Position numbers and translations under genes: made by a program. DNA of 64,000 nucleotides from Roseibaca calidilacus (lineage in GTDB: Bacteria > Pseudomonadota > Alphaproteobacteria > Rhodobacterales > Rhodobacteraceae). Location of the stretch: NCBI RefSeq assembly GCF_001517585.1, contig NZ_FBYC01000004.1, forward strand, positions 62,001 to 126,000. Reading direction: 5' to 3'. Shown in pieces: positions 1 to 64,000 of this stretch (position 1 is its first letter; every line of letters starts with the position of its first letter). The notes under the pieces were generated by a model. That model did not search any database and was not told where the DNA came from. It saw nothing but the letters and a program-made list of their open reading frames with translations.

Positions 1-8
1 TTGCGGTG

Positions 9-890
9 TTATGGAAGCAGGGCGCCGCGCGTGGCGATTGCCAGTTGGGACAAGCGTTGACCTTCTGCAACCGCCTGTTGCGGTGTCTGGCCGTTCAGCC
101 GTGCCGAAAGGTATCCGGCATTGAACGCATCGCCCGCGCCTGTTGTATCAACCGGCGCGGCGCCCTGTTGGAACGCGATCACGGATTGCCCGTCCTCGGT
201 GCACAGGGTGACTGGTCCCGGCCCGTCGGTGACAATGACTTCCCGCGCACCTGCTGCACGCAAGGTCTGCCCGGCGTCTTCGGCGGTGACGGGGCCAAGC
301 AACAGGACACAATCCTCTAGGCTGGGCAAAAGGATGTCTGCACGCGCTGCAACCCGCAGCAGCCAGTCCCGCGCCAGCGCGGCGCTGGGCCAAAGGCCTG
401 CGCGGTAATTCGGATCGAAGACCAGAAGGCCCTCATAGGCTTCAAGTGCTGTGACCAGCGCATCGCGGCGGTCTTGTGACAGGATGGCAAGGCTAATTCC
501 CGACAGGAAGACAGCCTGCGCGCCCGACAGAACCTGCGGCAGCCAGCCTGCGTTATCGACCATTTTCCGCGCCGCGGATTGCCCGCGCCAATAGGAAAAG
601 CTGCGCTCGCCCCCGGTCAGCCGTATCAGATAAAGCCCGCAGGTTTCGCCTGGCAGGATCTGTATGTCACGCGTGCAGATGCCGGCATCCAGCATGAAGC
701 GCAGCATGTCGCCAGACATCGGATCATCGCCCAAGGCGGTTGCATAGCCGATTTGCCAGCTTTCGGGGCAGGTTTTGCGCAGCGCCCAAGCCGTGTTGAA
801 CGTGTCGCCCGCAAAGCCAAGGGTGAACCTGTTATCCCCGGTCGGTGCCATTTCGACCATGCATTCGCCAAGACACAGAATTCGCATCAT
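9..890 (-). CDS. kdgK: 2-dehydro-3-deoxygluconate kinase (PfkB family)
   Basis: Cytosolic sugar kinase that phosphorylates 2-keto-3-deoxygluconate (KDG) to KDPG, the step that feeds the hexuronate branch into the Entner-Doudoroff pathway. The 293-aa length is normal for the PfkB/ribokinase fold. The N-terminal glycine motif (GFAGDTFN) and the C-terminal signature DTTGAGDAFNAG, which holds the catalytic Asp, are both visible. The start at 890 was chosen because its ATG overlaps the uxaC stop (ATGA), and the protein then begins MMRILCLGE, as in homologues. It is the last gene of the GH31-uxuB-uxaC-kdgK operon. Only 8 bases remain to the window edge, so an aldolase (eda) or a transporter could follow outside. 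The substrate is inferred from the operon; the fold alone would also fit other sugar kinases. Confidence 0.88.
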   Translation of the reverse strand: MMRILCLGECMVEMAPTGDNRFTLGFAGDTFNTAWALRKTCPESWQIGYATALGDDPMSGDMLRFMLDAGICTRDIQILPGETCGLYLIRLTGGERSFSYWRGQSAARKMVDNAGWLPQVLSGAQAVFLSGISLAILSQDRRDALVTALEAYEGLLVFDPNYRAGLWPSAALARDWLLRVAARADILLPSLEDCVLLLGPVTAEDAGQTLRAAGAREVIVTDGPGPVTLCTEDGQSVIAFQQGAAPVDTTGAGDAFNAGYLSARLNGQTPQQAVAEGQRLSQLAIATRGALLP

Positions 891-2305
891 AGCCCCTCTG
901 TCACGCCAAACCATTTGGCTGCATTGCGCAGGCAGATGTCGCGCACCAAGTTTTCCAATAGCTCCGGGTCGTCCGGCAGATGCCCTGTTTCGGCCCAATT
1001 GCCGATCATCTTGCACAGAAGGCGGCGGAAATATTCATGTCGGGGGAAGGACAGGAACGACCGGCTGTCCGTCAGCATCCCCAAAAAGGTCGAGATCAAA
1101 CCCATCTGCGCAAGCGTGCGCATTTGTGCTTCCATCCCGTCAAGCTGATCGTTGAACCACCACGCGGTTCCGGGCTGAACCTTTCCCGCAAGGCTGCCAT
1201 CCTGAAAGTTTCCGGCTGTTGTTACGATGACCGGGGTCTTGGACGGGTCAAGCGCATAGAGGATCGTGCGCGGCAAGGCATTGTCCCGGTCCAGCAGGTC
1301 CAGAAACGCGTTGAGCGCTTCGGCCAAGGGCGCGTCGCGCAGGCTGTCGGCCCCGGCGTCGCGCCCTGCGCTGTGCAACAGACGACTGCGCGTGTTGCGC
1401 AGCGGGCCGATGTGAAGTTGCATCACCATGTCGCGCGCGGCATAGGCGCGGCCCAGTTCAACCAGCAGGGCATTGCGAAATGCGCTGGCCTCCGCTAGGG
1501 TGGCAGTGCCCCCCAGACGTGCCTTGATCAGTATCTCATCCAAGCGCGCCGACGGGGCGGGGGCCGCTAGGTCAAGCCCGTTCAACCCATGGTCGGCGGC
1601 AACCGCGCCACAGGCGCAGAAATGATCCAGCCGGGCGATAAGGGCCGCAAGCAGATCATCCCACCCGTGTATGGACATGCCGCTGGCATCTTCCAGCCGC
1701 TCCAGCCACGGCCCGAACGCGTCAGACTCTGGGTAAAGCGCCGGGTCTGGGCGGAATGTCGGAACCATGCGCAGCCCGCTTACCCTTTCGGCGGCGAAGG
1801 CGATATGATGTTCCAGCGTATCGCAAGGGTCATCGGTGGTTGCGACATAGGCAACATTCATCTGCCGCAACAATCCTCTGGCACTGCAAGCAGGTGACTG
1901 CAACTGTTCTGCAGTCGTGTCCCAGACCTGCGCGGCAGTGCCCTGGTCCAAGACGATGCCGTCCAACCCAAAATGACGCCAGAGTTCCAGATGCGACCAA
2001 TGATGCACCGGATTACCGACCAGACGGGGCATGACACCGGCAAACGCGTCGTATTTTGCACGGAAATCCGCCGAGCCGGTCACATGGCTTTCAGGCACGC
2101 CGGCCCAGCGCATCAACCGCCATTTGTAGTGGTCATGCGCCAGCCACAATTCGCCCAGATTGTCCCACTTGCGATCCTGCGCGATATCTTGCGGTGACAG
2201 GTGGTTGTGAAAATCGACAATCGGCAGCGGCTTTGCCACATCATGGAACAATCGCCGCGCGGTGGGGGTGTCCAGCAGAAAATCGGGGCCAAGAAAGCGG
2301 GTCAT
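887..2305 (-). CDS. uxaC: Glucuronate (uronate) isomerase
   Basis: Isomerises D-glucuronate to D-fructuronate (and galacturonate to tagaturonate) as the first cytosolic step of hexuronate breakdown. At 472 aa it matches the family length. The metal-binding DFHNHL motif (His33 and His35) lies near the N-terminus, as in amidohydrolase-superfamily uronate isomerases, and the region around residues 40-60 (KWDNLGELWLAHDHYKW) is typical. A longer reading frame extends upstream to 2590, but that part overlaps uxuB out of frame. The ATG at 2305 sits inside an ATGA overlap with the uxuB stop and gives the expected MTRFLGPDFLL beginning. Its own stop overlaps the kdgK start in the same way, so the operon appears translationally coupled. 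Confidence 0.93.
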   Translation of the reverse strand: MTRFLGPDFLLDTPTARRLFHDVAKPLPIVDFHNHLSPQDIAQDRKWDNLGELWLAHDHYKWRLMRWAGVPESHVTGSADFRAKYDAFAGVMPRLVGNPVHHWSHLELWRHFGLDGIVLDQGTAAQVWDTTAEQLQSPACSARGLLRQMNVAYVATTDDPCDTLEHHIAFAAERVSGLRMVPTFRPDPALYPESDAFGPWLERLEDASGMSIHGWDDLLAALIARLDHFCACGAVAADHGLNGLDLAAPAPSARLDEILIKARLGGTATLAEASAFRNALLVELGRAYAARDMVMQLHIGPLRNTRSRLLHSAGRDAGADSLRDAPLAEALNAFLDLLDRDNALPRTILYALDPSKTPVIVTTAGNFQDGSLAGKVQPGTAWWFNDQLDGMEAQMRTLAQMGLISTFLGMLTDSRSFLSFPRHEYFRRLLCKMIGNWAETGHLPDDPELLENLVRDICLRNAAKWFGVTEGL

Positions 2306-3738
2306 GGATAGGGCTCTGACAGAAGGGATTGCAAGGTGTCGCGCACGCCTGCCGAAGTCAGGCGATGCAGGGCGGAACGCAGCGCATCTGCCACGCGGGT
2401 ATCTTGTGCCAGATCGTGGCCAAACCCCTGATAATGCACCAGATAGGCCAGTACCGGGTCTGCTTCGGGGGGCAGGCTGGTCAGTATATTGCGCAAATCT
2501 TCGGCCCTTGGGTCGGTTATGGGGCGGTCCGCGCCGCCATGCCCCTTGCCTTGCAACCACAACAGCCAGCTTGCAAGCACCAGCGCGCAAAGCGGCGGGA
2601 CAGTGCCGCGCTGCGCCAAATGCCAGCGCAAGGGGGCCAAAATGCGCTGCGGCAGTTTCTGGCTGGTATCGCTGGCAATTTGGGCCGTGCGGTGCTGCAA
2701 GGCCGGGTTTGCAAAACGGTCGCGCAACTGTGCTGCGTAGTCGCCAAGGTCAATGCCGGGCAAGGCTGGCAGGGTTGGAATAGCCTCTTGCAGATGAAAA
2801 CGTTCAAGCGTCGCGGCAAAAACCGGGTCGGCCATGCAGGCATCGACCGTTTCAAGCCCGGCCTGTCCGCCCAGAAGCGCCAACAGGCTATGCGCGCCGT
2901 TAAGCATGCGCAGTTTCATCTCCTCAAAGGGTTCGACATCTTGAACCAGAAGCGCGCCGCCCTCTGCCAGCGGTGGGCGGTCCGTGGCGAAATCATCCTC
3001 GATCACCCATTGCAGGAAGGGTTCGCAGATTACGGCCGCGCTATCCTCTTGCCCCAGATGCGCGGCAACCTTGGCGCGGCCGTCATCCGTCATTGCGGGC
3101 ACGATCCGGTCAACCATTGAACAGGGAAAGCGGCAGGTGGCCGAAATCCAGCCGGCCAGATCAGGGTCGCGGGTGGTGGCATAATCGCGCACCGCGCGGG
3201 CCAGCTTGCGACCGTTGCCCGATAGGTTGTCACAGGCCAAAAGGGTGATGCCGCCCAGCCCCGCGGCGCGCCGCTGCGACAGCCCGTCCACGATCACACC
3301 GATGGCGCTGCGCGGGGGCTGGTTGCCCTCAAGCTCTGCGCGGATGGCCGGGTTGGTGAAATCCAGACCATCGGGCCCGGAACAATACCCTTTTTCCGTA
3401 ATCGTCAGCGAGATGACGGCCAAATCTGCGCTGGCAATGATCCGCGCCAGTGCTCCATCCCCATCACGCGCGGGGTGGCAGGTGTCGATGACACAGTCCA
3501 CGCGCGTGGCATGCAGTCCCTGCGCATCGGCGGCCAGCACATGGTAACGCCCGCCTGCGGCCTGCAACTGGTCAAGTTCCGCCTGACCGGAATTCAGCCG
3601 GGCAACCACCGCCCCCCATTGGCCCGAAGCATCGGCCTGCAACCCTTGGTGAAGCACAAAGAGCGGATGCGCGCGGGCGAAGGCCCCGAAGCCGATATGC
3701 AGCCAGCGGCGGCGCAGCGAAGCGCGATCGTAGCTCAT
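2302..3738 (-). CDS. uxuB: D-fructuronate reductase / mannitol dehydrogenase family
   Basis: NAD-dependent long-chain polyol dehydrogenase expected to reduce D-fructuronate to D-mannonate, which UxuA then dehydrates. The 478-aa length is usual. The N-terminal Rossmann region reads LHIGFGAFARAH (residues 13-24), and the C-terminal catalytic motif KxxxxNxxH appears as K275, N280 and H283 in MKLRMLNGAHSL. The start at 3738 is set by an ATGA overlap with the upstream GH31 gene, and the end overlaps the uxaC start. Family members also use mannitol or arabinitol. Fructuronate is preferred here because uxaC, uxuA and kdgK are its direct neighbours. Confidence 0.88.
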   Translation of the reverse strand: MSYDRASLRRRWLHIGFGAFARAHPLFVLHQGLQADASGQWGAVVARLNSGQAELDQLQAAGGRYHVLAADAQGLHATRVDCVIDTCHPARDGDGALARIIASADLAVISLTITEKGYCSGPDGLDFTNPAIRAELEGNQPPRSAIGVIVDGLSQRRAAGLGGITLLACDNLSGNGRKLARAVRDYATTRDPDLAGWISATCRFPCSMVDRIVPAMTDDGRAKVAAHLGQEDSAAVICEPFLQWVIEDDFATDRPPLAEGGALLVQDVEPFEEMKLRMLNGAHSLLALLGGQAGLETVDACMADPVFAATLERFHLQEAIPTLPALPGIDLGDYAAQLRDRFANPALQHRTAQIASDTSQKLPQRILAPLRWHLAQRGTVPPLCALVLASWLLWLQGKGHGGADRPITDPRAEDLRNILTSLPPEADPVLAYLVHYQGFGHDLAQDTRVADALRSALHRLTSAGVRDTLQSLLSEPYP

Positions 3739-6119
3739 GCGCCTGCACCCAACGTGATCTTGTCGCCATGGTTCAGGGCGTGCCCTTGCCACAACACCTG
3801 TTCCGCCAGTTCGGGCGGCAATGCGACTGTGACATGTGCAAACGGGAAGGGCTGATTGCCCTGATGCGTGATCGACAGGGCAAGCCCGTGTTGCCCCTTT
3901 GCAAGTGACACGCGGGTCAGACAGTGATTGCCGCTGAGCGCATCGGCATTGTCGCCATCATCGTCATATATGAAAGAATGTTGCGTGCCCTCCACGCGTG
4001 CGGGGAACAGTGCCAGAACGCGCGCGGTTTCGGCCTTTGGGGTGGCGCGCATGGCGCTGCTGGCCAAAGGCAGCACAGCACCGGCGCGCACGAATAGCGG
4101 AATGCTGTCCAGCGTGACGGGAAGATCCAGCCATTGCCCACCCGCATACCAGTGACCAAGCTGAAAATCCCACCACCCGGTTGCGTTGCGCGGCAGGTAG
4201 ACGCGGCGTTGGCTGGCGCCTTGTTCGACCACATTGGCCACCAGAAGATCCCTGCCCAGCATGAAATCATCCGTGTCCTTGTGGCAGACAGGATCATCTT
4301 CATGGTCCAGAAATGTCGGGCGCAACATGGGTTCGCCTTCGGACACGGCGCGCCACAAGCAGGTATAAAGATAGGGCAATAGCCGGTAGCGCAGGGCCAT
4401 GGCATCGCGGATCTGCGGCAGAACATGCGGGTGCGTCCAAGGCTCTGTTACAGAGCCATCGTCATTCCAGCTATGGATTACGAAACGCGGGTGGAAAATG
4501 CCGTTCTGCACCCAGCGCAGCAGCAATTCGCCATCGGGTTGCGGGCCTGCAAAGCCGCCCACATCATGCCCGATATTCGAGATACCCGACAGCGCCAGCC
4601 CCAGCCCCATGCGGATATTCCAGCGCAGGCTATCCCAACTGGTGCGGTTGTCGCCCGTCCATGTTTGGGCATGGCGCTGCACCCCCGCACAGCCCGCGCG
4701 GGTCACAAGAAAAGGGCGCTTGTCCGGCGCATGGGCTTTTTGCGCGGCCTCTGACGCTTGAACCATCAACAGCGCATGCAGCGGTCGGATCAGGCCCATA
4801 TCTATCGGCGTGCCGAAACCGTCGCATTGGGCGTGATGGTCCCAGACTTCGAATTCGTTATTGTCATTCCATGTACTGCCCAAGCCTCGCTCCAGCAGCG
4901 CCGTGATGACATTCTGCTGCCACCAGCGCAGCGTTGCGGGCTTGGTGAAATCCAGATGCGATCCCTTGGCGTCCCAGAACACCGAAAGCTCTGGCGCGCC
5001 GGTGTCGCTGTCGCGGATGAATAGCCCGTTTTGCGCGGCTTCTTGGTAGCGGGGGTGGTCTTGCAGAAGGCAGGGCTTGATATTCGCAATCAACTGGACG
5101 CCGGCTTGTGCATAGGCAGCGGTAAAACCCTCGATGTCTGGAAATTTCTCTGTGTTCCAGTTGAAGACATATCGCTTGCCCTCGATCGAGGTGTAGCCCG
5201 AAGACAGGTGAAAACTGTCGCAGGGAATCTGGTGATGTTCGAGCGCGCCCAGAAACCCCAGCATCTGCGCCTGTGCATCCGGCGCGTCGGTATAGGCCAT
5301 GGTAGAGCCGGAATAGCCAAGGCTCCAGCGCGGGGGAAAGGCCATGCCGCCGGTCAGCTTTTGCTGTGCCTTGACCAGCGTCAGAATGTCGGGCGCCCAT
5401 GTGAAATAGTAGTCCAGATCGCCATCTTCGGCGCGAAAGCTGCGGTATGGCGCGTGGTAATTGTCCAGTTCATTGCCTAGATCGAACCAGCAGCCCGCCA
5501 GCGTATCGTAGAACAGGCTGAAACTGCCAGCGTCAGGCGTGCGGGTGATGGTGAAGGGGATATGTTTGTACAAAGGGTCTGTGGTTTGCGCATCATAGCC
5601 CATTGCGTCAAGATTGCGCATCTCGAAGCGCCGCCCAGAGCGGTCCAGCGCGCCCGCTTTCTCGCCCAAGCCATAGACCGCCTCTAGGGGATTGCGGCGC
5701 AGGAAATGGGCATTGGCATGGTCGCGCCGCCCCAGCATATAAGCGCCGGTCGGACGATCTTGGGCAATATCGCGCCATTGCCCGGCGATTAGCGCTTGCC
5801 AGCGGATCTGCAACGGTTTGTGAATGCTGGCGCGCAGCGTTGCGGTCGTCAGAACCATCGTATCGGCGGTTTCGGTAAGTTCCCATGCGGGGCAGGAGAA
5901 CCCCGCCAGACCGTCACGACTGCGCCCCTCTGGCGGCAGGGCCCCTTGCGGTGCAACGCACCAACTGCGGTTTTGCCGCCATGCCCCGTCCTTCAACAGC
6001 CTGACACGAAATTGCGCATTTTCCAGCACTTCAATGCGCAGCATATGCCGCTCTTCGACCTGCAATGTGACGCCCTGTGCATCACGGGACGCGATGTCCC
6101 AAGTTTCTAGCGTTTTCAT
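3735..6119 (-). CDS. Glycoside hydrolase family 31 (alpha-glucosidase/alpha-xylosidase type)
   Basis: Retaining alpha-glycosidase of family GH31, 794 aa, normal for single-domain members. The catalytic nucleophile is Asp419 in STWNDNNEFE and the acid/base is Asp490 in WTGDNRTSW. GHDVGGFAG follows, as expected. There is no signal peptide, so it should act on imported oligosaccharides in the cytoplasm. It is the first gene of the minus-strand operon and is divergent from uxuA; its stop overlaps the uxuB start. Sitting on a glucuronate pathway, it may release a neutral sugar from a glucuronate-containing oligosaccharide, but exact specificity (glucoside, xyloside, sulfoquinovoside or other) cannot be read from the sequence. 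ATG 6119 gives MKTLETWD; the longer frame to 6251 lacks support. Confidence 0.85.
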   Translation of the reverse strand: MKTLETWDIASRDAQGVTLQVEERHMLRIEVLENAQFRVRLLKDGAWRQNRSWCVAPQGALPPEGRSRDGLAGFSCPAWELTETADTMVLTTATLRASIHKPLQIRWQALIAGQWRDIAQDRPTGAYMLGRRDHANAHFLRRNPLEAVYGLGEKAGALDRSGRRFEMRNLDAMGYDAQTTDPLYKHIPFTITRTPDAGSFSLFYDTLAGCWFDLGNELDNYHAPYRSFRAEDGDLDYYFTWAPDILTLVKAQQKLTGGMAFPPRWSLGYSGSTMAYTDAPDAQAQMLGFLGALEHHQIPCDSFHLSSGYTSIEGKRYVFNWNTEKFPDIEGFTAAYAQAGVQLIANIKPCLLQDHPRYQEAAQNGLFIRDSDTGAPELSVFWDAKGSHLDFTKPATLRWWQQNVITALLERGLGSTWNDNNEFEVWDHHAQCDGFGTPIDMGLIRPLHALLMVQASEAAQKAHAPDKRPFLVTRAGCAGVQRHAQTWTGDNRTSWDSLRWNIRMGLGLALSGISNIGHDVGGFAGPQPDGELLLRWVQNGIFHPRFVIHSWNDDGSVTEPWTHPHVLPQIRDAMALRYRLLPYLYTCLWRAVSEGEPMLRPTFLDHEDDPVCHKDTDDFMLGRDLLVANVVEQGASQRRVYLPRNATGWWDFQLGHWYAGGQWLDLPVTLDSIPLFVRAGAVLPLASSAMRATPKAETARVLALFPARVEGTQHSFIYDDDGDNADALSGNHCLTRVSLAKGQHGLALSITHQGNQPFPFAHVTVALPPELAEQVLWQGHALNHGDKITLGAGA

Positions 6120-6417
6120 GGTGTCGTATCCCGGTAGCAGGCGTGGCAGGAACAAGCTGATTTCTGGCACGAAGCCACCCACACCACAACCTTGATCCGG
6201 GCCGTGTAGAACGGCAAACACGGCGACGGTGTACATTTGGCCAGCGGGCAAACTCGTGCCATTGTAGCGCTGTTGCGCAGAATTCCATCACGAAACCACT
6301 GGTTCGTTCCGCCAGTTGATTGCGCGGGGCAATTGGACGAGGATAGCAGCCAGGCCTGCGTATTCAGACAGCCCCCAAGGGCCTGTCACACCCCTGAACA
6401 AGACGGAAACCCAAAAA
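6120..6417. promoter_or_regulatory. Divergent promoter region GH31 operon / uxuA
   Basis: This 298-bp gap separates two divergent halves of the hexuronate regulon, so both promoters must lie here. A short perfect inverted repeat, AACCAcTGGTT at 6294-6304, is the best operator-like sequence I can see and would suit a LacI- or GntR-type repressor. No regulator gene is adjacent and no strong sigma-70 hexamers stand out. The operator assignment is tentative. Confidence 0.35.
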
Positions 6418-7635
6418 ATGCACTACACTTGGCGCTGGTTCGGCCCCGAAGACCCGGTTTCACTGGCGGATGCGCGACAAGCTGGCGCGAAGGGGATTGT
6501 CTCTGCGCTGCATCATGTGCCGAACGGCACGGTCTGGGCACCTGACGCGATTGCCGAACGGAAATCTCTGATCGAAGCGGCGGGATTGCAATGGTCCGTT
6601 GTTGAAAGCATTGCCGTTCCCGAAGCCATCAAACTGGGCAGCGGCGGCTGGCAAGGCCTTGCAGATGCTTGGGCGCAGTCCGCGATCAACCTTGCGCAGC
6701 AGGAGATTACGACCATCTGCTACAACTTCATGCCGGTCCTTGACTGGACCCGCACAAGGCTGCGTCACCGGCTGGCTGATGGCGCAGAATGCCTGCGCTT
6801 CGATCTGGTCGATCTGGCGGCGTTCGATGTTCATATCCTGCAACGCAGGAATGCGCGCTTCGCCTATGGCGCGACGCTTCTGGACCTTGCGGAAACGCGC
6901 GCCCGAACCCTTGATGAGGCCGCACGGAGCGAATTGATCAATACGATTCTTGCGGGCCTGCCCGGATCGGAAGAAAGCTACTCGCTCGACAGTTTCCGCG
7001 ATCAGATTGCCCGCTATGACGGGGTTGGGGCCGATGGCTTGCGGCGCAACCTGTCGCAATTCCTGTCGCGGGTAATCCCTCAGGTTGCGCCACATGGTGT
7101 GAAACTGGCCCTGCACCCGGATGATCCGCCGCGCCCGATTTTCGGCCTGCCGCGCGTGGTCTCGTCAGCGCAGGATCTTCGCACGATCTGCGCCATGCAT
7201 GACAACCTGGCCAATGGTCTGACATTCTGCGTCGGGTCGCTTGGGGTCAGAGAGGATAACGACCTGCCCGCCATGTTGCAGGAATTCGGGGCGCGCGTGC
7301 ATTTTCTGCATCTGCGCAACACGCGGCGCGACCGAGTGTCATCGGAAGGCGCGCTTCAAAGGGACGAGATCGCCGGTGAAAGCTTTGAAGAAGCCGCGCA
7401 TCTGGAAGGTGACGCCGATATGGCGCAGTTGGTATCGCTCATCGTGCACATGGAGCGGAACAGCGGTCGCACGCTGCCTTTCCGCCCGGATCATGGGCAT
7501 GCTATGCTAAGCGATCTGAAACAGGGCTACCGCCCCGGATATCCGGCAATTGGCAGGTTGCGCGGCATGGCGGAAATCCGCGGGCTCGAACATGCGCTGC
7601 GTGGGCGCGCTGCGTCTGGCGAAGCTGCGGGCTGA
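6418..7635 (+). CDS. uxuA: Mannonate dehydratase
   Basis: Dehydrates D-mannonate to KDG, linking UxuB to KdgK. The 405-aa length fits the family. The protein begins MHYTWRWFGPEDPVSL, a characteristic UxuA start, and carries the metal/active-site segments ALHPDDPPRPIFGLPRVV and LRNTRRD plus the C-terminal PFRPDHGHAML block. The start at 6418 was chosen over the longer frame from 6316 because that is where family similarity begins. It is transcribed away from the GH31-uxuB-uxaC-kdgK operon, so the pathway is split between two divergent transcripts. No obvious terminator follows it before the convergent gene at 7717. Confidence 0.92.
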   Translation: MHYTWRWFGPEDPVSLADARQAGAKGIVSALHHVPNGTVWAPDAIAERKSLIEAAGLQWSVVESIAVPEAIKLGSGGWQGLADAWAQSAINLAQQEITTICYNFMPVLDWTRTRLRHRLADGAECLRFDLVDLAAFDVHILQRRNARFAYGATLLDLAETRARTLDEAARSELINTILAGLPGSEESYSLDSFRDQIARYDGVGADGLRRNLSQFLSRVIPQVAPHGVKLALHPDDPPRPIFGLPRVVSSAQDLRTICAMHDNLANGLTFCVGSLGVREDNDLPAMLQEFGARVHFLHLRNTRRDRVSSEGALQRDEIAGESFEEAAHLEGDADMAQLVSLIVHMERNSGRTLPFRPDHGHAMLSDLKQGYRPGYPAIGRLRGMAEIRGLEHALRGRAASGEAAG

Positions 7636-7716
7636 CAAAAGGCGCGACCTGCACCCGGTCTTTCCCCTGTGGCCTAGGCTAGGGTGGCCGATTTCGGTTG
7701 TCTGAAAACCTATATC

Positions 7717-8469
7717 CTAGATACCGCCCCTTGCCGCACTGTTTTCCCTCATCGCTTCGATGCCCGTAAACAGTCGGTTTCGGGCAATCGGCTTTCTAAG
7801 CGTTGCGTCCCCAATCGCACGGCGATGATCTGAAAACTCGTCCTGCTGGACCGATCCCGAGAGCAGAAGGATGGGGATTTTGGGACAGGCTTTGCGAAAC
7901 GCGACAAGTTCGTCAACGCACTGATCAAGATCATCCGTTAGGTCGAGATCGAATATCAGAAAATCCCACTCTGGCGCGCAGGCGAGAACCGCTTTCAACA
8001 TCGCATCTGCATCTTGTGTCTGGTAGGCGGAATAGCCCTGTTGCGCCAGATCCACCGCGATTTGCCGAGACTGATTGCCCGCGCTTGCAATCAGGGCAAC
8101 GCAGGGAGGTGGATGTCCATCCTCGTTATCGGTGCATGCGGGCCATATTTTGCAATCCGGCAAATTGACGTCTTGTGTCAGCGTCGCCGTCTCGTGCGTT
8201 TTTGCAACGCCGGGTGACCTGCATAACCCAATCCCCAGCACACCCAAAAAAACTGCGAATTGAACCAGAATTGTTATAGGCACCGATTGAACAAGCGTAT
8301 ACCCAGACAGTAAGAAAACGGGCAGCACAATCAGCGCAGTGGGCCCGGTTAAAAGCACTGCGATGAATGCGAAATTTGGCCGCTTTTTTCCAGCCTCATG
8401 GTTTTTTGAAAAACCAGAGGTTGTGGTAGGTGCCAGATAGATCCGTTGGCTGTGCGGCATATGTGCCAT
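7717..8469 (-). CDS. Membrane-anchored protein with degenerate response-regulator receiver domain
   Basis: About 250 aa. Two hydrophobic segments (roughly residues 35-55 and 60-80) are followed by a receiver-like domain from about residue 120 to the end. The receiver has a candidate phosphoacceptor Asp in FLIFDLDLTDD, the hydrophobic strand ILLLSGS and the conserved Lys in LRKPIA. Its first strand reads VALIASAGNQ and lacks the acidic pair that binds Mg2+, so it may be a pseudo-receiver that is not phosphorylated. No histidine kinase is adjacent. The ATG at 8469 is preferred; a TTG three codons upstream (8478) is possible and neither has a clear ribosome binding site. The 260 bases upstream, to 8728, hold no gene I can support. 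Confidence 0.6.
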   Translation of the reverse strand: MAHMPHSQRIYLAPTTTSGFSKNHEAGKKRPNFAFIAVLLTGPTALIVLPVFLLSGYTLVQSVPITILVQFAVFLGVLGIGLCRSPGVAKTHETATLTQDVNLPDCKIWPACTDNEDGHPPPCVALIASAGNQSRQIAVDLAQQGYSAYQTQDADAMLKAVLACAPEWDFLIFDLDLTDDLDQCVDELVAFRKACPKIPILLLSGSVQQDEFSDHRRAIGDATLRKPIARNRLFTGIEAMRENSAARGGI

Positions 8470-8728
8470 GCCTGACAACTAGGAAGGGAATGCAATCGTT
8501 CAACAGAGGCACCGTTCCATAGTTTTCTGGCGTTTTATAAGGCTATGAGAAATCCTAGATATTTCATTTTCACAAATTCTTGAGGCGATGGCTGAACATA
8601 TGCGTTTTATTATCATCATGGCGGAGAAAGCGTTATTCTTCGTGCCCGCCTGCGACCTGTTGCGCCGGGTGCATGTTGTGTGAATACCGGCATCATAACG
8701 ATCGATTTCGCGGACCGTTTTGCCGGGT

Positions 8729-9646
8729 TTAGCGTAAAATAGGGTTCGACCACGCTTGTCGACCCGCAGCATCGATCACCGTTACCCGAAACCAATCGTG
8801 ACCGGCCAACCGGCCAAGGTTTATGCAGCTACGGGTCATGGAATGACCGTGCATGGCCAGCGCCGCTGATCCTTTGCCTTGCAGGATTACCGACACCACG
8901 GCAGAGCTTTCGACCGTGACCGTGTCGCCCTCTAGCACGATATCGTGCAATTCCGGCCCTTGGCTGGAATAGTAATCCCCCGCCTTTAACGCGGCCAAAA
9001 GCGCCTCTGGCGTGTTTTCCGGCGCACGCACCATGACCCAACCGCCGAAATGGTCCGGTTCGGTGAAATGCGCATCATCGGTCGCGCAAAGCGACAGGGC
9101 GCGCCCTTCGGCCAAAAGTAGATCGGCAATTGCAAATCCATCGGGGCGCGCTGCCCCCATGGCGCAACCATGGTTATAGACCTCGACCGCATGGGCGGCC
9201 TGAATGCTGCGCGCATCGGCCAGTGTCATACCCGACCATTGCGGGTGGGCAATGGCCACGAAGGCCCCGGCATCGCGCGCGCGGGCGGCAATCTCTGGCC
9301 CGGTTTCCTGCCCGTCCACCGGTTTGAAATCGGGCGCATGGGCGGGTGCAAAATCGGCGGGCAGACCCACGGCAAGGATGTGCCACAACTCGCCATTTTC
9401 CATCGCGCCCGAATGCAGCTCTGCACCAAGGATGGTGGTGAAACCCGCGTCATGATAGCTGGTTGTGTCGACAATCGGATAGCCGTAGCAGCCCACGAAA
9501 TGATCGGTCAGGGCGATGAAATCATAGCCTTCGGCCTTGTAACGGCGGCAGACCTCTGCCGGGTCCAAAACCCCGTCCGAGCGCGTGGAATGCGTGTGCA
9601 GATTGCCGCGCCAGAAGCGGCCGGGCAGGGTGAAGATGTTACGCAT
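8729..9646 (-). CDS. PHP-domain phosphoesterase in the phosphonate locus
   Basis: Polymerase-and-histidinol-phosphatase (PHP) fold metallohydrolase, 305 aa, no signal peptide. Metal ligands of the family are visible: NLHTHS (His17, His19), SDG (Asp24), LTDH (Asp48, His49) and later His residues in IAHPQW and VYNHGC. It overlaps the phnX stop by 8 bases, so it is co-transcribed with phnW and phnX. PHP proteins hydrolyse phosphomonoesters or cyclic phosphodiesters, and at least one is known to act in phosphonate metabolism as a cyclic ribose-phosphate phosphodiesterase. Here it may remove a phosphate- or phosphonate-ester group from an imported 2-aminoethylphosphonate conjugate. That role is inference from position only. 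Confidence 0.8.
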   Translation of the reverse strand: MRNIFTLPGRFWRGNLHTHSTRSDGVLDPAEVCRRYKAEGYDFIALTDHFVGCYGYPIVDTTSYHDAGFTTILGAELHSGAMENGELWHILAVGLPADFAPAHAPDFKPVDGQETGPEIAARARDAGAFVAIAHPQWSGMTLADARSIQAAHAVEVYNHGCAMGAARPDGFAIADLLLAEGRALSLCATDDAHFTEPDHFGGWVMVRAPENTPEALLAALKAGDYYSSQGPELHDIVLEGDTVTVESSAVVSVILQGKGSAALAMHGHSMTRSCINLGRLAGHDWFRVTVIDAAGRQAWSNPILR

Positions 9647-10433
9647 GTGCAGTGTCCTTTTCCAACTGGTCGATCAGCGCAGGCAGGTCGGCGACCGTGT
9701 CGATAACGTAATCGGCCCCTGCTGCGCGCAGGGCTGCCGTCGCGCGGGCGCGCAGAATGGCGATTTCCGCATCTGGCAGGGCGGCCAAATCCTCGGGTGT
9801 CAGCCCGACATGGTTGCCCGACAGCGCCACCCCAACTGTCACGCAGCCCGCCGCGACGCCCTCGGCAATGCCCGGTTCGGTATCGTCCACCTTGATGACG
9901 GCCTGGGGCGGGTAGACGGCCAGATCAATAAATGTCTGATACATCTGCAACGGGCCGGGGCGACCTTCGGGCAGGTCATCGGCGCAGACGCAATTGTCGG
10001 GCGCGTAGCCTTGCGCTGCCGCCAGTGGAAAGACCCGTTCCATGATTGACCGCGTATAGCCGGTGGTGGACCCTATTTTCAGGCCGCGCGCGCGCAAGTC
10101 AGCGGCTATTACGGCAGCCCCCGGCACCAGCGTGGCATAATCGGCGACGACCTTTTCGTTCATCGGCACGAAAACGGCATAAATGCGGTCGATATCGGCT
10201 TCGGTCGGTGCGGTCCCATGCAGCTTTTCCCATTGCGCGGCCATGCGCGGGGCCATCAGCATGGCCTTGATGTGGTCGCGCTTGGGTGCCCCCATGGGCG
10301 CGCGGGCCTCGGCAATCGTGGCATCCAGCCCGAAGCGTTTGAACGCTTCGACAAACACACCCATTGGCGCGAAAGATCCGAAATCGATCATCGTGCCGGC
10401 CCAGTCGAACACAACGGCTTTGAACTTGGTCAT
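9639..10433 (-). CDS. phnX: Phosphonoacetaldehyde hydrolase (phosphonatase)
   Basis: HAD-superfamily enzyme that cleaves the C-P bond of phosphonoacetaldehyde to acetaldehyde and phosphate. It is 264 aa, usual for PhnX. The HAD nucleophile is Asp10 in VVFDWAGTMIDFGS, where Ala-Gly-Thr after the Asp is typical of PhnX. The Schiff-base lysine is Lys51 in MGAPKRDHIKAML. The start at 10433 overlaps the phnW stop as ATGA and removes 14 unsupported N-terminal residues. It works directly after PhnW. The pair makes the locus a 2-aminoethylphosphonate degradation pathway. Confidence 0.95.
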   Translation of the reverse strand: MTKFKAVVFDWAGTMIDFGSFAPMGVFVEAFKRFGLDATIAEARAPMGAPKRDHIKAMLMAPRMAAQWEKLHGTAPTEADIDRIYAVFVPMNEKVVADYATLVPGAAVIAADLRARGLKIGSTTGYTRSIMERVFPLAAAQGYAPDNCVCADDLPEGRPGPLQMYQTFIDLAVYPPQAVIKVDDTEPGIAEGVAAGCVTVGVALSGNHVGLTPEDLAALPDAEIAILRARATAALRAAGADYVIDTVADLPALIDQLEKDTAHA

Positions 10434-11593
10434 GCGACTTCTCCGGCGGCAAGGGCTGCGGGGGCAGGGCGGCAATCGCCCACGCCAAGGGCGGCCATGC
10501 TATCGGCCACGGCGGCGACCACGCGCGCCATGACGGCGCTGTCCATCTGCCCGATATGGCCCAGCCGAAAGCTGTCGACCGCTGTCAGCTTGCCGGGATA
10601 GATGATGAAGCCGCGCGCCTTCATCGCGTCATAAAACGCGTCAAACTCGAAGGCAGGGTCGGCGGGTGCGTGAAAGGTGGTGATGATGGGCGAGAGCCAT
10701 TCATCGGCCAGCAACGTCGCAAAGCCAAGCCCCCGCATCCCAGCCACCAGCGTATCGCGGTTGGCGCAGTAGCGTGCATGACGGGCGGGGATGCCGCCTT
10801 CAGCCTCGTGCAAGCGCAGCGCCTCGGCAAAGGCTGCGATGGTGTGGGTCGGCGGCGTGTAGCGCCATTGGCCCGACCGTTCCAGTTCCGCCCATTGGGC
10901 ATGAATATCCAGCGCCAGCGAATGCGCGTTGCCCTTGGCGGCTTCCAGCACCTCGCGCCGCGCCAGCACAAAGCCGAAACCCGGCACCCCTTCGATGCAT
11001 TTGTTGGCCGATGACACGAGCGCATCGCAGGGGATTTCGGTGGTATCAAACGGTACACCGCCAAAGGCCGACATGGAATCGACCAGCAGACGGCGTCCGG
11101 CCCCGTCAACAGCTTGGGCGATTTCGGGCAACGGGTTCAGAATACCGCTGGAGGTTTCGCAGTGAATGGCCACGACATGCGTGATTGCGGGGTCATCGGC
11201 CAGAATGGCCGCGACCTCTGCCCCGCGCGGGGGGGCGAAATCGCCCTTGTCCAGCACCCGCACGGCACGCCCCATGACCCGCAAAGCCGTCGCCGCGCGT
11301 TGCCCGTAGGCACCATTGGCCAACACCAAGGCCACCCCGCCGCGCGGAATGAAACTGCCGAGCATTGCTTCCACCGCAAACGACCCCGACCCTTGCAGCG
11401 GCACGCAATCGAAGGCTGGGTCGCCCAGCAGGGCCACCAGACGTGCGCGGATATCGGCGGTCATGGCGCGAAAGTCACTGTCCCATGACCCGTGATCGCG
11501 CAGCATGGCCGCTTTCACAGCATAAGATGTCGTCAGCGGACCGGGGGTCAGCAGGTAGGGCTCGCCCATGCGGGGCGGTTCAAGTGAGGGCAT
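10430..11593 (-). CDS. phnW: 2-aminoethylphosphonate-pyruvate transaminase
   Basis: PLP-dependent class V aminotransferase that converts 2-aminoethylphosphonate plus pyruvate to phosphonoacetaldehyde plus alanine. It is 387 aa. The N-terminal block YLLTPGPLTTS and the PLP lysine Lys198 in VSSANKCIEGVPG match PhnW, and the next gene, phnX, uses its product. The start at 11593 is preceded by an AAGAAG ribosome binding site; the internal Met9 at 11569 is an alternative. It lies 10 bases downstream of the transporter ATPase, so importer and catabolic genes form one transcription unit. Confidence 0.95.
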   Translation of the reverse strand: MPSLEPPRMGEPYLLTPGPLTTSYAVKAAMLRDHGSWDSDFRAMTADIRARLVALLGDPAFDCVPLQGSGSFAVEAMLGSFIPRGGVALVLANGAYGQRAATALRVMGRAVRVLDKGDFAPPRGAEVAAILADDPAITHVVAIHCETSSGILNPLPEIAQAVDGAGRRLLVDSMSAFGGVPFDTTEIPCDALVSSANKCIEGVPGFGFVLARREVLEAAKGNAHSLALDIHAQWAELERSGQWRYTPPTHTIAAFAEALRLHEAEGGIPARHARYCANRDTLVAGMRGLGFATLLADEWLSPIITTFHAPADPAFEFDAFYDAMKARGFIIYPGKLTAVDSFRLGHIGQMDSAVMARVVAAVADSMAALGVGDCRPAPAALAAGEVA

Positions 11594-11603
11594 GGTTGTC
11601 TTC

Positions 11604-12698
11604 TTACGTTACAGCTTCGGACCGGGTGAAATCGAATTCTTCGGCGAAATGGCAGGCCACGAAATGCGTGGGCGCGATTTCGCGCCATGCCGGGGCCTCT
11701 GCCGAACAGCGTGGCTTGGCAAAGGGGCAGCGCGTATGGAACCGGCACCCCGATGGCGCATTCATCGGGTTGGGGATTTCGCCGTCCAGCCGCACCGGGT
11801 TGAAGGGCAGATCGGGGTCTGCCAAGGGCACAGCGGATAGCAGCGCATGCGTGTAAGGATGGCGCGGGGTGAAGAACAGCGACCGCGTGGGCGCATATTC
11901 CACGAATTGCCCGACATACATCACCGCGACCCGGTCGCTGATCTGCGCCACGACCGACAGGTCATGCGCGATGAACAGGAACGCGACGCCCATTTCATCC
12001 TGCAAGTCTTTCAGCAGGTTCACGATTTCGGCCTGAATGGACACATCAAGCGCCGAGACGCTTTCGTCGCAGACCACGAAATCGGGGCGCGACACCAGCG
12101 CGCGGGCAATGCAGATACGCTGGCGCTGCCCGCCCGAAAAGGCGTGCGGAAAGCGGCGCAGATGTTCCAAATTCAGCTTGCAGCGCGCCGCGATCTCGCG
12201 CACGCGGGCGTCGATTTGTGCGCGCTCCCGCATCAGCCCACCCGCAATCAGCGGCTCTGCGATAATATCGCGGACGGTCATGCGCGGGTTCAGGCTGGAA
12301 TAGGGGTCTTGGAAGACAAGGCTCATCCGGGGGCGGAAACTGCGCAGCGCCTCGCCCGACAGGTTGTGCAGGCTGACGCGGCCTTCGGGAAAGACCATTT
12401 GCAGATTGGGGCGCAGCTTTTGCAGGGTTGCATCATCGGCATGGGCCAAATCTACATCGCCCGTATCGGTGTGATAGATCACCTCGCCCCCGGTCGGGTC
12501 GATGGCGCGCAATATGGCGCGGCCCACGGTGGTTTTGCCCGACCCGGATTCGCCCACAAGCCCCACGGTTTCGCCCCGGCGAATGTCGAAGCTGACACCA
12601 TCCACCGCGCGCAGGGTCTGCGTGGTCGAGGTCAGGAATTTCCGCTTGGTGACCGGAAACCCCACTTCAAGGTTGCGCACTTCGATCAGCGTGTCCAT
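11604..12698 (-). CDS. Dipeptide/oligopeptide-type ABC transporter ATPase (DppF/OppF-like)
   Basis: Second ATPase of a peptide/nickel-type importer, 364 aa. It shows the Walker A motif GESGSGKTT, signature FSGGQRQR, Walker [12 protein letters not shown] and the C-terminal oligopeptide-transporter extension with a Cys-rich segment ([15 protein letters not shown]). ATG 12698 has a good AAAGGG ribosome binding site six bases upstream. An in-frame ATG at 12713 overlaps the dppD-like stop as ATGA and is a real alternative. It is downstream of its partner ATPase and upstream of phnW, which suggests the cargo is a phosphonate or phosphonate conjugate rather than a plain peptide. Confidence 0.88.
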
Positions 12699-12709
12699 CG
12701 CGCGCCCTT

Positions 12710-13714
12710 TCATGCCGTTTGCGCCAGAGCGGGCGCGGCCAGATGGCAACGCACCGAGCGGCTGGCGCCGAACAGGGTTTCGGGGGGCGCGGTCACGTCG
12801 CACAGGCCCGGTTTCATCTCGGCGCAGCGGGTGTGAAAAGGGCAGCCCTTGGGCCGAGCCGAGGGGCTGGGTATGTCACCCGGCACGGGGTGCAAACGCC
12901 GCGACAGCCGGTCGAGCGACGGGATCGCCTGCAACAGCCCGCGCGTATAGGGGTGCTGCGGGTCTTTCAGCACATCGCGCACCGGCCCGCGCTCGACAAT
13001 GGTGCCCAGATACATGACCGCCACATCCTGCGCGATTTGGGCAATCACGCCCAGATCATGCGTGATGAAGATCATGCTCATGCCCAACTCGCGTTGCAGG
13101 CCGCGCATCAGGTCCAGAACCTGCGCCTGAATGGTCACATCCAGCGCGGTCGTCGGCTCATCTGCGATCAGCAAGCGCGGGCTGGCCGACAGCGCCATGG
13201 CGATGACCGCGCGTTGGCGCATCCCGCCCGACAGCTCGAACGCGTATTGGTCCACGCGGGTGGCAGGGTCGGACAGGCCGACCTTTGCCAGCATTTCAAT
13301 GGCCAACTCGCGCGCGGCGCGGCCCTTCAGCCCTTTGTGCAGGCGGATCGCCTCGCACATCTGGTTGCCGATGGTGTAGACCGGGCTGAAGCTGGCCATC
13401 GGTTCTTGAAAGATCATCCCGATTTCGCCCCCGCGCAGGGCACGCAAAGCGCGCGCATTGGGGGCAAGGTTTTCCACCTCGACCACGGCACCAGTGCGGT
13501 CCTGAAAGCGAATGCGCGTGTCGGGCGACAGCGTGGCCGACCCGGGCAAAAGCCGCATCAGCGCCTTGGTGGTCACGGATTTGCCAGAGCCGGATTCGCC
13601 CACCAGCCCCAGCGTGCGGCCTTCGGCCAGTGACAGTGACACGTCTTGCACCGGGGTGATCGGCCCTTCATCGGTGCGAAAGCTGACCGACAGGTTTTGC
13701 ACGTCCAGCAGCAT
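12710..13714 (-). CDS. Dipeptide/oligopeptide-type ABC transporter ATPase (DppD/OppD-like)
   Basis: First ATPase of the importer, 334 aa. Motifs are GESGSGKS (Walker A), [15 protein letters not shown] (signature), [18 protein letters not shown] (Walker B and D-loop), ITHDLGV (H-loop) and the C-terminal [13 protein letters not shown] segment. It forms a heterodimer with the next ATPase in known systems. The start at 13714 shares one base with the permease stop (TGATG) and removes the Arg-rich N-terminal extension of the longer frame. It belongs to the five-gene importer that precedes phnW. Confidence 0.88.
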
Positions 13715-14856
13715 CAGCGCGCCTCCGAATAGGGGTCGGCGGCATCGCGCAGCCCATCGCCAATGACGGTAAAGGCCAGCACCGCCACCACGACAAACGC
13801 TGCCGGAATGAACAGCCACGGCGCCTGTTCGATCACCCGCACCGATTGCGCCTGTTGCAGCATCACGCCCCAGCTAACGGCAGGCGGGCGCAGGCCAAGC
13901 CCGACAAAGCTGAGCGCGGTTTCCGACAGGATCATATAGGGAAAGCTGATGACCAGATCGACGATGATGAAACTGGTAAAGCTGGGCAGCATATGCGTGC
14001 CAATGATGCGCCGGGGCCGCGCACCCGCCAGCCGGGCTGCGGTGACGTAATCCTCGCCCCGGATGGACAAAAGCTGGCTGCGGATACGCCGCGCCAAGGT
14101 CGGCCAGCCGACCGCGCCAAGAATGATGGTCATGGCGAAATAGACCTGCGCGCCGGACCATTCGCGCGGCATGGCCGCTGCAAGCCCCATGTAAAGCGGA
14201 ATAACCGGGATCACGCGCACCACCTCGGTCACGCGCTGGATGGCGCTGTCGGTGAAGCCGCCGGCATATCCGGCAATTCCCCCAATCAGCAGCGCCAAGC
14301 TGAAAGAGATCAGCACCCCCAGCACCCCGATGGAAAGCGAGGTGCGCGTGGCATAGAGCGTGCGCGAAAACACGTCGCGCCCCAGATCGTCGGTGCCCCA
14401 AAGGTGCAGGCGCTCGCCCCCTTCCAGCCCGAACAGCCGGGTCTGAATGGGGATAACCCCCAGAAGCTGCGTCGGCTGGCCTTCGACAAAGAAATGAACA
14501 TAACGGCGCACCTCGGGGTCGGGCACCGTGATCGACCGCAGCGTGACCGGGTCACGCTCTGTCCGCGATCCGGGCACGAATGGGCGCAGGCTGCACCCAT
14601 TCTTGTCGCAGAATTGCGGCACTTGCGGCGCGCCATACATGTAACTGCCGTTGCGTTCGGTCGGGCCATAGGGCGCGAAGAATTCCGCGAACAGACCCAG
14701 CAAGATCATCAGCCCCAGAATGGCGCTGGCGACCATGGCCGCGCGATGGCGGCGAAAGCGCCACCAGATCAGTGTCCACTGGCTGGCGGAATAGTATTTC
14801 TCGCGGCGTTCGCGCTCGCGGCGCTCGGTCCGGGTTTCTTGCGGCATGTCGGTCAT
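13714..14856 (-). CDS. Dipeptide/oligopeptide-type ABC transporter permease (DppC/OppC-like)
   Basis: Inner-membrane permease, 380 aa. It has an Arg/Glu-rich cytoplasmic N-terminus (TERRERERREKYY), a first membrane helix near residue 40, a long periplasmic loop with two Cys residues (residues about 75-150), then five helices carrying the permease loop (VTAARLAGARPRRII). The large periplasmic insertion is longer than in short DppC proteins and is seen in some oligopeptide-type members. The gene starts 3 bases after the upstream permease stop. Confidence 0.87.
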   Translation of the reverse strand: MTDMPQETRTERRERERREKYYSASQWTLIWWRFRRHRAAMVASAILGLMILLGLFAEFFAPYGPTERNGSYMYGAPQVPQFCDKNGCSLRPFVPGSRTERDPVTLRSITVPDPEVRRYVHFFVEGQPTQLLGVIPIQTRLFGLEGGERLHLWGTDDLGRDVFSRTLYATRTSLSIGVLGVLISFSLALLIGGIAGYAGGFTDSAIQRVTEVVRVIPVIPLYMGLAAAMPREWSGAQVYFAMTIILGAVGWPTLARRIRSQLLSIRGEDYVTAARLAGARPRRIIGTHMLPSFTSFIIVDLVISFPYMILSETALSFVGLGLRPPAVSWGVMLQQAQSVRVIEQAPWLFIPAAFVVVAVLAFTVIGDGLRDAADPYSEAR

Positions 14857-14859
14857 GGT

Positions 14860-15852
14860 CTAGCCCTCCAGCCGGATGCGCGGGTCCAGCCATGCCAGCA
14901 GCAGGTCCGAGACGAAATTCATCACCACGATGACCACGGTCAGCATCAGCAGGATTGCACCGGCCACGTTCATGTCCAGATCAAGGAAGGATTTCAGCAG
15001 CAGATCGCCCAGTTCGGTCAGCCCCAGAACGGCGGCGACAATGGGCAATTCGGAAAAGATGCGGTTCACGTCGAAGCCTATGGTCGAGACCACCGGGTTG
15101 ATCGCCAGCCGCGCGGGGTATTTCACCATCAGCCGGGTTTCGGGCAGCCCGCGCGCGCGCGCCGCCATGACCGACAGCTTGCCCAATTCGTCCGACATCG
15201 TGGCGCGCACGGTCTGCAACTGGTAGGCAATGGCCGACCAGCCCAGTACCAGCGCCGGAATCCATAAATGTTTGACCAAGTCCCATAGCTTGGCAAAGGA
15301 CCAAGGCGCATCCTTGTATTCGTCCGAAAACAGCCCGCCGATAGACGCCCCAAACCAGCGGTTTGCGAAATACAATAGCACCAGCGCCAGCAAGAAATTC
15401 GGCAGCGCAAGGCCAAGGTAGGAAAAGATCGTCAGCCCGTAATCGGCCCCTGACCCACGCCGGACGGCGGCATATAGCCCGATGGGAATGGCGATCAGAT
15501 AGGTCAGAAGCAGCGTGACCATCAACAGGCCCATGGTCAGCCAGACCTTGTCGCCAATCACGATATTGACCGAGGTCAGAAAGGAATAGGCCTGTCCGAA
15601 ATCGCCGCGCAGCACGATGCCGCCGATCCAGTCGGCATAGCGCACCAGCATCGGCGCGTCCAAGCCCAGTTCCACCCGGATGGCCTGAATATCAGCCGGG
15701 GTGACGGCCACGCCTGTGCCGGAAAATTTGCGAAAGGCGTAGCGGTCGGCATAGTCGCCCGGTGGCAATTCCATGATGAGAAACACCATGAAGGACACCA
15801 TCAACAGTGTCAGCGCCATGCCCAGAAGGCGACGGATCAGGAAAACGGCCAT
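14860..15852 (-). CDS. Dipeptide/oligopeptide-type ABC transporter permease (DppB/OppB-like)
   Basis: Inner-membrane permease, 330 aa, six predicted helices. It begins MAVFLIRRLLGMALTLLMVS, the classic DppB start, followed by a periplasmic loop (PPGDYADRYAFRK) and the EAA-type loop ARARGLPETRLMVK. It is the first permease after the binding-protein gene, separated from it by 69 bases that contain a strong hairpin at 15882-15907. The conserved start at 15852 is the only sensible one. Confidence 0.88.
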   Translation of the reverse strand: MAVFLIRRLLGMALTLLMVSFMVFLIMELPPGDYADRYAFRKFSGTGVAVTPADIQAIRVELGLDAPMLVRYADWIGGIVLRGDFGQAYSFLTSVNIVIGDKVWLTMGLLMVTLLLTYLIAIPIGLYAAVRRGSGADYGLTIFSYLGLALPNFLLALVLLYFANRWFGASIGGLFSDEYKDAPWSFAKLWDLVKHLWIPALVLGWSAIAYQLQTVRATMSDELGKLSVMAARARGLPETRLMVKYPARLAINPVVSTIGFDVNRIFSELPIVAAVLGLTELGDLLLKSFLDLDMNVAGAILLMLTVVIVVMNFVSDLLLAWLDPRIRLEG

Positions 15853-15881
15853 GGAAACAGCCCCGGTCAGACAGGAAAACA

Positions 15882-15907
15882 GGGGCGCGCGGCATGGCGC
15901 GCGCCCC
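15882..15907 (-). terminator. Hairpin between binding-protein and permease genes
   Basis: A perfect 10-bp inverted repeat (GGGGCGCGCG and its complement) with a 6-base loop lies just after the binding-protein stop. On the minus strand it is followed by a short TGTTTT tract. It probably acts as a partial terminator or 3'-end stabiliser, giving more binding protein than permease, as is usual in such operons. Confidence 0.65.
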
Positions 15908-15921
15908 CAAGGTGCGGGGCC

Positions 15922-17979
15922 TTAGTTGGCCAGGAACCACTGCTGCGGACGATACGGATAGGTCCAGTAATAGTCGTAGGTCTTGGCTTTCAGGACCGGC
16001 ACGTTTTGCAACAGGTTCGAATGCATGTAGGGTTCGGGAATGTCCCCCACGGTGCCGATGCGGATCATCTGGTCCAGATGGATTTCGACAATCTCTGACC
16101 CGATGGCATCCGATTCCGGCGTGCCCAGCGGGATTTGCGTCAGGCGTTCGGCCAGGTCCCACAGGCGCAGCACGTCTTCGGGCGGCTCGACTCCGGACGC
16201 GCCGTCGGTTTTCTTCCACTCGTCCCAGGCAATGCCGGGGCCGGGGTTGAAGAAATCGCCAAAGGGCGGGAAGGCAGAGCGCGGGTCCTGGCTGAAGGCC
16301 GGGGCGGACACGCCGTCATTCTTCCAGCTTAGGATATCGGCGTCATTGGCGTTGGCCGTGGCGCGATATTCATCAGACGATACTTCGCGCAGGTCCACGC
16401 GCACACCCACGGCACCCCAGTAGTCGCGCACCAATTCGTGCATCTGCACCGGGCCGCCTTGGCTGGCATAGGTCAGGCGCAGCACGAAAGGGCGACCATC
16501 GGGCAGCAGGCGCACGCCATCGGCGCCCATTTCCAGACCCATTTCGTCCAGCAGCGCATTGGCGCGCTCGACGTCATAGGCGGTGTTGCGGGTGACTTGT
16601 TCTTCGGTCACGAAACCCACGGTCACGGGTTCCACTGGCAGCGCATTGGCCGGACGGCCTTGGCCAAGGAACACAATCTCGTTGATCTCGTCGCGGTTCA
16701 TGGCGTGCGACATGGCGACCGAGAAACGCGGATCGCCGAACACGTCGCGCAGGACCGGGTCTTTGTGGCCGCGGTTGAACGAATAATAGGTCATCGACCC
16801 TGGCGCGGGTGCCAGACCGACGGTGATATTCGCGTTTGCCTCGTTTTCCTTCAGGACCGGAAAGTCATCCAGGAACACGGCCTGCTGTTTCCAATGCACC
16901 TGACCGTCCAGCATGCGCAGCATGTTGACTTCGCGCTCTGGCACATAGGTCTCGGAAATCTCGTTGATATAGGGCAGTTGGTTGCCCGCCGTGTCGACCA
17001 TGTGGAAATAGGGGTTGGCGACCAGACGGCGGCCTTCCGAATTGTCCTCGACCACGATATGCGATTCGAGCGTCGGCACCACGGCGCGGCCGATGGCATC
17101 GAGCTTGGTGGCATCGCGCAGCAGCGGGGTCGGGATGTCTTTCCAGTCGGACGGGCCGTAGAAGAAATTGACGGCGTCGCCTTCGGATTCGAACCCAAGC
17201 TCGGCCCGGCGGGCGGCGGCATCGGGGTTGTGCTTGTCCATGAACTGGCCAAGGAAATGCTTGGGCTGGAACGGCTGGCCGTAATCCACAGCAAAGCGGT
17301 TCAGCAGGCCCGGAACTGGCACGGGGAAGGTGAACTTGACGGTGGTTGCGTCCACGGCTTCGACCTGTGCGGGTTCACCGGCGAACAGCCAGCGACCGGG
17401 GGTTTCGGTGTAGACATTGGTGTTCAGGATCAGGTCTTCATACCAGAAAACAATGTCTTCAGCGGTGAAGGGCGTGCCATCGGACCATTTGTGATCGGCG
17501 CGCAGGTGGAAGGTCAGTTCGGTGAAGCTGTCATTCCAAGCCCATTCGCGCGCAACGTTGGGAACCAGCGTTTGCAGGTCGTCAGAATAGCGCACAAGGT
17601 TCACATGGCGCACCGACAACAGGTCCGAGGTGCCCGATTCGGTGGCGCGCGACGTGCCCATCAGCGTGCCGCCGTAATTGCCGATGGCGGTGTAGGGGGC
17701 AACGACCAGCGGTTCGGACGGCAGGCGCTCGGCCAGCGGCGGCAGATCGCCATTTCCCATGATCCGCGCATTCAGCGCTGCAATTTCGGGGTTTTCCGCC
17801 AGTTCCAGCGTGCAATTCGCGGCTTGCTGGAACTCGGCCAGCTCGAATTGCTGCGGGTAGGCAGAGGTTAGACCGCCCATATTGGCGGCGGTGACGGGGG
17901 GGCAATCGGCGGCAGCGGCCGCGCCCAGCAACAGCGCGCTGGCGCTGCCCAGAAGGGTAATTTTGAGGGAACGTGTCAT
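15922..17979 (-). CDS. Extracellular solute-binding protein, family 5 (peptide/oligopeptide type)
   Basis: Periplasmic binding protein of the importer, 685 aa, long for the family but within the OppA/DppA class. A Sec signal peptide is clear (MTRSLKITLLGSASALLLG, cleavage near AAAAA-DCPP). Family-5 features include the N-terminal YTAIGNYGGTLMG-type segment and the WNDSFTELTFHLRADHKWSDGTPFTAEDIVF block. The start at 17979 has an AGGAG site six bases upstream and is preferred over the ATG at 17997. The gene opens the operon that continues to phnW, phnX and the PHP gene, so I infer an aminophosphonate-type ligand. A peptide ligand remains possible. Confidence 0.85.
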   Translation of the reverse strand: MTRSLKITLLGSASALLLGAAAAADCPPVTAANMGGLTSAYPQQFELAEFQQAANCTLELAENPEIAALNARIMGNGDLPPLAERLPSEPLVVAPYTAIGNYGGTLMGTSRATESGTSDLLSVRHVNLVRYSDDLQTLVPNVAREWAWNDSFTELTFHLRADHKWSDGTPFTAEDIVFWYEDLILNTNVYTETPGRWLFAGEPAQVEAVDATTVKFTFPVPVPGLLNRFAVDYGQPFQPKHFLGQFMDKHNPDAAARRAELGFESEGDAVNFFYGPSDWKDIPTPLLRDATKLDAIGRAVVPTLESHIVVEDNSEGRRLVANPYFHMVDTAGNQLPYINEISETYVPEREVNMLRMLDGQVHWKQQAVFLDDFPVLKENEANANITVGLAPAPGSMTYYSFNRGHKDPVLRDVFGDPRFSVAMSHAMNRDEINEIVFLGQGRPANALPVEPVTVGFVTEEQVTRNTAYDVERANALLDEMGLEMGADGVRLLPDGRPFVLRLTYASQGGPVQMHELVRDYWGAVGVRVDLREVSSDEYRATANANDADILSWKNDGVSAPAFSQDPRSAFPPFGDFFNPGPGIAWDEWKKTDGASGVEPPEDVLRLWDLAERLTQIPLGTPESDAIGSEIVEIHLDQMIRIGTVGDIPEPYMHSNLLQNVPVLKAKTYDYYWTYPYRPQQWFLAN

Positions 17980-18054
17980 GGCAGACTCCTGTGTCATGTG
18001 ACAGCGCGGAGCCTGACAGTGCGACTTGACAGTTATGTAACAGATTGCCTTATC

Positions 18055-18069
18055 ATAGCCTTTGGCTAT
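18055..18069. promoter_or_regulatory. LysR-type operator (T-N11-A box) upstream of the importer operon
   Basis: A perfect inverted repeat ATAGCC-TTT-GGCTAT, containing the T-N11-A core of LysR-type boxes, lies about 75 bases upstream of the binding-protein start and just after the LysR gene. This is the position expected for activation of the importer-phnWX operon by that regulator. The repeat is seen directly; its function is inferred. Confidence 0.6.
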
Positions 18070-18082
18070 AGTTTGCCCCGCG

Positions 18083-18985
18083 TCACGGAAGCGTCGTGGA
18101 AACGGCCACCCGTTCGGTCAAATCAAACAGTGCTTTGATGGTCGCCAGATCGCGTGCTTCTGACACACAAACAAGGTAGTGACCAACCGTCAGCACCTTG
18201 CCGCGCCCCGTCTGGATACGGATCGACCGCATCTTGCGATCCTCGCAAATTTCGCCGGCCATCACCACGCCAACCCCAATGCCCGCAGCCACTGCATCGC
18301 GCATCGATTCCCAAGACCCAAGGTCCAGCACGGTATTGAGCGCAGCCCCTTCCCGCACAGCATTGGCTTCCAAGGTGCGGCGGGTGCCAGACGTGACCTC
18401 GCGCTGGATCAAGGGCCAAGCCGACAGATCGCGCAGCGATATGCTGTCTTTCCCCGCCAGCGGATGGTCCGGCCCGGTCATCAGAACAAGCTCTTCGCGG
18501 CGCAGTTCCAGCATGTGCAGATCGGCCTCTGCCCCCGGCATCGTCACGAAAGCGGCATCCAGATTCCCCGCGCGCAATTTGTCCAGCAGGTCGAAAGACG
18601 CCATGCAGCGCGCTTCTATCTTAATGCCGCGAAACGAATCCATGAATGCGCCAAGCACATGCATGACGAATTGATGGGTCGAATACCCAACGCGCAGCCG
18701 CCCTTCGCGCAACCCGCGCAACCCGTCCAGTTCCGCCCCCAATTCGTCGGCCAAGGCCAGCAGGGTGCGCAGACGCGGCAGCAGGCGCTCGCACAGCTCT
18801 GTCGGAACGAAAAACTGACCTTGCCGGTCGAACAAACGGTGCCCATACCGGCTTTCAAGCGTGGCCAAATGCTTGCTGACCGAAGGCTGGGTGATTGCAA
18901 GCTCTCGGGCGGTCATATTCACACGCCGGGTCGCAGCCAGTGTTGCGATCACCCGTATCTGCGCGATGGTCAGATTTTGTTGCAT
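18083..18985 (-). CDS. LysR-family transcriptional regulator of the phosphonate locus
   Basis: 300-aa LysR-type regulator. The N-terminal winged helix-turn-helix (residues about 5-60, LAITQPSVSKHLATLESRYGHRLF) is followed by a substrate-binding domain with the typical RVGYSTHQF beginning. The start at 18985 gives MQQNLTIAQIRV and removes a His-rich leader. It is upstream of, and in the same direction as, the importer operon, with a T-N11-A palindrome in the 103-base gap, so it probably activates that operon in response to 2-aminoethylphosphonate or a related compound. The effector is inferred from the neighbours. Confidence 0.88.
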   Translation of the reverse strand: MQQNLTIAQIRVIATLAATRRVNMTARELAITQPSVSKHLATLESRYGHRLFDRQGQFFVPTELCERLLPRLRTLLALADELGAELDGLRGLREGRLRVGYSTHQFVMHVLGAFMDSFRGIKIEARCMASFDLLDKLRAGNLDAAFVTMPGAEADLHMLELRREELVLMTGPDHPLAGKDSISLRDLSAWPLIQREVTSGTRRTLEANAVREGAALNTVLDLGSWESMRDAVAAGIGVGVVMAGEICEDRKMRSIRIQTGRGKVLTVGHYLVCVSEARDLATIKALFDLTERVAVSTTLP

Positions 18986-19249
18986 ATCGTCCACATGATG
19001 ATGGTTTCGAAATACTAGCAACCAGCAGAATACACCACAGATCATGTGCAAGCTGTGACCATGCTTTCCGGTGCAAGCCATCTGTTCTGCGTATGCTCAC
19101 ATTTCCGCATGTCGTCGCGGAGCGCAACGCAATCTGCCAACCGCTGTTTGGCCGGTGAGCGCGCCCTCCAGAGAATTCTTGACAAATTACTATTGTAACT
19201 TCCCTTTCAGCCTCCTACGCGGCGGCCGAGTATTTTTGTCGGAAATGGA

Positions 19250-20296
19250 ATGACAATGCGCACCACCCCCACCTGTCTTGCGGCTCTGAGCGGCGTTGCC
19301 GCGGCCTTTCTGTCCACCGCCGCGCTGGCAGAGGCGACAACCTATCCTCTGACGATCGAAAACTGCGGTCAGCAGGTGACTTTCGCCAAAGCGCCCGAAC
19401 GTGCCGTGGCACTTGGCCATAACAGCGCCGAGATTCTGTTCCTCCTCGGGCTTGAGGACAAGATGGTTGGAACCGCCTTCTGGCCGAACAAGGTTCTGCC
19501 AGAGCTTGAGGCCGCCAATGCCAAGGTTGAGGTGCTGACGGTCGAGTTCCCCACGCTGGAAGCGATCCTTGCCAAACAGCCCGATTTCGTCCCGGCGATG
19601 CTGGTGACGCTGCTTGGCCCGGATAGCAAGGTGGCCAAGCGCGAAGATTTCGAGAAGCTGGGCATTCCGACCTATCTGTCGCCCAGCGCCTGCACCACGG
19701 TGACCGATACCGACAATACGACCGGCAGCAAGTCCACCAGCATTTACGGCCTGCGTGAAAACCTGTGGAACATGGAGCTTATGTATCAGGAAATCGACGA
19801 TCTGGCGCGCATCTATGACGTGCAGGACCGGGGTCAGGCGCTGATCGCTGATCTGAAGGCGCGCGAGGCCAAACTCCGCGAGGAGTTCGCCCAGCGCGAC
19901 GATCTGACCTTCCTGTTCTGGTTCTCGTCGCCTTCGCCGTCGGATGATGCCTATCTGGCGGGCGGCAACGGCCCGTCGGGCTACATCGCTGATCTGTTGG
20001 GCGGGTCGAACGCGCTCAAGACAGAGGCCGAATGGCCCGCATTGGGGTGGGAAGGCATCATGGCCTCGAACCCCACGGTGATTGTGGCCGCTCAGGTGGA
20101 CCGCAAGCGCTGGGGTCTGGACGCGTCGCAGACCAAGATCGAATTCCTGACGACTGATCCGGCGGTCAACCAAATGGAAGCTGTCAAGGCCGGCCGCATC
20201 GCGGTGATGAGCGGGGCGTCCATGAACCCGTCGGTCCACACGCTTTTTGGTGCAGAGCAGTTGGCCGAGCAGCTGCGGATATTTGATCTGCCGTGA
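19250..20296 (+). CDS. Periplasmic substrate-binding protein of a FecB/BtuF-type metal-chelate importer
   Basis: 348-aa cluster A-II binding protein. A signal peptide is visible (cleavage near LAEA), followed by the two-lobe helical-backbone fold: YPLTIENCGQQVTFAKAPERAVALGHNSAEILFLLG in the N-lobe, FLFWFSSPSPSDDAYLAGGNG in the C-lobe. The ligand should be an iron-siderophore, heme or cobalamin, but no TonB receptor or biosynthetic gene is beside it to decide. A TTGACA sequence at 19179-19184 may be the -35 of its promoter. The next gene starts inside its stop codon (GTGA). Confidence 0.85.
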   Translation: MTMRTTPTCLAALSGVAAAFLSTAALAEATTYPLTIENCGQQVTFAKAPERAVALGHNSAEILFLLGLEDKMVGTAFWPNKVLPELEAANAKVEVLTVEFPTLEAILAKQPDFVPAMLVTLLGPDSKVAKREDFEKLGIPTYLSPSACTTVTDTDNTTGSKSTSIYGLRENLWNMELMYQEIDDLARIYDVQDRGQALIADLKAREAKLREEFAQRDDLTFLFWFSSPSPSDDAYLAGGNGPSGYIADLLGGSNALKTEAEWPALGWEGIMASNPTVIVAAQVDRKRWGLDASQTKIEFLTTDPAVNQMEAVKAGRIAVMSGASMNPSVHTLFGAEQLAEQLRIFDLP

Positions 20297-21333
20297 CCGA
20301 ATCTGACATAAACCAAGGCGGGGCAAGCAGGCTTGCCCTGTTCCTTGGGCTGGTCCTGATCCTGCTTGCCATCGCGGTTGCCTTTGCTGCCGCGATTGGC
20401 GATTACAGCATTGGCGTCGGCACGGTGTTTCTGGCTGTGACCAATGGCTTGGGCCTGACCACCGCCGACATCCCGCCGATCGAGCAAAGCGTGGTCTGGG
20501 ACCTGCGGCTGAGCCGGTCCTTGGTGGCGGCCCTTGCGGGCGCGGGGCTGGCGATCTGCGGCGCGATCTTGCAGGCGCTGTTGCGCAATGCGCTGGCAGA
20601 GCCCTTTGTGCTGGGGGTCTCCGCCGGGGCCTCGACCGGGGCGGTGGCGGTGATCGTGCTGGGAATCGGGGCAGGCAGCCTGTCGCTGTCGATGGGGGCC
20701 TTTGCCGGGGCCTTTGCGGCCTTTGCGCTGGTGGCGCTGTTGTCGAACGGGGCAACCAGCGGGCCGAACCATACAATTCTTGCGGGGGTCGCCGCCTCGC
20801 AACTGTTCAATGCGCTGACCTCTTACATCGTCACCACATCGGGCAATGCCCAGCAGGCGCGGGATGTGATGTTCTGGCTTCTGGGCAGCTTTGGCGGCGT
20901 GCGCTGGCCGGATTTTCAGCTTCTGGTCGTGGTGGTGACCATTGGCCTTGTCATTTGCCTTTTCATGGCGCGGTCGCTGGATGCGTTCACCTTTGGTGAC
21001 GAAGACGCGGCTTCGCTTGGCGTGCCGGTAGTGCGTATCCGGCTGATCCTGTTTGCGGTGACAGCGCTGATGACCGCCACCATCGTGAGCATGGTGGGCA
21101 CCATCGGTTTCGTCGGTCTCGTTGTGCCGCACGCAGCGCGCTATGTGGTTGGCCCTTTGCATTTGCACCTTTTGCCTGCCTGCGCGGCGGTGGGGGCGGT
21201 GTTTCTGGTGCTGGCTGATATCGCGTCACGCGTGGTGGCCGAACAGCAGACTATTCCCATCGGCGTGGTGACTGCGCTTGTCGGCGTGCCCTTCTTCGCC
21301 ATCATCCTTTACCGCGCAAGGCCGCAGACATGA
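20293..21333 (+). CDS. FecCD-family ABC transporter permease
   Basis: 346 aa with about nine or ten hydrophobic helices, matching the BtuC/FecCD fold. Recognisable blocks are RLSRSLVAALAGAGLAICGAILQALLRNALAEPFVLG and the C-terminal GLVVPHAAR with VLADIASRVV. The start is a GTG overlapping the binding-protein stop (GTGA at 20293-20296). Its stop overlaps the ATPase start (ATGA). It forms the membrane channel of the metal-chelate importer. Confidence 0.9.
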   Translation: MTESDINQGGASRLALFLGLVLILLAIAVAFAAAIGDYSIGVGTVFLAVTNGLGLTTADIPPIEQSVVWDLRLSRSLVAALAGAGLAICGAILQALLRNALAEPFVLGVSAGASTGAVAVIVLGIGAGSLSLSMGAFAGAFAAFALVALLSNGATSGPNHTILAGVAASQLFNALTSYIVTTSGNAQQARDVMFWLLGSFGGVRWPDFQLLVVVVTIGLVICLFMARSLDAFTFGDEDAASLGVPVVRIRLILFAVTALMTATIVSMVGTIGFVGLVVPHAARYVVGPLHLHLLPACAAVGAVFLVLADIASRVVAEQQTIPIGVVTALVGVPFFAIILYRARPQT

Positions 21334-22095
21334 CCGTGATCGCGCAGAATCTGGTTTGGGGTGTGCGGCGCAAGACGATCGTCAATGACGTGTCACTCGA
21401 CGTTGCCGAAGGCGAGACCCTTGGCCTGATCGGCCCCAACGGATCGGGCAAGTCCTCGCTGCTCAGGCTGTTGTCCGGGTTGAAGGCCCCGCAATCCGGG
21501 CGCGTCGAAATCCTTGGACAGGACATCGCCGGCATGTCGCGCAAGGTCATGGCGCGGCAGGTGGCCTTTGTTCAGCAAAACGCCACCACCGATACCATTG
21601 TTTCCGTCCGCGATGTGGTGCGACTGGGGCGGACGCCACATCGCTCTGCGCTGGCGGGCTGGACTGCCGCGGACGAGGCCGCGGTGTCAACCGCGCTGGG
21701 ACCTTGTGGACATGGCGGACCTCCGCGCGCAGGCATGGCAGACCTTGTCGGGCGGCGAACGCCAGCGCGTTCATATCGCCCGCGCCCTTGCCCAAAGCCC
21801 GCGCGTGATGTTTCTGGACGAGCCGACAAACCATCTCGACATCCACCACCAGATCGAGATTTTGCGCATGGTGCGCAGGCTGGACCTGACCAGCATCATC
21901 GCCCTGCACGATCTGAACTTGGCTGCCATGTTCTGCGACCGGATCGTGGTGCTGCAAGCCGGGACGGTGGCCGCCTGTGGAACGCCTGCCGAGGTGCTGA
22001 CACAGACATTGTTGCGAAAGGTCTTCCGGGTGGAGGCCGAAGTGAGCTTCGGGCCAGAGCCGGGACAGCCGCATATCCGGTTCAGTGGCGTGTAA
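21330..22095 (+). pseudogene. FecE/BtuD-type ABC ATPase with a frameshift
   Basis: The ATPase for the importer is split between two reading frames. The first frame carries the start and Walker A (GPNGSGKSSLLRLLSG) up to AAVSTAL at about 21697. The other carries MADLRAQAWQTLSGGERQRVH, Walker B (VMFLDEPTNHLDIHH) and the H-loop, ending at 22095. The break coincides with GGG at 21698-21700. Reading it as GG would restore ...ALDLVDMADLRAQ, which fits the family. So there is a one-base insertion, either a true mutation that would inactivate the importer, a programmed slip, or a sequencing error in the G run. Everything else is well preserved, arguing for an error or a recent event. Confidence 0.85.
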
Positions 22096-22098
22096 ACC

Positions 22099-23028
22099 AT
22101 GCGCTCGGCCGATCCGCGTCTTGCAATGCTACCCGGTGACGAGACGCTCGGCATTCTTTTGCGCATTGCTGCAACCCTTGCTTTTGCCGTCATGGGGGTC
22201 TGCATCAAGGCGCTGGGGCCCGCCGTGCCCTTGGGGCAGGTCGTGTTCTTCCGATCCGCCTTTGCACTGATCCCGCTGATCGCTTTCTTGTGGTGGTCGG
22301 GCATCTTTCCTTCTGGTCTGACCACCACGCGTCCGCTTGGGCATATTTTCCGCTGCCTGATGGGCGCGGCGGCGATGTTCACCTCTTTCGCCACGATCCG
22401 CCTGTTGCCGCTGGCAGAGGCGACGATGCTGTCCTATCTCGCGCCCGCGCTGATGGCGCTTATGGGATGGGCGCTGCTGGGCGAACGTTTGGGACTGCGG
22501 CGCTTGGGCGGCGTGGCCATGGGGTTGGCGGGTGGTGTGGTCTTTGGCCTGCCGGCCTTGTCGGGCAACTTGCCGCACGGGTCTTTGTTGGGCGTCGCGC
22601 TGGGCGTGCTGACTGCGGTCCTGACAGCCGGGGCGCTGATTCAGGTCAGGCGGCTGACGATACTGGGGGAAGGGGCAGGCGCCATTGCCTTTTGGTTCGC
22701 CGTCGTTTCGGCGCTGGCCGGGGCTGCCACACTGCCGTTGGGCTGGGTGCAGCCGGATGGCTTGCAACTTGCCCTGCTTTTGGGGGCAGGGCTTGCGGGC
22801 GGGGTTGCTCATATCCTTATGACCCTGTCTTTCCGCCATGCCGAGGCCGCAGCACTCGCGCCTTTCGAGTATCTCTCGGTCCTCTGGGCCGTGGTTCTTG
22901 GGGTGATGATCTTCGCAGAATTGCCGGGCTGGTCATTCGTGATGGCCGCCCCGCTGATCCTGGGCGGCGCATTCGTTGCGTCACCCGTCGGGAAAAAGCG
23001 AAAGCCAAGATCGTCGCACAATCACTGA
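22099..23028 (+). CDS. EamA/DMT-family transporter
   Basis: 309-aa membrane protein with ten predicted helices in two EamA repeats (about residues 20-145 and 160-290). Typical blocks are VVFFRSAFALIPL, LAEATMLSYLAPALMALMGW and the second-repeat FRHAEAAALAPFEYLSVLWAVVLG. Members export metabolites such as amino acids. It starts 3 bases after the ATPase stop and so is probably co-transcribed with the importer genes, but the substrate is unknown. Confidence 0.87.
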   Translation: MRSADPRLAMLPGDETLGILLRIAATLAFAVMGVCIKALGPAVPLGQVVFFRSAFALIPLIAFLWWSGIFPSGLTTTRPLGHIFRCLMGAAAMFTSFATIRLLPLAEATMLSYLAPALMALMGWALLGERLGLRRLGGVAMGLAGGVVFGLPALSGNLPHGSLLGVALGVLTAVLTAGALIQVRRLTILGEGAGAIAFWFAVVSALAGAATLPLGWVQPDGLQLALLLGAGLAGGVAHILMTLSFRHAEAAALAPFEYLSVLWAVVLGVMIFAELPGWSFVMAAPLILGGAFVASPVGKKRKPRSSHNH

Positions 23029-23184
23029 TGCTTGGGCGGGCCGGTCTGCGGGAATGGTGTAAGCGTCTGGGCAATGCGGCCTGACCGCGAAAGACCAAGC
23101 GACCGACTGGGCGGACTGGGCCAGCATCGGGCCGTGCGAGGCCGGTGCTTGTGGGCAGCTTTCGCTGAAAGATGCCTGCGCGGT

Positions 23185-23670
23185 TCAGGAACCTTTGTGC
23201 GTGACAGCCGCGATGGACGTTGGAACCTGCCGCAGATCGGCGCGCAGCCGGGTGGGCAGATCCCCGCCAAGCGCGCTGTCCAACGCGGCATGTGTCGCGC
23301 GCCATGTCGACAGCGCCTCGTCCAGCCGGGCCACGCCATCGGCCGTGATCTGGACCAGACGACTACGGCGGTCGGCCTGATCCGCCATAACACGCACAAG
23401 GCCGCGACGCTCCAGCGGCTTTAGCGCCGCCGTCAGCGATGTCCGGTCCATGGCAAGGAATTGCGCCAAGGTGCCGATTGACGGTGGGTCTGGCCGGTTC
23501 AGCGCCATCAACAAAGAGAATTGCCCGTTATTCAGGCCGTGCGGGCGCAAGGCCGTGTCAAACAGCCGCGCCAGCGCGCGGGCCGCGCGCTGCGTGTGCA
23601 GGCACAGGCAGGTGGTGGCCACATGCATGACAATGTCGCGGTCTAGTGTCTTTGGGGTGGACTCTGGCAT
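23185..23670 (-). CDS. MarR-family transcriptional regulator
   Basis: 161-aa winged-helix regulator. The DNA-binding core is SIGTLAQFLAMDRTSLTAALKPLERRGLVRVMADQADRRSRLVQIT, the textbook MarR recognition helix and wing. The N-terminal helix contains CLCLHTQRAARAL. It is divergent from the VOC, GST, DUF1428 and MmcQ genes, with an AT-rich segment containing TGATATCAACTATATT near 23680. It therefore probably represses that group. Confidence 0.88.
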   Translation of the reverse strand: MPESTPKTLDRDIVMHVATTCLCLHTQRAARALARLFDTALRPHGLNNGQFSLLMALNRPDPPSIGTLAQFLAMDRTSLTAALKPLERRGLVRVMADQADRRSRLVQITADGVARLDEALSTWRATHAALDSALGGDLPTRLRADLRQVPTSIAAVTHKGS

Positions 23671-23781
23671 GATATGTTGATATCAACTATATTCAGATCG
23701 CGCAATGCGGCGAGATATCGCAAGGCAGGTTCGGCGGTTAGTCCCGTGCCCTTTCGGACGGCAAAGAATGGAAAGACGGCT

Positions 23782-24216
23782 ATGTTAACTCCGCAATTCT
23801 ACCTGTTTTTCAAGGGCGACTGCCTGCAAGCCATGACGCATTATGCCCAAACCCTCGGCGGCACCATAGAGGGGGTTTTCCTGAACAAGGACGCGGCATC
23901 GCCCGAAGAACGGATGCCGGGGGGCGACGATCTGGTGATGAACCTTGCATTGCGCCTTGGCGACACGCTGATGATGGCCTCGGACAATTCGGATGAGATG
24001 TATGAGCGCCCACAGGGCTTCCGCATCCAGCTAGAGACACCATCGGCCGCCGAATTCGACCGGGTTTATGCCGCGCTGTCCGAAAACGCGCGCGAGATTC
24101 CCATGCCGCCCGGTGAAACCTTCTGGGCCGAACGCTTCGCCATGTTCACTGACAGGTTCGGCACGCCTTGGATGCTGAACTTCACCGGGGCCAGATTGCC
24201 GGATGCGGTGACATAG
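23782..24216 (+). CDS. VOC-family protein (PhnB/glyoxalase-like)
   Basis: 144-aa vicinal-oxygen-chelate fold protein of the PhnB-like group. The start MLTPQFYLFFKGDCLQAMTHYAQTLGGTIEG and the C-terminal FWAERFAMFTDRFGTPWMLNF are characteristic. The ATG at 23782 was chosen because similarity begins there; the frame runs open to 23674. PhnB-like proteins lack a proven role in phosphonate use despite the name. It heads the small MarR-divergent gene group. Confidence 0.85.
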   Translation: MLTPQFYLFFKGDCLQAMTHYAQTLGGTIEGVFLNKDAASPEERMPGGDDLVMNLALRLGDTLMMASDNSDEMYERPQGFRIQLETPSAAEFDRVYAALSENAREIPMPPGETFWAERFAMFTDRFGTPWMLNFTGARLPDAVT

Positions 24217-24243
24217 CCAGCAAAGCCAAGCAGGAGACGTGAC

Positions 24244-24888
24244 ATGCACGATCTGGTTGTGACAACATGGGACTGGGTTCCAGACGGTCCGCGTGGCTTT
24301 GTGCGCGACCTGCGCCTGTGCTGGGCCTTGGAAGAGGCAGGATTGCCCTATCGCGTCGCAACCGTGCCGTTTGATCGGCGTGATCCGTCCCACTATGCCT
24401 ACCAGCCTTTTGGGCAGGTGCCTTGGCTGACCGATGGCGATGTGTCGATCTTCGAAAGCGGTGCCGGGCTGCTGCATATCTCTCGTAAAAGCGAGACTTT
24501 GATGCCGAATGACCCGGCGGGCGCGGCTGAAACGCTGCAATGGGTTTTTGCCGCGCTCAATTCGATCGAAATGGTATCGGTGCCATGGTGGTTTTTGGAA
24601 ATCACCGGGGCAAAGGAAAATGGTTTGACCGGCTGGTTGCAGGGCCGCCTGACCCATCTGGAAACCGTTCTGGAAAATCGCGACTGGCTTGCCGCTGGCC
24701 GATTCACGGTTGCGGATCTGCTGATGGCCGATGTTCTGCGGGTTGAGAAGATTCGGGCTTTCGGCACTCGACCAGCGACAGAATCCTACATTGAACGGGT
24801 CACATCACGCCCGGCCTTTCGCAAGGCACATGCCGATCAATTGGCGCATTTCGCCGCTGCCGATGCGCAGCGGGCGACATTTTCCTGA
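24244..24888 (+). CDS. Glutathione S-transferase family protein
   Basis: 214-aa protein with an N-terminal thioredoxin-like domain (residues 1-85, including RDLRLCWALEEAGLPYRV and the cis-Pro segment QVPWLTDGDVSIFESGA) and an all-helical C-terminal domain (FTVADLLMADVLR). An AGGAG ribosome binding site precedes the ATG at 24244. It probably conjugates or reduces an electrophile; the substrate is not evident. It lies 27 bases after the VOC gene. Confidence 0.88.
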   Translation: MHDLVVTTWDWVPDGPRGFVRDLRLCWALEEAGLPYRVATVPFDRRDPSHYAYQPFGQVPWLTDGDVSIFESGAGLLHISRKSETLMPNDPAGAAETLQWVFAALNSIEMVSVPWWFLEITGAKENGLTGWLQGRLTHLETVLENRDWLAAGRFTVADLLMADVLRVEKIRAFGTRPATESYIERVTSRPAFRKAHADQLAHFAAADAQRATFS

Positions 24889-24903
24889 AGGAACGGACGC
24901 GCG

Positions 24904-25101
24904 ATGATGGCAGATATGGCTTGCGCACCGCGGGTAACTTCGAAGGACACACGGACCAAGTTGCGCGCAGGGCCACTGCCAGAAGAAACGGCGCCCGCCC
25001 GTGTGCAGAACCGCGCCACCGCCGGACGGGAACAGGCCGCGATGATGCAGATGGGTAAGTTCGAAATAGCGGCGCTTGACGCTGCTTTTAACGCAAGCTG
25101 A
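24904..25101 (+). CDS. Small ORF between GST and DUF1428 genes (doubtful)
   Basis: A 65-aa open frame starting with two ATGs 16 bases after the GST stop. Composition is coding-like for this GC range but I recognise no family, and there is no good ribosome binding site at proper spacing. It may be a chance frame or the remnant of a deleted gene in this operon. Confidence 0.2.
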   Translation: MMADMACAPRVTSKDTRTKLRAGPLPEETAPARVQNRATAGREQAAMMQMGKFEIAALDAAFNAS

Positions 25102-25112
25102 AGGATGACAAC

Positions 25113-25466
25113 ATGACCTATGTCGATGGTTTGGTGGCCGCCGTGCCAACTGCCAATAAAGCAGCCTACATAACCCATGCGCAGAACGCCGCCGCGCTGT
25201 TCAAGGAATATGGGGCGCTGAGCGTTGTTGAATGTTGGGGCGATGATGTGCCCGAAGGCAAGGTAAATTCGCTTCATACCGCCGTGTTGCGCAAAGAGGA
25301 CGAGACGGTCGTGTTTTCTTGGGTCACATGGCCGGACAAGGCCACGCGTGACGCAGGCTGGCAACAGTTGATGACTGATCCACGGATGCAGCCAGCCGCA
25401 AACCCCATGCCCTTCGATGGCAGCAGGCTGATCTATGGCGGCTTCGAGATGATCGTGGGCCCATGA
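25113..25466 (+). CDS. DUF1428 family protein
   Basis: 117-aa protein with the DUF1428 signature: MTYVDGLVAAVP at the start, ALSVVECWGDDVPEGK in the middle and a C-terminal MPFDGSRLIYGGFEMIV. The family has a dimeric ferredoxin-like alpha/beta-barrel fold and no established reaction. A GAAGGA site precedes the ATG, and its stop overlaps the next start (ATGA). Confidence 0.88.
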   Translation: MTYVDGLVAAVPTANKAAYITHAQNAAALFKEYGALSVVECWGDDVPEGKVNSLHTAVLRKEDETVVFSWVTWPDKATRDAGWQQLMTDPRMQPAANPMPFDGSRLIYGGFEMIVGP

Positions 25467-25810
25467 CGGGCCGCGACCGCATCAATGCCATCTGCAAGAC
25501 ATTTCCCGGCGCGGAATGGTCCGATCCGTGGGGCGGCGGCCATGACGCGTGGAAGGTCGGCGGCAAGATGTTTGCCTGCATGGGCGCTGTCATGCCGGGC
25601 GTGTCGGTCAAAACCGACAGCATAGAAACCGCCGAGATGCTTATAGAGATGGGTATGGGCGTGAAAGCCCCCTATTTTCACCGGTCATGGATAAATCTGC
25701 CATTCGACGCACCAGAGGATGACCTCAGGCACCGCCTGACATCCTCTTACAGGTTGGTTCGTGCGACATTGCCAAAGAAGCTTCAGGCAACTCTCGCGCC
25801 GTTTGAATGA
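25463..25810 (+). CDS. MmcQ/YjbR-family protein
   Basis: 115-aa protein of the YjbR/MmcQ fold (CyaY-like, double-stranded-DNA-binding in some members). The FPGAEWSDPWGGGHDAWKVGGKMFA segment and the C-terminal SYRLVRATLPKK are typical. It is the last gene of the MarR-divergent group and is translationally coupled to DUF1428. Function is unknown beyond the family. Confidence 0.85.
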   Translation: MTGRDRINAICKTFPGAEWSDPWGGGHDAWKVGGKMFACMGAVMPGVSVKTDSIETAEMLIEMGMGVKAPYFHRSWINLPFDAPEDDLRHRLTSSYRLVRATLPKKLQATLAPFE

Positions 25811-26022
25811 TGCTGCGGACAGATGGCGGGTTTTGGTGAAGGCGGCTTCTGCACATTGCCGGTGCCGATCACCGACAGCCAAAAGACAGCCACATCTTAG
25901 ATTTGCAGGTAAAGCGACAGCGCGCTTAAGCTAGGCCAGCGCCAGATCTGCGTTTCATGCTTGTGCAGCTATCCTCGGGTTGGGGGGGGGGCGAAGTGCC
26001 ACGAGGCCAGACACCGCAGCGT

Positions 26023-27948
26023 TTAACCCACGGAAAACCCACAAGCACGAAGCGCCGCCGCGCTTTGTATCAGCGCGGCCTCGAAGGCCGCCACGGCATC
26101 TGGATCGCGCGGGTCTTGCCAGACCGCGAAATCGTAATGCTCTTCGGCTACGGGTAAAAATCCAAGCCCCTGCGTTTCGGCCACGGGTTGGATCGCCATG
26201 CCCCAATCAGCGCGCCCTTGCGCGACGGCTGCGGCCACCGCGTTATGCGAGGCGGGCTGGTTCCAATAGCCCGCAGGCCGCGCGCCATTCAGCAGCCTGT
26301 CTAGCAGCACCCGCGTGCCCGAGCCTTGGTTGCGCCCGACCATCAGCGCGTCGGGGTCGGCCAGAAGGGCGGCCAGAGCGCCTGCCGGATCGCGGCCCTC
26401 AAAGCGCGCGTCGCCGGGTCGGTAGACCAACCCCTGCATGCGCCGCCAGCCTTGGATCAGGCGCATGCCATCCAGCAGGAACGGGCGGTTATAGACCCCA
26501 CTATCTGCCTGCATCAGGTGGATTGGCGCGATATCGCAATCGCGCCGCCGCAGTGCCGACAGCCCCCCTTGAGACCCTGTGGCAAGAATGCGTGCGCTGA
26601 TCCCTTGATCTGCAAGACACCCCATTACCGCATCCAGCCCAATGCAATGGCTACCAATAATGGCCAGACGCGGCGGTGTGATTGTCGCGCCGAACAGCGT
26701 GACCTCTGCCGGGTTCCCCGGTGCCAGGCTTTCGGCCAAGGCAGGCACGGTCACAAAGCCATCGGCCTGCGCAAAGGCCGTAACTGCGCCAGAGCCTTTG
26801 GCGACCGGGTGCGCGACCAATCCCACTGGCCCCTTTGTCAGGGCCACCATTGCGAATTCCGTGCGCCCCAGTTCCGAGGTCAGGCGTTGCGGCACCGTGG
26901 CCGCCACCCGCGCGGCCCCTTTCGGCGGCAGGCCCGCCAGCACGCGGAGCGCCGGTGCGACCAGTTCGTGAAAGGTGAACATCGCAGAAGTTGGAAAGCC
27001 CGGCAGAACCACAACGGGTTTGCCCTCGCAGACCGCCAGACAAAGCGGCTTTCCGGGTTTCAGCGCCACGCCATGTGCCACGATTCCCGGCGCACCCAGT
27101 TCCGCAATCAGCGTTGTCGTCAGATCGCCCGCCCCTTTCGACGTGCCACCCGACAGGATCACGGCGTCATGGGCGCTATGTGCCGCGCGTATTGCGCAGC
27201 GCAGCGCCTCTGCGTCATCGGCGATTGCGCCCAGCCGCAGCGCTTCGCAGCCCGCTTCCGCGACGGCGGCGGCAATCACCGGCCCGTTCGAATCGTAAAT
27301 GCCCGCAGGTCGCAAGGGTTGGCCCGGCTGCACCAATTCGTCGCCTGTGGACAGGACCGCGACGCGCGGTTTTCGCCAGACCGGCGCACGGTCTAGCCCC
27401 ACTGCGGCCAGCATCGCGATTTCACGCGCCGAAATGACCATGCCCTTGCGCAAAAGCGTCTGCCCGCAGGCGATATCGGACCCGGCAAAGCCGATATGCG
27501 CGCCGGGTGCGACCGCGCGGGCGACCGCAATGCCGTTACCTTCCGGATCAGTATGCTCGATCATCACCACAGCATCGGCACCGCGCGGGATGGGACCGCC
27601 AGTCGCGATGGCTGTGGCCGTGCCGGGGGCCACTTGCAGCGAAGGAGCACTGCCGCAGGCAATGACCTCTGGATTCAGCCGCAGATGCACAGGGTTTGCG
27701 GCAGAAGAATCGAACAGGTCTGCGGCGCGCACCGCAAAGCCATCAACCGTGGCACGGTCGAAGGGTGGCGCATCGACCGTGGCGGCAATATCGCTGGCCA
27801 ATACCCTGCCAACCAGCGCGTCAAGCGCGACATCCTCTACACCCAAGGGCGCGGGAGCGAGCGCCTTCCAAAACGCGGCTTCGGCGGCATCGCGTGACAA
27901 GACTGTCAAGAACTGGCTTTGCGGCGCGGGCGCGATCAACTCTGTCAT
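26023..27948 (-). CDS. MoeA domain fused to a PBP-like (PF12727-type) domain
   Basis: 641-aa fusion. Residues 1 to about 415 are a MoeA molybdopterin molybdenumtransferase: PPFDRATVDGFAVRA (61-75), GGPIPRGADAVVMIEHTD, LSTGDELVQPG and SGGTSKGAGD (266-275). Residues about 425-641 form a periplasmic-binding-protein-like domain without a signal peptide (IIGSHCIGLDAVMG..., SQGGLSALRRRDCDIAPIHL, GRNQGSGTRVLLDRLL, HNAVAAAVAQGRADWGMAI). MoeA inserts molybdate or tungstate into adenylylated molybdopterin; the fused domain may bind the oxyanion or the cofactor. It is downstream of tupBCA and a second MoeA-like gene, with an ATGA overlap at its start, which favours a tungsten-specific role. That specificity is inferred. 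Confidence 0.85.
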   Translation of the reverse strand: MTELIAPAPQSQFLTVLSRDAAEAAFWKALAPAPLGVEDVALDALVGRVLASDIAATVDAPPFDRATVDGFAVRAADLFDSSAANPVHLRLNPEVIACGSAPSLQVAPGTATAIATGGPIPRGADAVVMIEHTDPEGNGIAVARAVAPGAHIGFAGSDIACGQTLLRKGMVISAREIAMLAAVGLDRAPVWRKPRVAVLSTGDELVQPGQPLRPAGIYDSNGPVIAAAVAEAGCEALRLGAIADDAEALRCAIRAAHSAHDAVILSGGTSKGAGDLTTTLIAELGAPGIVAHGVALKPGKPLCLAVCEGKPVVVLPGFPTSAMFTFHELVAPALRVLAGLPPKGAARVAATVPQRLTSELGRTEFAMVALTKGPVGLVAHPVAKGSGAVTAFAQADGFVTVPALAESLAPGNPAEVTLFGATITPPRLAIIGSHCIGLDAVMGCLADQGISARILATGSQGGLSALRRRDCDIAPIHLMQADSGVYNRPFLLDGMRLIQGWRRMQGLVYRPGDARFEGRDPAGALAALLADPDALMVGRNQGSGTRVLLDRLLNGARPAGYWNQPASHNAVAAAVAQGRADWGMAIQPVAETQGLGFLPVAEEHYDFAVWQDPRDPDAVAAFEAALIQSAAALRACGFSVG

Positions 27949-28937
27949 GGGTATCCGATGGGTTGCTCAAGCGGGGTTGCGGAAAGTGCTGTGTTTGCCG
28001 CGCAACCTTCGCTTTCGGGGGGCAGGACGGTGAAGGCATAAGCCCTTGCAAGGCCCGTCAGTGTCAGCAGCCCTGCCGGGTAAGGGTGCCACGCGCCATT
28101 CTCCTCGCCAAGCAGAACCAGTTCGGACAACCCGACGGTGGAACTGATTTTGCGCGCCAAGGGCCGGGTTTCGGCGCGTAGTCGGGCCCCCGATAAACGC
28201 GCCAAGATTGGCAGGACCAGCGCCAAACACGCCGCGACCAGCCCGTCAAAGCGCGCGGGCAGGTCCACCACCAGCCCTGCATCCTTGCGCGAAAGCCACG
28301 CCGTTTCTGCTGGTGACAAAGCCAGCCGATGGGTGTGGTCCTTGGTCATGCGCAGGGTCATATCGGGGCGCGTATCGCATAGCTCCGCGCCCAAGCCTGT
28401 TAACCATGCGCGCAGGAATGCGCGCTGTGGCGCGGCATCCATCTTCAGTGCAACGCGCGGGCGTCTTATTGGTAGGCAATCCATGCCCGCCAGATGTGCC
28501 GCCATGATATGGCGTGGCGACACGCGCGTGCCTGCTTGCGCCAGCCTATCGCCTGCGCGCCCGTCATGCCCTGCAAGGCGCGCGCCTTCCCCGGGATTGA
28601 TGGGGCGAATGGCGTCTACCATCGCCCCCCAGCGTTCCAACCCTTCCTCTGGCAAGATCGCATCCGCGCCTTGGGGCAGCACCTGCCCCGGCACAAATTG
28701 CGTCGTGCAGGTCAGCGGCACGGGCGCGCCGGGGCTTGCGCCAACAAGGTCCAGCGCGCTAACCGCGAAGCCTGCGCGCAACGCTTCTGACCGGGCTGGT
28801 ATATCCTGCGGCAAGACCATGTCTTCGGCCAGAAAACACCCCATGGCAGCCTCTGGCGCCACCAGAACCGGCGACACCGGACCTAGCCCATCCAGCGCAT
28901 CAGATAGGCAGCTTGCAAAGGGTATCAGACTATTCAT
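27945..28937 (-). CDS. Truncated/degenerate MoeA-like protein
   Basis: 330-aa protein resembling MoeA at the N-terminus (PARSEALRAGFAVSALDLVGASPG in place of the PxFDNSAMDGYA block, VLPQGADAILPEEG, PGEGARLAGHDGRAGDRLAQAG, VSPRHIMAAHLAGM). It lacks the MogA-like central motifs STGDE and SGGxSxG needed for transferase activity. The second half (ALKMDAAPQRAFLRAWLTGLGAEL) is a diverged remnant of that domain. It is coupled by ATGA overlap to the full MoeA-PBP fusion and may be a partner subunit rather than an enzyme. Confidence 0.7.
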   Translation of the reverse strand: MNSLIPFASCLSDALDGLGPVSPVLVAPEAAMGCFLAEDMVLPQDIPARSEALRAGFAVSALDLVGASPGAPVPLTCTTQFVPGQVLPQGADAILPEEGLERWGAMVDAIRPINPGEGARLAGHDGRAGDRLAQAGTRVSPRHIMAAHLAGMDCLPIRRPRVALKMDAAPQRAFLRAWLTGLGAELCDTRPDMTLRMTKDHTHRLALSPAETAWLSRKDAGLVVDLPARFDGLVAACLALVLPILARLSGARLRAETRPLARKISSTVGLSELVLLGEENGAWHPYPAGLLTLTGLARAYAFTVLPPESEGCAANTALSATPLEQPIGYP

Positions 28938-28966
28938 GCCGTTGATTTAGTCGCGCCGAGGCACTT

Positions 28967-29004
28967 GACCATGGCCGCGCGCGCGTAAATGCGCGGCCAT
29001 GGTC
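28967..29004 (-). terminator. Strong hairpin after tupA
   Basis: A perfect 14-bp inverted repeat (GACCATGGCCGCGC and its complement) with a 10-base loop sits 8 bases after the tupA stop and 30 bases before the MoeA-like gene. No T run follows on the minus strand, so it is more likely an mRNA-end stabiliser or partial terminator separating tupBCA from the MoeA genes. Confidence 0.6.
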
Positions 29005-29012
29005 ATGGCTAC

Positions 29013-29825
29013 TTATTGCGCGTTGGGGAAGAACAACTGTTCCCCACCGACCTGAAAGCTGGCAATGGCGCTTTGGCCTGCTTCCGAAATGATCCAGTCG
29101 ATGAAGGCTTGGCCAGCTTCTGCCTTCACATGCGGATGACGCTCGGGGTTCACAAGGATGATGCCATAAGGGTTGAACAGCACCGGGTCGCCCTCGAAGC
29201 TGATCGTCAACGGCCCACGGTTCTGGAAGGACAGCCATGTGCCGCGATCTGTCAGCGCATAGGCGGGTACTTGGGCCGCAGTGTTCAGCGTTGCGCCCAT
29301 GCCCGATCCGGTGGAGAGGTACCACTCGCCCGCAGGTTCCACATCGGCCGCCGCCCAGAGGTTCTTCTCGGCCACATGCGTGCCGCTATCATCGCCGCGC
29401 GAGGCGAAGGGCGCTTCTGCCCCTGCAATCGCGGCCATGGCGGCGGTCGCATCTGCGGCATCTGCCAGCCCGGCCGGGTCTTCAGAGGGGCCGACAATGA
29501 CGAAATCATTGTACATCACGTCAAAACGCTGCACGCCATAGCCCTCTGCCACGAACGCCTCTTCTTGCGCGCGGGCATGGACGAAGACCACATCAGCATC
29601 GCCGCGGCGGCCGGTTTCCAGCGCTTGGCCCGTGCCTTGCGAGATGACTCGGACTTCTATACCGGTTTCTTCCTGAAACATGGGCAGGATATGCCCGAAC
29701 AGCCCCGAATTTTCGGTCGAGGTGGTCGAGGCCACGGTGATGAATTCTTGCGCGCTGGCGGGCAAGGCTGCGATCAGCGCAAGCCCGGATACGGCGGACA
29801 AGATGAAACGGCGGGTATGGGTCAT
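29013..29825 (-). CDS. tupA: Tungstate-type ABC transporter substrate-binding protein
   Basis: 270-aa periplasmic protein with a signal peptide (cleavage after PASA). The ligand motif TTTSTENSG (residues about 33-41) is the hallmark of TupA/WtpA-like tungstate binders, followed by GTGQALETGRRGDADVVFVHA, RGDDSGTH and GSGMGATLNTAA. It works with TupB and TupC encoded upstream, and a strong hairpin follows its stop. The specificity for tungstate over molybdate comes from the family, not from a test. It fits the presence of a W/Mo formate dehydrogenase in the window. Confidence 0.88.
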   Translation of the reverse strand: MTHTRRFILSAVSGLALIAALPASAQEFITVASTTSTENSGLFGHILPMFQEETGIEVRVISQGTGQALETGRRGDADVVFVHARAQEEAFVAEGYGVQRFDVMYNDFVIVGPSEDPAGLADAADATAAMAAIAGAEAPFASRGDDSGTHVAEKNLWAAADVEPAGEWYLSTGSGMGATLNTAAQVPAYALTDRGTWLSFQNRGPLTISFEGDPVLFNPYGIILVNPERHPHVKAEAGQAFIDWIISEAGQSAIASFQVGGEQLFFPNAQ

Positions 29826-29844
29826 GCTTCACTCCTTGGTGTGG

Positions 29845-30561
29845 CTACCAGATCAGATCCCCGGCCAGAAAGGCGCGGGCTTCGGGGGTCTGGGGCCCCG
29901 CGAAAAACTGTTGGGCAGGATGATGTTCCATCAACCGCCCGCGATGCAGAAAGGCCACGTCTTGCGCCAAGCGGCGCGCTTGGCCAAGGTTATGCGTGGT
30001 CATCACGATGGTGATGCCCTCGCCCGAGAACTGTTCGACCATATCTTCGATGATGCGGGTGGCCGAAGGGTCGAGCGCGGATGTGGGTTCGTCCAGAAAC
30101 AGGATTTCGGGGCTCATCGCCCAAGCGCGGGCCAAGGCCAGCCGTTGTTGCTGGCCGCCCGACAAAAGGCGCGCGGGTTGATCTGCCATTGCGCCCAGCC
30201 CGAAGCGGTCCATCGTTTCGGCGACCTTCGTGGCACGGTGCTGTTGCGACAGCCCTGCCAGCCTCAACGGATAGTTGATATTCGCAGCCACCGACCGGCG
30301 CAGCAAAACCGGGCGCTGAAACACCATCGCTTGTGCCTTGGCGCGTTCGGCTCCGTCAGCCCAAATCCGCGCGCCCGATGTGGGGTTGATCAACCCGTGA
30401 CACAGGCGCAGGAATAGGCTTTTGCCTGCACCGTTCGGCCCCATCACAACCAGCCGCCGCCCGGCGGGGATGTCGAGCGTCACATCGCACAGAAGTGGCA
30501 TGCCGCCGACCGTATAGCCCATGCTGCGCAAAGACAGCGGTAGGATACTGCCCGCGCTCAT
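29845..30561 (-). CDS. tupC: Tungstate ABC transporter ATPase
   Basis: 238-aa ATPase. Motifs are GPNGAGKSLFLRLCHGLI (Walker A), LLSGGQQQRLALARAWAM (signature) and ILFLDEPTSALDPSA (Walker B). The reading frame is open far upstream, through tupB, but the ATG at 30561 overlaps the tupB stop as ATGA and gives the family start MSAGSILPLSLRS. Nineteen bases separate it from tupA. Confidence 0.88.
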   Translation of the reverse strand: MSAGSILPLSLRSMGYTVGGMPLLCDVTLDIPAGRRLVVMGPNGAGKSLFLRLCHGLINPTSGARIWADGAERAKAQAMVFQRPVLLRRSVAANINYPLRLAGLSQQHRATKVAETMDRFGLGAMADQPARLLSGGQQQRLALARAWAMSPEILFLDEPTSALDPSATRIIEDMVEQFSGEGITIVMTTHNLGQARRLAQDVAFLHRGRLMEHHPAQQFFAGPQTPEARAFLAGDLIW

Positions 30562-31253
30562 CCCAACCGCTCCTTGGCCCATTGACCTGCGCCCCATGCC
30601 ACAGCGTTCAGCGTTAGCGTCAGTGTCATCAGGATGATGCCGAGCGCGACCGCCAGCCCCAGATTGCCTCTGCTGGTTTCCAGCGTGATTGCCGTGGTCA
30701 TGGTGCGGGTATGGCCTGCGATGTTGCCGCCCACGATCAGCACTGCGCCCACCTCTGCGCTGGCACGCCCAAAGCCCGCCAGAACGCCTGTCAAAAGCGA
30801 CACGCGCCCGTCCCACAACAGTGTCGGCACCGCGCGCAAGCGGCTTGCGCCCAGCGAAGTCAGTTGTTCGCGGTACTCGGCCCACAGGTCTTCGACGACA
30901 GAACGCGTCAGCGACACAACGATGGGCAGGATAAGCACGGTCTGGGCGACAACCATGGCCGTCGGTGTGAACAGAAGCGTCAACGCCCCCAGCGGCCCGG
31001 AGCGCGATAACAACAGGTAGACCAGAAGCCCCGCAACCACGGGCGGAAAGCCCATTAACGCATTGAACAGCACGATCACCGCGCCCCGCCCGCGAAACCG
31101 CGCCAGCGCCAACGCCGCCCCCAAGGGCAGGCCAATCGCGCATGCGATGCCCACGGCGAAAAGTGTCACGCGCAGCGACAGCCCGATGATCTGCAACAGC
31201 GCTTCATCGGCTGTGGCGATCAGGGAAATCGCAGTTGCAAATGGGCTGTCCAT
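30558..31253 (-). CDS. tupB: Tungstate ABC transporter permease
   Basis: 231-aa permease with about five helices and the permease loop REQLTSLGASRLRAVPTLLWDGR. TupB-type features include LNALMGFPPVVAGLLVYLLLSRSGPLG and GFGRASAEVGAVLIVGGNIAGHTRTMTTAI. The start at 31253 (MDSPFATAI) is preferred over the longer frame from 31307. It is the first gene of tupBCA and is divergent from the TrmO-like gene. Confidence 0.88.
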   Translation of the reverse strand: MDSPFATAISLIATADEALLQIIGLSLRVTLFAVGIACAIGLPLGAALALARFRGRGAVIVLFNALMGFPPVVAGLLVYLLLSRSGPLGALTLLFTPTAMVVAQTVLILPIVVSLTRSVVEDLWAEYREQLTSLGASRLRAVPTLLWDGRVSLLTGVLAGFGRASAEVGAVLIVGGNIAGHTRTMTTAITLETSRGNLGLAVALGIILMTLTLTLNAVAWGAGQWAKERLG

Positions 31254-31373
31254 GCAGAATCCTATCCAATGATGTAAATAAAGACCAGAAATGCAAAAAA
31301 ACTGCAAACATGTAAATTATGCAGTCTATTGCTGTATTTTTCAGGTTTAACGCGAACTTACAAAGGCTAGCCA
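31254..31373. promoter_or_regulatory. AT-rich divergent promoter region tupBCA / trmO-tusA
   Basis: A 120-bp AT-rich gap between two divergent operons. It contains an inverted pair CTGCA (31302-31306) and TGCAG (31320-31324) around AT-rich sequence. The same CTGCA/TGCAG words occur in the promoter region of the TorD-formate dehydrogenase operon at 41542-41567, so a shared oxyanion-responsive regulator could bind both. The words are short and the link is tentative. Confidence 0.35.
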
Positions 31374-31838
31374 ATGACCACCACCCAAACCCTGCGCCCC
31401 GGAGAGGTCGTTTCCGACACGCCATTGCCCGTGGATGCGACGCTGGCCTTTATCGGCCATATCGAAACCCCATGGCACCACCGCGCCGATTGCCCGCGCC
31501 AAGGCGACCCGGTTGCGGGGCCAGACTGCACGATTGTCCTGAACATGCCATGGGATCAGGCGCTAGACGGAATAGAGCAGTTCGAACGGTTGGACATTTT
31601 GTACTGGCTGCACCAGTCGCGCCGCGATCTGGTCTTGCAAAACCCCAAACATGCCGAAGCCCCGCGCGGCACGTTCAGTCTGCGCTCGCCGATCCGGCCC
31701 AATCCGATCGGGCTATCGAACGTGCAGCTTGTCCGGCGCGACGGGACTCGGTTGATCGTGCGGGGTCTGGAATGCGTGTCCGGCACGCCGCTAATCGACA
31801 TCAAACCCGACCGATGCCAGTTTACGCCCGTCGGCTAG
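31374..31838 (+). CDS. TrmO/TsaA-like SAM-dependent methyltransferase family protein
   Basis: 154-aa protein of the UPF0066/TrmO fold, whose characterised member N6-methylates t6A37 in tRNA-Thr using SAM. Diagnostic segments are FIGHIETPW, RGTFSLRSPIRPNPIGLSNVQLV and CVSGTPLIDIKPDRC. It is shorter than E. coli TrmO, lacking the C-terminal domain. Copies beside molybdenum or tungsten genes are common and may have another substrate. It is divergent from tupB and followed by a TusA-like gene. Confidence 0.8.
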   Translation: MTTTQTLRPGEVVSDTPLPVDATLAFIGHIETPWHHRADCPRQGDPVAGPDCTIVLNMPWDQALDGIEQFERLDILYWLHQSRRDLVLQNPKHAEAPRGTFSLRSPIRPNPIGLSNVQLVRRDGTRLIVRGLECVSGTPLIDIKPDRCQFTPVG

Positions 31839-31898
31839 GCTTGAATTTTGCAGCGAATAGCGCAGTTTAGGGCCAACACAAAACAAGGCACGACCGCT

Positions 31899-32129
31899 AT
31901 GACCGCCGATGACACGCTCGACACGATTGGATTGCTCTGCCCGCTGCCGGTCCTGAAGGCGCGCAAGCGGTTAAAAGGGCTGGGATCTGGCGCGGTGCTG
32001 CGCGTGCTGACAAGCGATCCTGCGGCTTTGGTCGATATCCCGCATTTCTGCCATGAAAGCGGGCATGCGCTGCTTGAAACGCAGGACATGCCCGACGGAA
32101 CGCACGCTTTTCTTATCCGGCGGGCATAA
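31899..32129 (+). CDS. TusA-family sulfur carrier
   Basis: 76-aa sulfurtransferase of the TusA/SirA fold. The catalytic Cys14 lies in the CPxP motif (DTIGLLCPLPVLKARK), and the C-terminus has DIPHFCHESGHALL. Start at 31899 matches the family; the longer frame from 31848 does not. TusA-like proteins relay persulfide sulfur. Beside molybdenum cofactor genes and FdhD it could supply sulfur for cofactor synthesis or sulfuration. It ends 17 bases inside the convergent moeA gene. Confidence 0.85.
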   Translation: MTADDTLDTIGLLCPLPVLKARKRLKGLGSGAVLRVLTSDPAALVDIPHFCHESGHALLETQDMPDGTHAFLIRRA

Positions 32130-33384
32130 GCCCGTAGGCGCTGTAGGGGATGTAGCGCACGGGCGTGCCGTGGGTGATGTCCTGCGCCGTATCGGGCAGT
32201 TCGACAAAGCCATCGGCCCAGACCAGCCCGGAAATGCGCCCCGACCCTTCGGATGCGAAAACCTCTGCGGCACCTTCGGCGTTTAGCCGCGCGCGTAGGA
32301 ATTCGCGCCGCCCAGCTTTCTTGCGTTTGGTGAAGGCGGCGGGCACGATATGGCCTTGGGGCATATGCCAGCCAGCACCCGCCAGCAGCGATAGGGCAGG
32401 GCGCGCAAAAACCAGCGTGCAGGTGAAGGCCGCGACCGGATTGCCCGGCAGGCCCAGCACCGGCACACCATTCCACATCGCCATGGCCAGCGGGCGGCCC
32501 GGTTTCACGGCAATGCGCCAACTGGTCAGTCGGCCTCGCTCGCGCAGCAGGCGCGAGACATGGTCCTCATCCCCGGCAGAGGCACCTCCAGAGGTCAGAA
32601 TCAAGTCGGCCCGATCTGCACCTTGATCTAGAAATGCGGCGATCTCGGCTTCTGAATCCGGGGCTTGGCCAAGGTCAACAGGCTCATATCCCCAGCCAGC
32701 GACAAGTGAGAGCAGCATGGGGCGGTTTGCGTCGTAAATTTGGTGCGGGCCAGTTGCCGTGCCTTGGGCCAGCTCATCGCCTGTCGATAGAACACCGACC
32801 CGAAGGCGTTGGAACACTTGCACCTGTTGCAGGCCCAAAGCTGTCAATAACGCAACATCCGGTGGGCGCAAACGGCTATGTTTTTCAATAGCGACTTGCC
32901 CTTTCATAACATCTTCGCCCACCCGGCGGGTGTTGCTTCCGGGCTTTACGGGGCCGCGAAAGGCAACCTTTTGGCCGTCGCTGGCGCAGTCCTCTTCCAG
33001 CACCACGGTGTCCACCCCATCTGGCAGGATCGCGCCGGTCAGGATGCGCACGGCATGGCCATGGGGCACGGCGCCGCCAAAGGGCTGACCCGCCGCCGCA
33101 CGCCCTGCAACAAGCGGTAACGTATTTACGCCCTCTGCAAGCGTCGCATGGGCAAAACCATAGCCATCGACCGCAGCATTCGCAGCGGGCGGGTTAGAGC
33201 GCAGGGCCACGGCATCCTTGGCTAGTATACGCCCAGTTGCCAGCGCCACAGGCATGGTTTCAGTGGCTACAACCGGGTGCAGCGAAGCACGCAGGCGGCT
33301 GAGCGCCTCATCCACCGGCACCCAATCCACGCCCTGCGGCATGGCGAAACAATCGTTGCGCAGTTTGGGCGGTTCCAAGCTCAT
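32113..33384 (-). CDS. moeA: Molybdopterin molybdenumtransferase MoeA
   Basis: 423-aa full-length MoeA. It has AANAAVDGYGFAHA (68-81, matching the family DNSAMDGYA block), VRILTGAILPDGVDTVVLEEDC, VGVLSTGDELAQG (about 196-208) and SGGASAGDEDHV (265-276), then the C-terminal domain IV (REFLRARLNAEG). It catalyses insertion of molybdate into adenylylated molybdopterin. It is the last gene of a tightly overlapped series, DUF2478-fdhD-mobA-mobB-moeA, devoted to bis-MGD cofactor and its delivery. It is one of three MoeA-family genes within 7.4 kb. Confidence 0.92.
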   Translation of the reverse strand: MSLEPPKLRNDCFAMPQGVDWVPVDEALSRLRASLHPVVATETMPVALATGRILAKDAVALRSNPPAANAAVDGYGFAHATLAEGVNTLPLVAGRAAAGQPFGGAVPHGHAVRILTGAILPDGVDTVVLEEDCASDGQKVAFRGPVKPGSNTRRVGEDVMKGQVAIEKHSRLRPPDVALLTALGLQQVQVFQRLRVGVLSTGDELAQGTATGPHQIYDANRPMLLSLVAGWGYEPVDLGQAPDSEAEIAAFLDQGADRADLILTSGGASAGDEDHVSRLLRERGRLTSWRIAVKPGRPLAMAMWNGVPVLGLPGNPVAAFTCTLVFARPALSLLAGAGWHMPQGHIVPAAFTKRKKAGRREFLRARLNAEGAAEVFASEGSGRISGLVWADGFVELPDTAQDITHGTPVRYIPYSAYGLMPAG

Positions 33385-33872
33385 AGCCCGAGCTCTGCGC
33401 GGATAAGGGCGGCAATGGCGGGCACGTCGTCTAGATCGAACCGAGGCAGGGCGGTATCAACCGCACAATCGGCGGCAATGGCCCGGATGGTCGGGTTGCG
33501 CGTGGCAAGCAGGTCGCGCCCGGCCTCTGCGCGATAGGTTTCAACCTTGGGGTGTGGCGCGGATTTATAGCCCTCTATCAGCACCAGATCACACGGGTCC
33601 AGCCGTGCAAGCATCGCGTCCAGCGGGGGTTCGGGCGCGTCGCGCAATTCCGTCATCAGCGCCCAGCGTGCGGGCGAGACGACCAAAACCTGTCCCGCGC
33701 CCGCTTGTCTGTGGCGAAAACTGTCGCGGCCCGGATGGTCAATCTCGGTGTCGTGATGGGCGTGCTTTACGGTCGAAACCCTTAGTCCTTGCGTCACCAT
33801 ATGCGCGACCAGACGCTCGGTTAATGTGGTCTTTCCGGTGTTTTTCCAACCGGTTACGCCATAGAGCTTCAT
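33381..33872 (-). CDS. mobB: Molybdopterin-guanine dinucleotide biosynthesis adapter MobB
   Basis: 163-aa GTP-binding protein with the P-loop GWKNTGKTTL near the N-terminus, VSTVKHAHHDTEID (switch region) and LVLIEGYKSAPHPKVE, all diagnostic of MobB. It assists MobA in forming MGD. The start and stop both overlap neighbouring genes as ATGA, so it is coupled to mobA and moeA. Confidence 0.92.
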   Translation of the reverse strand: MKLYGVTGWKNTGKTTLTERLVAHMVTQGLRVSTVKHAHHDTEIDHPGRDSFRHRQAGAGQVLVVSPARWALMTELRDAPEPPLDAMLARLDPCDLVLIEGYKSAPHPKVETYRAEAGRDLLATRNPTIRAIAADCAVDTALPRFDLDDVPAIAALIRAELGL

Positions 33873-34480
33873 CGCGTGCCCATCAATTGCAGCCCGGTGT
33901 CTATGTCTTCGGGTGTGTTGATGTTGAAGAACGGATCGCCCGCCTCTGACGCAAATAGCGCGGTGCCCGCGTCATGTTGGTCGGTCCAGAGCACGATCTT
34001 GCGCATGCCGGTTTCAAGCGCTGCGCGCAGGTCGTCGCGCAGGGCGACCGGCCACAGCCCAAAGGTCGGATGACGGCGCAAAATGCCGTCCTCGTCATGG
34101 CTGGCGGCAAGACAGAGGCCCTTGGGGCCGGCATCTTGCTGGAGCCGCGCTACCAAATTGGTCGGAAAAAACGGCGTGTCCGCGGCGGCGGTCACGATGG
34201 CCGTGGCCCCGCGCGCGGCGGCCCAATTCAGCCCGGCCAGAACCCCTGCCAATGGCCCGGGATGGTCGGGAAGGCTGTCGGGCAGCACCGGCAAGCCGAA
34301 TTCGGCCAAGCGCGCCGGATCGCCATTGGCGTTGATCGCAAGGGCTGCGCATTGCGGGCGCAGGCGGTCGATTACATGGTCGATGATGCGCTTCTCGCCC
34401 AAGGTCCGCAGCCCCTTGTCGCCGCCGCCCATACGGGTTGCGCGCCCGCCTGCCAAGATTACCCCAAGTGGCATGCTCAT
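33869..34480 (-). CDS. mobA: Molybdenum cofactor guanylyltransferase MobA
   Basis: 203-aa nucleotidyltransferase that joins GMP to molybdopterin. The N-terminal GTP-binding motif VILAGGRATRMGGGDKGL, the central AADTPFFP and the C-terminal FFNINTPEDI are typical. It starts within the fdhD stop (ATGA) and ends within the mobB start. Its product, bis-MGD, is the cofactor of the formate dehydrogenase encoded at 42.5-45.4 kb. Confidence 0.93.
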   Translation of the reverse strand: MSMPLGVILAGGRATRMGGGDKGLRTLGEKRIIDHVIDRLRPQCAALAINANGDPARLAEFGLPVLPDSLPDHPGPLAGVLAGLNWAAARGATAIVTAAADTPFFPTNLVARLQQDAGPKGLCLAASHDEDGILRRHPTFGLWPVALRDDLRAALETGMRKIVLWTDQHDAGTALFASEAGDPFFNINTPEDIDTGLQLMGTR

Positions 34481-35364
34481 GCGTCGCTCTCCGCGCTTTT
34501 GCGGCGGTGGCGGCGGTCTTCTTCCGGGATGGCGGATACATCCGCATCGCGGATCAGCCGTTCCTCACCCGACAGGCAGACAAAGCGCTGGCCGCGCATC
34601 CGTCCGATCAGCGTCAGCCCCAAGTCTCGGGCAATTTCTACGCCCCATGCGGTAAAGCCAGAGCGCGAGGCCAGAACCGAAATGCCCATCATCGCGGTTT
34701 TGATGACCATCTCGGATGTCAGCCGCCCGGTCGTATACAGGATTTTACCCTCTGCGCTGATCCCATGGTGTAGCATGACGCCGCTGATTTTATCGACCGC
34801 GTTATGGCGGCCCACATCTTCCATATAGACTAGAACGCGGTCATCTTCGCACAGCACCGTGCCGTGGATTGCGCCCGCCGCAAGATAGAGCGAGGGCAAA
34901 GTGTTGATCTGCTTGGCCAGCGCATAAAGGTCACTTGTGCGCAGCTTGGTGTCGGGTAGCACGACACCTTCCAGCCCATCCATCATATCGCCAAAGACGG
35001 TGCCGACGGCACAGCCAGAGGTGCGGGTTTTCTTGCGCAGTTTTTCTTCATAGTTGGTCTGGGTCGCGGTGCGCACGACAACCGTGTCTATATCGTCGTC
35101 ATAATCGACCCCGATAATGGTGTCCTCTGCGCGCAACATGCGCTGGTTGCGCAGGAAGCCAAGCGCCAAATATTCGGGATAGTCGCCAATGGTCATGGCG
35201 GTGACAATTTCTTGCGAATTCAGAAAGATCGTCAACGGCCGTTCTTCGACCACTGAAATGGCCACATCTGCGCCCGTGTGGTCGCGGCCCGTGACATTGC
35301 GGGTCAGGCGGGGCGCGTTCGGGTTGGGCAGCAAGGGTAGGTGCAGGTCCATCGTCAAATCCAT
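34477..35364 (-). CDS. fdhD: Formate dehydrogenase accessory sulfurtransferase FdhD
   Basis: 295-aa FdhD, which transfers sulfur from a cysteine desulfurase to the bis-MGD cofactor before insertion into FdhA. Family blocks include ERPLTIFLNS, MTIGDYPEYLALGFLRNQ, VYMEDVGRHNAVDK and ILYTTGRLTSEMVIK. The conserved loop reads RTSGCAVGT, with a single Cys (Cys118), rather than the CxxC pair of the E. coli protein. Start 35364 shares one base with the DUF2478 stop (TAATG). The codon at 35352 (MDLHLP) is an alternative start. Confidence 0.92.
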   Translation of the reverse strand: MDLTMDLHLPLLPNPNAPRLTRNVTGRDHTGADVAISVVEERPLTIFLNSQEIVTAMTIGDYPEYLALGFLRNQRMLRAEDTIIGVDYDDDIDTVVVRTATQTNYEEKLRKKTRTSGCAVGTVFGDMMDGLEGVVLPDTKLRTSDLYALAKQINTLPSLYLAAGAIHGTVLCEDDRVLVYMEDVGRHNAVDKISGVMLHHGISAEGKILYTTGRLTSEMVIKTAMMGISVLASRSGFTAWGVEIARDLGLTLIGRMRGQRFVCLSGEERLIRDADVSAIPEEDRRHRRKSAESDA

Positions 35365-35882
35365 TAAGGCTGCCGGGCCAACGCAGCCTGTTCCACGCAC
35401 CAATCGACAATCTGCGCCGCATCGGCGGGTAATTCGGTGGCCAGTCCGCCCGAGAATTCCAACAAGCCCGCGCGATGGCCCGGCCCGCAGCTTGTCAGCA
35501 CCGGAATATCCTCTAGCAGCGCGCGCGCGATTACGTCGCGAAAGCCCTCGCCATCGCATTCCTGCTTGCCGAATTTGTTGACGATCACCAGATCGGTCTC
35601 GCCCGCCGCCAGCCCAGAGTCGACATGGAACACGGCTTCGGCCAGTCCTTGCGTATCCAATCGGCAGCCCTTGGCATGGATGCCGCGTTCCTGAGAGATG
35701 CGCACCAGATGATCGCTGCCCAAGATACGCAGGTCCATGTGGCAACGCCGCGCCGGGTCGTATTCGAAATTGCACTGGACCACGCCGCGCACCCGCACGC
35801 CGCGCGCGGTCAGCATATCGGCCACTTCGGCCAAAAGCGCATCGCCCGCGCCGCGCCCGGGCGCCGTGAAGAATGCAAACAT
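35364..35882 (-). CDS. DUF2478 family protein (molybdenum-locus NTPase-like)
   Basis: 172-aa protein matching the DUF2478 family, which is often found in molybdenum gene clusters. It begins MFAFFTAPGRGAGDALLAEVAD, has CHMDLRILGSDHLVRISQERG and ETDLVIVNKFGKQECDGEGFRDVIARAL, and looks like a P-loop fold with a degenerate P-loop lacking GKT. It is coupled to fdhD, and 32 bases separate it from the upstream ferredoxin. Role unknown; cofactor trafficking is a reasonable guess. Confidence 0.8.
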   Translation of the reverse strand: MFAFFTAPGRGAGDALLAEVADMLTARGVRVRGVVQCNFEYDPARRCHMDLRILGSDHLVRISQERGIHAKGCRLDTQGLAEAVFHVDSGLAAGETDLVIVNKFGKQECDGEGFRDVIARALLEDIPVLTSCGPGHRAGLLEFSGGLATELPADAAQIVDWCVEQAALARQP

Positions 35883-35914
35883 TGGTCGTCGTCCCTGTTG
35901 CGCCTTTTTGGCGT

Positions 35915-37861
35915 TTATTGCGTTGTTTCATGCGGGTCAAAACCCGCGATCACCACCTCGCGCGTGCGGCAATCGTCGCACATACACAGAAGGCGCATCC
36001 GGTCGCGCCCTTTCTCACCCGAGAACATCCAGTGCGATTCCAGCTTTGCCATGACGCGGTCAATGCTGGATTTGGTGCCAAAGGGCTTGCCGCAGGATGT
36101 GCAGGCGAAGGGTTCTTCTTCTTTCAGCACCCTGCGGGGGGCATTCCATGCTGCAAGGTCAATGCGCGGCGCGAGCGTGATCGCATTTTCCGGGCAGGTC
36201 GCCGTGCAGATACCGCATTGCACACAGGCGCTTTCGGTAAAGCGCAGCATGGGCTGGTCGGGATTGTCCGACAAAGCGCCCACCGGGCATGCGCCCACGC
36301 AAGCAAGGCACAGCGTGCAGGCGTCGGTATTCAGCACCACCGCGCCGAATGGCGCACCTTTGGGCAGGGCGATTTCGTCTTGCGGAGCGGGGGCGGTGCG
36401 AAGCATCTCTTCCACCGCCATGACCAGCAAGCCGCGCTTGTCCTCTGGCGGCAGAAAGCTCGCGCGGATTGGCTGCACGGGGGCGGGCCTGTGCCACAGG
36501 GCGTCGTCCAGCAGGTCTGGGTCGTCGATCTGCAACAGGCGCATGGCGCTGGCGCGTTCGGTCTCGGCGGCAATGCCCTGAATCAGCCCACGCGTGGCTT
36601 CTAGCCCGTCGATGGGGTGGGCGGGGCGCGCGCGGGTCAGAACGCACACTTCGGATGCGCCATAGGCAAGGGCGGCGGCGACGGTTTCCGGCCCGATCTG
36701 CGTTGGTTCATTCACGCCAAGCGGGATGACATGCGCAGGCAAACCGCGTCCGAAGCGCGCGCTTGCGTCGATCAGTTCCGCGCCGTGGCTTTCGTCGTGC
36801 AGCAGGATAACCGGCGCGACACTTGCCCCGGCCGCGTGATAGGCCGCCAACCCCGCGCGAAGGCGCTGCACGATGTTGTCAACGACTGGCAGCGCATAGG
36901 ATGCCGCACCCGTCGGGCAGGCAGCGGCACATTGACCGCAGCCCGCGCAGATATTGGGGTCAATCATAACAGTGTCGCCCGCGGACAGAATCGCGCCGGT
37001 GGGGCATAGGTCCAGACAGCGGGTGCAGCCGGTTTTGGTGTTGCGCGAATGGGCGCACAGGTCGGGCGTAAAATTGATGAATTTGGGCTTGTCGAAAGTG
37101 CCCACCATCTCTGCGGCTGTTGCCACAAGCTTGGCCACGGCGACAGGGTCTGCGGGATCGGCGCGCAGATAGCCGGGGCGGCTTTCATGGAACAGGGGCT
37201 TTTGCCCCGTCAGGTCAATGACCAGATCAGCGCGAGAGGTCGCGCCCGACCGCGCAGGCCCGAACTCCAGTTTGCGCCGCGATGATGGGTCTGGGATGGC
37301 GTAGTCGTCAATTGTCAACTCATACGCACCCAGATGCCCTTTGGCACGCCCCACGCGGCCTTGCAGCACAGGCCATGTGGTTTGGCGCGGCGGGGTCACA
37401 TCGGACCCCGGCAGCAAAAGCACGGTGATATCAAGCGTATCGGCGAGGGCCGCCGCCGCGTTCAGCGCAACCTGATCGCGGCCCAAGATCAGCGCGATGC
37501 CGTTGCTTTCCATGCTGACCACCTCGAACGGGGTCACATCTTGCTCGGCCATGGCAAGTATCGCGGCCATTTTGGGGCCGGCATTTGCGCCATCTTCGGA
37601 CCACCCGGCAGTTTCGCGGATATTCGCAAAACGCAGTTTGCCCGCGAAGCCTGTCGACTCCGCGACCTCTGAAAACACCGCCGCTTCTTGTGTGCAGGCG
37701 ACCGTCACATTGGCAAATTCGCCCAAGGCGGCGCGAAAATTATCGAGTTGCGCGCGGCAGAGTTGGCTGGCGGGACGGGCCGGATTGCCAAGGGTTTCAG
37801 GCGAAAATGCCATCGTCCCTTCGCAGGTGCACAAAAGGCGCGTTTCAGACTTCGTTGGCAT
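35915..37861 (-). CDS. Multi-cluster 4Fe-4S ferredoxin-type protein of the formate dehydrogenase locus
   Basis: 648-aa soluble iron-sulfur protein. It has an N-terminal LLCTCEGTM motif, two ferredoxin motifs near residue 300 (CTRCLDLCPTGAI and CAGCGQCAAACP), two more near residues 540-590 (CTLCLACVGACPVGAL and CVQCGICTATCPENAI) and a C-terminal Cys cluster (CTSCGKPFGT and CMCDDC) that could bind zinc. No signal peptide. The start at 37861 (MPTKSETRLL) is where the protein-like sequence begins; the frame runs open to 38506 through the opposite gene. It is divergent from the BirA/LplA-like gene and upstream of DUF2478-fdhD-mobAB-moeA. It probably supplies electrons or assists assembly, but the exact role is not known. 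Confidence 0.82.
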   Translation of the reverse strand: MPTKSETRLLCTCEGTMAFSPETLGNPARPASQLCRAQLDNFRAALGEFANVTVACTQEAAVFSEVAESTGFAGKLRFANIRETAGWSEDGANAGPKMAAILAMAEQDVTPFEVVSMESNGIALILGRDQVALNAAAALADTLDITVLLLPGSDVTPPRQTTWPVLQGRVGRAKGHLGAYELTIDDYAIPDPSSRRKLEFGPARSGATSRADLVIDLTGQKPLFHESRPGYLRADPADPVAVAKLVATAAEMVGTFDKPKFINFTPDLCAHSRNTKTGCTRCLDLCPTGAILSAGDTVMIDPNICAGCGQCAAACPTGAASYALPVVDNIVQRLRAGLAAYHAAGASVAPVILLHDESHGAELIDASARFGRGLPAHVIPLGVNEPTQIGPETVAAALAYGASEVCVLTRARPAHPIDGLEATRGLIQGIAAETERASAMRLLQIDDPDLLDDALWHRPAPVQPIRASFLPPEDKRGLLVMAVEEMLRTAPAPQDEIALPKGAPFGAVVLNTDACTLCLACVGACPVGALSDNPDQPMLRFTESACVQCGICTATCPENAITLAPRIDLAAWNAPRRVLKEEEPFACTSCGKPFGTKSSIDRVMAKLESHWMFSGEKGRDRMRLLCMCDDCRTREVVIAGFDPHETTQ

Positions 37862-37933
37862 GGGGCTTTTCTCGTGCCTTTGGCTCACTATCTGTGCGAA
37901 TATAAGTCGCGCCTTCCGCAAAGGAAAGGCGCG

Positions 37934-38695
37934 ATGGGCCATGTGCCCGCACCAGACAGAGACCGGATAATGCAAGCAGCCAAGCCAGCACCAAAGATTC
38001 ACCTTCCCCCGCCCTTCACGCTCAAGCATAGCAATGACAGTGACCTGTTCGGCCACGCGATGGCGCAGGCCGCCGAAGATGGGGCGGGCACACTGTATCT
38101 GCACGAAGGGCCGGGCCTGTGCAGTTTTGCCTTGGTGCTTGAACCGGAAGAGCCGCTTGCAACGTCTCAACTGGCGTTTTTGTTGTGCATGACCGCGCTG
38201 GCCGACGCTTTGGCCGCGCATTGCGCGCCCGAACGGGCCGTGCGGGTTAACTGGCCGGACGAGATTATTTACGACAAAGCCCGCCTTGGTGGCGCACGCT
38301 TCGGTGTGCCCGCAGGCACCGCAGAGGGTGACGTGCCCGACTGGCTGGTTTTCTGCGCCGAGTTGATTGCGGATCGCGACCAACTGGCCGCACCGGGGGA
38401 GGCGCCGAATTCGACCTCGCTCAAGGAAGAAGAGTTCGACCCGACCGAAGACATGATCGCGACCTTTGCAAGTTATGTCATGCTCTATCTGGACCGCTGG
38501 AAGCACGAAGGCTTTGACGCCGTCAGTAACCGTTTCCTTATGCGGATTGACCCGCCGCTTTTGCGCGGGGTGCGCCGCGTGGAAGGCAATCGGTTGATCG
38601 AGATCACGCCATCGGGTGGCGGCAAACGCTCTGCCCCGCTTTTGGAAGCGGCGGGCAAAACCGGCTGGCGCAATGCGACTGGCATTGTGCTATGA
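37934..38695 (+). CDS. Biotin/lipoate-ligase-like protein (BirA/LplA fold) of the formate dehydrogenase locus
   Basis: 253-aa protein resembling the biotin/lipoate A/B ligase family in the core RVNWPDEIIYDKARLGGARFG (about residues 100-120; compare the KWPND...KKLAG block of BirA). I do not find the GRGRxG nucleotide motif of true biotin ligases, so ligase activity is doubtful. ATG 37934 has a GGAAAGG site at good spacing; ATG 37970 is an alternative. A 7-bp inverted repeat (37909-37915 with 37926-37932) overlaps that site and could modulate translation. It is coupled by ATGA overlap to the DUF6505 gene. Confidence 0.7.
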   Translation: MGHVPAPDRDRIMQAAKPAPKIHLPPPFTLKHSNDSDLFGHAMAQAAEDGAGTLYLHEGPGLCSFALVLEPEEPLATSQLAFLLCMTALADALAAHCAPERAVRVNWPDEIIYDKARLGGARFGVPAGTAEGDVPDWLVFCAELIADRDQLAAPGEAPNSTSLKEEEFDPTEDMIATFASYVMLYLDRWKHEGFDAVSNRFLMRIDPPLLRGVRRVEGNRLIEITPSGGGKRSAPLLEAAGKTGWRNATGIVL

Positions 38696-39246
38696 TCCTT
38701 TTGCCGCGCACCATCCAGCTTGACCCATCGGACAAGGTGATCTTTGCCCATGCCGCGCAGCCCGGTGAATGGGCAGTGGTGGGCAGTTTTTTGTTCTGGG
38801 GGCGTGACCCGCAGGCGATGACCCGCAAGGACATCATCGCGCTGCGCTCGGGTTTTCTTGGGGTCGAGAGTTTCGGCCATTCCACGCTGGTTGTGGTGCA
38901 AGAGGCACGCGCCGACGAGCGCGCAGCGCTGGTGGAATGCTTGGCCGCGCAACTGGTGACGCATCTGGGCGCTCCCAGCGTCGCCGTCGCCCGCCCCGCC
39001 GCAGAGGAAGAAGTCGCGCTGTCTGAAAGCCTGTGCGCCGAGCACCCGGCCAACACGCTGATCGCGATGCACCGCAAGCTAGAGGGCGGTGCGATCCATG
39101 AGCAATTCCGCACGCTCAAGCCCCGCGATCAAACCGCCTTTGCTGGCGCGCATCTGCAAGGACATGACCGCGCGTTCCAGTTTTTCGAAGAAGAAAGCGA
39201 CGACAGCCAAGACCATGTCGACCTGTTCGCGCTGCGAGGGGACTGA
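38692..39246 (+). CDS. DUF6505-like protein
   Basis: 184-aa soluble protein that I associate with DUF6505, a family found in alphaproteobacterial formate dehydrogenase loci. It begins MILLPRTIQLDPSDKVIFAHAAQPGEWAVVGSF and has the segment LRSGFLGVESFGHSTLVVVQEA. No catalytic motif is recognisable. It is coupled to the BirA/LplA-like gene before it and is 3 bases from the next. A role in formate dehydrogenase maturation is inferred from position. Confidence 0.7.
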   Translation: MILLPRTIQLDPSDKVIFAHAAQPGEWAVVGSFLFWGRDPQAMTRKDIIALRSGFLGVESFGHSTLVVVQEARADERAALVECLAAQLVTHLGAPSVAVARPAAEEEVALSESLCAEHPANTLIAMHRKLEGGAIHEQFRTLKPRDQTAFAGAHLQGHDRAFQFFEEESDDSQDHVDLFALRGD

Positions 39247-39249
39247 ACC

Positions 39250-40239
39250 ATGCCTGAATTCTGGGTTGCCTCTGGCCATCATTTCGCGCGACGCAACGCG
39301 GCGGGGCGGTTGCTGGTCACGGATGAGTTGATCTTGGCGTGGCTGGCGCGCCCCGAAGTGCTGCCGCCCGCCGATGCGTGCGCCGCCGAGCGCGCTTTGC
39401 ACAGCCGACTGATGGACAAGCCGCGCGCGAAAGTGTCCGGCATAGAACTGGCCGCGATCAAGGATGCCGATGCGCGCGAGAACTGGCAGTTCCTGTTGCG
39501 CCTGCGCGATACGTTGCTGGAGGCCGGCACGATCGAAGAGGGCTATCAAGCGATCTTGCACAAACAGATGGAGCTGCCTTTCGTCTTTACCGCGCAGCTA
39601 TTGCAACTGATCCTGCGCAATGCGCTGGACGGCTGCGATGACCCACAAGTGCTGCGCGCGGCTGAATGCTTCTTCCGTCCGCAACGCGCGCATGTGAAGG
39701 ATAACAAGCTGCTTCTGGCCGATGAAGAACTGGTCACGCTGTTCGAACAGGAAATGCACGCGTCGCCGCTGACCGCCATGTTCTCTGGCGGGGTGGACAG
39801 TCTGGATGTTTTGGGTGGCGGCAATGAATGGACCTATTGGTCCCGGTCCGATGCCCACACGACCGTGCTGAATTTTGGCGGCGACCCGAAGGCGCGCGCG
39901 GGCATGGCGGCCACAATAGAGGCTTTCTTGCGCCACATGTTGGTGCTAGAGGTCACGGTCACCCCGCAATCGGTGGCCGATCAGGTGGACCTGCGCTGGT
40001 TTGTCGGGCTTGACCCTGTCGGCACGGCAATCGGCAACGCGCTTTGGAATGGGGCTGTGCCGAAAGATACTCTGGTCGGGCTGTTCCGCATGGAGCTTCC
40101 GGCAGATAAGCGCGTGCGGTCCGATATGCAGGGGCAACCGGTTTGGCTGCTGCTGGGTTTGGGGGCGGATCACACAATCCGCATTAAGCCGCAGAACTTG
40201 CTGATGGGGCTGCCATTGGTCGAACCTGTGTTAAGCTGA
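39250..40239 (+). CDS. DUF6352-like protein
   Basis: 329-aa protein, start MPEFWVASGHHFARRNAAGRLLVTDELI, which I associate with DUF6352. The middle is mostly helical (LLRLRDTLLEAGTIEEGYQAIL...). The C-terminal part has HTTVLNFGGDPKARAGMAATIEAFLRHML. Conserved His pairs in SGHHF could bind metal. No signal peptide. It sits between DUF6505 and DUF3305 genes in the same operon. Function is unknown. Confidence 0.7.
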   Translation: MPEFWVASGHHFARRNAAGRLLVTDELILAWLARPEVLPPADACAAERALHSRLMDKPRAKVSGIELAAIKDADARENWQFLLRLRDTLLEAGTIEEGYQAILHKQMELPFVFTAQLLQLILRNALDGCDDPQVLRAAECFFRPQRAHVKDNKLLLADEELVTLFEQEMHASPLTAMFSGGVDSLDVLGGGNEWTYWSRSDAHTTVLNFGGDPKARAGMAATIEAFLRHMLVLEVTVTPQSVADQVDLRWFVGLDPVGTAIGNALWNGAVPKDTLVGLFRMELPADKRVRSDMQGQPVWLLLGLGADHTIRIKPQNLLMGLPLVEPVLS

Positions 40240-40252
40240 AGGGACATGTAGG

Positions 40253-40783
40253 ATGCCAAAACAAATTCTGCGTGTTTCCGTGTTGGCGCAGCGCCGCCCG
40301 CCGGTCACGCGTTGGGGCAATGCCGAATTGCGCGCCAGCGCCGTGCTACCACAGGAACCTGCGGTTGCGCCGAACACGCTTCTGACCTCTGACGGGGGCT
40401 TGGAAACTTGGTATCTGGGCGGGCGCGACATGGTGCTTTATTCGGGCGATACAAGCCACCACAAGGACAATCTGTTGTCGGGCAGACCCTCTGTCTGGGT
40501 GGTGATCCGTGGGAACGATCCGTCCAGCGCCGAAGTGGTGGATGTGACCGCCGACCCCTACGAAGGGGAAGGCTATGCCTCTGATCTGGACCTGACCGTA
40601 GAGGCGGTGCCGATGCCTGTTTCAATGCGCAAGCTGGTCAAAGATTTTGTCGAGACCCACCATGTCGAGATCCCGTTCAAGAAGCGCAAACGCACGCCGG
40701 TCGACCCAAATGCGATGAGCGCGCGCGCGCCGCGCGTACTGAGCGAGGACGACAAATGGGGCAAGCCGCCCCGCAAGGTGTAA
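40253..40783 (+). CDS. DUF3305 family protein
   Basis: 176-aa protein with the DUF3305 pattern: RVSVLAQRRPPVTRWGNAELRASAVLP, LYSGDTSHHKDNLLSGRPSVWVVIR and YEGEGYASDLDLTVEAVPMP. DUF3305 and DUF3306 proteins are habitually encoded together next to formate dehydrogenase. No catalytic motif, signal peptide or membrane segment is visible. It is 13 bases after DUF6352 and 6 bases before DUF3306. Confidence 0.82.
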   Translation: MPKQILRVSVLAQRRPPVTRWGNAELRASAVLPQEPAVAPNTLLTSDGGLETWYLGGRDMVLYSGDTSHHKDNLLSGRPSVWVVIRGNDPSSAEVVDVTADPYEGEGYASDLDLTVEAVPMPVSMRKLVKDFVETHHVEIPFKKRKRTPVDPNAMSARAPRVLSEDDKWGKPPRKV

Positions 40784-40789
40784 ACGCGA

Positions 40790-41452
40790 ATGGCACAGGG
40801 ACCGAAAGACGACGAGAGCGGGTTCTTTAACCGTTGGTCGCAGCGCAAGCAGCAGGCCACACGCGAAGAGATGCCCCAGCCGTCGGCCGAAAAAGCGCCC
40901 GAATCCGATGTGCCGCGGCCGGAGGATGTGCCGTCCGCAGCGCCGGAACTGACCGAAGATGAGCTGGCCGCGTTGCCTGCCATCGACGATCTGACACCCC
41001 AAAGCGATATCCGGGTATTCATGCGCGCAGGCGTGCCCAAATCGCTGCGCAACGCCGCGCTGCGCAAAATGTGGCTGATCACGCCTGCAATCCGCGATCA
41101 TGTTGACCCGGCGGTGGACTACGCTTGGGACTGGAACACGCCCGGCGGCGTGCCCGGCGATGGCATTGCCCCAAGCCCGGAAAGGGCCGCGCAAATGCTG
41201 CGCGATCTGTTCAAACCGCGTAATGACACGGCACCAGAGGCCCCGGAAAGCAACGCCGAAGACCTGCCCGTTGCGGAAGATCCGGCGCCAGAGCGCACCG
41301 AACCACAAATTATGGCACAGGCCGGCCCCGACGCGGTGCGCAAGCCCGACGCGGCTGTTGTGATCGCGCCGAAAGCCGAAAAAGACGCTCCAAGCCCGAC
41401 CGAAGAGGAGCGGCCCGCGCCGCGCCGTCACGGCGGCGCCCTGCCAGAGTGA
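40790..41452 (+). CDS. DUF3306 family protein
   Basis: 220-aa protein with the DUF3306 core GFFNRWSQRKQ near the start and PQSDIRVFMRAGVPKSLRNAALRKMWLITPAIRDHVDPAVDYAWDWNTPGG at about residues 68-117. The C-terminal third is a low-complexity, Glu/Pro/Ala-rich tail (about residues 150-220) and is probably disordered. It ends the accessory operon that starts with the BirA/LplA-like gene. A 134-base promoter gap follows. Confidence 0.82.
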   Translation: MAQGPKDDESGFFNRWSQRKQQATREEMPQPSAEKAPESDVPRPEDVPSAAPELTEDELAALPAIDDLTPQSDIRVFMRAGVPKSLRNAALRKMWLITPAIRDHVDPAVDYAWDWNTPGGVPGDGIAPSPERAAQMLRDLFKPRNDTAPEAPESNAEDLPVAEDPAPERTEPQIMAQAGPDAVRKPDAAVVIAPKAEKDAPSPTEEERPAPRRHGGALPE

Positions 41453-41586
41453 GTTGGAACGCAATTCGCGGCTATCTCGCTGGAAAAAGTGATTTTATCA
41501 GGTTTATTTTGCTAGACATGCAAGCCGCCTGTTTGTAGCTTCTGCATACAACTGCATATCTTTGCAGGATCATCACAGAGACTCAG
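41453..41586. promoter_or_regulatory. Promoter region of the TorD-formate dehydrogenase operon
   Basis: A 134-bp AT-rich gap before the TorD-like gene. It contains a direct repeat of CTGCATA at 41542-41548 and 41552-41558 (one helical turn apart), and TGCAG at 41563-41567, which pairs with the second copy as an inverted repeat. These words recur upstream of tupB. A regulator such as the HTH-PBP protein encoded at 49688-50596 could bind here. Confidence 0.4.
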
Positions 41587-42192
41587 ATGACAGATAGCCA
41601 GCCGGATTCCGGGCCAGCAATCGAAGATTTCGACAAGGCGCGCAGCGAGCAGTATCGCTTTCTTGCGCGTTTGCTTGCCGCGCCGCCCAGTGCAGAGGCG
41701 TTGAATCACATTGCGCAATTGCAGGGCGATGATTCGGCTCTGGGGCGGGCTTTCGCGAATCTCGCGCAGGCGGCGCAAGGCGCAGATGCAAAACGGGTCG
41801 AGCGCGAATTTTTCGAATTGTTCGTGGGCGTCGGGCGGGGCGAGTTGTTGCCTTATGCCAGCTTCTATCAGACCGGCTTTTTGAACGAACGCCCGCTGGC
41901 CGATCTGCGCGGCGATCTGGCTGCATTGGGCGTGGCGCGCGCTGAAGGGCGGCACGAACCCGAAGACCATATCGCCTTATTGCTAGAGGTGATGGCTGGT
42001 TTCGCCGCGGGCGAGATTGCCGCAGATGACAAGACGCAAGCGCGTTTTTTCGCGCGCCATCTTCAGCCTTGGGCCGTGCAGTTTTTCGACGATCTGGCGG
42101 TTGCGCCAAGTGTCTCGTTTTACCGGCCCGTTGCAGAGATTGGACGCATCTTGACCGAAATAGAAACGCGGGCCTTTGCGCTCGCGGCTTGA
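41587..42192 (+). CDS. TorD-family chaperone for formate dehydrogenase
   Basis: 201-aa all-helical protein of the TorD/DmsD/NarJ redox-enzyme maturation family. Diagnostic segments are REFFELFVGVGRGELLPYASFYQTGFLNERPLADLR and HEPEDHIALLLEVMAGF (about residues 125-141). It should bind the Tat signal peptide of FdhA and delay export until the Mo/W cofactor is inserted. It is the first gene of the operon leading to fdhA. Confidence 0.88.
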   Translation: MTDSQPDSGPAIEDFDKARSEQYRFLARLLAAPPSAEALNHIAQLQGDDSALGRAFANLAQAAQGADAKRVEREFFELFVGVGRGELLPYASFYQTGFLNERPLADLRGDLAALGVARAEGRHEPEDHIALLLEVMAGFAAGEIAADDKTQARFFARHLQPWAVQFFDDLAVAPSVSFYRPVAEIGRILTEIETRAFALAA

Positions 42193-42255
42193 CCTGAATG
42201 TGATCGAAGGGCGTCGCATGAACGCGAAAAAGCGCCCGATAAGTGGGAGGACATG

Positions 42256-42468
42256 ATGTCTGAAGACAAGCATAACCCGATCAGCCGGCGCGCCTTTTTC
42301 GGTGTTGCGGCAACAGGCGCGGCCTCTACGGCGGCCCTGACCGCTGGCGGCGCGCGCCCCAGCTTCGCACAGGAAACCGGCGATGAGCGCACCCGCGCCC
42401 GCTACCAGAAGACCGAGCATGTCGAGGCCTTCTACCGCACCAACCGTTACTACGTCCGGGAGGAATAA
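42256..42468 (+). CDS. Small Tat-signal protein of the formate dehydrogenase operon
   Basis: 70-aa protein with a twin-arginine signal (ISRRAFFGVAATGAASTAALTAG) and a short conserved tail ending HVEAFYRTNRYYVREE. Such proteins are routinely found just before fdhA. Two adjacent ATGs occur; the second (42256) has the better spacing, five bases, from a GGAGG site. It ends two bases before the fdhA start. It may be an extra small subunit or an export helper; the role is not established. Confidence 0.85.
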   Translation: MSEDKHNPISRRAFFGVAATGAASTAALTAGGARPSFAQETGDERTRARYQKTEHVEAFYRTNRYYVREE

Positions 42469-42470
42469 GA

Positions 42471-45440
42471 ATGCTTGTCAAGCGCAGAACCCGGGAGGCC
42501 ACGTCGACCGGTCGCCTAAGCCAGTTTGCCGCAAGTGTTGCCGCCAAACCTTTGGATCGCCGCAGCTTTCTGCGGGCATCTGGTCTGACCGTCGGGGGTC
42601 TTGCGGCCGCCGCTACCCTTGGCGCAGGCATGACCCGCCGGGTCGAAGCCGCAGGCTTTACCGACATGTCGCAGCCCATCGAGCTGCGCAAGAATGTCTG
42701 CACCCATTGCTCGGTCGGTTGTTCGGTCGTGGCAGAGGTGCAAAATGGCGTTTGGGTGGGTCAAGAACCCGCCTTTGACAGCCCGATCAACCGCGGCACC
42801 CATTGCGCCAAAGGCGCGTCGGTGCGCGAGTTGGTGCATGGCGACCGCCGTCTGAAATACCCGATGAAGAAAGTCGGCGGCGAATGGCAGCGCCTGTCGT
42901 GGGATGAGGCGCTGAACGAGATTGCCGAGAAGATGACCGCTATCCGCGACACATCGGGTGCGGATTCGGTTTATTTCCTTGGCTCTGCCAAATTCTCGAA
43001 CGAAGGGTCGTATCTGTTCCGCAAGCTGGCGGCGTTCTGGGGCACCAACAACGTCGATCACCAGGCACGGATCTGCCACTCGACCACTGTGGCCGGGGTT
43101 GCGAATACCTGGGGCTATGGTGCGATGACCAATAGCTACAATGACATCCGCAATGCGAAAACGATTGTTTTCATGGGGTCGAACGCGGCCGAAGCGCACC
43201 CGGTGTCGCTTCAGCACATCCTTGAAGGCAAGGAAACCCAGCGCGCGAACGTGGTTGTTCTGGATCCGCGTTTCACCCGCACGGCGGCGCATGCGACCGA
43301 ATACGTCCGCATCCGCCCCGGCACCGATATTGCCGTGGTGCACGGGATGCTGTGGCACATTTTCGAGAATGGCTGGGAAGACAAGGAATTCATTGCCCAG
43401 CGTGTCTGGGGGATGGATCAGGTCCGTGAGGTGGTCAAGAACTACACGCCAGATGTCGTGGAAGAAATCTCTGGCGTCGATGGCGACACCTTGAAGCGCG
43501 TGGCCGAAAAATTTGCCAAGGATCGCCCTTCGACCTTCATCTGGTGCATGGGGGGCACGCAGCACACGGTCGGCACCGCGAATGTGCGCGCCTATAACCT
43601 GCTGCTGCTTGCCACCGGCAATGTGGGCGGCGAAGGCAATGGCGCCAACATCTTCCGCGGTCATTGCAACGTGCAGGGCGCAACCGATTTCGGTTTGGAT
43701 GTGGCCAACCTTCCTTGCTACTACGGCTTGGGTGCCGGGGCATGGAAACACTGGGCGCGCGTCTGGGACGTGCCATATGAGTATTTCGTCAACCGCTTTG
43801 ACGCCGTTCCGGCCAAGGGTGGGCGCGATGCACGCACGCCAGAGCAGAACATGAATGTGCCGGGCATCACCTCGACCCGTTGGTTCGACGCTGTCACCAT
43901 TGACAGCGAAGAGGTTGACCAGCGTGACAACATCAAGGCGATGATGGTGTTTGGTCACGGCGGCAACACCGTGCCGCGGATGCAAGACGCGCAGCGCGGG
44001 ATGAATGACCTTGACCTGCTGGTCGTGGCCGACCCGCACCCCACGACCTTTGCCGCGCTGCATTCGCGCACCGACAACACATATTTGTTGCCGATCTGCA
44101 CGCAGTTTGAATGCTCCGGCTCGCGCACAGCATCGAACCGTTCGGTTCAGTGGGGCGAGAAGGTGGTGGACCCCATCTTCGAATCCGATAACGACTATGC
44201 GGTGATCTATGCGCTCTCCGAGCGTTTGGGCTTCGCTGACGAGATGTTCAAGAACTTCGAGATGGTTCAGGGCAAGTTCGGCATGGAACCCACGCCGGAA
44301 TCGATTCTGCGTGAGATCAACCGCGGTGGCTGGTCGACCGGCTATACCGGCCAAAGCCCGGAGCGTTTGAAAGCGCATATGGCAAACCAGCGGCATTTCG
44401 ATCTGGTGACACTGCGCGCCAAGGCGGATGCCCCGGAAGAGATCAAGGGCGATTTCTACGGTCTGCCATGGCCTTGCTGGGGCACGCCAGAACTGCGCCA
44501 TCCGGGCACGCACATTCTGTATAACCCCGGCCTGCCCCCGATGGAGGGCGGCAGCGCCTTCCGCCCACGCTTTGGTCTGGAGCGTGACGGCGAAACGCTG
44601 TTGGCAGAGGGAAGCTGGCCGGTCGGGTCCGAAATTGAGGATGGATATCCGCAATTCACCTACGCTCTGCTGCAACAGCTTGGCTGGGATGGCGATCTGA
44701 CCCCCGAAGAACTTGCGAATATCGCGGCTATCGGCGGGAACGACCCGGAAGCCATGGGCAATGTGTCTTGGTCGCTTGATACATCGGGCGGTATTCAGCG
44801 CGTGGCACTGATGCATGGCTGTGTGCCCTTCGGCAACGGCAAGGCCCGTGCTGTCGCGTGGAACCTGCCCGACCCGATCCCGGTGCACCGCGAACCGATC
44901 TATTCGGCGCGCCCCGATCTGGTTGCGCAATATCCGACCAATGACGACCGTCGTCAGCACCGCATGCCCAATATCGGCAAGGTGGTTCAGAACGATGTTG
45001 TCGAGCGCAATGTATTTGGCGACTTCCCGCTGATCCTGACCTCTGGTCGCCTTGTGGAATATGAGGGCGGCGGTGAGGAGACCCGCTCGAACCCGTGGCT
45101 TGCCGAACTGAAGCAAGACATGTTCGTAGAGATCAACCCCGCCGATGCGGAAGCACGCGGTGTGGTCGAAGGCGGCTGGGTCTGGGTTACTGGTCCCGAA
45201 GGCGGATCCAAGGCGCGGATGAAAGCGCTTGTGACCGAACGCGTGGCGCCAGGGGTGGCTTTCATGCCGTTCCATTTCGCGGGTTGGTTCCAAGGCGAAG
45301 ACCAGCGGGGCAACTACCCCGAAGGCACTGATCCGATCGTCTTGGGGGAATCCGTGAACGTCATCACCACATATGGCTACGACCCGGTGACAGGTATGCA
45401 TGAAGGCAAGGTTACGCTTTGCCAGATCGCTGCCGCATAA
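42471..45440 (+). CDS. fdhA: Formate dehydrogenase catalytic subunit (Mo/W-bis-MGD, Cys type)
   Basis: 989-aa catalytic subunit oxidising formate to CO2. It has a Tat signal with twin Arg at residues 30-31 (DRRSFLRASG), a [4Fe-4S] site formed by Cys77, Cys80, Cys84 and Cys112, the metal ligand Cys202 followed by His203 (QARICHSTTVAG), and the C-terminal molydopterin dinucleotide-binding domain (LILTSGRLVEYEGGGEETRSNPWLAEL). The ligand codon is Cys, so no selenocysteine is involved. It would be exported folded by Tat with FdhB and anchored by FdhC. The nearby TupABC genes suggest tungsten may be used instead of molybdenum. Confidence 0.95.
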   Translation: MLVKRRTREATSTGRLSQFAASVAAKPLDRRSFLRASGLTVGGLAAAATLGAGMTRRVEAAGFTDMSQPIELRKNVCTHCSVGCSVVAEVQNGVWVGQEPAFDSPINRGTHCAKGASVRELVHGDRRLKYPMKKVGGEWQRLSWDEALNEIAEKMTAIRDTSGADSVYFLGSAKFSNEGSYLFRKLAAFWGTNNVDHQARICHSTTVAGVANTWGYGAMTNSYNDIRNAKTIVFMGSNAAEAHPVSLQHILEGKETQRANVVVLDPRFTRTAAHATEYVRIRPGTDIAVVHGMLWHIFENGWEDKEFIAQRVWGMDQVREVVKNYTPDVVEEISGVDGDTLKRVAEKFAKDRPSTFIWCMGGTQHTVGTANVRAYNLLLLATGNVGGEGNGANIFRGHCNVQGATDFGLDVANLPCYYGLGAGAWKHWARVWDVPYEYFVNRFDAVPAKGGRDARTPEQNMNVPGITSTRWFDAVTIDSEEVDQRDNIKAMMVFGHGGNTVPRMQDAQRGMNDLDLLVVADPHPTTFAALHSRTDNTYLLPICTQFECSGSRTASNRSVQWGEKVVDPIFESDNDYAVIYALSERLGFADEMFKNFEMVQGKFGMEPTPESILREINRGGWSTGYTGQSPERLKAHMANQRHFDLVTLRAKADAPEEIKGDFYGLPWPCWGTPELRHPGTHILYNPGLPPMEGGSAFRPRFGLERDGETLLAEGSWPVGSEIEDGYPQFTYALLQQLGWDGDLTPEELANIAAIGGNDPEAMGNVSWSLDTSGGIQRVALMHGCVPFGNGKARAVAWNLPDPIPVHREPIYSARPDLVAQYPTNDDRRQHRMPNIGKVVQNDVVERNVFGDFPLILTSGRLVEYEGGGEETRSNPWLAELKQDMFVEINPADAEARGVVEGGWVWVTGPEGGSKARMKALVTERVAPGVAFMPFHFAGWFQGEDQRGNYPEGTDPIVLGESVNVITTYGYDPVTGMHEGKVTLCQIAAA

Positions 45441-45454
45441 GGGAGGAAACAACA

Positions 45455-46051
45455 ATGGCACGAATGAAATTCCTGTGCGACTCTGACCGTTGCATCGAGT
45501 GCAATGCCTGCGTCACCGCCTGCAAGAACGAGCACGAGGTGCCGTGGGGCATTAACCGGCGTCGGGTTGTGACCATCAATGATGGTCTGCCCGGTGAGCG
45601 TTCCGTGTCGATGGCTTGCATGCACTGCACCGACGCGCCTTGCGCCAGTGTGTGCCCGGTGGATTGCTTCTATACCACTGACGATGCCGTGGTTCTGCAC
45701 AACAAGGACACCTGCATCGGCTGCGGCTATTGCAGCTATGCCTGCCCATTTGGTGCACCCCAATATCCGCAAACCGCCAATTTCGGCACCCGCGGCAAAA
45801 TGGACAAATGTACCTACTGCTCTGGTGGCCCAGAGCCGGATATGTCTCAGGCCGAATACGTCAAATACGGCGCGAACCGTTTGGCCGAGGGCAAGCTGCC
45901 GCTTTGTGCTGAAATGTGCTCGACCAAGGCACTTCTAGCCGGGGACGGCGACATCATTGCAGAAATCTACCGCGAGCGTGTCGTGACCCGTGGTTATGGC
46001 TCTGGTGCATGGGGCTGGCGTGATGCTTATGGCGAAGCGGTTACGGTGTAA
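45455..46051 (+). CDS. fdhB: Formate dehydrogenase iron-sulfur (beta) subunit
   Basis: 198-aa electron-transfer subunit with four ferredoxin-type clusters: CIECNACVTACK (residues about 12-23), CMHCTDAPCASVCP, CIGCGYCSYACP and the split site CTYCSGG...CAEMC. No signal peptide, so it travels with FdhA through Tat. A GGGAGG site precedes the ATG at 45455, and the longer frame to 45419 overlaps fdhA. It passes electrons from FdhA to the cytochrome b of FdhC. Confidence 0.94.
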   Translation: MARMKFLCDSDRCIECNACVTACKNEHEVPWGINRRRVVTINDGLPGERSVSMACMHCTDAPCASVCPVDCFYTTDDAVVLHNKDTCIGCGYCSYACPFGAPQYPQTANFGTRGKMDKCTYCSGGPEPDMSQAEYVKYGANRLAEGKLPLCAEMCSTKALLAGDGDIIAEIYRERVVTRGYGSGAWGWRDAYGEAVTV

Positions 46052-46061
46052 GGGGGAGAAA

Positions 46062-47051
46062 ATGTCACATCTCAGCAAATTCGCCGCTATCTTGTCGCTG
46101 GCTTTTGCGGTGGCCGTTATTGCCCCGCAAACGCAAGCGCAGGTCAACCCGACCGCCGAATCCGTCAGCGAGGACGCTCTATTCGAAGCCCTTGGAACCG
46201 ATGGCGTGGTCAGTGGCCGCGTGTCGATTCCTGACCGGTCGGCGGGCAACCTGATCAAACCTGAAAACAAGGCGTGGGCCTCGTTGCATAGCAACACGAT
46301 TGTCACGTTGTCAGTGATCGCCGTGTTCGGAACCGTGTTGGCGCTTCTGGCGTTCTACGTTCTGCGCGGCAAGATCCGGGTTGATGCCGGGCTGTCGGGC
46401 CGCACCATTCGGCGATTCAATGTCATTGAGCGCTTTGCCCATTGGACACTTGCCTTTACCTTCATCGTCCTTGCTTTGTCGGGTCTCAACCTAATTATTG
46501 GCAAGTCGGTGATCCTGCCGCTGCTGGGGGAAGGGGCATTTGGCACGCTGTCCGCATGGGGAAAGATCGCGCATAACTATCTGGCATGGCCTTTCATGGT
46601 CTCGCTTGCGCTGATCCTTGTACTTTGGGTGGTCCATAACATTCCCAACAAGCTTGATGTGGAATGGTTGAAGCAAGGCGGTGGCCTGCTTAAGAAAGGC
46701 GTGCATCCGCCCGCGAAGAAGTTCAATGCAGGTCAGAAAGTGATTTTCTGGTCGGTGATTGTCGGTGGTGCGGCGCTGTCTTATACGGGGTTCATGCTGC
46801 TGTTCCCGTCAATTGCCGGGTCGTTCACCGATTGGCAGTTCTACCAATTGATTCACGCGCTTGTCGCTGCTGGGCTGTCGGCTATCGTGATCGCTCATAT
46901 CTACATCGGCTCTGTCGGTATGGAAGGCGCGTTCGATGCCATGGGCTCTGGCGAGGTGGATGAAAACTGGGCCAAAGAGCACCATTCTCTTTGGGTGGAA
47001 GAGGTGAAGGGCACAAGTGCAGGCAAGGGCGCGGCCACGCCTGCCGAGTAG
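46062..47051 (+). CDS. fdhC: Formate dehydrogenase cytochrome b (gamma) subunit
   Basis: 329-aa membrane subunit. It has a cleavable-type N-terminal signal (ending QTQAQ), a periplasmic stretch (residues about 25-80), then membrane helices at about 85-105, 130-150, 175-195, 230-250 and 275-295. The segments NVIERFAHWTLAFTFIVLALSGLNL and LIHALVAAGLSAIVIAHIYIG supply the heme-binding His residues of the cytochrome b556 family. A GGGGGAG site precedes the start at 46062. It should deliver electrons to the quinone pool. Confidence 0.93.
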   Translation: MSHLSKFAAILSLAFAVAVIAPQTQAQVNPTAESVSEDALFEALGTDGVVSGRVSIPDRSAGNLIKPENKAWASLHSNTIVTLSVIAVFGTVLALLAFYVLRGKIRVDAGLSGRTIRRFNVIERFAHWTLAFTFIVLALSGLNLIIGKSVILPLLGEGAFGTLSAWGKIAHNYLAWPFMVSLALILVLWVVHNIPNKLDVEWLKQGGGLLKKGVHPPAKKFNAGQKVIFWSVIVGGAALSYTGFMLLFPSIAGSFTDWQFYQLIHALVAAGLSAIVIAHIYIGSVGMEGAFDAMGSGEVDENWAKEHHSLWVEEVKGTSAGKGAATPAE

Positions 47052-47075
47052 CACTGCGCCATTATGAATATCTGG

Positions 47076-47098
47076 CCTCGCGCGCTTTCCGCGCGGGG
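47076..47098 (+). terminator. Hairpin after fdhC
   Basis: A 9-bp stem (one G-U pair) with loop CTTTC lies 25 bases after the fdhC stop and 26 bases before mrp. Only a weak T-rich stretch follows, so it may attenuate rather than end transcription between the structural genes and the mrp-cytochrome genes. Confidence 0.5.
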
Positions 47099-47123
47099 CT
47101 GTTCCTTGAAGGCTTGACCTGCC

Positions 47124-48236
47124 ATGAGCGTTTCCGATCCCGACATCCTTGATCAGGCGCGCCGGGCCATCGCGTCGATCGCATCGCCCGATGGCGCGAT
47201 CTTGGGCCAGTCGCCCTGCATCACTGGACTGTCGGTGAACGGCGGGCGCATCAGCGTCTCTTTACAAATCGCACCGGGCGAGCATGAGGCGTTCATGCCC
47301 GTGCGCGACGCGATCGAAGCAAAGCTGCGCCAGCTTGAGGGCGTGACCTCTGTTTTCGTGGTGCTGACGGCGGATAGCCCGGCCCCGGCGCAGAAATCCA
47401 CCTCAATGCCCCCCAAACTGACCGCTGCACCCGCAAAGACCAAGCCTTTGGCGAGCGTGCGTCATGTCGTGGCGGTGGCCTCTGGCAAAGGCGGGGTGGG
47501 CAAATCCACCACCACGGTCAACCTTGCCTTGGCCTTTCGGGCGCTGGGTTGGCGTGTTGGGGTGCTAGATGCCGACATTTACGGTCCGTCCATACCCACA
47601 CTTCTGGGCCTGACAGGCAAACCCACGAAGGGGCAGGGGCGCAGCCTTTTGCCTATGCAGGCTTATGGGCTGAAAGCGATGTCCATGGGCGTGCTGGTCG
47701 ATCCGGAAACCGCGATGGTCTGGCGCGGTCCGATGATTATGTCTGCGATCACGCAGTTGATTTCTGACGTGGCCTGGGGTGAGTTGGACCTGCTGCTGGT
47801 CGATATGCCCCCCGGCACGGGTGACGCGCAACTGGCCTTGGCGCAAGGCACCGATCTATCCGGTGCGATCATCGTCTCGACCCCGCAGGACTTGGCGTTG
47901 GTGGATGCGCGACGCGGCATTGCGATGTTCAACAAGGTCAATGTGACGACCTTGGGCATTATCGAAAACATGTCGCAATTCATCTGCCCGGATTGCGGCA
48001 GCAGCCATGCTATTTTCGGGCAAGGCGGCGCGCAGGCAGAGGCGATGCGCCTTGGCGTGCCATTCCTTGGCGCGCTGCCCTTGTCTATGGCATTGCGCAG
48101 CGCTTCAGATGCTGGCCGCCCTATCTTGGCGCGCGACCCGGATGGCCCGCTGGGCCTGTTGTATCAATCAATGGCGCGTACCGTCATGGGCGCGCTGGAA
48201 CACGAAGCCGGTCCTCAAGTGACCGTGCGACACTGA
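47124..48236 (+). CDS. Mrp/ApbC-type iron-sulfur cluster carrier ATPase
   Basis: 370-aa protein: N-terminal DUF59-like domain (residues 1-85), linker, then a deviant-Walker P-loop domain with GKGGVGKS (121-128), DADIYGPSIPTLLG, DMPPGTGDAQL and a CxxC motif (ICPDCGSS) that bridges a [4Fe-4S] cluster in the dimer. It delivers Fe-S clusters to target proteins. A copy next to fdhABC probably serves the nine or more clusters made here. It may be additional to a housekeeping Mrp elsewhere. Confidence 0.9.
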   Translation: MSVSDPDILDQARRAIASIASPDGAILGQSPCITGLSVNGGRISVSLQIAPGEHEAFMPVRDAIEAKLRQLEGVTSVFVVLTADSPAPAQKSTSMPPKLTAAPAKTKPLASVRHVVAVASGKGGVGKSTTTVNLALAFRALGWRVGVLDADIYGPSIPTLLGLTGKPTKGQGRSLLPMQAYGLKAMSMGVLVDPETAMVWRGPMIMSAITQLISDVAWGELDLLLVDMPPGTGDAQLALAQGTDLSGAIIVSTPQDLALVDARRGIAMFNKVNVTTLGIIENMSQFICPDCGSSHAIFGQGGAQAEAMRLGVPFLGALPLSMALRSASDAGRPILARDPDGPLGLLYQSMARTVMGALEHEAGPQVTVRH

Positions 48237-48251
48237 ACAGGAGACATCCCA

Positions 48252-48407
48252 ATGAAAGCCTTTGTCGCTGCTGCTATCTTCGCCGTAGTGATCGCATTCG
48301 GTGCGTCACAGGTGCTGAACGGGTCTTTCCAAGAGCCCAGCTATTCCGCCTTCAGCACCGAAGGCGCGCGCGTGGGTGATCCCGGAAGCAACCTCGTCAG
48401 CGAATAA
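48252..48407 (+). CDS. 51-aa secreted or membrane-anchored small protein
   Basis: A short gene with an AGGAG site eight bases upstream. The product has a hydrophobic N-terminal helix (FVAAAIFAVVIAFGASQVL, residues 4-22) and a small polar tail (SYSAFSTEGARVGDPGSNLV). It lies tightly between mrp (15 bases) and the WD40-cytochrome gene (6 bases), which supports it as real. It resembles small subunits that cap membrane-bound respiratory complexes. Function unknown. Confidence 0.7.
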   Translation: MKAFVAAAIFAVVIAFGASQVLNGSFQEPSYSAFSTEGARVGDPGSNLVSE

Positions 48408-48413
48408 GATGAT

Positions 48414-49691
48414 ATGAGGCAAAGGGCCGCGCTTTCGGCACTGCTTGTCGCAGGGTTTTTGTCGAACCCTGTCACTGGACAGGATTTTCTGGGCCATAGC
48501 GGCCCGGTCGGTGCGCTTGCGGTCGGTGAGAACGGTCTGTTATCGGGCGGGTTTGATACCCGTGCGATCCTGTGGTCTCTTGACGAAGCGCGCGCGCTGC
48601 ATGTCGGACGGTTCCACGATGGCACGGTCACCGCTGTTGCGCATCTGGATGGCGGTTTCGTGACCGCGGGGCAGGATGGGCGCATTGCCATCTGGGACCA
48701 AGAGCAGGCAGAGCCGCGTTTTGCCACGCCGCGCGGAACGTCGCCCATCGCATCACTCGATGTCGCGGCGGATGGCAATCGCATTGCTGCCGGGTTGTTC
48801 GACGGAACGGTGCAGATCCTCTCGCCCGACGATGACAATGTCCTCTCGGTGCCCGCCCATAGCGACCGTGTGACCGGCGTGGGCTTTTTGCCCGATGGGC
48901 AGATTCTGTCCGTTGGGGGCGATTTGCGGTTCCTGCGTTGGTCTCCTGATGGACAGGTGCAGGCAAGCGCCGGGCTTCCGGGCCTTCCAAACGGGTTAGC
49001 CCTGTCGGATGACCGTGCGGCGATCATCTTCGCCGACGGGTCGCTTCGGTTGTTTTCCTCGGATGGCGCGCAACTGCCAGAGCGATTTCTGACCGATCGC
49101 CCGCTTGTATCGGTCGGGACAAGTGACGCCCATATCGTAACCGGAGCGATAGATGGCACGGTATGGACGCTTGAACCCAAGGATCTGGACGTTACTGCGA
49201 TGTTCCGCGCCGCTGATGGGCCGATCTGGGCCGTGGCTGCGGATGCTGCTCAGGTCTTCACCGGCAGCGCCGATGGCGCTGTGCGCCGCTGGGATGCGCT
49301 GACGGGCGAAACTTTAGGCGGCGAAAGCCCCGCCCAGCCCGAAGAGTATACCGATGGCAGCCGGGGCGCAGAGGTTTGGCGCGCCTGTGCAGTTTGCCAT
49401 TCGCTTGCGCCGGACGATCATTCTCGTGCGGGGCCAAGTTTGCATGGGGTCTTTGGGCGCTCGATTGCGACGGCGGACGGGTTTGACTATTCGCCCGCCC
49501 TGCAAGCGCTGAACATTGTCTGGACGCCTGAAACCGTTGCCGAGTTGTTCGAATTCGGGCCAGAGGCCTATACGCCGGGTTCGCGAATGCCCGAACAGCG
49601 TGTCGCCAATCCAGATGACCGCCAAGCGCTGGTTGCGTTCATCGCCCGTGCGACCGCGCATATGGACGCGCAAAATGGCGGCGGTGATTAA
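48414..49691 (+). CDS. WD40 beta-propeller fused to a c-type cytochrome
   Basis: 425-aa periplasmic protein. It has a signal peptide (cleavage near VTGQD), about seven WD40-like repeats (residues about 25-300, with pairs such as ILWSLDEARA, IAIWDQEQAE and VRRWDALTGE), then a class I cytochrome c domain with heme site CAVCH (residues 325-329) and axial Met392 in GSRMPEQRV. WD40-cytochrome fusions occur in periplasmic electron transfer and denitrification loci. As the last gene of the formate dehydrogenase operon it may offer an alternative, periplasmic electron exit. Its stop overlaps the stop of the convergent regulator by 3-4 bases. Confidence 0.87.
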   Translation: MRQRAALSALLVAGFLSNPVTGQDFLGHSGPVGALAVGENGLLSGGFDTRAILWSLDEARALHVGRFHDGTVTAVAHLDGGFVTAGQDGRIAIWDQEQAEPRFATPRGTSPIASLDVAADGNRIAAGLFDGTVQILSPDDDNVLSVPAHSDRVTGVGFLPDGQILSVGGDLRFLRWSPDGQVQASAGLPGLPNGLALSDDRAAIIFADGSLRLFSSDGAQLPERFLTDRPLVSVGTSDAHIVTGAIDGTVWTLEPKDLDVTAMFRAADGPIWAVAADAAQVFTGSADGAVRRWDALTGETLGGESPAQPEEYTDGSRGAEVWRACAVCHSLAPDDHSRAGPSLHGVFGRSIATADGFDYSPALQALNIVWTPETVAELFEFGPEAYTPGSRMPEQRVANPDDRQALVAFIARATAHMDAQNGGGD

Positions 49692-50596
49692 CCGTTCCAG
49701 ACAACTGTGCCAAGATCGCTTAGGTCATATCCACCAAGGCGTTCGGCTTGCGCTACAAATTCGGGGCTTCTGGCGAAGCTGAAAAGCCGTTGTATCGGCT
49801 GTTCGAAAAAGGCGCGCCGAGACATTGCCAGATCGAATTGATCATCTTGCACCAGAGGAACGAAACCCAGCGCCCCACTGGCTGCCTGAATGCCAAAGCC
49901 ACAATCGGCCGCGTCGGTTTCGATCATAGTCGCCAAATCAGCATGGGTATGCGCCGTCCCCGGAACGATGTTCAGGTCAGCCATGCTCAGCCCGCTGCGT
50001 GAGAGTTGAATATCCAGCAATCGCTGGGTTCCCGACCCTTCGCTCCGCAATGCAAAACGCAGGCCCAGTTCGACGCAATCGCGCAGGCTGGCAGCGTCAT
50101 GCGGGTTTCCGGGCGCGACCAGCAACCCTTGGGTCCGACGTGCCCAATGCACAAGCACGAAAGACTGCGACGACAGCACATTGCGCACCGCCTGCACATT
50201 CCATGTGTCAGACACAGGGTCGAACAAGTGCAGCCCCGCCAGCATGGCTTCCCCCGCGGCCAGATCGTCCAGCCCGCGCGAAGAGTCGCCAGCCCGCACA
50301 GCCAACCCTGCCTTAGAGTACCGCAAGGCCCAATCTAGCAGCGGGTCGTTCGAACCTGAGTAGATTTGCGGCATCGGCAGGGCGCTGGCCTCGGGCGATT
50401 CTGTCTGCGCTTCCAGCCAAGCTTCGATAAGCCGGCGCGGGAACAACAATTTGCCGGTCGCTCGCGTGAACGGGATCGCTTGCTTCGCAACCATGTCATA
50501 GATTGTGCGCTCTTTGGTCCGCAGAAACTCTGCGACTTCTGCCGTGGTCATCAGTGCACGGTAGCCGCTGGAAGGTGGTATCTCGTGTTTTAACAT
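49688..50596 (-). CDS. HTH regulator with PBP-like (PF12727-type) sensor domain
   Basis: 302 aa. An excisionase/MerR-like helix-turn-helix occupies residues about 15-65 (MTTAEVAEFLRTKERTIYDMVAKQAIPF). From about residue 90 to the end is a PBP-like domain without a signal peptide (YSGSNDPLLDWALRY, LLVAPGNPHDAASLRD, RSEGSGTQRLLDIQL, TDAADCGFGIQAASGALGFVPL). The same domain type is fused to MoeA at 26023-27948. Such HTH-PBP proteins sit beside molybdoenzyme operons and probably sense molybdate, tungstate or cofactor status. It is convergent with the formate dehydrogenase operon. ATG 50596 is chosen; ATG 50551 (MTTAEV) is possible. Confidence 0.82.
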   Translation of the reverse strand: MLKHEIPPSSGYRALMTTAEVAEFLRTKERTIYDMVAKQAIPFTRATGKLLFPRRLIEAWLEAQTESPEASALPMPQIYSGSNDPLLDWALRYSKAGLAVRAGDSSRGLDDLAAGEAMLAGLHLFDPVSDTWNVQAVRNVLSSQSFVLVHWARRTQGLLVAPGNPHDAASLRDCVELGLRFALRSEGSGTQRLLDIQLSRSGLSMADLNIVPGTAHTHADLATMIETDAADCGFGIQAASGALGFVPLVQDDQFDLAMSRRAFFEQPIQRLFSFARSPEFVAQAERLGGYDLSDLGTVVWNG

Positions 50597-51011
50597 CGTT
50601 TCGTTTTCAACTGCGATTCTGCCGCGCCAAACCCGCGCGATCACTACCAATATATTCCGGAAATCTGTTTTGATAGACTTTGTTGCACAAATCGGGTTGT
50701 CAACGCACTTCCGCTATCTCCGGGGCGGTGTTGCACAAGCCTGACGACGGAGGATGCACTTTGCGAATCTGTGCGGTTAGGCGCAAGCTATCCGCAAACC
50801 ATCTCCCTGCCGCTTTCGTGCAACGCATTGGCCCAGCGACAACGCATCGCTGCGGAAGCGCGGGTCTCTGCTAATATCGGCCTACAAGGACATGACGTGG
50901 CGCGCGCCGCACGAAGGGGGGGCCTGACGTCCGCCAGCCTTTCCGGATGCGGCACCCAGTTTCGCCTGTAAATGAAGCGGGATTTCTGTTTTTCCAATGC
51001 CTTGAAGGCAC
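50597..51011. other. Gene-free stretch left of the island with possible insertion-sequence remnants
   Basis: About 415 bases between the HTH-PBP regulator and the island boundary. The 10-base word TGTTGCACAA occurs twice in direct orientation (50681-50690 and 50729-50738), the first inside AGACTTTGTTGCACAAATC, which resembles insertion-sequence ends. No transposase is recognisable. The rest shows short open frames on both strands with no convincing product. It is probably scarred intergenic DNA. Confidence 0.35.
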
Positions 51012-51030
51012 AATGGCTCCGGCGGTAGGG
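51012..51030 (+). repeat. attL: 19-bp direct repeat of the tRNA-Asn end
   Basis: AATGGCTCCGGCGGTAGGG, identical to 60021-60039 inside tRNA-Asn; the flanking bases differ on both sides. The position, with the integrase beside the other copy, marks the left end of the island. An imperfect inverted copy (CCGGAGCCA at 51090-51098) lies 60 bases further in and may be an integrase accessory site. Confidence 0.92.
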
Positions 51031-51263
51031 TCCGCAGCAAATCCAAAAAATCCAATGATTTCAGGGGTTCGCCCTCTGCGTATGAACCCCCGGAGCCACA
51101 TTGTGAACAGTTACTTGATACAGTCAAGGGCACAAGCCCTATTGGCAAAGAGTTTTGTTATTGACCAATCCAGACTCCAAGACACTTTCCCTTGACAGTT
51201 GACACAGCAGGCGGTGTCAATCAGTCTAATTTGCTACCAAGTTTCTTTCAGGGTTGTGTTACA

Positions 51264-51524
51264 ATGGAAGTCCTATTTGCGATGTTAGTTGCAAAACTCT
51301 TCGGAGTTGCCGGTCTTGGAGGGCTTTTGTCTGGGCTTTTCATTCGCTCTTTGTCACTGGCACTGTGTAGCGGAACCATTGCGGGAGTTCTCGGGCAGGT
51401 TATTCTGATAAGCCTGCGAACCACGGGAGTTAGCCTAACAAGTTGGATTTTAGGTATTTTCGCAGGAGGTCTGATGGCATTTATTGGGTGGGTATTGCGT
51501 GGCAGGAAGATTGCGAAAGGATGA
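51264..51524 (+). CDS. Small membrane protein of the island
   Basis: 86-aa product from ATG 51264, almost entirely hydrophobic, with three likely membrane helices (LFAMLVAKLFGVAGLGGLL, LALCSGTIAGVLGQVILI, WILGIFAGGLMAFIGWVL) and a basic C-terminus (RGRKIAKG). A TTG at 51192 would add 24 residues but has no support. AT-rich relative to the chromosome. It is followed closely by two more small genes. I do not recognise a family. Confidence 0.55.
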   Translation: MEVLFAMLVAKLFGVAGLGGLLSGLFIRSLSLALCSGTIAGVLGQVILISLRTTGVSLTSWILGIFAGGLMAFIGWVLRGRKIAKG

Positions 51525-51528
51525 GACA

Positions 51529-51801
51529 ATGCGATGGCGTATTGAAGGCTTTGATGGCGCGGAGTCTGCGTTCTTTTCTGTTGAGGTGCCTTGCCATCAC
51601 TTAGGTGAAAAGCAAGTTGAAAAACTTCTATCCCATTTGGCTTCGCGACATCTATCAGCAAATGAAATTGTAAGAGCGTTACTTAGCAAAAGAGAAAGTA
51701 AGACAAGCATACTTGTAGTGACGAGAGAATATTGTGGTGGGAATTTGGTCCTGTGTTGTGGTGAGAGTCCCTTCTACTCTGCTAAGGTAATTTCTAAATA
51801 A
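51529..51801 (+). CDS. Hypothetical 90-aa protein of the island
   Basis: Soluble 90-aa protein starting MRWRIEGFDGAESAFFSVEVP, with a central helix (LGEKQVEKLLSHLASRHLSANEIVRALL) and a C-terminal strand-rich part (SILVVTREYCGGNLVLCC). GAAAGG lies upstream of the ATG. It starts 4 bases after the small membrane protein and is 27 bases from the next gene, so the three form an operon. No family recognised; AT-rich composition suggests transfer. Confidence 0.55.
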   Translation: MRWRIEGFDGAESAFFSVEVPCHHLGEKQVEKLLSHLASRHLSANEIVRALLSKRESKTSILVVTREYCGGNLVLCCGESPFYSAKVISK

Positions 51802-51828
51802 TTGATAAGGGTAAAGGGCGATGGCGAA

Positions 51829-52125
51829 ATGAAAGAATCACGACGGTCGGAAATAGATAGTGAAATCGAGAAACTGCGAGCAGATGTAGAATCGCACGCA
51901 GGCGGAAACTTCTGGATAGGTCTTGGAGCCATCGGCCTTGCCGCAACTGTCTTCGGACTTCAGGGTGATGATATGGTTGCGGGTTTCGGGCTTGCCGTTT
52001 CTTTTGGCATCTTAATTTATGGGTTTGTCGAAAAGGATAGAGTTAAAAAAGCCGAAGAAAAAATGAGGTTTTTACAAAAACAACTGGATTTTTTGAATTC
52101 CCACGAAAAATCAACAAAAGGATGA
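51829..52125 (+). CDS. Small protein with two membrane helices and coiled coil
   Basis: 98 aa. A charged N-terminal helix (RRSEIDSEIEKLRADVESH) is followed by two hydrophobic segments (FWIGLGAIGLAATVFGL and DDMVAGFGLAVSFGILIYGF) and a C-terminal amphipathic coiled coil (RVKKAEEKMRFLQKQLDFLN). Starts upstream of 51829 are TTG only. It is the third gene of an AT-rich operon. No family recognised; membrane-anchored coiled-coil proteins of this size occur in entry-exclusion and phage-defence cargo, but that is a guess. Confidence 0.5.
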   Translation: MKESRRSEIDSEIEKLRADVESHAGGNFWIGLGAIGLAATVFGLQGDDMVAGFGLAVSFGILIYGFVEKDRVKKAEEKMRFLQKQLDFLNSHEKSTKG

Positions 52126-52179
52126 CCAAACAGGAAATCCAATAACACTTTCCATAGAAAATCGGTGGCTATTATTCCG

Positions 52180-53046
52180 CTAGCACTTCTCTGCCTTGAT
52201 ATAGATGAAATCCACGGCCTTCTGTGCCTCGCTGGCGGCTTTGAAAATCGCCCGCTTGTCTTCTTTCAGGGCGGTCAACCAACCGTCGATGTACGCCCCG
52301 CTCTGGGCGAAGTCGGGCAACAGGCCAAGGGTGGCACAGAGCATACAGTTGCCAATCTCTGCGACCAGTTCTTCGAACGCATAGGCTTTGCGGTCGTTGA
52401 ACCGTTCGAACCGTGCCAAGCGGTGCTTTGCTCCCGTCCAGTGGGTCAGTTCGTGTGCCAAGGTGCCATAATAGCCTGCGGCCTCGTGGAAGGTCTCAAT
52501 CGGCGGCATATGGATTTGGTCTTTCTGAACATCGTAGAACGCCCGAGGTTCGGCGGTAGTGTTCAAGATCATTCCCGTTGCCGCAAAAAATGCGTCAAGG
52601 TCTGGGTCGGCTTCCGTGCCAAGGTTTTCGGCGGGGGCGGGGATGTCGTAATATTCGGCGGGCAACCCGTCTATCTGGTCGGCGTTGAATACCCGATAGC
52701 CCTTTGCGTAGGGAATCTTCTCTTCCTCGCCTTGTTCGTTCTCTCGTTCAATTGTGCCAAACTTCACCACCGTTGCCGATTTCTCGCCCTTGCGAACGCA
52801 ACCGCCCAACTCTTTCGCTTGCTTGAAGGTCAACCAGCGTGCCGATGTGTAGCCCTTGGCCGACGCAATCGACCACAGAACCAGAATGTTGATTCCCCGA
52901 TACGGCTCCCCGTTGTGTCGCAACGGTAGGCTTGTTCCCTTGCTGCTGCCTGTCCACGGTTTCCGCCACGGTGGGCAACCTGCTTCGATGGCCTCGATAA
53001 TCTGGGCCGTGATTTGCTCGTGAAGGTCGAAAGTCGCTTTTGTCAT
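52180..53046 (-). CDS. ArdC-like antirestriction protein (ssDNA-binding and zinc metallopeptidase domains)
   Basis: 288-aa ArdC family protein. The N-terminal ssDNA-binding domain (residues about 5-125) contains GCPPWRKPW, YRGINILVLW and WLTFKQAKELGG. The C-terminal zincin-like domain has HELTH at 198-202 in GTLAHELTHWTGAKHRL and a downstream Glu in FEELVAEIG. ArdC protects incoming DNA from type I restriction and shields single-stranded transfer DNA. It is transcribed from a long leader that contains a large inverted repeat at 53135-53190. The start at 53046 (MTKATFDLHEQIT) is the family start. Confidence 0.92.
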   Translation of the reverse strand: MTKATFDLHEQITAQIIEAIEAGCPPWRKPWTGSSKGTSLPLRHNGEPYRGINILVLWSIASAKGYTSARWLTFKQAKELGGCVRKGEKSATVVKFGTIERENEQGEEEKIPYAKGYRVFNADQIDGLPAEYYDIPAPAENLGTEADPDLDAFFAATGMILNTTAEPRAFYDVQKDQIHMPPIETFHEAAGYYGTLAHELTHWTGAKHRLARFERFNDRKAYAFEELVAEIGNCMLCATLGLLPDFAQSGAYIDGWLTALKEDKRAIFKAASEAQKAVDFIYIKAEKC

Positions 53047-53457
53047 TGGTCGCTCCGTGCTGTCTGGAAGAGCGATGTGAGGTCGTTTCCCAAAGGCCAA
53101 AGCCGGTTTCTCCCGCTTTCCGCCCTGGGCGGGGCTTCTCTGCTCTTCCCTTCGAAAAGCCCGTGATTTTCGGAGGGCAGAGCAGAGAGGGCATAGCCCG
53201 ACCTGCGGTTCGACGGGCACGGGGCAATGGGGTGGAAGCCGTGAAAACGGGAAGGAGCCGCCCGCCTGCGGGTGGAAGGAACCGGTTTTCTCGGGTGGAA
53301 CCGTCGCAAGGCGACGCTCGCCCATTGCTGCGGGCCTGTCGAACTGGCAGGCGGAACCCAAAAGAAGGATTGGCGTCAATGGCGTTGCGAGTGGGCACGC
53401 CCATCGAGCATTGCCATTGTCAACACGTAGACCTTGGCCGCGCCAGCGGTCTCAAAA
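53047..53457. other. Gene-free leader region upstream of ardC
   Basis: About 410 bases with no supported gene. It is GC-rich with several inverted repeats, the largest at 53135-53190. Long open frames cross it on both strands but their products are Arg/Pro-rich and look like shadows. It probably holds the ardC promoter and 5' leader. Confidence 0.5.
53135..53190. repeat. Large imperfect inverted repeat in the ardC leader
   Basis: Two 24-base arms (53135-53158 and 53167-53190) are complementary apart from two or three positions and enclose an 8-base loop. The outer part reads CTCTGCTCT against AGCAGAG. It would form a long hairpin in ardC mRNA or as single-stranded DNA. Elements that let ardC be expressed from single-stranded DNA on entry are known for antirestriction genes, so a single-strand promoter is one possible role. 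Confidence 0.6.
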
Positions 53458-53522
53458 AAATCGTGTTTTCTCGCTTGTGCTTTTCAGAAATGGTCCCACA
53501 TCTTTTTTGTCGCGACGACCGA

Positions 53523-53664
53523 CAGTTCCCCGCCCCCGCGGGGATGGCTTACCGCCGCATAGGCGGCTTCGAAACTTCCTGCCGCACAGGCAATGTCGTT
53601 GCTTCCCGCCGCACAGGCGGTCCAACTGGGCCCTGCTGGAACAATCAGTAGGGTCCAGTTTTTT
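53523..53664 (+). ncRNA. CRISPR-repeat-like small RNA, copy A (one I-E-like and three I-F-like hairpins)
   Basis: A candidate plus-strand RNA. First is a hairpin with stem CCCCGC/GCGGGG and a 4-base loop (53528-53543), flanked by AGTT and AT. This equals every non-loop position of the E. coli type I-E repeat core. It is followed by three abutting 27-base units (from 53549, 53576 and 53603), each with a 5-bp stem and loop GCATA or GCACA, as in type I-F repeats (CTGCC-GCACA-GGCAG). Unit 1 also keeps the I-F-like 3' tail CTTCGAAA. Unit 2 has T-A where units 1 and 3 have C-G, a compensatory change. A 13-bp terminator stem with six T follows (53626-53664). There are no spacers. No promoter could be fixed. 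Transcription and function are inferred. Confidence 0.65.
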
Positions 53665-53737
53665 ACTCGCGAACATCCGGCTCTCTGCGGTTATCGGTCC
53701 CCTGAAATATCGTTTCAGTTACGCTGGCCGATAGTCC
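53663..53737 (-). pseudogene. Relaxase 3'-end remnant
   Basis: In the minus frame this encodes 24 residues and a stop (GLSASVTETIF...DVRE). They align with the last 24 residues of the relaxase at 54903-55745 (GISVGVAEAMT...GVRE), with about half the positions identical. Similarity ends abruptly at 53737. It is the relic of a second, diverged relaxase gene, so copy A came from a related element rather than from a recent tandem duplication. Confidence 0.8.
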
Positions 53738-53880
53738 TGAAAGTGTTGGTGAGTTCTTGTTTTTTCTATAAAAAGCATTACTCTGTGGTCCGCAACCGAA
53801 CCTGTAAAAACGAGATGAGCGACGCTGCCATTATGCCGCCATTTGATAATATTTAGGTTGGATAGTTGAAGGAAGAAGAT

Positions 53881-54735
53881 ATGAACGATTCTTACCCCAA
53901 TAATACACTTGCCTCTTATATTTCAGATGAAAAAATCTCGCCAGTTTTTAGAAAAGGTTTACCTATTCCCTCGGAATATATTATCGAGATTGATACTCCA
54001 CTACAAAATCATTTTCTGCTTCCTTTGGGTGGGCCGTCTCATATCGAAAATAAGGTCTTCCCAACGCTTCTTCGGCTTATCGAGATTTCTCAAAATAATA
54101 GTCTGAACTTTTCAATAAAGAAATGCGAAAGGGTGAACATCAGTCACTTCTTCAAGTGGATAAACTTCGACGATGAGTTTTCAGACCTCTATTGTGAACT
54201 GGACATTAATTTTTCACAAGAGGAATCGGAATACAGTGAATATTTCTTTGTTTCTTGGTTTAGATTCACCGCCAGTATTCGTGTTGATAGATTTGACGGC
54301 GAGGAAGAATTTTTGTTAGACGCGTTCTCTGACGACTATAAGAGATACTCCAAGCGAAGCATTGAGAGTATCGTAAAAAAATATGTTCAATGCGTTGAGG
54401 CTTCCTGTAATCGACGAGATGTGAACGCCCCGATTCCTTGGCACAAGAACCTGCCACGAATAAAAGGTCTGGACTTCGATGATGTGTTAGAAATCAGTTA
54501 TTCATCAAGAGATGGAGATATTGTTGAGAAAGTTTGCGATGTGAGGGTCAGTCCATATTCACTGACACGACAGGGTAACACTGTGTCGCTTCGAAAAGGC
54601 GTCATTTCTTGGATATCCGGATACTCTTCTTCACGAGAGGAGTATATAAATATACCAGTGAGAGAAATCCGGAAAATAGTGATGCCAAAACGTAATATGA
54701 ATAATGTCTGGCCAATGACTTTGGAGTTGGCGTAG
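53881..54735 (+). CDS. Hypothetical 284-aa protein, AT-rich island cargo
   Basis: Soluble 284-aa protein starting MNDSYPNNTLASYISDEKI; AAGGAAGAAG precedes ATG 53881 (a TTG at 53866 is weaker). It is rich in aromatic and acidic residues (FFKWINFDDEFSDLYCELDINFSQEESEYSEYFF) with a charged helical segment (SDDYKRYSKRSIESIVKKYVQCVEAS) and a C-terminal strand-rich domain (VRVSPYSLTRQGNTVSLRKGVISWISGY). No signal peptide, membrane helix or recognisable motif. Codon use is far more AT-rich than its neighbours, and it sits between the two repeat-element copies, as cargo would. Function unknown; a defence or anti-defence role would fit the location. Confidence 0.7.
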   Translation: MNDSYPNNTLASYISDEKISPVFRKGLPIPSEYIIEIDTPLQNHFLLPLGGPSHIENKVFPTLLRLIEISQNNSLNFSIKKCERVNISHFFKWINFDDEFSDLYCELDINFSQEESEYSEYFFVSWFRFTASIRVDRFDGEEEFLLDAFSDDYKRYSKRSIESIVKKYVQCVEASCNRRDVNAPIPWHKNLPRIKGLDFDDVLEISYSSRDGDIVEKVCDVRVSPYSLTRQGNTVSLRKGVISWISGYSSSREEYINIPVREIRKIVMPKRNMNNVWPMTLELA

Positions 54736-54751
54736 GCGGTGGTGAACGATG

Positions 54752-54977
54752 AAATCGTGTTTGCGGCTTGTTTTTTCTGGAAACAAACCCACCTTTTCTT
54801 GTCGGGTGCGACCGACAGTTCCCCGCACAAGCGGGGATGGCTTACCGCCGCATAGGCGGTCCAACGGGACCCTGCTGGAACAATCAGTAGGGTCCAGTTT
54901 TTTCACTCTCGGACACCTCGTTCTCTTGGGTCGTCGGCCCCCCGAGTCATCGCTTCGGCAACGCCGACCGATATTCC
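54752..54977. repeat. Repeat element copy B (about 226 bp)
   Basis: Second copy of the element at 53458-53737. It contains the 5' AAATCGTGTTT block, the I-E-like and single I-F-like hairpins, the terminator, and then the intact 3' end of the relaxase gene. It differs from copy A by substitutions and by lacking two 27-base units. Confidence 0.85.
54816..54903 (+). ncRNA. CRISPR-repeat-like small RNA, copy B (one I-E-like and one I-F-like hairpin)
   Basis: Second candidate plus-strand RNA. The I-E-like hairpin is at 54821-54836 (stem CCCCGC/GCGGGG, loop ACAA) within CAGTTCCCCGC...GCGGGGATGG. One I-F-like hairpin CCGCCGCATAGGCGG follows at about 54845-54859, then a Rho-independent terminator (54867-54895) with six T. 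Loop bases differ from copy A while both stems are kept, which supports a conserved RNA structure. It is antisense to readthrough from the relaxase gene, and the terminator T-run touches the relaxase stop codon. Orientation matches that of repeats in real crRNA precursors. Transcription is inferred. Confidence 0.65.
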
Positions 54978-55745
54978 CAGGATGGCGTCCAGCACATTCT
55001 CCGCTTCGTCGTTTTCAAAAAGGCGCTTCAACGAGTCCGGAAATCCGCTGCTTTTGGCCTGTGCCCGTTTCTGCGGACTGTCGTGTTGGGTTGCCTGTCG
55101 TTTCAGGCCACGCTCTTTGAAACTCCGCCATTCGACCTCCGCTTCCCCGGATTCCTTTGCGGTCGTGTTCAAGATTGTCGCAATGCGACCCCGCCACCGT
55201 TTCGGTGCCCCCCTTTCGTTGAACCGTTGAACATTTTGTCGCCTGACACGCTGTGCCGCTGCCCGTTTGTCGGTGCGTCGTGCTGCGGCGTCTTTGCTCT
55301 CCACCCCGTCAACGGCCAGAAAGTGAAGATGAGCGTTGTGCGACTTGTCGATGTGCTGAATGACAATCGCCGACGCTTCTGACCCTTCCGGGGCCAGTTC
55401 TCGTGCCAGTCGTTCGACGGCAAGTCGCACGGTCTTCTCGCTCCAAGTATTCGGCAAGGACACAATCCCGGTCGTCGCAATCCGTCGCCCAACCTTGCCG
55501 CCTTTTGCCGCTTCTTCTCGGAATCGTCTGCGCAGGGCGAGGCGAGCCTCTTTCGGTGTGGTCGCTGGCTTTCCATCTGGGCGTCGAAGCCCGTGCCAAG
55601 AGATTATGCCGCTGGCATTCTCGCGGGCGATATAGTTCAAGGCTCCGTAGCACCGCTTCAATGGGTGGGCCTCTTCGCCCTTTCTCTGGCGGGCTGCGGG
55701 GCTTGTTGAAATGCCCCGAAACTTGGTGGTGAGTTCGAGCGTCAT
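54903..55745 (-). CDS. MobA/MobL-like relaxase
   Basis: 280-aa mobilization protein. Residues 131-142 (HIDKSHNAHLHF) form the three-histidine metal motif of relaxases (HxDxxxxHxH). Tyrosines at residues 33 and 38 (CYGALNYIAREN) are candidates for the nicking Tyr. The C-terminal part (about 150-240) is basic, with many Arg and Lys, suited to DNA binding. It is shorter than conjugative relaxases and lacks a primase or helicase domain, as in mobilizable elements. Immediately upstream lies an oriT-like inverted repeat (55795-55823). The catalytic Tyr is my inference. Confidence 0.75.
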   Translation of the reverse strand: MTLELTTKFRGISTSPAARQRKGEEAHPLKRCYGALNYIARENASGIISWHGLRRPDGKPATTPKEARLALRRRFREEAAKGGKVGRRIATTGIVSLPNTWSEKTVRLAVERLARELAPEGSEASAIVIQHIDKSHNAHLHFLAVDGVESKDAAARRTDKRAAAQRVRRQNVQRFNERGAPKRWRGRIATILNTTAKESGEAEVEWRSFKERGLKRQATQHDSPQKRAQAKSSGFPDSLKRLFENDEAENVLDAILGISVGVAEAMTRGADDPRERGVRE

Positions 55746-55780
55746 CGCTTATTCCTCCGTTTCCGGTGGAACACTTCCCG

Positions 55781-55838
55781 ACGCCTCCCGGCGTGAGGTT
55801 TAGGACCGAAGGGGCTAAACCTCCTTGTGCGTCTAAAC
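55781..55838. other. Putative origin of transfer (oriT)
   Basis: Between the divergent relaxase and 55928 genes. It has a 9-bp inverted repeat GAGGTTTAG / CTAAACCTC (55795-55803 and 55815-55823) with an 11-base spacer, then CTTGTGCGTCT. GTGCG after an inverted repeat is the layout of RSF1010/MobQ-type nic sites. A second small repeat ACGCC-TCCC-GGCGT (55781-55794) adjoins it. Position and layout support oriT; the nick site is not proven. Confidence 0.55.
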
Positions 55839-55927
55839 TCCACCAACCCTCTTAAAATATGTCGTTTTTTGTGTCACCCCAAAATCCTCCCTATTTGTTT
55901 TGAAAATCGACCGAAGGGGGATGTGAT

Positions 55928-56380
55928 ATGTGGTTTGAGAAAGAACTGGCGAAATACCAGAACGACACACGGGCGGCTTTGAGCCTGTTTCTGCCCCTGC
56001 CTGACGGGCACAGTCCAGTTCGTTTCGACGCATTGGCGAGGGCCGGAATGCTGACGGGCATTGCCCGTGATTGGGAAAACCAACTGCTGTCAGGAAGCCG
56101 ATTGCTGGCCGCGTCAGTGCCTTCGGGTGAAATGCCCGACACTATGCGACACGCCCGTCATCTTGTTCGTTGTGCGGGCCACCTCGGGACAAATATTCTC
56201 GACGCTCTTGACCCGACAACGCCCGAGGAGATTGCTCATCAAGTCAGAGAAGAGAGAGCACGCCTTGCGTTGCGGCGTGCTTTCGGTTTTCAAAGTCTAT
56301 TTCCAATCAATGTCAGAAAATCGCTTATTGGAGCGGGGCGGCAAAAGACCCGCCATGGTAATCCCGGTTTCAGGGCCTGA
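55928..56380 (+). CDS. Hypothetical 150-aa protein divergent from the relaxase
   Basis: 150-aa soluble protein, MWFEKELAKYQNDTRAALSLF, mostly helical, with a basic C-terminus (EERARLALRRAFG). Its place opposite the relaxase across the oriT-like region suggests a mobilization accessory protein, but I recognise no family. A terminator-like hairpin (AGCACGCC/GGCGTGCT at 56257-56281, then TTCGGTTTT) lies inside its 3' part. So either the frame is longer than the true gene or it ends by a frameshift there. The frame overlaps the repA end by 11 bases. Confidence 0.5.
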   Translation: MWFEKELAKYQNDTRAALSLFLPLPDGHSPVRFDALARAGMLTGIARDWENQLLSGSRLLAASVPSGEMPDTMRHARHLVRCAGHLGTNILDALDPTTPEEIAHQVREERARLALRRAFGFQSLFPINVRKSLIGAGRQKTRHGNPGFRA

Positions 56381-57509
56381 TTCTGACAGACCCGTCCTCT
56401 GCGACCTCGATACGCCTGTCGGCTTCAAGCGTTTCGCGGGCACGGGTGAGGGCTTTGCGAAGAGCGTCGGGTTTGGATTTCAACTCTTCGAATGGTCCGG
56501 ACACCTTGTCACGAATGCTGGCCCAAGCGTGCCATTTGCCGGGGTCGTTTGCGTCCAGCATTCCGAGGCAAGCGTAGAGATGGCTCGACCGCTCGTCGCC
56601 CGTCCTTCCGGTCTTTCTGGACATGGCGATGACCTGCTCGCCATCGGTGTCCCGGGGAAGGGCAAGCGGTAGGGTGATGGGGTCACCATCGGTATCGACA
56701 CCAATCTCAACGGCGGTGAGGTCAAAGAGAAGCGACTTGCCTTTGGGCATGCTTCGCTGTTTTGGTTGCTGAACCTCAATGACCTTCTCGCCGCTTTGGG
56801 TCTCGGCGGCATTCAAGGTCAGCAATGTGTCCACATTCCCGGTCATTGCGCTGGACCCTCGGGGCTTTCCCGGGTCGCTGTGGGTAGCGTGGTGAACAAT
56901 CATCACATGGACATTCTGGTTGCGGGCAAGCCGCTGGGCGTTGCTAATGGCTCGGCCCATATCCCGAGATGAGTTTTCGTCACCGTCACCAAGGCACAGG
57001 TTGAGCGTGTCGAAGACCAAAAAGAGCCGTTCGGCGTCTATGGCCTTCATGTAGTCACCCAAGGCTTTGCCGAAGACATCCATCTCCTGTGCGTCGGTCA
57101 AATCGACCGAGTGGGGATAGACGTTGAAGGGCAATCCATCGTCTCGCATATCCCGTAGAACTGCGGAGCCTCGCTCGACAACGCCGTAGGGGTCTTCCGC
57201 TGCGACATAGAGCGTGGCGGCTTTCGCAACCTGCCGTCCCCCGAGCGAATCACCATGTGCCGCATGGCCTGCGATGGACGCAATAAGGGATGTTTTTCCC
57301 GTGTTGGGTGGGCCTGCCAACATGCTGACTTGCCCGAAAAGGAGCAAGTTTTTGACGAGATATTCCCGTGGGGCGAGTGACATCATGCCGGTGATGGAGA
57401 GGAGTTCTCGCCCCAGAAACATAGTCGCTTTTTTCTGACGCTCGGTGGATTCTTGTGATGTTTCATCAACAATCTCAATGAGTTCGTTCGTTGTGATTTG
57501 ACCTTTCAT
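56370..57509 (-). CDS. RepA-like hexameric helicase (AAA ATPase)
   Basis: 379-aa RecA-fold ATPase of the plasmid RepA/AAA_25 group. Walker A is GPPNTGKTS (66-74), Walker B LFLVFDTLN, followed by the sensor segment NVHVMIVHHATHSDPGKPRGSSAM. The C-terminal 70 residues (ERSSHLYACLGMLD...ALTRARETLEADRRIEV) form a winged-helix-like domain. An AAGGA site precedes ATG 57509; a GTG at 57530 is a weaker start. It likely drives replication of the excised element, and a long palindrome lies directly upstream at 57617-57679. Confidence 0.85.
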   Translation of the reverse strand: MKGQITTNELIEIVDETSQESTERQKKATMFLGRELLSITGMMSLAPREYLVKNLLLFGQVSMLAGPPNTGKTSLIASIAGHAAHGDSLGGRQVAKAATLYVAAEDPYGVVERGSAVLRDMRDDGLPFNVYPHSVDLTDAQEMDVFGKALGDYMKAIDAERLFLVFDTLNLCLGDGDENSSRDMGRAISNAQRLARNQNVHVMIVHHATHSDPGKPRGSSAMTGNVDTLLTLNAAETQSGEKVIEVQQPKQRSMPKGKSLLFDLTAVEIGVDTDGDPITLPLALPRDTDGEQVIAMSRKTGRTGDERSSHLYACLGMLDANDPGKWHAWASIRDKVSGPFEELKSKPDALRKALTRARETLEADRRIEVAEDGSVRIRP

Positions 57510-57592
57510 GTCAGTTTCCTTCTTGTTCACACCGGCGTGATTGCCGATGGCTTTCGAGACATGTTGCCACCCCGAAACTCGTCAAGTGGCCA

Positions 57593-57679
57593 TCAAGAAA
57601 AAAAACTTGACAAACCGGAAAAAACTAACGGACGGACGGACGCCCCTTTAGGGGGGCGTCCGTCCGTCCGGTTTTTTCC
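57593..57679. terminator. Long palindrome: bidirectional terminator or replication origin
   Basis: An 18-bp perfect stem made of tandem GGAC units (57629-57646 with 57653-57670) is extended by a second 9-bp stem GGAAAAAAC/GTTTTTTCC (57617-57625, 57671-57679), leaving a TAA bulge. Runs of T follow the GC stem on both strands, so it can end transcription in both directions, including from the integrase gene. Just before it is an A-tract palindrome TCAAG-A8-CTTGA (57593-57610). Placed in front of repA, the same region could serve as the element's replication origin. Confidence 0.7.
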
Positions 57680-57711
57680 ACACGATGTGGCCAGATAAAG
57701 GCTTGGAATTG

Positions 57712-59898
57712 TTAGGTGGTCCGAGAGGCTACGACTTTCAAGCGGAGCGAGCGGTTGGCAAGCGCGCGACCGAAGGGCGGATTGATATTGCTGTGGTCGA
57801 TATCAATGCGGTCGATGTATTCTTTGAGGCTTGCCATCGTTTCGCCCGCTCGGAAATAGTGCTCATGGGTCACATCGGCCTGTTCGTGGCCCATAAGGCC
57901 CCGCCGCACGTGGTCGGGCACCCTTTGTCGTGTCAGGCGGGTCTGGAACTCTGTCCGAAGTGCGTGGAAGTCCTGTGCGGGTGCGTAAAGCCCTCTGGAC
58001 TGACGGTAATGATGAAACCGCTTGCTCATTATGCCGCTCAACGTGTTGTTGGACTTCGAGCGGGGCAGGTCAGGAAAGAGGCGGCTCGATTTCGATTGCC
58101 TGCGCAGAGACACCAGTTTTGGCAAGTCGAGGTCAATCAGGGCTTTGTGAAGCGGAATCTTGCGGATTGCGTTCTCTGATTTGTAGGTTTGAGAGCCGAT
58201 TTCGTTCTGGACAGCGATGTAGGGAATCCCGTCTTCACGAAGGAAGTCATTGACACGAAGTTGGCATATCTCTTCCAGACGCAAGCCCGCATAAACGGCA
58301 ATCAGGGGTGCCCAGAACAAAGGTTCACCGACATCTTCCAAAGTCTCTTGATAAATCGGTGATTTGAACAGGGCATAGATGTTGTCACCCCAACCTTTGC
58401 GTTCAATCCGGCGTTCGCTGCGTTTGCGACGTTTGACTTCTGCGTCTGTCAGGACACGACCTTTGAACGGGTTTGTTTCGACATATCGGCACGCAAAAGC
58501 ATATTCGAACATTGCTCGGAGTGCCGTTTGGTGCCGTTGAACTGTTGTCGCTGAAATCCGTTGGATGAGGGCTTCTGCAACCTTGTCCTCAATGTCGCCG
58601 GGTGCCATCCCCTTCTCGGCAAGTTTGTCAGGCAACTCGGTCTCAATCACTGCGTCCTGTTCGTCGGCGTCCTCAATCACCTGCCGCGCAGGGCGTTGGT
58701 CTTGGGACGACTTCCCGTGGTGCTTGGGAAGGCGTTGAATGAGGTCATTGAACTCCAAGACTTCATCCCGGCCAATCTCGCCGATGGGAAGGTCGCCGAT
58801 GAGGTCGATGAACAACTTGATGGTGGATCGATAGTTGGCGAGTGAGGACCGTATGAACTTCTTGCCTGAATCGGGATGCGGGGTTTCGTCTTGCCGCCGC
58901 AAGGTATAGCCCTCGCTGCGGAGTTTCAGGTAGGTTTCGGCGAACTTGGACAAAGGCTCCTGATTGTAAACTGGTTGACCCGGTGCTGTCGTGCCTTGGG
59001 GCGTCTGTTCTGGCGTGTGCCCAAGCCGCAAGGCTGTTTCAAACAGGCTCTTGGCAATACGCTCTGCTCCGGGGAAAGCCGTTTTGAGCGGGCGGCTCTC
59101 TCGTTCACAGGTTTCAAGCAACTGCTTTATGACACGCTCGACGGCGTCGACGGTTTCTTCGAGGTGAATGGTTTGCGTGCTGTCGTCAGTCACACCCGTT
59201 GCGGCGTCATCCGTGCCGCCTTTATTTTGAGCGACCAGCGGGACTATCTCTACTTGCGGGGCGGGAAGGTGTGGCCTGCCGTCTTCTCCCGGCCCGAACT
59301 CTTCTATGTATTCCAAGTATTCTTGGTAGAGACGGTCGCTTTCCTGTTGTAAGGCGTGTTCCTCTGGGAACATATCCTTGTAGACGAGGTCATCAACTTC
59401 ATACGTAATGCCCAGAATCGGGGCCGGTAGCGTTCGGTTGAACAGGTCCGGAAACATACTCGGTGCGATACCCAGAGACTGCCGGAGTTCGGCGTCAACA
59501 CGGGCAAAGGCTTTTTCCCTGACCTGTGGGGAGAGACGTGCGACCTCTGTCGCCCTGTAATGTCCAATGAGTTGCCGAGCGTTGGCGGCAAGGGTTTCGG
59601 CCAGACTTTCTATCAAATCCTGTTGTGGTCGTTCGTCCATTTGAGAAATGCTCTGCTCGTATTTCGCCCATTCAAGTTCAAACAACGTTCCGAGTCTTGC
59701 GGCCAAAATGCGGGCTTCGCGAGCCGATGTGGTGCCAAGACTGACGGACAGATGTCCCTTGGCCTGAAATGTGCTTCGCCTGGGGCCGTTTTCTATTCGG
59801 AAATCATGGCCTTGGGCCATGTCGATGACGATAGCGGGGTGGCGGCGGCGATACCACCAGATTTTGCCTCGTTTTGTAAGATAGGCAATGCGTCCCAT
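57712..59898 (-). CDS. Tyrosine-recombinase integrase of the island
   Basis: 728-aa integrase, much longer than the usual 400 because of an extended N-terminus (residues about 60-330) of unknown function. It begins MGRIAYLTKRGKIWWYRRRHP, typical of the DUF6538-type integrase start. A SAM-like core-binding domain follows (about 350-540). The catalytic domain has Arg in YAGLRLEEICQLR, His645 and Arg648 in HALR, His671 in MGHEQAD and the nucleophile Tyr681 in THEHYF. GGAG lies eight bases before ATG 59898. It lies next to tRNA-Asn, the attachment site, and transcription ends at the 57.6-kb palindrome. Confidence 0.93.
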   Translation of the reverse strand: MGRIAYLTKRGKIWWYRRRHPAIVIDMAQGHDFRIENGPRRSTFQAKGHLSVSLGTTSAREARILAARLGTLFELEWAKYEQSISQMDERPQQDLIESLAETLAANARQLIGHYRATEVARLSPQVREKAFARVDAELRQSLGIAPSMFPDLFNRTLPAPILGITYEVDDLVYKDMFPEEHALQQESDRLYQEYLEYIEEFGPGEDGRPHLPAPQVEIVPLVAQNKGGTDDAATGVTDDSTQTIHLEETVDAVERVIKQLLETCERESRPLKTAFPGAERIAKSLFETALRLGHTPEQTPQGTTAPGQPVYNQEPLSKFAETYLKLRSEGYTLRRQDETPHPDSGKKFIRSSLANYRSTIKLFIDLIGDLPIGEIGRDEVLEFNDLIQRLPKHHGKSSQDQRPARQVIEDADEQDAVIETELPDKLAEKGMAPGDIEDKVAEALIQRISATTVQRHQTALRAMFEYAFACRYVETNPFKGRVLTDAEVKRRKRSERRIERKGWGDNIYALFKSPIYQETLEDVGEPLFWAPLIAVYAGLRLEEICQLRVNDFLREDGIPYIAVQNEIGSQTYKSENAIRKIPLHKALIDLDLPKLVSLRRQSKSSRLFPDLPRSKSNNTLSGIMSKRFHHYRQSRGLYAPAQDFHALRTEFQTRLTRQRVPDHVRRGLMGHEQADVTHEHYFRAGETMASLKEYIDRIDIDHSNINPPFGRALANRSLRLKVVASRTT

Positions 59899-60020
59899 GT
59901 CGCGGCTCCGGAGCATTGTGCGCAGCAAAAAGCCACGCCATTGGGCACAGAGGGCAAGACAGGCGGGAACGGCACAGGGCAAAAGCCCTAAACCATTATT
60001 TCCATTGATATTTTTTAGAA

Positions 60021-60039
60021 AATGGCTCCGGCGGTAGGG
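60021..60039 (+). repeat. attR: 19-bp direct repeat within tRNA-Asn
   Basis: Identical to 51012-51030. It covers the encoded CCA end and the acceptor/T-arm side of tRNA-Asn, so integration leaves the tRNA gene intact. It marks the right end of the island. Confidence 0.92.
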
Positions 60040-60097
60040 ATCGAACCTACGACCAATTGATTAACAGTCAACTGCTCTACCGCTGAGCTACGCCGGA
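60023..60097 (-). tRNA. tRNA-Asn (anticodon GTT)
   Basis: Reading the minus strand from 60097 gives a complete cloverleaf: acceptor TCCGGCG, D-arm with AGCTCAGCGGTAGAGC, anticodon loop CTGTTAA (anticodon GTT), T-arm with GGTTCGATCC, acceptor CGCCGGA, discriminator G and encoded CCA (60023-60025). It serves as the attachment site of the adjoining island. Confidence 0.97.
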
Positions 60098-60156
60098 CCA
60101 TGGCGGGGCTATAGCAACTGTATTTCAGAGCGTCCAGTGGCATTTTGAAGATTTTG

Positions 60157-61044
60157 TCATCTTGTTTGCATGCGGGCGAAACTTGCTTCTGGGCACAGTT
60201 TTGGTGTGGCGGCGACTTCAGCGCGCGCGTGCAGATCTGCAAGGTGAGCGAAGACGTTGCGCGCGGCGGCTTTGTGCAGCGCGGCGGGCGTTCCGGCATA
60301 AATTCGCGTGACCAATGACGTGATATCTGCCGGTGCCTTGTCCAGTTCTTGCAAGATTGCCCGTTCGCGCGCAACGCGGTGTGCGACCAGTTCCGCAATG
60401 CGCGCGGCGGGCCGGTCGATGATTGCGCCATGCCCCGGGTGGTAAAGCCGCGCCGCGACACCCTGCAGCCGGGCCAGCGATGCCATATAGGCTTGCATAT
60501 CCCCATCTGGCGGAGAGACCAGCGAGGGCGCCCAGCCCATGACGTGATCGCCGGTAAACAGATGGTCGCGCCAAAGGAAACACATATGGTTGCCCATGTG
60601 GCCCGGGGTCCAGATCGCGGTTATGGTATCTGCCCCAAGCGGCAGTATCTGCCCGTCTTGCAGCGTGTCATGCGGTGCAAAGCCAAGGTCCACGCCTTCG
60701 CCGCCACCAATGTCAAGCTGCGCGGCCAGCGCAGTCATCTGCGCGCTTCGGCCCGCGTGGCTGTCGCCATAGGCCAGCACCGGTGCGCCTGTCGCGTTCG
60801 ACAGGCGCGGGGCCAAGGGGGAATGGTCCATATGGCTGTGGGTCACAAGAATGGCAGCCACCCGCCGCCCGTCGATCACGTCCAGCAGCCGGGCCAGATG
60901 CGCGGGATCGTCGGGTCCGGGGTCAATGACGGCCAGTTCGGTCGTGCCTAGAATGTAGCTGTTGGTGCCCTCTGCCGTCATGGGCGACGGGTTTTCAGCG
61001 CGGATCAGGGCCAAGTCGCGGTCTATAAAGGTTGCGGGCATCAT
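60157..61044 (-). CDS. MBL-fold metallo-hydrolase
   Basis: 295-aa metallo-beta-lactamase-fold hydrolase of the LACTB2-like type. The metal motif THSHMDHSP (HxHxDH) is near residue 70, followed by WTPGHMGNHM, FTGDHVMG and the C-terminal PGHG. A winged-helix-like C-terminal segment (ITSLVTRIYAGTPAALHKAAARNVFAHLADL) is typical of this subgroup. The start is one of two adjacent ATGs (61044 or 61041). The longer frame to 61200 overlaps the divergent kinase gene. Substrate unknown. Confidence 0.85.
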   Translation of the reverse strand: MMPATFIDRDLALIRAENPSPMTAEGTNSYILGTTELAVIDPGPDDPAHLARLLDVIDGRRVAAILVTHSHMDHSPLAPRLSNATGAPVLAYGDSHAGRSAQMTALAAQLDIGGGEGVDLGFAPHDTLQDGQILPLGADTITAIWTPGHMGNHMCFLWRDHLFTGDHVMGWAPSLVSPPDGDMQAYMASLARLQGVAARLYHPGHGAIIDRPAARIAELVAHRVARERAILQELDKAPADITSLVTRIYAGTPAALHKAAARNVFAHLADLHARAEVAATPKLCPEASFARMQTR

Positions 61045-61117
61045 CTGGCGAAAATACTCGGATGCGGTCGCGCTGTATAGCATATATGGTTTTACCCAGA
61101 CCATGAACGGAGCCCGC

Positions 61118-62458
61118 GTGAAGGCACAGCTCAAATCTCTTTTGCCCCGCAGCTTTTTCGGCCGGGCGGTGCTGATCCTTGTAGTGCCGGTTATTGTCAT
61201 CCAGATCGTTCTGTCGATTGTCTTCGTGCAGCGACATTACGAACGCGTGACACAGCAAATGACCGGAACCGTCTTGCAGGCGGTGGAGGTGCTGATTGAC
61301 GAAGTCAACGCTGCGCACGATCCGGACCGGTCACTGGCCCGCCAACCAGAGCTTGCATCGGCTTTGGGGTTGCAAGTGCAGATCCTTGATGCGCTGCCAA
61401 CCATACCTGAAAGCCACGCGGCATGGTATGATTTGGCCGGTCGCGAAATACTCTCTGTCTTGCAGGCGCGCGTGCCGGGATATTTGGGCGCGGTCTTGTG
61501 CAGCGAACCCATGGACAGTGCGGTTCTATGGGTGGCGGTCGGAAAAGGCACCTTGCAGGTCACCATTCCGCGCGACCACTTGGCGCCGACGAACCCGCAT
61601 CAGCTATTGGTGATCGTGTTTCTCGCCTCTGTCGTGTTGGTTCTGATGGCGCTGCAATATCTGCGGTTGCAGATCCGGCCCATACGGCGGCTGGGGACTG
61701 CGGCAGAGGCCTATGGTCGGGGCCAATCGGTGCCGTTCCGCCCGTCTGGTGCGCGCGAAATCAGGGCGGCTGGTCTGGCGTTTCTTGATATGCGCAACCG
61801 GATCGAGCGGCAGAATTCGCAACGCAAGCTGATGCTGTCTGGCCTTGGGCATGATATGCGCACGCCGCTGACGCGGATGCGCCTGATGGTGTCCATGGCT
61901 GGCCCGACCGCGGACAGCGCCGCGCTAGAAGCCGAGATCGCCGATCTGGAGCACCTTCTGAACTCTTTCCTCGATTATTCGCGCGGTGACAGCCATGTGC
62001 CGGAAGGGCTGTTCGACCCGCCTACGATCGTAGCTGACCTTGTTGCCCGCTATCGGGCAGCAGGGCAGCAGGTGGCCTTGACCATCGCGCCAAACACTCC
62101 GCACGCCATGCACTTGCAAGAGGGGCAGTTGGAGCGCGCGCTCGACAACATTCTGAGCAATGCGCTGGATTACGGCAAACAGGCGCGGGTTCAGGTGTTC
62201 ACCGATGCCGATGCGCTTGTCATCACCATAGAGGATGACGGCCCCGGCATTGCGCCTGCGGACCGCGCCCGCGCGCGCGAACCCTTTGTCCGCTTGGACA
62301 GCGCGCGCAATCAGGATGTCGGCGCCCATGTCGGACTTGGGCTTGCCATTGCCGATGACGTGATGCGCGCCCATGGTGGCCGGTTAGAGCTGGCAGATAG
62401 TCCAGCCCTTGGCGGGCTGCTGGTGCGCCTAAAATTGCCGCTGAACCGGGCGCCCTGA
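61118..62458 (+). CDS. Sensor histidine kinase (EnvZ-like)
   Basis: 446-aa inner-membrane kinase. Membrane helices are at about 17-37 and 162-182 with a periplasmic sensor between them, HAMP at about 182-235, the phosphoacceptor His245 in SGLGHDMRTPLTRMRL, and a HATPase domain with N-box NILSNALDYGK, G1 EDDGPGIAP and G2 GLGLAIADDV. The start is a GTG at 61118 with CGGAG five bases upstream, giving MKAQLKSLLPRSFFGRA as in relatives; an ATG at 61103 is an alternative. No response regulator adjoins it in the window, so its partner lies elsewhere. Confidence 0.88.
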   Translation: MKAQLKSLLPRSFFGRAVLILVVPVIVIQIVLSIVFVQRHYERVTQQMTGTVLQAVEVLIDEVNAAHDPDRSLARQPELASALGLQVQILDALPTIPESHAAWYDLAGREILSVLQARVPGYLGAVLCSEPMDSAVLWVAVGKGTLQVTIPRDHLAPTNPHQLLVIVFLASVVLVLMALQYLRLQIRPIRRLGTAAEAYGRGQSVPFRPSGAREIRAAGLAFLDMRNRIERQNSQRKLMLSGLGHDMRTPLTRMRLMVSMAGPTADSAALEAEIADLEHLLNSFLDYSRGDSHVPEGLFDPPTIVADLVARYRAAGQQVALTIAPNTPHAMHLQEGQLERALDNILSNALDYGKQARVQVFTDADALVITIEDDGPGIAPADRARAREPFVRLDSARNQDVGAHVGLGLAIADDVMRAHGGRLELADSPALGGLLVRLKLPLNRAP

Positions 62459-62481
62459 CGGCAAGGGCCGCGTGGCAACGG

Positions 62482-63954
62482 CTACAGCTTGTAGATATCC
62501 GCGAATTTTGCGTCCAGATAGGCCAGCAAAGGTCCTTCATCCGGGCGTGCGCGGCTGCAGGCATGGGCAATGGTCTGCACCGAGGGACGTAGGCCGCCAT
62601 GGCGCTGCACCTTGTCGGCCAGCCATGCTGTTGCAGGTGCCGGATCGCCATTGGACAGGTGCGCGTCAATGTTGGGTATCTCCAACCGCAAGGCCTGATA
62701 CAGGCAGCCAGCGTAGATATTGCCCAGCGCATATGTTGGAAAATAACCAAACAGCCCGACGGACCAATGCACATCCTGCAACACCCCGTTCGCGGGGCGG
62801 TCCACCTTGAACCCGAAATCTGCTTCGAAGCGGGTGTTCCAAGCCTCTTCCAGATCGGCCGGTGCAAGGGTGCCTGCAATCAGCGCGCGTTCCAGATCGA
62901 AACGCAGCATGATGTGCAGGTTATACTGCACCTCGTCAGATTCGGTGCGGATATAGCCTTTGTGCACGCGGTTCACTGCCGCATGGAACGCATCGGCGCT
63001 GTCAATGTTTAGCCCGCCAAACTCGGCTTGCATCGCGCCGAACAGCCAACCGGTGAAGGCGCGCGAGCGGCCAAGCTGGTTTTCGTAGATGCGGCTTTGG
63101 CTTTCATGCACGCCCATCGACACGCCATGCCCCAAGGGTGTCAGCGCGTAATCGGGGGCGATGTTCTGCTCGTAGGTGGCATGGCCCACTTCATGCAGCG
63201 TGGAATACAGGCAGTTGAACGGGTCATCTTCGGCCACGCGGGTGGTGATCCGCACATCCGCGCCGGACCCGCTGGAAAACGGGTGGACAGCCAGATCAAT
63301 GCGGCCCCGGTTAAAATCATACCCGAACCGACCTGCAAGCTCGTTTGCCAGCCGCAACTGGGCGTCTTGCGGGAAATGGCCTTGCAGGGCAGGGGGTGTG
63401 GGCGCGCCAAGGATACGGTCGCGCAAATCGACCAGCCGAGGGCGCATCCGGTCGAAGATCGCCGCCACCTGTGCGGCATCGGTGCCCGGCTCGTAATCTT
63501 GCATCAGCGCGTCGTAAGCGTCGGCGCCTTGGGCAATGGCTTGGCCTTCCGCGCGGCGCAGCGCCACGACCTGTTCCAGCCAAGGCAAAAAGGCTGCGAC
63601 GTCATCGGCGGCGCGCGCCTCTTCCCACGCGGTTTGCGATAGCGCGGTCACGCGGGCCAGTTCCGATGCCAGACGCGCAGGCACGCGGGTATTGCGCGCA
63701 TAATCGCGCCGCGCTTCGCGCAGGATGGCAGCGCCCGTCTCATCCGGGGCCTCGGCGCGCGCTAGCAACTCTCCCAAGCCTGGGTCGGTTCGGCGGGCGT
63801 GCAGCACGTCTTCCAGCGCCGCCATTTCTTCTGCCCGCTGGTCATTCGCGCCGCGTGGCATGACGGTTTGCTGGTCCCAGCCCAAGCGGCCCGCGATTTC
63901 GCCCAAGGCGGCGGTCTGGCGCAGATGCGCGCGTAGTTCGGCGTAAGCGCTCAT
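62482..63954 (-). CDS. Carboxypeptidase M32 family
   Basis: 490-aa thermostable-type carboxypeptidase that removes C-terminal residues from peptides in the cytosol. The zinc motif HEVGH (254-258) is followed by the third ligand region HESQSR (about 283-288), and the conserved DVRITTR (about 233-239) and VHWSVGLFGYFPTYALGN blocks are present. Length is normal for the family. Its ATG overlaps the stop of the upstream gene (ATGA at 63951-63954). Confidence 0.92.
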   Translation of the reverse strand: MSAYAELRAHLRQTAALGEIAGRLGWDQQTVMPRGANDQRAEEMAALEDVLHARRTDPGLGELLARAEAPDETGAAILREARRDYARNTRVPARLASELARVTALSQTAWEEARAADDVAAFLPWLEQVVALRRAEGQAIAQGADAYDALMQDYEPGTDAAQVAAIFDRMRPRLVDLRDRILGAPTPPALQGHFPQDAQLRLANELAGRFGYDFNRGRIDLAVHPFSSGSGADVRITTRVAEDDPFNCLYSTLHEVGHATYEQNIAPDYALTPLGHGVSMGVHESQSRIYENQLGRSRAFTGWLFGAMQAEFGGLNIDSADAFHAAVNRVHKGYIRTESDEVQYNLHIMLRFDLERALIAGTLAPADLEEAWNTRFEADFGFKVDRPANGVLQDVHWSVGLFGYFPTYALGNIYAGCLYQALRLEIPNIDAHLSNGDPAPATAWLADKVQRHGGLRPSVQTIAHACSRARPDEGPLLAYLDAKFADIYKL

Positions 63955-64000
63955 GCCTTGGCACCGCGCAGGCTGTCGAACCGTGGATATTGCGACAGGT
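63951..64000 (-). CDS. C-terminal end of an unidentified gene (partial)
   Basis: The minus strand from the window edge reads in frame LSQYPRFDSLRGAKA and then a TGA that overlaps the carboxypeptidase start as ATGA. The rest of the gene is outside the window, so the product cannot be named, but the overlap shows it shares a transcript with the carboxypeptidase. Confidence 0.6.
   Translation of the reverse strand, partial: LSQYPRFDSLRGAKA

Follow-up and report, generated by a model that had tools for sequence, protein, structure and literature searches.

What do two short, closely similar plus-strand loci encode when each joins sequences that resemble the repeats of two different CRISPR subtypes? 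The window analysed here, a stretch of 64,000 nucleotides from the 3.35-Mb genome of Roseibaca calidilacus, contains both loci, which we call copies A and B, inside an integrative mobilizable element (IME; Table 1). From their sequence and predicted structure, it is probable that each locus produces a composite RNA anti-CRISPR, that is, a Racr-like decoy that would bind both Cas6e and Cas6f.

At its two ends, 51012-51030 and 60021-60039, the element has a 19-bp direct repeat (AATGGCTCCGGCGGTAGGG); the second copy lies at the tRNA-Asn gene (60023-60097), the 3' end of which is contained in the repeat. The element encodes a tyrosine integrase, an AAA ATPase, a MobA/MobL relaxase and the antirestriction protein ArdC, and as a whole it was not found in the other sampled genomes of the genus. 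For the relaxase, the searches gave a single relative (41%), which comes without the RNA, and none in plasmids or IMG/VR. A second, decayed version of its 3' end follows copy A: 53665-53738 and 54905-54977 are 69% identical, and the open frame has been lost. The A/T-rich 284-aa ORF that separates the copies (53881-54735) is possibly a cargo gene or an anti-defence gene; family searches placed it in no recognised family and in no toxin family, its predicted structure (pLDDT 31) gives an unusable fold, and no relatives were found in plasmids or IMG/VR. Upstream of the relaxase gene, an inverted repeat can be seen by eye at about 55797-55826 (AGGTTTAG...CTAAACCT), followed by TTGTGCGTC up to 55835. 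This arrangement presumably resembles MobQ-type oriT sites, and we regard 55797-55835 as a probable candidate, by its sequence, for the oriT of the IME.

Table 1. Features of the element and of its two RNA loci, in window coordinates.
Feature	Positions	Strand	Basis
Integrative mobilizable element (IME), 9 kb	51012-60039		bounded by 19-bp direct repeat
ArdC antirestriction gene, adjoining RNA copy A	52180-53379	-	Pfam PF08401 (6.2e-39), PF18818 (3e-45)
Possible promoter of copy A, TTGTGC-17-ACATCT	53475-53503	+	inferred by eye and from copy alignment
Predicted transcript of copy A, with an I-E unit, three I-F-like hairpins and a terminator	53512-53665	+	folding, alignment, terminator
Copy A, R1: mimic of a type I-E repeat with stem TCCCCGC/GCGGGGA and loop CCCC	53523-53554	+	pattern, family repeats
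Copy A, R2: mimic of a type I-F repeat with C6-G20 stem and handle CUUCGAAA	53547-53574	+	Rfam CRISPR-DR4
Copy A, R3: I-F-like hairpin CTGCC-GCACA-GGCAA, without closing G20	53574-53601	+	hairpin pattern
Copy A, R4: I-F-like hairpin CCGCC-GCACA-GGCGG	53601-53628	+	hairpin pattern
Intrinsic terminator of copy A	53624-53665	+	stem then T run
Decayed duplicate of relaxase 3' end, downstream of copy A	53665-53738	-	alignment
284-aa ORF, between RNA copies A and B	53881-54735	+	no family assignment
Predicted transcript of copy B, with an I-E unit, one I-F-like hairpin and a terminator	54806-54902	+	folding, alignment, terminator
Copy B, R1: mimic of a type I-E repeat with loop ACAA	54816-54847	+	pattern, family repeats
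Copy B, R2: I-F-like hairpin CCGCC-GCATA-GGCGG with tail UCCAACGG	54840-54867	+	hairpin pattern, alignment
Intrinsic terminator of copy B, convergent with relaxase gene	54867-54902	+	stem then T run
MobA/MobL relaxase gene	54903-55745	-	PF03389 (1.3e-07)

The 5' unit of each RNA mimics a type I-E repeat. A sequence-only reading had claimed exact I-E-type cores at two plus-strand loci, and the pattern AGTTCCCCGC-N4-GCGGGGAT does occur at exactly two sites, 53524-53545 and 54817-54838, where 0.12 sites would be expected by chance even with up to three mismatches allowed. A BLAST search with copy B in 395 genomes of the family leads to real CRISPR arrays with a period of 61 and the repeat CTGTTCCCCGCACACGCGGGGATGAACCG or close forms of it. 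The best family repeat (GACAGTTCCCCGCACACGCGGGGATGAACCG) agrees with copy B in 25 of 26 bases (GACAGTTCCCCGCACAAGCGGGGATG versus GACAGTTCCCCGCACACGCGGGGATG). The named relatives found through repeats of either subtype, Paracoccus and Sulfitobacter, together with the gene content, point to a place in or near Rhodobacteraceae. Compared with a true I-E repeat, R1 has three extra bases in its 3' part and ends in ATGGCTTACCG instead of the ATGAACCG of the family repeats, a deviation located where the next unit starts.

The units that follow belong to the other subtype. The hairpins of the form YYGCC-GCAYA-GGCRR that had been described after the I-E cores are present: CCGCC-GCATA-GGCGG starts at 53552 and 54845, CTGCC-GCACA-GGCAA at 53579 and CCGCC-GCACA-GGCGG at 53606. 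With one mismatch allowed, the window contains seven I-F-type hairpins (0.71 expected; none of 100 shuffles reaches seven), and four of these seven sites fall within the two RNA loci. R2 of copy A goes beyond the hairpin, being a full 28-nt I-F repeat with its 3' handle (GCTTACCGCCGCATAGGCGGCTTCGAAA). The search with repeat models that had been suggested as a check finds it too: Rfam CRISPR-DR4, which we take to be the type I-F repeat, with a model consensus equal to that repeat, covers all 28 positions of 53547-53574 with 27.7 bits, below the gathering score of 35, and an E-value of 0.0016 for a 1.5-kb search against all 4227 Rfam families. R2 is identical to the CRISPR-DR4 consensus at 22 of 28 positions, two of the six differences forming one compensatory pair change, and random hairpins with 5-bp stems and 5-nt loops would each reach at least 22 identities with a probability of about 2e-7. 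Its agreement rises to 24/28 with the repeat of an Acetobacter plasmid array that lies beside cas1f/cas3f, and to 26/28 with the I-F repeat of a four-repeat mini-array in an IMG/VR prophage, although this last closeness was selected for, because the search pattern was derived from R2. In R3, R4 and the copy B unit the I-F likeness is confined to the hairpin, and copy B lacks the I-F handle. Across the I-F units of the IME and of plasmids, compensatory stem changes occupy 8 cells, as against 2.3 in shuffles, and the C6-G20 pair, in which G20 closes the Cas6f stem, is broken only in R3; the other three IME hairpins keep it. The mimicry extends, for both I-E and I-F repeats, to sequence and structure alike.

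The arrangement of these units differs from that of a CRISPR array. Copy A consists of four repeat units and copy B of two, and, as had been claimed, neither locus contains spacers: units abut or overlap, and the three I-F-like units of copy A follow each other at a 27-nt period instead of being set apart by regular spacers. The claim that cas genes are lacking also held, inasmuch as Cas1, Cas6e, Csy3 and Csy4 have no match in the genome. These observations bear on the idea of a crRNA-like guide, of the CreA or mini-array type, which would steer host Cascade to a promoter. The repeat-like units are of host type, as such a guide would have them, but the abutting units provide no spacer or guide segment, and the search for complementarity of at least 11 nt within the element gave a single 13-nt GC-rich match, inside the ArdC gene, that is, nothing like a target. 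Together with the missing Cas1 and Cas6e, this makes a guide function very improbable.

Copies A and B are paralogues, and the comparison between them delimits the RNA. They are identical at 90 of 95 positions of the predicted RNA (95%) and at only 90 of 127 positions of the flanks (71%; Fisher P 3.7e-6), the drop coinciding with the predicted RNA ends. Within its first 50 nt the copies differ at three positions, each of them in the I-E loop; the terminator shows two differences, one of which preserves pairing. Gene conversion limited to the RNA stretch could have kept the copies alike. The single I-F-like unit of copy B shares its 5' part with R2 and its 3' part with R4 of copy A, and by sequence it looks like a recombinant of the two. 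Both RNAs fold better than each of 200 shuffles (z -5.6 and -4.7), and the terminators that had been proposed, a stem followed by a T run, are found at both loci. As for the start of transcription, the site scan detects no sigma-70 consensus promoter at either locus; the candidate element of copy B, TTGTTT-17-ACCTTT, has the same spacing as that of copy A.

Such a pattern also helps to judge whether the loci might be without function, as a fossil of host CRISPR arrays or a product of their recombination. Members of the family do have repeats of this sequence, and recombination could bring them into a mobile element; on the other hand, two subtypes are joined here free of spacers, each copy has its own terminator, the differences between copies avoid the stems and conservation stops at the RNA ends. 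We consider this origin improbable. To a regulatory or structural RNA of the element, with a role in the control of conjugation, as a terminator convergent with the relaxase gene or as a type III antitoxin for the 284-aa ORF, and with a CRISPR likeness due to chance, we likewise give little credence. Its attraction is that copy B and the relaxase gene converge and that, at copy A, tandem hairpins and a terminator stand before an ORF without a known family. However, two independent CRISPR repeat matches occur in one short RNA, no Rfam family reaches its gathering threshold, and complementarity of at least 11 nt within the element is limited to the 13-nt match in the ArdC gene. A ToxIN-like type III system is further disfavoured by the lack of a ToxN-family match for the ORF and by the absence of a co-directional gene after copy B.

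If the loci are decoys, as we favour, their hosts should possess the corresponding Cas proteins. For the I-E arm suitable hosts are at hand: Cas6e was detected in 19 of 198 family genomes (10 above the curated cut-off), and an I-E decoy function is, from these sequence matches, likely. Csy3 was absent from 198 family genomes and Csy4 from 395, with one Csy4 match in 385 Alphaproteobacteria, which leaves the I-F arm with few evident targets nearby. For a dual function the chances are about even. We also considered that divergent Cas6e-like proteins of the family might use an I-F-like hairpin, and rejected it, as their arrays, where found, have GGTTCCCCCG-type I-E repeats. The scarcity of I-F Cas proteins in the family counts most against the two-subtype claim: of the decoy originally proposed for two subtypes, the mimicry of both repeat types stands, whereas its I-F side is weakened by the few targets and by the handle missing from copy B. 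A plain I-E Racr, in which only the I-E part works and the I-F-like hairpins are stabilisers or relics of an earlier I-F host, would accommodate a family where I-E is common and I-F absent or very rare, as well as the reduction of copy B to one hairpin and the loss of G20 in R3. It leaves aside the full I-F repeat and handle of R2, the C6-G20 pair kept in three of the four hairpins and the plasmids of Acetobacter and Sulfitobacter that carry I-F arrays or runs of I-F-like repeats, and we hold it to be rather unlikely. The I-F arm is nonetheless weaker on host range, although I-F repeats and candidate I-F decoys do occur on alphaproteobacterial plasmids.

The composite decoy that we favour can be placed among known systems. 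RNA anti-CRISPRs (Racrs), including RacrIF1 and RacrIE candidates, have been described (Camara-Wilpert 2023, PMC10651486), and RacrIF1 binds Cas6f and Cas7f, leading to an aberrant subcomplex (PMC10651486). Like a Racr, the IME RNA is a small, spacer-less repeat mimic on a mobile element, with no cas genes linked to it by genome match search and with the features of the Cas6 hairpin kept. Each published Racr is a solitary repeat unit from a single subtype, and the search pipeline dropped matches beside other repeats (PMC10651486); the IME RNA, in contrast, fuses I-E and I-F units, has up to three I-F-like hairpins and exists in two copies, and its neighbouring repeat units mean that it is not a strict solitary repeat unit. 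That a tandem I-E and I-F mimic is undescribed agrees with the main texts of open-licence papers, in which no two-subtype Racr was found. The nearest functional parallel is AcrIE4-F7 (PMC8887544), which also combines an anti-I-E and an anti-I-F part in one molecule, but is a fused protein that blocks PAM recognition sites and not a repeat mimic made of RNA. The CRISPR mini-arrays of viruses (reviewed in PMC11656645) resemble the IME loci in that mobile elements lacking cas genes carry host-like repeats, and differ from them by their spacers. With genuine type I-E and I-F repeats the units share the stem, the loop length and, for R2, the handle; unlike these, they come with no array, no leader and no cas genes in the genome.

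Homologues in other mobile elements, for which a search had been suggested, did not appear: with the patterns used, neither the GTDB species genomes nor IMG/VR, the latter scanned for either unit order, yielded a second I-E plus I-F composite, and consequently there is no independent conservation of the composite. Eleven GTDB matches turned out to be I-E arrays with a chance GCCGYRYAGGC within a spacer, and the IMG/VR matches to tandem I-F hairpins were only GC-rich repetitive stretches. A match in Streptomyces phage Eklok (2378-2680 of locus L039), in the interval of genes 53-54, is a degenerate run of I-E-like repeats with no cas genes in the annotated stretch; being a separate run, it was discarded as a relative of the composite.

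Repeats of the I-F type were seen on several plasmids. The Sulfitobacter sp. OXR-159 plasmid NZ_CP139710.1 (L098, 13339-14760) carries about 18 clustered I-F-like hairpins, some with exact I-F handles, in a higher-order tandem with 94/77/74-nt spacing and with intervening sequences that are repeated rather than unique; no cas genes are annotated within 14 kb, and a further copy lies near 7823. Sulfitobacter belongs to the Rhodobacterales, and I-F repeat-like sequences therefore circulate on mobile elements of this order. On the Shewanella baltica conjugative plasmid NZ_CP146611.1 (L102, 2306-2690), eight I-F-like repeats are spaced at 42-49 nt, versus 60 in true arrays, with compensatory stem changes, a terminator at the end and no annotated cas genes nearby; this locus is a candidate multi-repeat I-F decoy RNA. 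Both plasmid loci are candidates for multi-hairpin I-F decoys similar to the IME RNA. The Moraxella lincolnii plasmid NZ_CP147512.1 (L101, 1502-1532) has a single I-F repeat (TTTACCGCCACATAGGCGGCTTAGAAA) just 5' of a type IV secretion gene, a candidate Racr.

An anti-CRISPR RNA would agree with the location in a mobile element beside ArdC, with the absence of the Cas genes searched for and with conservation that does not reach beyond the RNA, and a sequence of events can be proposed: transcription, Cas6 binding, formation of aberrant complexes and loss of interference. The 5' hairpin, as a copy of the I-E repeat, would be bound and probably cut by Cas6e, and the adjoining I-F-type hairpins would be bound by Cas6f. 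A complex formed on the RNA, with Cas6 and perhaps Cas7, would be unable to target DNA because the RNA is free of spacers. By analogy with RacrIF1, each RNA may occupy Cas6e and, where present, Cas6f, and so titrate Cas proteins off real crRNAs as the mobile element becomes established.

All together, we tentatively propose, at chances somewhat short of even, a general model in which one small RNA inhibits two CRISPR-Cas subtypes through joined mimics for Cas6e and Cas6f, the number of units changing by recombination. Such inhibitors would be multivalent and carried by elements mobilised by conjugation, and the multi-hairpin decoys of plasmids would be their relatives. If composite and multi-repeat decoys work, plasmids and IMEs harbour an overlooked class of RNA inhibitors, and a single short RNA could silence I-E and I-F systems at the same time.
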